This document shows positions 1-24,032 of a stretch of 24,032 nucleotides of DNA, in pieces. The notes under the pieces were generated by a model. The model ran no database searches. It was not told where the DNA came from and saw only the letters and a list, made by a program, of their open reading frames with translations. Source of the DNA: a virus; IMG/VR virus record IMGVR_UViG_3300023210_000221, positions 1 to 24,032 of that record; one strand, written 5' to 3'. Positions within the stretch are counted from its first letter, which is position 1. Each line of letters opens with the position of its first letter. A program made the position numbers and the translations under genes.

Positions 1-4
1 ACTA

Positions 5-199
5 ATGGCCTTACTTCAACACGGAGATAAATATCAGGTAGTCTGGAATGGCTCAGAGATGGTCATTACTTGGACTGATGATACAGGGCTTGCTGATGCA
101 ACTTTGTTCAGTATCGGGGTTGACCCTGAAGCTGCGGGTGGCAGTGAAACTAACTTGCCTATTATGTTTAATCATTACAATAAAAATATAGGAACTTAA
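5..199 (+). CDS. Small hypothetical phage protein
   Basis: A 64-residue protein that I do not recognise. It starts at the first ATG in the window; only four bases lie upstream, so its ribosome binding site and a longer start cannot be judged. It has no signal peptide or membrane segment and looks like a small soluble beta-rich protein, with a run of alternating polar and hydrophobic residues near YQVVWNGSEMVITW. It stops three bases before the next start, and the last codons overlap that gene's AGGA ribosome binding site, so the two are probably co-translated. Being first in a run of virion-type genes suggests a virion or assembly role, which is inference only. Confidence 0.6.
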   Translation: MALLQHGDKYQVVWNGSEMVITWTDDTGLADATLFSIGVDPEAAGGSETNLPIMFNHYNKNIGT

Positions 200-202
200 A
201 TT

Positions 203-1408
203 ATGTTATTTTTAAAAGCAAACACGGCAGTTGATGTTCTTATTGGCCCCTTTGTAGATGATACAGATGGTAAGACTGCCGAAACAGGATTAACAATTTC
301 TCAGGCTGATATCAGGTTGTCAAAAAATGGGCAGAATATGGCTCAAAAAAATGATGCCACAGCAGCAGTGCATGATGAACTTGGTTATTATAACTGTGAA
401 CTTGACGCTACTGATACCAACACCGAGGGGAACCTGACTCTATTAGTACATGAATCAGGAGCTTTGCCTGTAAGACATGAATATCAAGTGCTTTCAGAAG
501 CAGCCTGGGATAGTATGTTTGCTGCCAAAGATACTGGTTATATGAACATTAATGTCAATACAGTTAATGAGACTGCTCAGACTGCCAATGATAATGGTGC
601 GGATATTAACGCTATACTCCTTGATACGGCAGAAATAGCTAATTTAAATGATGTATCAACCTCAGATTTAAATACGGCTTGCGATACTGTTACAGTAACA
701 AGTATGGCAGCTAATGTTATGAATGCAAGCGCATTGGCTACAGATGCAGTTACAGAGATTCAATCTGGACTTGCAACTCCAACAAACATAACAGCAGGAA
801 CTATTGCAACAGTAACAAATGCAGTAACAACAGATTCAGCTTCAAGAACAGCAAGCCAGGCAGATGTTTCAAGTCTTGCAACATCAACAGAATTATCAAC
901 TCATGATGGTAAACTCGATACAGTTGATGGAATAGTAGATACTATTTTAGTTGACACAGCAGATATGCAGCCAAGAGTAGCAGCAATTGAAGTTGATACT
1001 GGAACTACACTTGACGGAAAGATTGATACAATAGATGGTATTGTGGATAGTATTCTTACTGATACAGCAGCTATACTTGTTGATACAAATGAGCTTCAAA
1101 CAGATGGGATTACCGCATTAATTACAGAATTAAATAATCTATCAGCAGCAAATGTAAACGCAGAAATAGTAGACGCGCTTGCAACTGATACTTATGCGGA
1201 GCCTGGAGATGAAGCACCTGGAGCAACTATATCACTTTCAGATAAGATAAATTATATATATAAGTTTCTTAGAAATAAGATTGAAACAACACAGACCAGA
1301 ATTCACGTATACAATGATGCTGGAGATAATAAAGACCATTCATCTATTATTGCTGACAACGGAACGACAACATTTACAAGAGGCGAATTTGGAGCTGGTG
1401 ACGCTTAA
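203..1408 (+). CDS. Fibre-like virion protein with repetitive stalk
   Basis: A 401-residue protein with three parts. Residues 1-115 form a compact N-terminal domain with motifs such as GLTISQADIRLSKNGQNMAQ and LVHESGALPVRHEYQ; I recall this domain from many uncultured-phage structural proteins, usually without a named function. Residues about 120-345 are a low-complexity, Asp/Thr/Ala-rich helical or fibrous stalk with a clear duplication: the peptide starting GKLDTVDGIVDTIL at residue 236 returns as GKIDTIDGIVDSIL at residue 272. Residues about 350-401 are a small C-terminal domain (NYIYKFLRNKI, then a beta-rich tail). Anchor, stalk and tip is the layout of phage fibres or spikes. Its place upstream of terminase rather than next to the tail genes leaves open a head fibre or accessory tail fibre. 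It is followed by a TAATG overlap with the next gene. Confidence 0.6.
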   Translation: MLFLKANTAVDVLIGPFVDDTDGKTAETGLTISQADIRLSKNGQNMAQKNDATAAVHDELGYYNCELDATDTNTEGNLTLLVHESGALPVRHEYQVLSEAAWDSMFAAKDTGYMNINVNTVNETAQTANDNGADINAILLDTAEIANLNDVSTSDLNTACDTVTVTSMAANVMNASALATDAVTEIQSGLATPTNITAGTIATVTNAVTTDSASRTASQADVSSLATSTELSTHDGKLDTVDGIVDTILVDTADMQPRVAAIEVDTGTTLDGKIDTIDGIVDSILTDTAAILVDTNELQTDGITALITELNNLSAANVNAEIVDALATDTYAEPGDEAPGATISLSDKINYIYKFLRNKIETTQTRIHVYNDAGDNKDHSSIIADNGTTTFTRGEFGAGDA

Positions 1409-1875
1409 TGGCTGTTGATACAAGATTAAAAAGACAATCTGCTACTTGCATAGCAATGCCTTGTATGTTTTCTGGTATGTATCCTGATACATCTGGGATT
1501 GTTCAAGCAGAGAGGCAAGCAATCACTTGGAGTTATAGCGGAATTTTAACAACTAGTGGAGCAACAGTAATCATAGATATTGGGTCTATTAATCTCCTTG
1601 GAAAAGATATTTCAATTAATAGAAGTGTAAATATTTCAGTTGGTTCAATTGCTTTAACTGGAAAAGATTTATTTACAAGTATGGATAGTACAATTTCTAT
1701 AGTAAAAGGTGCGATAGCGTATACTGGATTAGATTTTCAAATTAATAGAGTTATACATATACTTAAAGGGTTGATTACATTTACAGGAAAAAGTTTTATA
1801 ACAACTGTTGGTGGTGTAATAATTGGAGTATTTAGACGTTCAAAAAGTTGGTTAATTAATTCTCGGAGGAGATAA
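1408..1875 (+). CDS. Phage protein with four GxIxxxGKD beta-type repeats
   Basis: A 155-residue protein whose ATG shares one base with the upstream stop codon (TAATG), implying coupled translation. Residues 59-140 hold four degenerate repeats of 20-22 residues, each with a core Gly-x-Ile-x-hydrophobic-Thr/Leu-Gly-Lys/Leu-Asp/Ser: GSINLLGKD, GSIALTGKD, GAIAYTGLD and GLITFTGKS. Alternating hydrophobic residues predict short beta strands, so a small beta-solenoid or stacked hairpins is likely. Similar GxxxITG repeats occur in other phage structural proteins, as far as I recall. The C-terminus, SRRR, is encoded by the very bases (CGGAGGAGA) that form the ribosome binding site of the next gene. 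No function can be assigned beyond a probable virion component. Confidence 0.55.
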   Translation: MAVDTRLKRQSATCIAMPCMFSGMYPDTSGIVQAERQAITWSYSGILTTSGATVIIDIGSINLLGKDISINRSVNISVGSIALTGKDLFTSMDSTISIVKGAIAYTGLDFQINRVIHILKGLITFTGKSFITTVGGVIIGVFRRSKSWLINSRRR

Positions 1876-1879
1876 TAAA

Positions 1880-2122
1880 ATGAAGTGGAGATTCTGGAAA
1901 AAGGAAGAGGTAAAAAAGTCTACTATAGGTGTACAAGGTAAAGCACTTTTAGTTAATCCATCTGAGAAGAAAAAAGAACTGAGAAATTTAAATAGACTTA
2001 AGAAGTGCGAAGAAAAGATGAAAGCATTAGATAAAGATTCACCTGAGTATTTATCTTTTAAAGCTGAGTATTATAGAAGAAAAGGTATATTAATAGCGAG
2101 TGAGTTAAAGGGAGGTAAATAA
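1880..2122 (+). CDS. Small basic helical hypothetical protein
   Basis: An 80-residue Lys/Glu-rich protein with a very strong GGAGGAG ribosome binding site located inside the end of the upstream gene. The N-terminus (MKWRFWKKEEVKKS) is basic and aromatic. Residues about 31-76 look like a helical pair, with LRNLNRLKKCEEKMKAL followed by SPEYLSFKAEYYRRKGILIASEL. There is no membrane segment. Its size is too small for a usual small terminase, and I see no DNA-binding helix-turn-helix. It overlaps the next start by one base (TAATG). Function unknown; a minor assembly or virion role is suggested only by context. Confidence 0.55.
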   Translation: MKWRFWKKEEVKKSTIGVQGKALLVNPSEKKKELRNLNRLKKCEEKMKALDKDSPEYLSFKAEYYRRKGILIASELKGGK

Positions 2123-2562
2123 TGGCCTGGACAATATTTGATACATTTCTTGAGAAACAGGAAAGTGGTTCAACTGTTAATCTTGATACAGGCGGAGATA
2201 CTATTAAGATAATGTTAGTTGATAATACACGGGCTCCGGTTGAGGCAACTGATGCAAATATGACAGCTATTGAAGCAAATCAGTGCGCAGGAGATGGATA
2301 TACTGATGATGGAGCGACATTGGTTAATCAAGATATAACACTTGCAGCTGGGACAGTTAAATTTGATGCCAATGATGTTACTTGGAGTCAAGGAGCAAGT
2401 GGTGTTACAGATGCTTATTATGCAGTGATTTATAAGTTTACTGGTACTGGTTATGCTAATGATATACCTATTTGTTTTTCAGCGTTAACTGGACCAGTAG
2501 GAAACGATACAGGAGATTTAACAATTCAGTTTGATACTGATGGAATATTTGAGAAAACTTAA
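2122..2562 (+). CDS. Beta-rich putative virion protein
   Basis: A 146-residue acidic protein with the pattern of a phage structural family that I recall from many genomes. It opens with a short amphipathic stretch (FDTFLEKQESGSTVNLD), continues with GDTIKIMLVDN, then a region with GDGYTDDGATLVNQDITL, then VKFDANDVTWSQG, an AYYAVIYKFTGTGY strand pair and a closing GDLTIQFDTDGIF. The spacing of strands and Asp/Gly turns suggests a beta sandwich. It starts directly at the stop of the preceding gene behind GGGAGG. Family members usually lie among head or tail genes, so a decoration or minor tail role is plausible but unproven. Confidence 0.55.
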   Translation: MAWTIFDTFLEKQESGSTVNLDTGGDTIKIMLVDNTRAPVEATDANMTAIEANQCAGDGYTDDGATLVNQDITLAAGTVKFDANDVTWSQGASGVTDAYYAVIYKFTGTGYANDIPICFSALTGPVGNDTGDLTIQFDTDGIFEKT

Positions 2563-2574
2563 AGGAGATAAAAG

Positions 2575-2931
2575 ATGGGCGATAATATGAGAGATAGGAT
2601 TAAGGAAGTTACAGTAGCATTAAGCGGTACTGTATCAAGTGCATTTAGTCTTGAATCACATGAGATTTTTGTAGGGGCTATTTTTCCTGCGATGGATAAT
2701 GGAGCTATTAAACTTCAGTATTCAATTGATGGTGGTTCAAACTATGTTCATGTACTAGACCCAATAGACGGAGAACATTTAATTATAGCGGCATCTGGTG
2801 CAGATATTGGAGTTATAGATATTTCAGATTATATTAGATTTGTTCATGCTAATAATGAGCATCTTCTTAGATTTACTTGCGCAAGTCAATCTTCTGGTGC
2901 AGTAACTATTACAGTTTTACTTAGAGGTTAA
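2575..2931 (+). CDS. Beta-sandwich putative virion protein
   Basis: A 118-residue protein preceded by AAAGGAG at good spacing. The sequence EVTVALSGTVSSAFSLESHE, then GAIFPAMDNGAIKLQYSIDG, then an Asp-Gly-Gly-Ser turn and a C-terminal TITVLLRG strand give an all-beta profile. I recall similar short proteins in phage structural operons, next to fibre or tail-tip genes, normally called hypothetical. The next gene, terminase, begins at the base after its stop codon. Nothing indicates secretion or catalysis. A virion surface or connector role is inferred from fold type and neighbours. Confidence 0.55.
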   Translation: MGDNMRDRIKEVTVALSGTVSSAFSLESHEIFVGAIFPAMDNGAIKLQYSIDGGSNYVHVLDPIDGEHLIIAASGADIGVIDISDYIRFVHANNEHLLRFTCASQSSGAVTITVLLRG

Positions 2932-4407
2932 ATGGATTTAGATTCTGACATAAATAAAAGTGTACTTAAAACTCTTTCTGAGTGGAAAAGAAGTCCGCTT
3001 CAGTTTGTAACGGAGTGTGTTAAGGCAACTCCGTCGACTCAGCAAATTGAACTTCTTCAATCAGTTGCGAAGGAAAAACGTATCACTGTACGAAGTGGTC
3101 ACGGGATTGGGAAAGATACAAGTGCTTCATGGATTGCTCTTTGGTTTCTTACAACTAGACCTTATGCGAAGGTTGTAGTAACTGCGCCGACTAACAGGCA
3201 GCTTCGAGATATATTTCTTGCGGAAATTTCTAAGTGGTTGAGACAATCTACTGTGGTTGATGAATTTATAGTAAGGAAAGATTCTATTCAGCATAAAGAA
3301 GCACCTAAAGAGTGGTGGTTGAGATTGATAAGTCCTTCAGTCAGAGCAACAAAGGAAGAACAGGCGGAGACACTTGCTGGACTTCATGGTGATCACTTGT
3401 TAATCATTTGTGACGAAGCAAGTGGTATTCCAGACCCAACTTTCATTCCTCTTGAAGGTGCAATGACACAAGCAGATAATAAGGTTCTTCTTATTGGTAA
3501 TATGACTAAGAATTCAGGATATTTTTATGACTCACACTTCCATGCTGGAGTAAAGAAACACTGGAAGAAATTTCACTTTGACTCAAGAGAAAGCTCAAAT
3601 GTAGACCCAAGTATGCCGAAGTACTTTGAATCTAAATACGGTCTTGATTCTAATATATACAGAATCAGGGTTGAAGGAAATCCTCCACTGCAGGATGAAG
3701 ATACTCTGATTCCTCTTTGGTCAGCTCAGCAATGCATTGGACAGGAATTTGAAGTTGCTGAAGATGAGCCGTTGTATCTCGGAGTTGATGTAGCAAGGTA
3801 TGGAGATGATGCAAGTATAATCCTTCCAAGACAAGGACTTCGGATTGACCCTTGGGAGACTTTTAGAAAATTGAACACCATTGATCTTGGTGGATTTGTT
3901 CTTCAGACGTATCAAGAACTTAACGCAAGCGGAGTTGGGATAGATGTTATAGGTGTTGGAGCTGGTGTTACTGATTGGCTTGAGAAAAGGAACTTGAAAA
4001 ACCTTCACCAGATTAATGTAACAATGTCTTCAAGTGATATTTCAAAGTATCATAAACTTCGAGACGAGCTTTGGTGTAAGGTAAGAGACAACTGTTTACT
4101 TGGAAAATATTCTTTCCCTGATGTTAAAGTTGTTGGTGATACAGAGAGTCTTGGTGAACAACTTGCTAGTGAGCTTGCTACTCCGAGGTATAAATTTAAC
4201 GCTCATGGTGGGTATGTGATTGAGAGTAAAAAAGATATGAAAGCTAGAGGTATTGCGAGTCCAAATATAGCAGATGCGCTTTGTATTACTGAGTATTTTT
4301 CAAACGATAGTACAAGGGTTTTTGCTAAGGAAACTGATGATAGTTACTCTTCTGGGAGTAGGTACAGTAACAGAGTAACTAGTGAAACCAGTTGGATGGG
4401 AGCATAA
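2932..4407 (+). CDS. terL: Terminase large subunit (TerL)
   Basis: A 491-residue DNA-packaging motor: an N-terminal ATPase that translocates phage DNA through the portal, and a C-terminal RNase H-like nuclease that cuts the concatemer. ATPase features: Walker A at residues 55-62 (SGHGIGKD, Lys61), Walker B at 156-162 (LLIICDE, Asp161-Glu162), and a coupling motif around 186-192 (LLIGNMT). Nuclease features: the first acidic motif YLGVDVARYGDD with Asp286, a second near IDVIG with Asp338, and a third in NIADAL with Asp448. Length fits the family. The Walker A position after Lys, usually Ser or Thr, is Asp62 followed by Thr63. It begins at the base after the preceding stop and overlaps the next ATG by one base. 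No small terminase is recognisable in the window. Confidence 0.95.
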   Translation: MDLDSDINKSVLKTLSEWKRSPLQFVTECVKATPSTQQIELLQSVAKEKRITVRSGHGIGKDTSASWIALWFLTTRPYAKVVVTAPTNRQLRDIFLAEISKWLRQSTVVDEFIVRKDSIQHKEAPKEWWLRLISPSVRATKEEQAETLAGLHGDHLLIICDEASGIPDPTFIPLEGAMTQADNKVLLIGNMTKNSGYFYDSHFHAGVKKHWKKFHFDSRESSNVDPSMPKYFESKYGLDSNIYRIRVEGNPPLQDEDTLIPLWSAQQCIGQEFEVAEDEPLYLGVDVARYGDDASIILPRQGLRIDPWETFRKLNTIDLGGFVLQTYQELNASGVGIDVIGVGAGVTDWLEKRNLKNLHQINVTMSSSDISKYHKLRDELWCKVRDNCLLGKYSFPDVKVVGDTESLGEQLASELATPRYKFNAHGGYVIESKKDMKARGIASPNIADALCITEYFSNDSTRVFAKETDDSYSSGSRYSNRVTSETSWMGA

Positions 4408-4598
4408 TGGAAATACTTAGTTATAATTTAAAAACTGGTGTTTTATCCGTAAAGTATAATACTAAAACTGTATGGGAGTATTCTCCAATTAATGAAGATA
4501 CTTTTTATCAGATAATGGGGGCGAAGTCTTCTAATAGTAAAGTAAAAAATATACTTCGTAAGTTATCTATTGTTGGTGAAAATAAAGGAGTTATGTAA
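4407..4598 (+). CDS. Small KTSC-like protein
   Basis: A 63-residue protein starting at the ATG that overlaps the terL stop codon (TAATG), with GGGAG just upstream; an in-frame ATG at 4392 lies inside terL and is less likely. The sequence GVLSVKYNTKTVWEYSPINE, followed by a Phe-Tyr-x-x-Met-Gly-Ala-Lys-Ser-Ser stretch and a basic helix, resembles the small KTSC domain (originally noted at the C-terminus of some lysyl-tRNA synthetases and common as a stand-alone phage protein): a beta hairpin ending in YxY or WEY, then a helix with an Ala-Ser segment. Its role in phages is unknown. It sits between TerL and portal, both packaging-motor parts, and its stop overlaps the portal start. Confidence 0.55.
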   Translation: MEILSYNLKTGVLSVKYNTKTVWEYSPINEDTFYQIMGAKSSNSKVKNILRKLSIVGENKGVM

Positions 4599-7500
4599 TG
4601 AATTCAGCTGCTGATACAAAAATACTTAAAGAGATTCAAGATAGGCTGCAGAAAGCTATAGATGAAGATGACGAGAACAGAAAACTTGCTCTTGACGACC
4701 TTGAGTTTGTTGGAGAAGATGGTGCTCAGTGGCCTGAAGAGATAAAAAATCAAAGAATTTCAGATGGTAGACCTTGTCTAACGATAAACAAGATGTCTGT
4801 GTTTATTGACCAAGTTGTTGGCGACCAAAGAATGAATCGACCAAGTATTAAAGTTGTACCTGTTGACTCTGTTGGAGATCCTGAGGTGGCTAGAATTCTT
4901 GGTGGGTGGATTAAGCATGTTCAGCAGGTATCTAAAGCTGATATAGCTATAGACCACGGATTTGAGCACGCTGTGACTTGTGGATACGGAGCATTGAGAG
5001 TAGTTACAAAGTATGTAAACGATACTTCTCAAGACCAAGATGCTTTTATAGAAAAGGTAGACAACGCACTTGCTATTTATTGGGGCAAAGCACTTGAATA
5101 CGACCGGTCAGATGCTAATTACTGTATACTTATTACTGATATGGATAGAGATGAGTATAAAGAAAAATACGGAGAAGAAGGAATTGAATTTAATACTTCA
5201 AGTGGAGAATATGTTGAAGGTTGGTGTACGAAAGATACTGTAAGACTTGCAGAATATTTTGTAAAAGAGTTTAAAGAAGAGTGGGTGTATTTTCTTGAAG
5301 ATGGTAGAGCTGTAAAGGAACTTGAAGAGGAAGATGTAGAAGTAGGCAGAAGAAAAGTTAAATCTTACTCCATCATGTGGTATCTGGTTTCTGGCAGTAA
5401 AGTTCTTGAAAAGAAAAAATGGGTAGGGAAAAAGTATATTCCGATAATTCCTATTTGGGGAAAAGAGTTGAATATTGCTGGGAAGAGAAAGATTCGTGGG
5501 TTGATAAGGCATGCTAAAGACTCTCAGAGAATGTTCAATTACTGGAACGCGCTTTCACTTAATACATTAATTCCAACTCCTGAAGGATGGCTTAAAATGA
5601 GGGATATTAAGTCTGGTTATCAAGTATTTGACGAAAAAGGACAAGTCTGCAATGTCACAAATATAAGTCCTGTATATAAAAATCGAGAGTGTCTTGAAGT
5701 ATTGTTTGATGATGGTTCAGTTATTACTGCAGATAAAGACCATCTTTGGAAAGTAGAAGAAAGAGGTAAAAGAGTAAGTGCTGGACAGACTTGGGAAACT
5801 AAAGTTATTGCTACTAAAGAATTGGTAAGTAAAAAACATTTTATTTATCTTACAGAACCGCTTGATTTACCAGAACAAAAACTTTTAATTCATCCTTATG
5901 TACTTGGAGTATGGCTTGGAGATGGAAGTTCTCGTGAACCAAATTTTACACAGCATATAGATGATATGGAGGAAATTTCATCTTATATTAGATATTTTGG
6001 TTATGAACTTGGGGATTATATAGCTAGACAAGAGACTTCAGCTGTTCGAACTATTTTAGGTGTGAGGCATCTTTTTACTGAGTTAAATTTACTAGAAAAT
6101 AAGCATATACCGTATCAGTATGTAAGAGGCTCTAAAGAACAAAGGCTTGAACTTCTTCGAGGTTTAATGGATACAGACGGTTCAATAAACCCATCAAATG
6201 GAAGTTGTTATTTTACAACTACAAGTATAGAGTTAGCTAAAGGGTTTTCTGAGCTTCTTCATACATTAGGTATAAAGACTAAGCACTTTATTCGAGATAG
6301 AAGAGGGGAAAGTAATACATTAGCTAATGGTCAAGTAATTACTTGTAGGCAATTATCCCATGAATTTTATTTTACTGTTTATGAAGATATGAAAGTTTTT
6401 CATTTAAAACGTAAGTTTAAATATTTAGGTATGAGAAAAGAACAACGAAGACGTACTAAGAGGTTTGGAATTAAAAGTATTACTTCTATACCATCTGTTG
6501 ATGTTAAATGTATTACAGTAGATAGTGAATCTTCATTGTATTTAGCTGGAAACAGTATGATTCCTACTCATAATTCAATTGATACAGAAGTTATATCGCT
6601 TCAGCCAAGAAATCCTTACCTTGTTACGCCGAAGCAGATTTCAGGGCATGAATCTCAGTGGAAAGAAGCACACAAGAAAAATTTCCCATATCTTCTTGTT
6701 AATCCTGACCCGCAGGCTCCAGCATGGCCTAAGAGAGAAACACCACCTCAGGCATCTAGTGGGATGATAGAAAGGATTCAAGCTACTGACCAAGAAATGC
6801 GTGATACAGTTGGGTTACAGAAAGCAGCTCTTGGTATGCAAGGTAATGAGAGAAGTGGTAAGGCTATTATTGAGAGAAAGAAAGAAGGTGATGTAGGTAC
6901 TTTTGCATTTATAGATAACCTTGCAAGGTCGATTGAACAACTTGGTAGAGTTCTTGTTGATGTGGCTCCTGGGGTTTTGGATACAGAGAGAATCGTTAGA
7001 CTTGGACTTGAAAATGGTAGTCAAGAATTTGTTGACGTTAATAAAGAGAGTGAAGAATTTGGAACAAAGAAAATATTAAATGATACATCTGTTGGAACAT
7101 ATGACGTTGTAGTCTCTGTTGGGCCGAGCTTTGATACACAGCGGTCTGAAGCAAGACAATCAATGTCGGAGTTTATACAATATTATCCTGACGCGGCTCC
7201 GCTTATTGGGGATTTATACGCTAAGGTAATGGACTGGCCTGGGGCGGAGGAAGTGTCTGAGAGACTTGAATTCCTTCTTCCAAAAGAAATAAAGGAAACT
7301 AAAGCCATTGAGGATGCTAAATTGAGTGGAGAACCGCCGCCTTCTCCACCCCCACCACCTCCGCCCACACCAGAACAGCAGATGGAAATGCAGAGTAATG
7401 AGTTGAAGTTGCAGGAAGGTCAGATTAAGCTACAAGAAAGTCAAGTTAAACTCCAAGACTCTCAACTTGAACTTGAAGAAAGTAAAATGAAATTTGAACA

Positions 7501-7633
7501 AGAGAAAGTAAAGCTTGAACAAGAAAAAGTTAAACTTATACAAATGCAACAAGATGTTAAAATGAAAGCTGTTGATTTTATTGGAGGAAGAAATAAAAGA
7601 AAGGAAGAAAAGAATGGAGAAGAAAATGGATAA
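4598..7633 (+). CDS. P22-type portal protein precursor interrupted by an intein
   Basis: A 1,011-residue precursor. The two exteins (residues 1-317 and 660-1011) join into a 669-residue portal of the P22 gp1 type, near the 725 residues of P22 portal. The portal is the dodecameric ring at the DNA-entry vertex and binds TerL outside and the gp4-like adaptor below. Family signs: an N-terminal helix with LDDLEFVGEDGAQWP, DGRPCLTINKMSVFIDQVVG, MNRPSIKVVP, and the junction KDSQRMFNYWN joined to SIDTEVISLQP. After the body comes a proline run (residues 913-925, eleven Pro) and then about 70 residues of heptad-like Leu/Gln/Lys/Glu helix, fitting the C-terminal barrel that extends into the capsid in P22. 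Start is set by AAAGGAG at 4584-4590 and a TAATG junction. The intein must splice out for the portal to work. Confidence 0.92.
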   Translation: MNSAADTKILKEIQDRLQKAIDEDDENRKLALDDLEFVGEDGAQWPEEIKNQRISDGRPCLTINKMSVFIDQVVGDQRMNRPSIKVVPVDSVGDPEVARILGGWIKHVQQVSKADIAIDHGFEHAVTCGYGALRVVTKYVNDTSQDQDAFIEKVDNALAIYWGKALEYDRSDANYCILITDMDRDEYKEKYGEEGIEFNTSSGEYVEGWCTKDTVRLAEYFVKEFKEEWVYFLEDGRAVKELEEEDVEVGRRKVKSYSIMWYLVSGSKVLEKKKWVGKKYIPIIPIWGKELNIAGKRKIRGLIRHAKDSQRMFNYWNALSLNTLIPTPEGWLKMRDIKSGYQVFDEKGQVCNVTNISPVYKNRECLEVLFDDGSVITADKDHLWKVEERGKRVSAGQTWETKVIATKELVSKKHFIYLTEPLDLPEQKLLIHPYVLGVWLGDGSSREPNFTQHIDDMEEISSYIRYFGYELGDYIARQETSAVRTILGVRHLFTELNLLENKHIPYQYVRGSKEQRLELLRGLMDTDGSINPSNGSCYFTTTSIELAKGFSELLHTLGIKTKHFIRDRRGESNTLANGQVITCRQLSHEFYFTVYEDMKVFHLKRKFKYLGMRKEQRRRTKRFGIKSITSIPSVDVKCITVDSESSLYLAGNSMIPTHNSIDTEVISLQPRNPYLVTPKQISGHESQWKEAHKKNFPYLLVNPDPQAPAWPKRETPPQASSGMIERIQATDQEMRDTVGLQKAALGMQGNERSGKAIIERKKEGDVGTFAFIDNLARSIEQLGRVLVDVAPGVLDTERIVRLGLENGSQEFVDVNKESEEFGTKKILNDTSVGTYDVVVSVGPSFDTQRSEARQSMSEFIQYYPDAAPLIGDLYAKVMDWPGAEEVSERLEFLLPKEIKETKAIEDAKLSGEPPPSPPPPPPPTPEQQMEMQSNELKLQEGQIKLQESQVKLQDSQLELEESKMKFEQEKVKLEQEKVKLIQMQQDVKMKAVDFIGGRNKRKEEKNGEENG
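5549..6574 (+). mobile_element. Class 3-type intein with LAGLIDADG homing endonuclease
   Basis: A 342-residue in-frame insertion, portal residues 318-659, with extein junctions Asn317/Ala318 and Asn659/Ser660. Block A is ALSLNTLIPTPEGW, starting with Ala instead of the Cys or Ser nucleophile. Block B holds DHLW with His382 and Trp384 at position B:12. Block F is VKCITVD with Cys638 at F:4, replacing the usual Asp. Block G is PTHN followed by Ser, with Thr657 at G:5. Trp, Cys and Thr at these places are the WCT signature of class 3 inteins, which start splicing from the block F Cys. Between the splicing halves lie two endonuclease motifs, VLGVWLGDGSS (Asp442) and LLRGLMDTDGS (Asp527), both with their acidic residues, so homing activity looks possible. 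No stop or frameshift breaks it. Confidence 0.9.
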
Positions 7634-7802
7634 ACTTTTTACTCAGTTTAAAAAGAAAAAGAAGAAAGTTAAAAACTCAGTTAAAGCAATGTTTGATGGA
7701 GATTATGATACTATAAAAGCAGTAGTTTTAAACCCTAAAGGTTTGCTTAGAGATGTTGGTAAAAGAAATAAAAAGCTCAAAGCAGCAGCTGGGTTGGATT
7801 AA
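7614..7802 (+). CDS. Small, strongly basic hypothetical protein
   Basis: A 62-residue protein rich in Lys, overlapping the portal end by 20 bases. I chose the ATG at 7614 because AAGGAAG lies six bases upstream; an ATG at 7626 behind GGAGA is nearly as good, and one at 7572 would extend deep into the portal. The N-terminal half carries a run of six lysines (FKKKKKKVKN). The second half, AMFDGDYDTIKAVVLNPKGL, looks like a short alpha/beta unit. I do not recognise a family. The position between portal and capsid genes, and its charge, would fit a DNA- or portal-associated minor head protein, but this is inference. Confidence 0.5.
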   Translation: MEKKMDKLFTQFKKKKKKVKNSVKAMFDGDYDTIKAVVLNPKGLLRDVGKRNKKLKAAAGLD

Positions 7803-7824
7803 TAAATATAAAAGAGGTGGTTAA

Positions 7825-8178
7825 ATGAAACTTGTTAATATGAAAATTAAAAAGAAGAGTAAAAAAGAACTTAAAGAAATGGATATACCTATGGCTTATG
7901 GTGATGGTGATAAGTGGCCGTATGGACTTGAAGTAAGGTTTGAAAAAGAGCAAATTGAAAAATTACCTATTTTAAAGAAATTTGATGTTGGAGATAGGGT
8001 TTATGTTTATGCTGAAGCAACAGTAAAAGGAATTAGAATTTCTGAAAGAAGTAACGGACATAAAGACCATTATGTTGAGTTGCAATTGGAAAGTATAAAT
8101 GTTGAACCTAAGACTAAAAAGAAAGTTAGTGATATGTCTCCAAAAGAATATAAAGAAATGAGAATGGGTGGCGTGTAA
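7825..8178 (+). CDS. Capsid staple-like head protein
   Basis: A 117-residue protein with a GAGGTGG ribosome binding site. The pattern MKLVNMKIKKKSKKELKE, DKWPYGLEVRFEKEQIEKLP, VGDRVYVYAEATVKGIRISE and KDHYVELQLESINVE matches, from memory, a small beta-barrel phage family encoded just before the scaffold or coat gene and labelled capsid staple in some podophage annotations. Such proteins are thought to bind the assembled shell and strengthen it. The last residues, MSPKEYKEMR, nearly repeat the C-terminus of the scaffold encoded next (MSPKEYREWR), suggesting both use the same peptide to bind coat. The family call is fairly good; the exact biochemical role is not shown by the sequence. Confidence 0.55.
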   Translation: MKLVNMKIKKKSKKELKEMDIPMAYGDGDKWPYGLEVRFEKEQIEKLPILKKFDVGDRVYVYAEATVKGIRISERSNGHKDHYVELQLESINVEPKTKKKVSDMSPKEYKEMRMGGV

Positions 8179-8182
8179 GAAT

Positions 8183-8197
8183 GGTCAAAATTTGACC
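8183..8197. promoter_or_regulatory. Perfect inverted repeat, candidate operator
   Basis: GGTCAA-AAT-TTGACC is a perfect 6-3-6 inverted repeat in the 71-base gap between the staple-like and scaffold genes. The spacing suits a dimeric helix-turn-helix protein better than an RNA hairpin, because the loop would be very short. It overlaps the -35-like hexamer of the possible promoter listed next. The same half-sites with a different centre (AAA) recur inside the giant gene at 22142-22156. Confidence 0.35.
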
Positions 8198-8220
8198 AAA
8201 TAATCTCGGATGGGTAAACA
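8192..8220 (+). promoter_or_regulatory. Possible sigma-70-type promoter before scaffold and coat
   Basis: TTGACC at 8192-8197 (five of six matches to TTGACA) is followed, after 17 bases, by TAAACA at 8215-8220 (a weak match to TATAAT). A start point near 8227 would leave a short leader ending in the AGGAG at 8238-8242 of the scaffold gene. Scaffold and coat are needed in large amounts, so an extra promoter here makes sense. The weak -10 box keeps confidence low. Confidence 0.3.
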
Positions 8221-8249
8221 CTCATTCGCAACAAGTTAGGAGCTTGCAA

Positions 8250-9209
8250 ATGTTAAAGAGTATAGAAGAAATTAAAGAAGTAGAGATTGAGGCTGGAGTT
8301 GTAGTTAATGGAGTAGACAATGCTAATTTAATGTCTGTTGATTCTACAGAACCGATTGAAACAGAAGTAGAAACAGAAAGAGTTTCAGAAGCTGATATCG
8401 GTGCTTCGGAGGAAGAGAAAGAGAAAAAAGAGAAAGAAGAGAAAGAAGAGAAAAAGAAAGAAAAGTCTGAAGAGAAATCTGAGAAAAAAGAAGAAAAACA
8501 GGTTGAAGAGCCTGCAGATTCAAAGAAAGTCCAGAAACGTATTAACAAGCTTACAAAGAAAATGCGTACTGCAGAAAGAGAAAATGAGTTTAATAAAAAA
8601 CGAGCTGATGAGCTTGAGAAGAAATTAAAAGAGTATGATTTTGAAGTTCCAGGTGACGATAAACCTTTAAAAGTTGACTTCGATGATGAAGATGAGTATA
8701 TTGAGGCTTTGACTGACTGGAAAATCGAAAAGAAGCTAGGAAAGACTCAGCAAATAGCTGCAAAAGATGAACAAATTGAAGCAGAGCAAGATGCTGTAAA
8801 AGAATCGTATGGTGAACTTGATAATGCGATTGACAGCGGTAAAGAAAAGTACGAAGACTTTACTGACCTTGTCATGGATAAAGACCTTGTTATTAGTTCC
8901 GAAGTTACGCAGATACTTTTAGACACCGAGATTCCGGAAGATATTATGTATTATCTTGCGAGTAATCCAGAGGAGTCTGAAAGAATATCTAATCTCGACC
9001 CGTTGCGGGTTGCTAAGGAAATCGGTAAGATAGAAAACAGTTTAATAACTGCAGAGAAAAATGAAGTAAAGAAACTTGTTAAAAAGAAAGTTAAAAAACA
9101 ATCAAAAGCTCCAGCCCCTATTTCATCTGTTCGGACTGATGGTGTCACAGAAAAAGACCCCAACAAAATGTCTCCGAAAGAGTATAGAGAGTGGCGGAGT
9201 AAACAATAG
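8250..9209 (+). CDS. Head scaffolding protein
   Basis: A 319-residue acidic, highly charged protein with the layout of P22-like phage scaffolds. Residues about 50-85 are an uninterrupted Glu/Lys block. Residues about 92-125 form a coiled coil (KRINKLTKKMRTAEREN and onward). A mid-region has DDEDEYIEALTDWKIEKK. The C-terminal part has YYLASNPEESERIS, a LDPLRVAKEIGKIE helix, a very basic stretch (VKKLVKKKVKKQSKAPAPI) and the terminal peptide MSPKEYREWR. In P22 the basic C-terminal helix-turn-helix of scaffold binds coat. Scaffold directs procapsid assembly with coat and exits on DNA packaging. The start is the ATG at 8250, seven bases after AGGAG; an in-frame TTG at 8244 is too close to that site. 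The coat gene follows after 11 bases. Confidence 0.85.
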   Translation: MLKSIEEIKEVEIEAGVVVNGVDNANLMSVDSTEPIETEVETERVSEADIGASEEEKEKKEKEEKEEKKKEKSEEKSEKKEEKQVEEPADSKKVQKRINKLTKKMRTAERENEFNKKRADELEKKLKEYDFEVPGDDKPLKVDFDDEDEYIEALTDWKIEKKLGKTQQIAAKDEQIEAEQDAVKESYGELDNAIDSGKEKYEDFTDLVMDKDLVISSEVTQILLDTEIPEDIMYYLASNPEESERISNLDPLRVAKEIGKIENSLITAEKNEVKKLVKKKVKKQSKAPAPISSVRTDGVTEKDPNKMSPKEYREWRSKQ

Positions 9210-9220
9210 GAGAATGAATA

Positions 9221-10426
9221 ATGACAGCTGCAAGTAATACATTACTAACCCCAACTATTATTGCTAAAGAAGCTTTAATGCAGATTAACAATAATCTTGG
9301 AATGGCAAAACATGTCTATCGTGCGTATAAGAATGAATTCGCAAAAGTAGGAAACGAAATTACTATACGAAAACCTAACAGATTTAGAGTAACTGAGACA
9401 CAAGCAAGAGCTGGTGTAGATATGGCAGAAACTTCTACACTTCTTACAGTTAGTACTCAAGCTCATGTATCTTGGGCATTTTCAAGTGTTGAGTTAACTC
9501 AAACTATTGACCAGTATAACAAGAGGTATATCACACCTGCAGCAGCAGCGCTTGCGAACTCTGTAGATGCTGCACTTTGTAAAGAATATTCTAATGTACA
9601 TAATTATGCTGGAACTCCTGGCTCTACTCCAAGTACATTTAAAGTTCTTGGTGATGCTCAAACTATTCTTGATAATGAAGGTGCTCCTCAGGGAAAACGC
9701 TATGCCGTATTAAACCCTGATGCTAACTGGGCTATGGCTGATGGTTTGAAAGGTACATTTGCACAGAAAGCTGCAAGTGATATCCATCACAAAGGCTATC
9801 TTGGTACTGTTGCAAATCTGGATATTTATATGGATCAGAATATACAGAACCATACTACTGGAGCGTTTACTACAAGCGCAACTCCGTTAATGAATGATGC
9901 TGGTATTGCTTCTGGTGATACTACATTTACTACAGATGGTTGGGGAGGTTCTAATACTATTAAAAATGGTGATATTTTTACTATTGCCGCAACTTATCAG
10001 GTTAATCCAATGTCTGGTGTAAGTACTGGTGTATTGAAAAACTGGTGTAACAGTGCAGACCAAGTTGATACTAGTGCTGATATGGTTATCACACCGACAG
10101 AGACATTGACTTACGGTTCAACTAATGCTTATAGTAATGTTAACGCATTACCTGCGAATAATGCAGCGTTGACCTTTGTCGGAACAGAGTCTACAGCATA
10201 TCCTCAGAATCTTATATTCTGTCCTGAAGCATTTTGCCTCGTAACACTTCCTCTTGAAATGCCTGCAAATGTTTGGGGTTCAAGGCAGACTGATAAAGAT
10301 GCTGGTATTTCAATCAGAGTAGTTAAACAGTACGATATTGATACTGATGAAGATATTGTTAGAATGGATATTCTTTATGGAACAAAAACTCTTTACCCTG
10401 AGCTTGCAGTAAGGCTTTGGGGATAA
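9221..10426 (+). CDS. P22-type major coat protein
   Basis: A 401-residue shell protein of the P22 gp5 family with an HK97 fold, slightly shorter than P22 coat (430). Recognisable stretches are the N-arm LLTPTIIAKEALMQINNNLG, the E-loop region with NEITIRKPNRFRV, the spine helix ELTQTIDQYNKRYITPAAAA leading into ANSVDAALCKEY, and the P-domain LDNEGAPQGKRYAVLNPDAN. Residues about 220-330, with SGDTTFTTDGWGG, IKNGDIFTIAATYQVNP and a closing ADMVITPTETL, match the region that forms the inserted I-domain in P22 coat. There is no N-terminal delta domain, in keeping with a separate scaffold gene. AGGAG lies just upstream. A hairpin follows the stop codon, which may isolate or protect this highly needed message. 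Confidence 0.9.
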   Translation: MTAASNTLLTPTIIAKEALMQINNNLGMAKHVYRAYKNEFAKVGNEITIRKPNRFRVTETQARAGVDMAETSTLLTVSTQAHVSWAFSSVELTQTIDQYNKRYITPAAAALANSVDAALCKEYSNVHNYAGTPGSTPSTFKVLGDAQTILDNEGAPQGKRYAVLNPDANWAMADGLKGTFAQKAASDIHHKGYLGTVANLDIYMDQNIQNHTTGAFTTSATPLMNDAGIASGDTTFTTDGWGGSNTIKNGDIFTIAATYQVNPMSGVSTGVLKNWCNSADQVDTSADMVITPTETLTYGSTNAYSNVNALPANNAALTFVGTESTAYPQNLIFCPEAFCLVTLPLEMPANVWGSRQTDKDAGISIRVVKQYDIDTDEDIVRMDILYGTKTLYPELAVRLWG

Positions 10427-10446
10427 GGTAAATGTTTAATGGAGTT

Positions 10447-10474
10447 TAGGGGTTGACTAAGTCACAAGCCCCTA
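10447..10474 (+). terminator. Hairpin after the coat gene, weak terminator or mRNA stabiliser
   Basis: TAGGGG at 10447-10452 pairs with CCCCTA at 10469-10474, and the stem can continue as TTG with CAA past a bulged G. Only a poor T-run (ATTTT, six bases later) follows, so full Rho-independent termination is doubtful; partial read-through or protection of coat mRNA from 3' decay is as likely. It sits in the 90-base gap between coat and the next gene. Confidence 0.45.
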
Positions 10475-10516
10475 GACACTATTTTGAAAGCAGGACTTAA
10501 TAAAAGGAGAAAAGAC

Positions 10517-11083
10517 ATGGGTTCAAATTTAAGGTACAGTCCGTTAGAATATAATTCAGCAGATGAAAGATTCGAGCTTGATGGTGAAATTATAGGTTGG
10601 AGAGGTGAAATGATACCATCACCTATAATAGCAGCTAATTGTACATATCAGTCAACCATTGAGCGTTCTGCAGATATTATTAAAACAACAATAGTTATTG
10701 ATTTAGTTGGATTAACTTCGATTACTACAAATGGAGATATTATTGGAGCTGCTGGAGTTTGTCATATTGGACAAATTACTACAGCAAAAAATGGAATTAT
10801 TGTAGCTGGTCAAGTAGGCTGTGCTGTAGTACCAACTACCGGAGATGATGATATTGATATTTACTCTGCAACTGAAGGTACAGGTGCATATGATGCAGCT
10901 ATTTCTGGCTTAGCTGAAACAGCATTAGTAACTTCTGGAGGAGCTTATGCGATTGGTACAGTTAAACCATTTACTGCACTTCCAGTAGCCAATTCTTATT
11001 TGTATCTTACTACAGGTGATACTACTGCAGGTGCTTATGGTGCAGGTAGAATTATTATTGAAATGTGGGGAACAGTAGCTTAG
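10517..11083 (+). CDS. Putative capsid decoration or structural protein
   Basis: A 188-residue protein next to coat. The ATG at 10517 follows AAAAGGAG with ideal spacing; an in-frame TTG at 10484 upstream is not supported. The N-terminal part has DERFELDGEIIGWRGEMIPS. The rest is all-beta and rich in Ala, Gly, Thr and Ile, with GDIIGAAGVCHIGQITTAKN, and it ends with a pattern that I recall from phage structural proteins: ANSYLYLTTGDTTAGAYGAG followed by RIIIEMWG. There is no signal peptide. Position directly after coat, beta-rich make-up and its own flanking hairpins (10447-10474 and 11098-11117) fit an abundant head decoration protein, though the family is not firmly identified. Confidence 0.6.
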   Translation: MGSNLRYSPLEYNSADERFELDGEIIGWRGEMIPSPIIAANCTYQSTIERSADIIKTTIVIDLVGLTSITTNGDIIGAAGVCHIGQITTAKNGIIVAGQVGCAVVPTTGDDDIDIYSATEGTGAYDAAISGLAETALVTSGGAYAIGTVKPFTALPVANSYLYLTTGDTTAGAYGAGRIIIEMWGTVA

Positions 11084-11097
11084 TTTAAATTATTAAA

Positions 11098-11117
11098 GGG
11101 AGGTGTAAAAACCTCCT
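11098..11117 (+). promoter_or_regulatory. RNA hairpin masking an SD-like GGGAGG before a ribosome binding site
   Basis: GGAGGT at 11099-11104 pairs with ACCTCC at 11111-11116 around the loop GTAAAA, with a closing G-T pair. The left arm is itself a strong anti-16S sequence but has no start codon at useful spacing. The real ribosome binding site AAGGAG (11118-11123) begins directly after the stem, so stem stability could tune translation of the next gene or mark an mRNA end. No T-run follows. Confidence 0.4.
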
Positions 11118-11129
11118 AAGGAGATAAAT

Positions 11130-11411
11130 ATGAATAAACCTGCAAATAATCAACTTTTAGGAAGAGAAGCAAAAGTTATAAAGATAGAAAAAGAAGAGAA
11201 AAAGCAAAGTAAAACACCAGCGTGGTTATATCATAAGACTTGTCGTGCTGGAAAGATACTTTATACTGACGATGAGTATAATGAGTGTATAAAACAGGGA
11301 TGGGTACGTTCTCCTGTAATGATAGATGAAGTAGAAAAGGTTGAAAAACTTGTAAAGAAAGAAACTAAGAAAGAAGCCAAAAAAGAACCTAAAATTAAAA
11401 TTAAAGGATAA
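11130..11411 (+). CDS. Small charged protein with a W-Y-H / GWVRSP motif
   Basis: A 93-residue protein with AAGGAG seven bases upstream. Between a Lys/Glu-rich head and tail is a compact core: TPAWLYHKTCRAGKILYTDD, then EYNECIKQGWVRSP. I recall this core (an aromatic-Tyr-His segment, an acidic stretch, then Gly-Trp and Ser-Pro) from many short phage proteins encoded close to head genes, with unknown function. The C-terminus (VKKETKKEAKKEPKIKIKG) is strongly basic and probably disordered. Three bases separate it from the gp4-like gene. A role in head maturation or virion structure is guessed from context. Confidence 0.55.
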   Translation: MNKPANNQLLGREAKVIKIEKEEKKQSKTPAWLYHKTCRAGKILYTDDEYNECIKQGWVRSPVMIDEVEKVEKLVKKETKKEAKKEPKIKIKG

Positions 11412-11414
11412 ATA

Positions 11415-12119
11415 ATGTTAGTCTCAGAAATAATAACTTCTTCAATGAGAAAACTTGGATTACTTGCAAGTGGAAAGACTCCGACTGTTGCGGAATATGC
11501 TGATGGTCTGGAAGCATTGCAGGTTATGCTAAGAAGTTGGGCAAGTGAAAAGATTAATGTTTTTTCTTCAGTTTCTGAAACACATACTTTAGTTGCTGGA
11601 ACAAGTTCGTATACTTGGGGAGTTGGGGGAACGATAAGCACACTCCGACCTAATCAAGTCATTGGAGTTTCGATTCTTGATTCAGGTGGAACAACTCATT
11701 CAGTGAATATTATTTCTGAAGGAGAGTACAGGGCTATAGGTTCGAAAGCTATATCTGGTAGACCACACGCACTCTTTGCGCAGTACGGGTTTCCCTATGT
11801 AACTATATATCTTTACCCTGTTCCTAACGCTGCAGAAACATTAAATCTAGATTCTTTAAAACCTTTTACACAGACTAGTTCATTCGCCGCTACAAGTGAT
11901 ACAATTCAGGTACCAGTGAACTACGAAGAACCACTTATATACAACCTTGCTATAAGGCTTGGACCAGAGTTTGGTAAAGAGATTCCTGTTGGAGTTGCTA
12001 AAATAGCAAAAGATTCATTTGATAGAATTACAATTAGAAACGCAGCTAATTATGTTGAACCTATAAAACTAAGTCTACCGGTGAATGCTACTGGTGGATA
12101 TAGTATAGACAGAGGATAA
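11415..12119 (+). CDS. P22 gp4-like head-to-tail adaptor
   Basis: A 234-residue protein similar to the tail accessory factor gp4 of P22, which forms a ring under the portal after packaging and starts tail assembly. The N-terminal helical pattern SEIITSSMRKLGLLASGKTP, followed by EYADGLEALQVMLRSWASEK, is the family's typical opening. A beta-rich region follows (ETHTLVAGTSSYTWGVGG), then a helical C-terminal part (YEEPLIYNLAIRLGPEFGKE). It is longer than P22 gp4 (166 residues), as in many other relatives. It lies immediately before the gp10-like gene, the same order as P22 genes 4 and 10. The ATG is three bases after the previous stop, with AAAGGA upstream. Confidence 0.85.
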   Translation: MLVSEIITSSMRKLGLLASGKTPTVAEYADGLEALQVMLRSWASEKINVFSSVSETHTLVAGTSSYTWGVGGTISTLRPNQVIGVSILDSGGTTHSVNIISEGEYRAIGSKAISGRPHALFAQYGFPYVTIYLYPVPNAAETLNLDSLKPFTQTSSFAATSDTIQVPVNYEEPLIYNLAIRLGPEFGKEIPVGVAKIAKDSFDRITIRNAANYVEPIKLSLPVNATGGYSIDRG

Positions 12120-12123
12120 AGTT

Positions 12124-13551
12124 ATGGAGATCCCTTTTATCGGTGGAGCCTACGAAGGAAGGTCGAAGAATATTAATGCTCAGAAGAGTATAAATCTTTT
12201 TCCTGTGTATGAAAAGAATGAGCCGAAAACTCCTATAGCAATGTACGGTACTCCAGGATTAGTACAATTCTCTGCTCCAGCTACTACAGCTATTGTTCGA
12301 GGTATTCATGTATTAGGGAGTTATGTTTACGCTGTAGTTGGAGCAGTTGTATACGAGATTGCAAGTAACGGTACTGCAGTAAGTCTTGGAAGTATAACAA
12401 CTTCTACTGGGCATGTTAATATGGCTGATAATGGGACTCAAATTCTTTTAGTTGATGGAACTATTTACGGTCATATTATTACACTTAATACATTAACTAA
12501 TATACCTGAAGGTACAGATTTTGTATCAGCAGATGATTGTATTTTCTTTGATGGGTATTTCTTAGCTACAAAAACAGATACAGGAAGATTTGTAATTTCA
12601 GATCTTTATGATGGACTTGTCTGGGCTGCGCTCGATTTCGCAACAGCTGAATCTGCGGCAGATAATCTTGTTGGAATTGGAAATACTAAACAAAATGTAT
12701 GGCTTTTTGGAGCATTAACAACAGAAGTTTACTTTAATTCAGGAAATGCTGACTTTCCGTTTGAGCGTGTACCTGGGGCAATTATTGATACAGGGTGTAA
12801 TGCACTTGGCTCTATTACAGAAATTACTGGTAAGATATACTGGCTCTCACATAAAAATCAAGTTGTTAGAAGTAAAGGATACGGGAAAGAAGTTGTATCA
12901 ACTCCTAGTCTTGATTATCAATTCTCAACATATACAGATACAACAGATGTTAATAGTTATACTTATACTCTTGAAGGTAGGTCTTTTTATGTTTTGACTT
13001 TTCCAACTGCAGATAAGACTTGGGTTCTTGATGTTGAAAATGGACAATGGCATGAATGGTCAAGTCTTGATGGAACTACTCCTGAAATACATAGAGCAAC
13101 TTGCGGGACTTTAAATTGTACACTTTTTAATAACAAGGTTCTTGTTGGAGATAGAGCAAACGGGAAGATATACGAACTTGATTTAGATACTTATACAGAT
13201 AACACAGTCGCAATTAAGAGAACTAGGCGAGCTCAAGTTATAAATAAAGAAAGAGTTAATGTTATACATAATAGAATTGAACTTGAATTTGAAGCTGGTG
13301 TTGGGCTGAATGTTGCAGCAGATGCTGATGGTTATGACCCGCAAGTTTATCTTGGTTATTCTGATGATGGAGCGAATACTTTCAGTACAGGAGAAGCAAT
13401 GTCTATGGGAAAGTATCAAGAATATACTGAAAGACAGATTTGGAGAAGGCTTGGTAAGAGTAGAAATAGAGTATACGAAATGGTAATTACAGAACCTGTA
13501 AAGGTTGTTTTAATTAATGCGACTTCAGAACTTGAAGCGTGTAAAGTTTAA
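12124..13551 (+). CDS. P22 gp10-like tail hub / DNA stabilisation protein
   Basis: A 475-residue protein, almost the same length as P22 gp10 (472), which binds the gp4 ring as a hexamer, plugs packaged DNA and anchors the tail parts. The family opening is plain: IPFIGGAYEGRSKNINAQKS, then INLFPVYEK and MYGTPGLVQF. The middle has beta-propeller-like segments with FFDGYFLATKTDTGRFVISD, NVWLFGALTTEVYFNSGNAD and TGKIYWLSHKNQVVRSKGYG. The C-terminal region has YLGYSDDGANTF and ERQIWRRLGKSRNRVYEMVI, also seen across the family. Four bases separate it from the gp4-like gene. It is followed by the fibre gene rather than a recognisable gp26 needle. Confidence 0.9.
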   Translation: MEIPFIGGAYEGRSKNINAQKSINLFPVYEKNEPKTPIAMYGTPGLVQFSAPATTAIVRGIHVLGSYVYAVVGAVVYEIASNGTAVSLGSITTSTGHVNMADNGTQILLVDGTIYGHIITLNTLTNIPEGTDFVSADDCIFFDGYFLATKTDTGRFVISDLYDGLVWAALDFATAESAADNLVGIGNTKQNVWLFGALTTEVYFNSGNADFPFERVPGAIIDTGCNALGSITEITGKIYWLSHKNQVVRSKGYGKEVVSTPSLDYQFSTYTDTTDVNSYTYTLEGRSFYVLTFPTADKTWVLDVENGQWHEWSSLDGTTPEIHRATCGTLNCTLFNNKVLVGDRANGKIYELDLDTYTDNTVAIKRTRRAQVINKERVNVIHNRIELEFEAGVGLNVAADADGYDPQVYLGYSDDGANTFSTGEAMSMGKYQEYTERQIWRRLGKSRNRVYEMVITEPVKVVLINATSELEACKV

Positions 13552-13562
13552 AGGGGGATATT

Positions 13563-15665
13563 GTGGCGACACTAAGTACACTAAGTACACCAATAGCAAC
13601 TCCTCTTGTTAATGAAGATGGTACTATTAATGCTGTTTGGAATGAGTTTTTTATAAGGTTTATGATTAATGCTGGTATTACAGTTTCTATAGATGATTTA
13701 GAAGCTGATGTATCAGATTTAGTAACAGATGTTGAAAATGTGGCAGATGAAATTACTGCTTCAGTAACAATAACAGATAGTGATAATAATATAGCATCAG
13801 ATACAGCTAAATTATACAACGGGAATAAAACTTCTGATGGAGTAGAGTATACTATAACTACTACAACGGCTAAGTATATACAATATAAATTTGGTATAGA
13901 AGACTATGTAGATAGAGTTAGTCTTTGGACAGATGATGCAGATGGGAGAGTTTTTATAGCGTACTCAACTAACGGTACTACATGGAGTTATTTAAGTGCT
14001 GAAGCTGACCATACGTTGACTTCAGAAGGAAGACTTGAAACTGCAACAAGTGAAGCTAATGCAACTACTGAATATTGGCAATTAGCTGCTGGAGTAAATT
14101 TAGCATTATTTCCTAATAATACAGTTGTAAAGTATGTTAGGCTTTATATGGTTAGTGGAACTTACACAACCACTATTTATGAGTTAATTTTTGCTAGAAT
14201 GTTAATTGCAGAAATGGCAGCTATTGAGAATATTTATGCTCTTTCGGCAACTTTTGGTCCAATGTCTGGGTATGCTGATATAACTGATAAACCAACAACA
14301 TTGGCTGGTATTAATTTAACTGAAGGAGATAAACTTACTGGTATTGCTGATGGAGCAGATGTTACTTATGACCAGCAAGGATTGTTGAATCTTAGTCCAT
14401 CAGATAATTTACTTCCAAATCCAGATTTTGAATTGGGTTTAGACGGGTGGGTACAGTATACTACTGAAACTCCGTTGATTGATTTTGAGGATGCTACTGT
14501 TGTAAATGTTTCAGCTAATAGTAATGGTGGATATATACTACGGTGCACTAATTCTGTAAGTTTTGAAAGTAAAAAATATATACCTGTTGATACTACTAAA
14601 AGGTATTACGGTGAAGCGCTGGTCAGGGCTACTTATATTGATTCTGGAACAGGTAGTAATAGAACGTATATCGGTGTACGTTGTTATGATTACTCCAAAA
14701 CTAGCATAGGTAATACTCATTTTGTTTTATATAATGAAACTTTTACGTCAGGGGGTTCTACATTTACTTCATATACTGGTGAGATTACAGGTGAAGGTGC
14801 TGGCACAACTGGATTTGAAGCAGCTACCAGATATGTTCGCTTTATGGGTCTTATAAATTATCAAGATTCAGATAATGATTCAGCTATTACAGATATTGGT
14901 TTTTGTAGGTTTGCTGAAATGGCCTCTGGGGCTACAGTAGGAGCCGATACATCAAATGCCAGTTCAGGTTTAATAAACTCGAATATTACTATAAATACAG
15001 ATGGTTCTTTATCAGGAGCCGGCGCCGGTTCAGTTTCTCTTGGTGGTTTAGGGGCTGGAAGTATCGCAACATTAAACGCAATTGCTAATTCTAATATTAC
15101 ATCTATCGATGGTGGAAAAATAACAACAGGTTATGTCGGTGCTGCCCGTATTGCAGCCGGCTCTCTTAATGCTAATAAAATAACTTCACAAACTATAACT
15201 GCTACACAGATGGCAGCAAATTCAATAAACGCAAGTGAATTAAATGCAAATTGTATAACAGTAGGGGGTGGGCATATATCAAGCCTTGCTGTTGATACAT
15301 TACAAATTGCAGATAATGCAGTAACAGTACCTATATACGATTCAAATACTACTTCAAGAAATGGTACTAACAGTTACATACTAGTAGAAACAGTCACAGT
15401 TGTATTAGACCAGGTGGGTTATATTTTCGCATGGGGGACAGTAGACCAGGATTTTGCTGCTCATGTTCAATGGGATGTCTACTTGATGATAGATGGTTAT
15501 AACGTGTTTGCAACTGGTGGGGGATTAGCTCATGTATCTGCTACTGTTTCAGGAGGTAGGTTATGTTCTGCTGGAAGTAGAGTAGTTCGATTATACTGGA
15601 GAGGTTATAATGCAAATATTACTCATAATGCCTCAGTACTTTGTGCTCAAGGAGCAATGAAATAA
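13563..15665 (+). CDS. Tail fibre with lectin-like modules
   Basis: A 700-residue modular fibre, starting at GTG behind AAGGGGGA; no ATG is available nearby. Order of parts: an N-terminal virion-anchor region (residues about 1-65, with TPLVNEDGTINAVWNEFFIR); a beta-rich domain at about 70-215 with YIQYKFGIEDYVDRVSLW and WSYLSA, resembling discoidin-type sugar-binding modules; a short fibre repeat at about 238-278 with ITDKPTTLAGIN and GIADGADVTYD; a second beta sandwich at about 281-445 starting LLPNPDFELGLDGW, resembling CBM4/9-type modules; a Gly/Ala/Ser/Asn-rich shaft at about 460-590 (ITTGYVGAARIAAGSLNANK); and a C-terminal knob at about 590-700 that probably contacts the host. It lies just after the tail hub and before a possible assembly helper, as expected for the receptor-binding fibre. 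Sugar binding is inferred from pattern only. Confidence 0.8.
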   Translation: MATLSTLSTPIATPLVNEDGTINAVWNEFFIRFMINAGITVSIDDLEADVSDLVTDVENVADEITASVTITDSDNNIASDTAKLYNGNKTSDGVEYTITTTTAKYIQYKFGIEDYVDRVSLWTDDADGRVFIAYSTNGTTWSYLSAEADHTLTSEGRLETATSEANATTEYWQLAAGVNLALFPNNTVVKYVRLYMVSGTYTTTIYELIFARMLIAEMAAIENIYALSATFGPMSGYADITDKPTTLAGINLTEGDKLTGIADGADVTYDQQGLLNLSPSDNLLPNPDFELGLDGWVQYTTETPLIDFEDATVVNVSANSNGGYILRCTNSVSFESKKYIPVDTTKRYYGEALVRATYIDSGTGSNRTYIGVRCYDYSKTSIGNTHFVLYNETFTSGGSTFTSYTGEITGEGAGTTGFEAATRYVRFMGLINYQDSDNDSAITDIGFCRFAEMASGATVGADTSNASSGLINSNITINTDGSLSGAGAGSVSLGGLGAGSIATLNAIANSNITSIDGGKITTGYVGAARIAAGSLNANKITSQTITATQMAANSINASELNANCITVGGGHISSLAVDTLQIADNAVTVPIYDSNTTSRNGTNSYILVETVTVVLDQVGYIFAWGTVDQDFAAHVQWDVYLMIDGYNVFATGGGLAHVSATVSGGRLCSAGSRVVRLYWRGYNANITHNASVLCAQGAMK

Positions 15666-16138
15666 TGGAATTTATAATACATAAAGATGGTGAAATACTG
15701 CATACAGGTAATTGTCCGGAAAGTATGATAACTGCTCAATCAGGTTCTGATGGAGAAGTTGCTATTGCTGGTCATGGAAACCAAGAAACACAAAAAGTTG
15801 TAGATGGTGTAATTGTAGACAAAACTCAAACAGAGTTAAATGAGTATAGATTAACTAAACAGTCTATGAAACGCCCTTATGTTACAGGAACAGAAACAGA
15901 TTTAGAATTAAATCAGCTTATTTCAGACCATTTTTATAACTTAATTGAACCTTCTACATATCGCATCGCAAATTATTATTGGTTAAGGGAAAAGTTTTAC
16001 CCTTCCAGTGTAGAATTAAATGATGCTCAAATTAAAATAAATTCAGGAATAACAGCTTTAGAAGAAGAAGGTGAAGAGCAACTGGAAGATTATGTGAATG
16101 ATTGTCTGGCAGTTAAAACAAGATTTCCAAAGGAGTAA
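15665..16138 (+). CDS. Possible tail fibre assembly or accessory protein
   Basis: A 157-residue protein whose ATG overlaps the fibre stop codon by one base, with AAGGAG inside the end of the fibre gene. The N-terminal part, EFIIHKDGEILHTGNCPESM, followed by a Gln-rich segment with KVVDGVIVDKTQTELNEYRL, resembles the opening of several short proteins encoded directly after phage tail fibres, some of which help fibre folding. The C-terminal half is helical, with YRIANYYWLREKFYPSS and EEEGEEQLEDYVNDCL. I see no catalytic motif. The call rests on position and a loose pattern match; a minor tail component is an alternative. Confidence 0.45.
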   Translation: MEFIIHKDGEILHTGNCPESMITAQSGSDGEVAIAGHGNQETQKVVDGVIVDKTQTELNEYRLTKQSMKRPYVTGTETDLELNQLISDHFYNLIEPSTYRIANYYWLREKFYPSSVELNDAQIKINSGITALEEEGEEQLEDYVNDCLAVKTRFPKE

Positions 16139-16140
16139 AT

Positions 16141-16221
16141 ATGGCTACTGAAAAAATATGGACAGCAACTGATATTCAAATGAAAGTAAATAATTTACAA
16201 CAAAGGCGGATAATGAAATGA
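16141..16221 (+). CDS. 26-residue mini-protein, translationally coupled
   Basis: A short reading frame (opening MATEKIWTATDIQ, ending RRIMK) with a consensus AGGAG five bases before its ATG and a stop that overlaps the next start as ATGA. Without it, the operon would have an unusual 79-base gap here, while nearly all other junctions are a few bases. The gene after it has only a weak AGGCGG site, so this frame may act as a leader peptide that delivers ribosomes to the cupin-SET start. It could also be a real small protein. No family is recognised. Confidence 0.5.
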   Translation: MATEKIWTATDIQMKVNNLQQRRIMK

Positions 16222-17084
16222 GTGAATTTTTTAACTTAATAAAAAATGAGAGTGAAGATAGTTTATTTTCTAGAATTACAAGTATAATGAAATCAGATGA
16301 TAATAAGCTTTTGACTTTTAGAGAAAAACTTGAGGTAGTGGAAGATGAAATACTTAAAGAAGAGCAAATGGAGATTCCAATAGAGCATCTTTTTTTCGAA
16401 CTTATGTACGCTAGGCAAATGAGAGTACCTAAAGGGTCGCTGCTGACAAGTACTTATCATAAAATGGGACAGTTTGATATTTTATTAAAAGGTAGTATTT
16501 CTATACTTACAGCTGATGGGATTGTAAAATTAGATGCTCCGTATTTTGGAATATCTCGCTCTGGAATGAAAAGGATTGCTTATACGCACGAAGATATTTT
16601 ATGGATGGATATAAGATGTATGCCAGTAACTAATGTTGAGAAAGCAGAAGAGTTACTTTATACAAATGATTTTAATGAGCTTATAAAACACCAGAATGAT
16701 ATGAGTAAAGATGATTTCCCACATTTTTTAAAAGAACTTGGAGTAACTAAAGAAAGAGTTAAAGAATTATCTGAAAATACTGAAGATAGAGTAGATTTAG
16801 ATTTAAAATCTTACGGGTTGTTTATCGATAAGTCAAATATAGAAGGTGATGGTATCTGGCCTAGTAAAACATTTAAAGCTGGAGAAGTTATTGGACCAGC
16901 TAAAATAAACGGGCAGAGAACTCAACTTGGTAGATATGTAAATCATTCAGTTTATCCGAATGCTAAAATGGTTGTACAGGATGGAGATGTGTATTGTATA
17001 GCTGTAAAACTAATTGAAAAAGTGGAAATAGTTACAGATTACAGAGAAACACTATTTGAAATGAGTAAAGTAAAGGAGAATTAA
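16218..17084 (+). CDS. Cupin-like plus SET-domain fusion protein
   Basis: A 288-residue protein with two domains. Residues about 66-136 form a cupin-like barrel (MRVPKGSLLTSTYHKMGQFD, then LLKGSISILTADG, then SGMKRIAYTHEDILW); I recall this as a phage family, and only one motif His (His81) remains, so metal binding is doubtful. Residues about 198-280 look like a SET domain, the fold of lysine methyltransferases that use S-adenosylmethionine: YGLFIDKSNIEGDGIW, FKAGEVIG, then the hallmark LGRYVNHSVYPNA (Asn242-His243-Ser244, Pro247-Asn248) and a final VTDY (Asp274-Tyr275). The substrate is unknown; a virion or host protein is possible. It starts within the ATGA overlap of the 26-residue frame and precedes the ejection genes. 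The SET assignment is good; activity is unproven. Confidence 0.7.
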   Translation: MSEFFNLIKNESEDSLFSRITSIMKSDDNKLLTFREKLEVVEDEILKEEQMEIPIEHLFFELMYARQMRVPKGSLLTSTYHKMGQFDILLKGSISILTADGIVKLDAPYFGISRSGMKRIAYTHEDILWMDIRCMPVTNVEKAEELLYTNDFNELIKHQNDMSKDDFPHFLKELGVTKERVKELSENTEDRVDLDLKSYGLFIDKSNIEGDGIWPSKTFKAGEVIGPAKINGQRTQLGRYVNHSVYPNAKMVVQDGDVYCIAVKLIEKVEIVTDYRETLFEMSKVKEN

Positions 17085-17086
17085 AC

Positions 17087-17956
17087 ATGTCTTCAATAGT
17101 CGGAGGAATTGGTGGAGCAATACTTGGAGCATCCATAGTCGGTGGAGGTGCTGCAGTTTATGCTGGAAGTCGTGCTGCAAGTGCTGCAGGAGATGCATCA
17201 AGAGCACAAGTAGCAGCAAATGATAGAGCTGCTCAATTAGCGGCAGAAGGTAATAGACTAGCTATTGAGTCAAATGAAACTTTAACAAGGGAAGGTATTG
17301 CTTCAAACGAAGCATTAGTTAGAGAGGGTATTGAGTTTCAGCAAAGTATGTTTGACCAATCTAGAGAAGATACTGCACCTTGGATTTCTGCTGGTAAAAA
17401 TGCACTTACATCTTTACAGGATAAAATGGCAGCTGGACCTGGAGATTTTGAAACAAGTCCAGGGTATCAATTTAGACTTGAAGAAGGTCAGAAAGCTATT
17501 GAAAGAGGTGCTGCAGCAAGAGGAGGATTGCTTGGTGGAGCAGAACAAAAAGCTTTAACAAGATATGGACAGAATTATGCTACAGGAGACTACGATAATT
17601 TCCTCCGAAGGTATTATGATAGCTTAAACCCAGACCAAAGTCTTGCAGGTATTGGACAATCTACAGCAACTACCGCGGCAAATCAAGCTAACGCATTAGG
17701 TAGTAGTGTGTCGAATAATTTGGCTAGCTATGGAGGCAATCTTGGAACTAGTTTATCTAATCTTGGAACTAGTGTAGGAAATAGTATTACTAGTAATGCT
17801 AACAATCTTGCAAATATGGCTATTTCAAGTGGTAATGCTCAAGCATCAGGGAGTATTAATCAAGCTAATGCAATAAATGGAGCTGTTACAGGTATTGCGA
17901 ATTCGGCTGGTACTGGAATGAATAATTATTTAATGTGGAAGTATCTAAACAAATAA
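17087..17956 (+). CDS. P22 gp7-like DNA ejection protein
   Basis: A 289-residue protein resembling phage DNA-transfer proteins such as P22 gp7, which are packed in the head and pass into the cell ahead of the DNA. It starts with a Gly/Ala-rich hydrophobic stretch (residues 1-27, IVGGIGGAILGASIVGGGAA) able to insert in a membrane. A long Ala-rich helix follows (about 30-95). Then comes the family core: DFETSPGYQFRLEEGQKAIE, AARGGLLGGAEQKAL, RYGQNYATGDYDNFLRRYYD and LAGIGQSTA. The C-terminal third is Asn/Ser/Gly-rich, with Asn recurring every seven residues from 211 to 239. GGAG lies upstream and the stop overlaps the next gene's AAAGGAGGA site. Confidence 0.8.
   Translation: MSSIVGGIGGAILGASIVGGGAAVYAGSRAASAAGDASRAQVAANDRAAQLAAEGNRLAIESNETLTREGIASNEALVREGIEFQQSMFDQSREDTAPWISAGKNALTSLQDKMAAGPGDFETSPGYQFRLEEGQKAIERGAAARGGLLGGAEQKALTRYGQNYATGDYDNFLRRYYDSLNPDQSLAGIGQSTATTAANQANALGSSVSNNLASYGGNLGTSLSNLGTSVGNSITSNANNLANMAISSGNAQASGSINQANAINGAVTGIANSAGTGMNNYLMWKYLNK
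17717..17800 (+). repeat. 21-base tandem repeat, seven-residue Asn repeat in gp7-like protein
   Basis: Four degenerate 21-base units encode NLASYGG, NLGTSLS, NLGTSVG and NSITSNA. The middle two share an exact 15-base block, AATCTTGGAACTAGT, at 17738-17752 and 17759-17773. The reading frame is kept throughout. Confidence 0.7.
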
Positions 17957-17967
17957 AGGAGGATAAA

Positions 17968-19092
17968 ATGCCGTTACCAACTTTAAATACAAATTTTGTA
18001 AGCTCAAAAAATATGGATATAACTAATACATTAATGAATATTCAGAAAATGAAAGAAGCAAAGACAAAAAATTCTTTAATAGACTTACAAATGAAAAACG
18101 AGAAAGCGAAAAAAAGAAATTCTGATATTGATTTTCAGTTAAAAATGTTTAATTTTATAGATGAAGGGACTGTTGCTACTAGTGCAAGTGTTGCTGTTAA
18201 AGACTATGACGCTATTGATAGAAATAGAGCATTTATGATTAAACGTGGAGTTCCAGAAGAGGTATTACCTCCGAGTTCTTTTTTCTATGATACAAAACCT
18301 GATATTAGTCCAGGCAGTACAGGTGGAATGACTAAAGTATTTAATAAAGAAAGATACGATACTTATACAACTAACTCATTAAAAACTGGTGCAGATATTA
18401 TTAAAGATGGAGAAAACGCTAAGAAAAATTACGAGAAGATAGAAGTTTATGGACCTGATGGACAAACAGGTACTGTGTGGACAAAGAAGGGTGAAGATTA
18501 TTTTGTTGAGAAAGAGCTTGGAAAAGGCTGGACAAGTAATAAGCCAGAGAAACAAGAAAAACCAGATAAAACTCTTGTTAAAGTTGTAGGTGAAGATGGT
18601 AAAGCTAAATGGATAAAACGCTCAGAAGCGGAGGGAAAACCTGCTCCAAATCCAAGTAGTGCAGTAAAAGAATTAACTAAACAGCAACTAATAAGCAACA
18701 AAAGAAATGCTAAAAAAGATTTAGTAGACCTTGAAGATAAGATTAATAAAGTAGATAAAAATGGTCAGCCTTCCAGTCATTTAATTAATAAAGAACCAAC
18801 TACAGCAATCTTACAATTTAATGAGTTGTCTCCTACCTATGAGTATGTATATACAGATGATGTGTATGATAGTACTAAAAACCCAGAAGACTACGATAAG
18901 TGGGAAAAATTTAAAGGCTTTTTTGATATTGAATCTAACGAGAAAATTGGTGGTTGGGTTAAGCAGAAGAAAAAGGGAAAGAGTAGAAGTTTGACTCCAA
19001 AAGTAGGTACAGACAATACAGAAACAGAAATAAAAGCTATGAAAACTGGTGATACTTTTACTGTTAATGGTAAGACATATACAAAAAGGTAG
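17968..19092 (+). CDS. Probable ejection-associated virion protein
   Basis: A 374-residue protein beginning at an ATG behind AAAGGAGGA; an in-frame GTG at 17935 inside the previous gene is less likely. Residues about 20-60 are a charged coiled coil. Two related beta-hairpin units follow: one at about 156-190 (KIEVYGPDGQTGTVWTKKGE) and one at about 202-228 (VKVVGEDGKAKWIKRSEAEG, then KPAP). The second pattern, a hairpin with W-[IV]-x-R-S-E-A-x-G, is common in phage ejection and internal virion proteins as I recall. It ends with a small hairpin, TGDTFTVNGKTY. It lies between the gp7-like and the giant protein, where P22 encodes its other ejected proteins. No enzyme motif is visible. Confidence 0.5.
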   Translation: MPLPTLNTNFVSSKNMDITNTLMNIQKMKEAKTKNSLIDLQMKNEKAKKRNSDIDFQLKMFNFIDEGTVATSASVAVKDYDAIDRNRAFMIKRGVPEEVLPPSSFFYDTKPDISPGSTGGMTKVFNKERYDTYTTNSLKTGADIIKDGENAKKNYEKIEVYGPDGQTGTVWTKKGEDYFVEKELGKGWTSNKPEKQEKPDKTLVKVVGEDGKAKWIKRSEAEGKPAPNPSSAVKELTKQQLISNKRNAKKDLVDLEDKINKVDKNGQPSSHLINKEPTTAILQFNELSPTYEYVYTDDVYDSTKNPEDYDKWEKFKGFFDIESNEKIGGWVKQKKKGKSRSLTPKVGTDNTETEIKAMKTGDTFTVNGKTYTKR

Positions 19093-19098
19093 GAAATA

Positions 19099-22000
19099 AT
19101 GGCACAGTTTAATCCACTAGATTACGGAGACTTAATTGAAGAAAAAACTGAATTTAATCCTCTTGATTATGGAGATTTAGTTGAAGAGAAAGTTGAAGAA
19201 ACTCCAGAAGTTGAAACTGAAAAACCAGGAATTTTCTCTAAGTTTGGTATACCTAAAGTGAGCTTCAACAGACAAAAAGAAGTAGAAAATTCTCCTGTTT
19301 CTCAGCCTAATCCAAACCAATTTCCTGATATTGAAGGAACGAACCCAGATGGTGGATATGTTGAGTCGGGAGTTCAAGCTCCAATTCAACCTGTTAAACC
19401 TGACCCTTTTCAAGCCTTTTCTATTCCTGAAAATCTTGACCATGAAGTGGAATTGACAGGGTATAAGGACGCGTTGTTGAGCGAGATTGCTAATCCGTTT
19501 GGAGAGGAAAGACCACTGATTGCTCCGAAGAAAGTTAAACAATCTGAACTTGTAAAGAATCTAGTCACACCTGAAAAATTAGCAGCTGTTAAAGAGAGAT
19601 TCGTAGATTCAAAATTAAATTATATGGGAGTTATAAATCCTGCAAGAACCTTGCTTGAGAAAAGTGTTGAGTGGTTAAGTAAAGAAGGAAAAGAACTTGA
19701 AAATCTTAAACCTACAACACAAGAAGAGTTAGATATAGCGAATACTAGAGTTGATGAGTACAATAAACATTTCAGCAGCTACCAAAATAAAGAAAAAGAA
19801 TTTAAAGATATTTTAGATAAGGCTGGAGTAGACGCAAAAGATATAGACTTTGAATTTAGTAAACTTGAAAGAGGTGAATATTCAGAAAAAGAAAAAATTC
19901 AAACAAGTAAAGACTCTAAAAATTATATAGAACGAATAGCTGATAAGTTTACTGAGGTAACTGGAATTGAACAAGAGTCTAAAATTTCTTCAAGAGCCGC
20001 TGCACAGAGTGTTATTAAACTTATGGCTAAAGAAGAAGGTGTACCAGTTGGAGAGTATAGACAATCTCCGAAATTCATTGGGCAAGCTGCAAAAGGTTTT
20101 ATAGAAATGGCTACTTATGGGGTACCAAGTGCTATTAATAAAACTTTAACTGGAGAAGAGTTAGCTGAACCGTATGGAGTATTAGACCATATAGGTTTAG
20201 CGTTTGGTTCTCTTGGTGGATTAATGATGGGACCTTTTAAAACAGCAGAGTGGGTTATGCGACCTATCAGTAATATTGTAGGTAGAGGTATACAAGGCGG
20301 AAAATTACTTCCTAATATTCTTAAAGAGAGTTTACATGACGGAGTTTTAATTGGAATTGGTATTGGTTTGAGCTCAACTGGTGAAGCATTAAAAGAGACT
20401 ACTTTTACGGATGCAGCAAAAAAGATAAAAGATGCAGCAAAAAGTGGTGCTTTGACTGGTACGATATTTGGTACGAGTAGAGGGCTATTTCCTAAAGAGG
20501 GTATACAAAAAGGAGCTAGAATTATTACAGGTTTGGTTGGACTTAATGCTCAAAGGGCTCATGAAGTTGGAGGTAATCCATTTACTGATAGACCTGTTGG
20601 TGAGGTAGTTTTTGATATAGCACTTGATGCACTTTTTCTTTGGAGAGGTTTACCTCCTAAACAGCGTGATAGTTTAATTAAAGTACTCGAAGACCCAAAT
20701 GTAAGTAAAGAAACTAAACAAACTCTTGCACAACAAATAAAAACAAGATTGAATAAAGCAAAAGAAGAAGGTACATTTAAAGAACAACTTAATAAAGAGG
20801 TAGATAAGTACGCAAGAGGAGAAAAGAAAGATGAGTCTGTAAAAGAAACAGTAGAGAAAAAGTTTGAAGATAAGGTAGCTGAAGAGTCTAAGGATTTACC
20901 AGTAGAAGTAGAGAAGGTAGAGAAAGTTGAGAGTACTGGTAAAAAGACTACCAAAACCAAACTTCCAAAGTCTACTACAGACTACATAGACAAGAAAGTA
21001 AAAGAACTCGGAAGTATTACAGCAGTTAAAACAGTTTACACCGGAGAGAAGAGTGATGTAAATGTCTATGCGAGAGAAAAAGCAGAAGAACTCTTTGGCG
21101 GAGATGCAGGTGTGGATGCTGTAAGGCCTGTGGAGAAAGTAAAGAAGAAAGCTGAGGATAAGTTTAAAATTCAGGGAAAAGGATTTGATACACAGAAAGG
21201 TAAGGTAATTCCGTACCCAAAACTTAAAAAAGGTAAAGGAGTTCCTTGGTATGTAAAAAAGGCAGTAGAAAAAGCAGCTATGAAAGCTGGGTTGGATGTT
21301 TCAGGATTTAAGGTTTTCGAGCAAGATGGTGGTTGGGTTTTTCAGCAGAAAAGAAGTAAGTGGGATGGAGCTAAAGAGTTTGAAGAAAGAGTAGAAAGTC
21401 TTGATACTAGAATTAATTCAATAGCAGATGAGTATAGTAGTCTTATTGATTCACAAAAAGGTAAAGATGGAAAAGTAAGAGGTAGTGCTCTTGATGTACA
21501 TATAACAGAAGTAAGTGATATTATAGTTAAAAACGGTACTAATAAATATAAAGTTACTATTCTTGAAAATGCAAATGGAGTTAGAATAGGAAAAGGCGAT
21601 AAACAACTGTTCACAGTTAAAGGTCCTGGAATACCAGAAGCTGGTGTATTCGTTAAAAAGAGTGATTTAGCTAATTATGGATTAAATATACCAGATGTAC
21701 CAAAAGCTAAGATTACAGTACGTGAAGGGTTAGATACAAGACCTATAATAATGAGTGAACCTGGGTGGGATAAAGATGTTATAGATATTACACCTACTAA
21801 AGAGGTAGAAAAAGAGGGAGAGAAAGGCGAGCTTAAGTCTTTTAATGTAGAGAAAGAGTTTGGTTCAAGTAAGGGTTTAAGTAAAACTGAAGAGAGTAAA
21901 ATAGTAGAAGACTATGTGGATAAGAAATACGGGAGAAGAAGTACAGATGTAGAGAAACCTGTTCTTGTTGGAAGACCTGGATTTAAAAAGGGAGCGAAAA

Positions 22001-24032
22001 TTTCTTGGAGATTAGAAAGAGCAGTTGATAAAGCTTTAATAACAAACCAAGAAAAAACTGGAACTGTATGGGAAAAAGTGCCGATTAAAGGAAATAAGTG
22101 GTTGATTCAAGATACTGGGAAGAGAGTCACGTTTAAAGAAAGGTCAAAAATTGACCCTGTGGCTGGGAAGGAAAAGAAGAGTAAGAAAAAGAAAGAAAAG
22201 ATTAAATGGTTTAAAGATGATGCTGGCGTATCTGCTGCAGAAGCAAAAGAGTGGCAAGCAAAAGTTGATAAAGTAAAAGTACAACTTGAAGGTGACGGGA
22301 TTCCTGTACAAGGAAGGAATACTCCGGTTGATAGAGAAACTAGACTAGCTGAAAGAAGAGAGAAAAGAAGAAAGAAAAAACAAGCAGAGCCTAAACTTGA
22401 ACCCAAGCAAAGTAAAGAAGAGATGCTTTCAAAGATAGGAAAATTCTTCAAAGATGACCCGAAGTCTAAGGGAGGTGTTACTCTGAACTCAGGTGTTAAT
22501 CCAATAGAGCTTGTAAGGGAAGTTAGAAAGCTTGGGGAAAGTCTTTACATTGGAGGAAAACAAAAGTATTTCGACTGGCAGAGTAAGGTAAAAAAGAGTC
22601 TTGGGAAATACTGGGAGAAGGTGAAAAGCTATCTTCCTGAAATTTGGAAAAGCCTGAAAAGAAATGTAAAAACTCTTCTTGACCCTATAAGAAATCAAAG
22701 AGGTTCTGTTCCAATTCCAACTCTGCAGAAGTTGTTTGGTAAAGCTCCAACAGGAGCACGTCTTTATAAGAAGTTGAGAGATGAAGGAGTGAATAAGAAT
22801 GACTTGATGTTGAGTGGACTTGGTGGGTATTTAAAGTCAACTGGACAGAAGCAAATTGAGTGGGGAGAGTTTAAGAAAATCATAGATGAAGGTGGGCTTG
22901 GAATTAAAAGGAGTGAACTGAAAGTTGATAGAGTTGAGCAGAATAAATTAATTAAAAGAAGAACTCAGATAGCAGAACGTTATCCGATGGAGGGGAATAG
23001 GCCTGCGGAGTTACAAGAAGAGTTTACTAGATTAGGTGAAGAGTTAAATATGATTAGTGACCTTACTCCTAAGTACGGACCAAATACTCATCCGGAGCAA
23101 ACTCTTCCAGGATTTGTAGAAGGGAGTTACAGAGAGAGGCTTTATAAATATGACCCAACTGATAATGTTAAACAAGCAGATTTACATAAAGAAGCTACTC
23201 AACTGTTTAACATTTTTAAAGAAAGTAAAGATTACGATGCTGTAGATGCTCTTAGTGACCTTCAAAATAATAACATCAGTTATGGATACGATAGACTACC
23301 AAAGAAGTCAAAAGAAATTATTGATAAAATTATGGTACTTAATCAACAAATTAGAAATAAGAATGTATCTTTTAAAGAAGCTCATGGGTATCCAGATGAT
23401 ACAATGGCTCATGCAAGGATTACTGATAGGGTGGTGCAGGTTCCAACAACTAAGCAATTACCAAAAACTTATAATGTTGAATTTGTAACTAACTCAAAAC
23501 AAAGAATTAAAGAGTTACAAAAACAATTAAAGACTGAACCATTTAGTGAAGAATCGATAGCAGGCACAAAACAATTACTAGCTTACGAAAAAGATTTACT
23601 TACTAGAACAGAAAAAGTTATTAAAGAAAGTCCTTTTGAAACTAAAAAAGCAACAACTGAGCATCTTAATGAAGCACAGAGTGATTGGCATAAGAGAGGA
23701 GCGAGTGAGGGGTATCAAGATTTAGTAAAACTTGAACAAGTCCAGAAAGAATTAAAAAGACTTGATGAAAAACAAGAATTAAGATTAAAAGATTTTATGG
23801 AAAGTAATGATTTTTTAGAGCTTGGTCTTATTGATAAAGTTGATGCTGTAACTTATTTATCTCAACATAATAAAGCGTTTAAAAAAGATTGGGATAAACA
23901 TTCTCAGTTAATTTCTAAAGAGGGAGAACTTAAATACGGAGTCCCCAACGCACCCTTTAAAAAGACCTGGCATGAAATGATAATGAGGGATGTTATTACT
24001 AGTGCAATTAAAAGCGGGAAAGATGGAGTTAG
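19099..24032 (+). CDS. Giant polyvalent, probably ejected virion protein (5' part)
   Basis: An open frame of more than 1,644 codons with no stop, running off the window. It starts at ATG six bases after the previous stop, behind AGGAAA. N-terminus: two copies of a 15-residue peptide containing FNPLDYGDL. Residues about 325-480 are Gly-rich and hydrophobic (IGLAFGSLGGLMMGPF, GVLIGIGIGLSSTGEAL), possibly membrane-active. A module with YxxKKAVEKA at about 628-751 is repeated in degenerate form at about 938-1008. Lys/Glu linkers lie between domains. Near the visible end are AHARITDR (1437-1444), NEAQSDWHKRG (1524-1534) and VPNAPFKKTWHEM (1615-1627), a signature I know from very large phage polyvalent proteins. 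The position matches P22 ejection genes, so delivery into the host with DNA is likely. The biochemical activity of the QSDWH region is unknown to me. Confidence 0.8.
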   Translation, partial: MAQFNPLDYGDLIEEKTEFNPLDYGDLVEEKVEETPEVETEKPGIFSKFGIPKVSFNRQKEVENSPVSQPNPNQFPDIEGTNPDGGYVESGVQAPIQPVKPDPFQAFSIPENLDHEVELTGYKDALLSEIANPFGEERPLIAPKKVKQSELVKNLVTPEKLAAVKERFVDSKLNYMGVINPARTLLEKSVEWLSKEGKELENLKPTTQEELDIANTRVDEYNKHFSSYQNKEKEFKDILDKAGVDAKDIDFEFSKLERGEYSEKEKIQTSKDSKNYIERIADKFTEVTGIEQESKISSRAAAQSVIKLMAKEEGVPVGEYRQSPKFIGQAAKGFIEMATYGVPSAINKTLTGEELAEPYGVLDHIGLAFGSLGGLMMGPFKTAEWVMRPISNIVGRGIQGGKLLPNILKESLHDGVLIGIGIGLSSTGEALKETTFTDAAKKIKDAAKSGALTGTIFGTSRGLFPKEGIQKGARIITGLVGLNAQRAHEVGGNPFTDRPVGEVVFDIALDALFLWRGLPPKQRDSLIKVLEDPNVSKETKQTLAQQIKTRLNKAKEEGTFKEQLNKEVDKYARGEKKDESVKETVEKKFEDKVAEESKDLPVEVEKVEKVESTGKKTTKTKLPKSTTDYIDKKVKELGSITAVKTVYTGEKSDVNVYAREKAEELFGGDAGVDAVRPVEKVKKKAEDKFKIQGKGFDTQKGKVIPYPKLKKGKGVPWYVKKAVEKAAMKAGLDVSGFKVFEQDGGWVFQQKRSKWDGAKEFEERVESLDTRINSIADEYSSLIDSQKGKDGKVRGSALDVHITEVSDIIVKNGTNKYKVTILENANGVRIGKGDKQLFTVKGPGIPEAGVFVKKSDLANYGLNIPDVPKAKITVREGLDTRPIIMSEPGWDKDVIDITPTKEVEKEGEKGELKSFNVEKEFGSSKGLSKTEESKIVEDYVDKKYGRRSTDVEKPVLVGRPGFKKGAKISWRLERAVDKALITNQEKTGTVWEKVPIKGNKWLIQDTGKRVTFKERSKIDPVAGKEKKSKKKKEKIKWFKDDAGVSAAEAKEWQAKVDKVKVQLEGDGIPVQGRNTPVDRETRLAERREKRRKKKQAEPKLEPKQSKEEMLSKIGKFFKDDPKSKGGVTLNSGVNPIELVREVRKLGESLYIGGKQKYFDWQSKVKKSLGKYWEKVKSYLPEIWKSLKRNVKTLLDPIRNQRGSVPIPTLQKLFGKAPTGARLYKKLRDEGVNKNDLMLSGLGGYLKSTGQKQIEWGEFKKIIDEGGLGIKRSELKVDRVEQNKLIKRRTQIAERYPMEGNRPAELQEEFTRLGEELNMISDLTPKYGPNTHPEQTLPGFVEGSYRERLYKYDPTDNVKQADLHKEATQLFNIFKESKDYDAVDALSDLQNNNISYGYDRLPKKSKEIIDKIMVLNQQIRNKNVSFKEAHGYPDDTMAHARITDRVVQVPTTKQLPKTYNVEFVTNSKQRIKELQKQLKTEPFSEESIAGTKQLLAYEKDLLTRTEKVIKESPFETKKATTEHLNEAQSDWHKRGASEGYQDLVKLEQVQKELKRLDEKQELRLKDFMESNDFLELGLIDKVDAVTYLSQHNKAFKKDWDKHSQLISKEGELKYGVPNAPFKKTWHEMIMRDVITSAIKSGKDGV
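19108..19197 (+). repeat. Tandem 45-base repeat, two copies of a 15-residue peptide
   Basis: The units 19108-19152 and 19153-19197 encode FNPLDYGDLIEEKTE and FNPLDYGDLVEEKVE. Only two residues differ, while most base changes are synonymous, so the peptide looks conserved by selection rather than freshly copied. Confidence 0.85.
22142..22156. repeat. Second copy of the GGTCAA-N3-TTGACC inverted repeat
   Basis: GGTCAA-AAA-TTGACC within the giant gene has the same two half-sites and spacing as the intergenic palindrome at 8183-8197. Here it encodes part of an ordinary coding stretch (RSKID), so it may be chance. Confidence 0.5.

Follow-up and report, generated by a model that had tools for sequence, protein, structure and literature searches.

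The window analyzed here, i.e. the whole 24,032-nt stretch of virus record IMGVR_UViG_3300023210_000221, contains an open reading frame encoding a P22-type portal protein, which is interrupted in frame by an intein with a LAGLIDADG endonuclease. The following features were distinguished (block positions of the intein and residue numbers of the precursor in brackets):

4598..7633, + strand: portal ORF with in-frame intein, 1011-aa precursor, P22-type (PF16510, E = 1.4e-167; phrog_156 portal, E = 1.3e-128)
4598..5548, + strand: N-extein, 317 aa, with the C-terminal end ...KDSQRMFNYWN (alignment with intein-free portals up to the junction)
5549..6574, + strand: class 3 intein, 342 aa, with LAGLIDADG endonuclease (precursor residues 318-659)
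5549..5551, + strand: Ala1, no nucleophile at position 1 (translation)
5732..5734, + strand: Asp62 (B:7), the usual class 3 residue (translation; counts in relatives)
5741..5743, + strand: His65 (B:10; precursor His382), invariant in alignments A1 and A4
5747..5749, + strand: Trp67 (B:12; precursor Trp384), W of the WCT motif, invariant in alignments A1 and A4
5897..5926, + strand: LAGLIDADG motif 1, YVLGVWLGDG, with Asp125
6137..6325, + strand: LAGLIDADG_3 domain match (PF14528, E = 3e-12)
6155..6184, + strand: LAGLIDADG motif 2, LRGLMDTDGS, with the invariant Asp208 and Asp210
6509..6511, + strand: Cys321 (F:4; precursor Cys638) in KCITVD, predicted first nucleophile, C of the WCT motif, invariant in alignments A1, A3 and A4
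6566..6574, + strand: Thr340 (G:5, T of the WCT motif), His341 (G:6) and Asn342 (G:7) (precursor Thr657, His658 and Asn659)
6575..6577, + strand: Ser at +1 (G:8; precursor Ser660), a conserved portal Ser and predicted second branch point
6575..7633, + strand: C-extein of the portal (second PF16510 stretch; tblastn to intein-free portals)

Translation of the intein (5549-6574) gives ALSLNTLIPTPEGW...GSVITADKDHLWKV...VKCITVDSESSLYLAGNSMIPTHN, followed by SIDTEV. When the insert is taken out, the motif KDxQRMxNYWxS, conserved in intein-free portals, is restored, and the joined exteins match (phmmer) the P22 portal (3lj5; E = 2e-41) and a gene 3 protein portal (7sfs; E = 8e-46). The PF16510 match places the exteins in the P22-type portal family, and in the alignment with P22 gp1 the insertion site falls between residues 334 and 335. 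The intein boundaries that had been proposed in an earlier note from the sequence alone proved exact. The GC content of the intein is 32%, compared with 39% for the portal exteins.

The published signature of class 3 inteins comprises Trp B:12, Cys F:4 and Thr G:5 (WCT), usually without a nucleophile at position 1, and Ser or Thr at +1 (PMC5222942; PMC3196547). With the block numbering of the intein set anchored on His65 as B:10, Trp67, Cys321 and Thr340 align with the corresponding residues of characterized class 3 relatives; position 1 is occupied by Ala, and His65, the C-terminal His341-Asn342 and Ser at +1 are all present, so that every residue of the signature reported earlier is borne out by the translation. 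The signature is not a product of chance, since H, W, C, T and N are invariant in 12/12 portal inteins of alignment A4, and W, C and T are kept in 173 of the 174 relatives retrieved, most of them by endonuclease-motif patterns and not by the WCT residues. The Asp at B:7, which had been taken for a departure from the common Thr, turned out to be the class 3 norm: it occurs in 150/174 class 3 inteins (141/161 non-portal and 9/13 portal), while Thr is found at this position in 10/15 class 1 inteins of the comparison set. Judged by these counts, Asp at B:7 is a further class 3 trait.

Position 1 varies freely among the portal inteins (Ala, Pro, Leu, Cys, Asp or His), which would be expected of a residue without a catalytic role; elsewhere among the relatives it is occupied by Pro, Gln, Gly, Leu, Arg, Asp, His, Lys, Met, Val or Ser. 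Some WCT inteins start with Cys1, mixing marks of class 1 and class 3 (L023, L024, L025 and L026), and others have Cys at +1 (L027, L068 and L076). An Ala1 intein in a DarB-like phage protein (L011) has Cys F:4 and Thr G:5, with Asn instead of Trp at B:12, and is either a class 3 variant or a relative outside class 3.

Single-sequence scans of IMG/VR and GTDB with the intein gave no match, nor did a random short-pattern search, and alignment scans were needed. In these, the best matches to the intein were portals; a scan with the joined exteins revealed close relatives, and a further scan was performed with the portal inteins. The later finds are slightly biased for Thr, because one pattern of the last scan included the terminal THN. 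Together with that of the window, 20 distinct portal inteins were identified, all with W, C and T (21 rows, L023 and L024 being near-copies). Hence the search of portals for further inteins at the same site, suggested by the earlier note, produced 19 others, most of them at exactly the codon junction of the window and four exactly one codon upstream. Three inteins originating from other metagenomes (L196, L197 and L206) are 57-59% identical to that of the window and are inserted at the same codon boundary. The four shifted inteins (L021, L022, L027 and L052) directly follow NYW or NYN/NFW, and their exteins provide a pair of adjacent nucleophile residues (Thr-Ser or Cys-Ser), one of them spare and available for a shift of the junction. 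Tentatively, and with more doubt than confidence, we consider that a class 3 intein lineage is dedicated to P22-type portals and moved by exactly one codon in some phages, in each case at a portal with Thr-Ser or Cys-Ser, where the spare +1 residue of the extein allowed the shift; the lineage may also have jumped between the portal and the terminase large subunit (TerL), as L025 (see below) would suggest.

The same site also occurs in an empty state. At least 22 distinct portals of at least 60% identity are uninterrupted at the junction (the closest, of L180, shows 84% identity), and the same group includes four occupied alleles. The codons at the junction are conserved (AAT/C-TAC/T-TGG-NNN, followed by TCN or AGT). 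Two LAGLIDADG motifs with acidic residues lie between the splicing halves of the intein, and Asp125, Asp208, Asp210, Lys185 and Lys289 of the endonuclease are conserved. Compared with the three relatives of 58-60% identity, the intein has dN of 0.22-0.36 and dS of 1.2-2.1 (NG86), which gives a dN/dS of approximately 0.2-0.3 or less, an approximate value because dS exceeds 1 and is near saturation. The intact LAGLIDADG endonuclease, the purifying selection and the empty portals point to a functional mobile intein, and the conserved endonuclease residues, low dN/dS and lower GC content fit an element that has been kept functional and mobile. Among the four closest phages the divergence of the inteins (57-59% identity) is similar to that of the portals (61-70%), and therefore an ancient insertion that was lost repeatedly is no less possible than recent homing. 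About three codons beyond the portal insertion site, the contigs of L193 and L195 break off; this is suggestive only, but the assembler may have met both occupied and empty alleles.

The nearest PDB chains are class 3 DnaB inteins (6rix, E = 1.7e-17; 6bs8, E = 2.5e-17; and 6riy; range to 8e-17), whereas the match to the class 1 intein gp41-1 (6qaz) is far weaker (E = 2.5e-4); a gp41-1 variant with grafted WCT residues (6riz) gives E = 1e-5. An AlphaFold2 model (74-row alignment; mean pLDDT 95.4), which covers the intein and five extein residues per side, shows a complete HINT and LAGLIDADG fold, whose overall Foldseek matches are bifunctional inteins of the PI-SceI type (TMq of about 0.74). 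The splicing domain of the model matches the class 3 DnaB inteins with a target-normalized TM of 0.85-0.90 over almost the whole target length, compared with a target TM of 0.57-0.58 for gp41-1 and 0.66 for Ssp DnaB.

A splicing-domain tree was built from 60 inteins, 15 of which belong to class 1 (from phages, archaea and actinobacteria), with no class 2 rows. All class 1 inteins are placed on one side (88/85), the 13 cellular ones being set off by a 98/98 branch, and the window intein lies with class 3, where it groups with L196, L197 and L206 (100/100) and, with weaker support, with the portal inteins as a whole. In a full-length class 3 tree the portal inteins and L025 constitute one clade (support 99). 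The placement among class 1 inteins named in the earlier note as evidence against class 3 was thus not seen; trees in which the window clade was attached on the class 1 side were not rejected by AU tests (p = 0.40 and 0.31), and these tests are weak because an unrooted early-branching class 3 position meets the same constraint. Because its constraint broke up class 1 as well, a third AU test (p = 5.6e-61) carries little information on the window. As the class 1-side trees are not rejected, phylogeny supports class 3 without proving it, and the weight of the assignment is carried by the diagnostic residues and the structure matches. Overall, the class 3 identity proposed earlier is supported by the WCT residues, Ala1, the nearest PDB chains, the fold of the AlphaFold2 model and the tree: the intein is of class 3 by every sequence criterion checked, with moderate support from phylogeny.

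We conclude that the insert in the P22-type portal of the window is very probably a class 3 intein that is both functional and mobile, and predict that it splices via Cys638 and homes into empty portals. According to the published class 3 mechanism (PMC5222942; PMC7664689), splicing of this protein would proceed as follows: (i) His382 (B:10) would assist the Cys638 thiol (F:4), and Trp384 and Thr657 would position it, for an attack on the Asn317-Ala318 peptide bond; (ii) the N-extein would be held on Cys638 as a branched thioester; (iii) it would then pass from Cys638 to Ser660 (+1); (iv) cyclization of Asn659, helped by His658, would free the intein; and (v) an acyl shift would join NYWN to SIDTE, yielding an intact portal. 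The LAGLIDADG domain is predicted to cut intein-less portal genes near the NYWx|S codons, and repair would copy the intein in.

It is very improbable that the element is instead a dead class 1 intein. Such a reading could draw on at least one class 1 intein (L014) that combines Cys F:4 with Thr G:5, and on the dead pseudogenes known among class 3-like inteins (Arth_1007; PMC3196547). Nevertheless, all catalytic residues are present, the WCT triplet with Ala1 is common to the three closest relatives and the triplet alone to all portal inteins, the dN/dS is 0.2-0.3, and the closest structures belong to class 3; moreover, an unspliced insert of 342 residues would sit in a highly conserved motif of the essential portal. 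Still less credible is a class 2 mechanism, in which Ser +1 would attack the N-terminal junction directly, without Cys638: Ala1 is common to class 2 as well, but that class was known only from KlbA genes (PMC3196547), and the full WCT motif combined with Ser at +1, where Cys is usual outside class 3 (PMC5222942), favors class 3, the tree containing no class 2 rows. That an assembly chimera joined the intein to the portal gene can be dismissed almost entirely, since, although the window is a single 24-kb virus record, the frame is continuous, the junction is clean, and this codon is also occupied, by an intein of 57-59% identity, in L196, L197 and L206, which stem from other metagenomes. All three explanations were rejected for the window intein.

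The class 3 splicing mechanism had been described in the earlier note as rare and the portal as an unusual location. The former is overstated: a survey from 2020 counted 1,701 class 3 inteins in nr, 82.5% of which had LAGLIDADG motifs (PMC7891396); the class is thus in the minority without being rare. The latter stands in comparison with P-loop ATPases (in 120/173 relatives the N-extein ends in GK at the junction), but insertion into portals represents a recurrent sub-lineage. Portals as intein hosts were already known, as six inteins were reported in portals of cluster C1 mycobacteriophages (portal group POG1190; Kelley et al., 2016; PMC5050341). A search for the C1 portal intein, aimed at its class, did not identify the portal gene; in two candidate genes of Napoleon13, no clear intein split was seen among the matches listed. 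No published case of a class 3 intein in a P22-type portal came up in a literature search, most subscription journals lying outside its range. Class 3 inteins recur at a portal location that has apparently gone undescribed; the location is new, the kind of element is known, and no new mechanism is involved. With it, the range of class 3 hosts comes to include a structural packaging protein that is not an ATPase, and a single gene offers naturally occupied and empty sites as well as sites shifted by one codon, in which homing, loss and sliding of an intein can be tested side by side.

Several observations concern terminases. L025 and L026 represent a WCT intein with Cys1 in the terminase large subunit (for L025 the extein was identified by reading of the sequence and not by a family search), and in the full-length tree L025 is nested in the clade of portal inteins, a position that hints at a jump of the intein lineage between TerL and the portal. 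Class 1-type inteins, with Cys1 and without Trp at B:12, are present in the TerL P-loop of the sister phages L185, L188, L195, L197, L222 and L236 (HG|CHA...HN or RN|[T/C]GKD). The TerL gene of the window is empty at that site (3105/3106), and L197 carries inteins in both genes, of class 1 in TerL and of class 3 in the portal. L007, a linear, unannotated 39.5-kb record deposited as a "plasmid" of Endozoicomonas sp. Mp262, encodes a phage-type terminase, in which a class 3 intein has Pro at position 1, as well as other phage packaging-like genes, and looks like a phage or prophage.

Among known systems, the class 3 DnaB inteins of mycobacteria (MchDnaB1, 6rix/6riy; Msm DnaB-1, 6bs8) share with the window intein Ala1, Asp B:7, the WCT motif, His-Asn and the fold of the splicing domain; however, they are mini-inteins located in a helicase, whereas the window intein possesses a full LAGLIDADG endonuclease and resides in a portal. 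The class 3 LAGLIDADG inteins of phage TerL (for example, those of Synechococcus phage B23, Mycobacterium phages Gaia and Halley, and L025; 32-44% identity) have a common architecture with it, including WCT, and are likewise placed in phage packaging genes, but usually at the P-loop GK. The class 1 TerL inteins of sister phages (L185, L188, L195, L197 and L222) occur in the same phage group, in the neighboring gene, and also contain LAGLIDADG, yet they start with Cys1 and lack both the Trp B:12 and the Cys F:4 that the window intein has. The inteins of C1 mycobacteriophages are similarly found in a phage portal.
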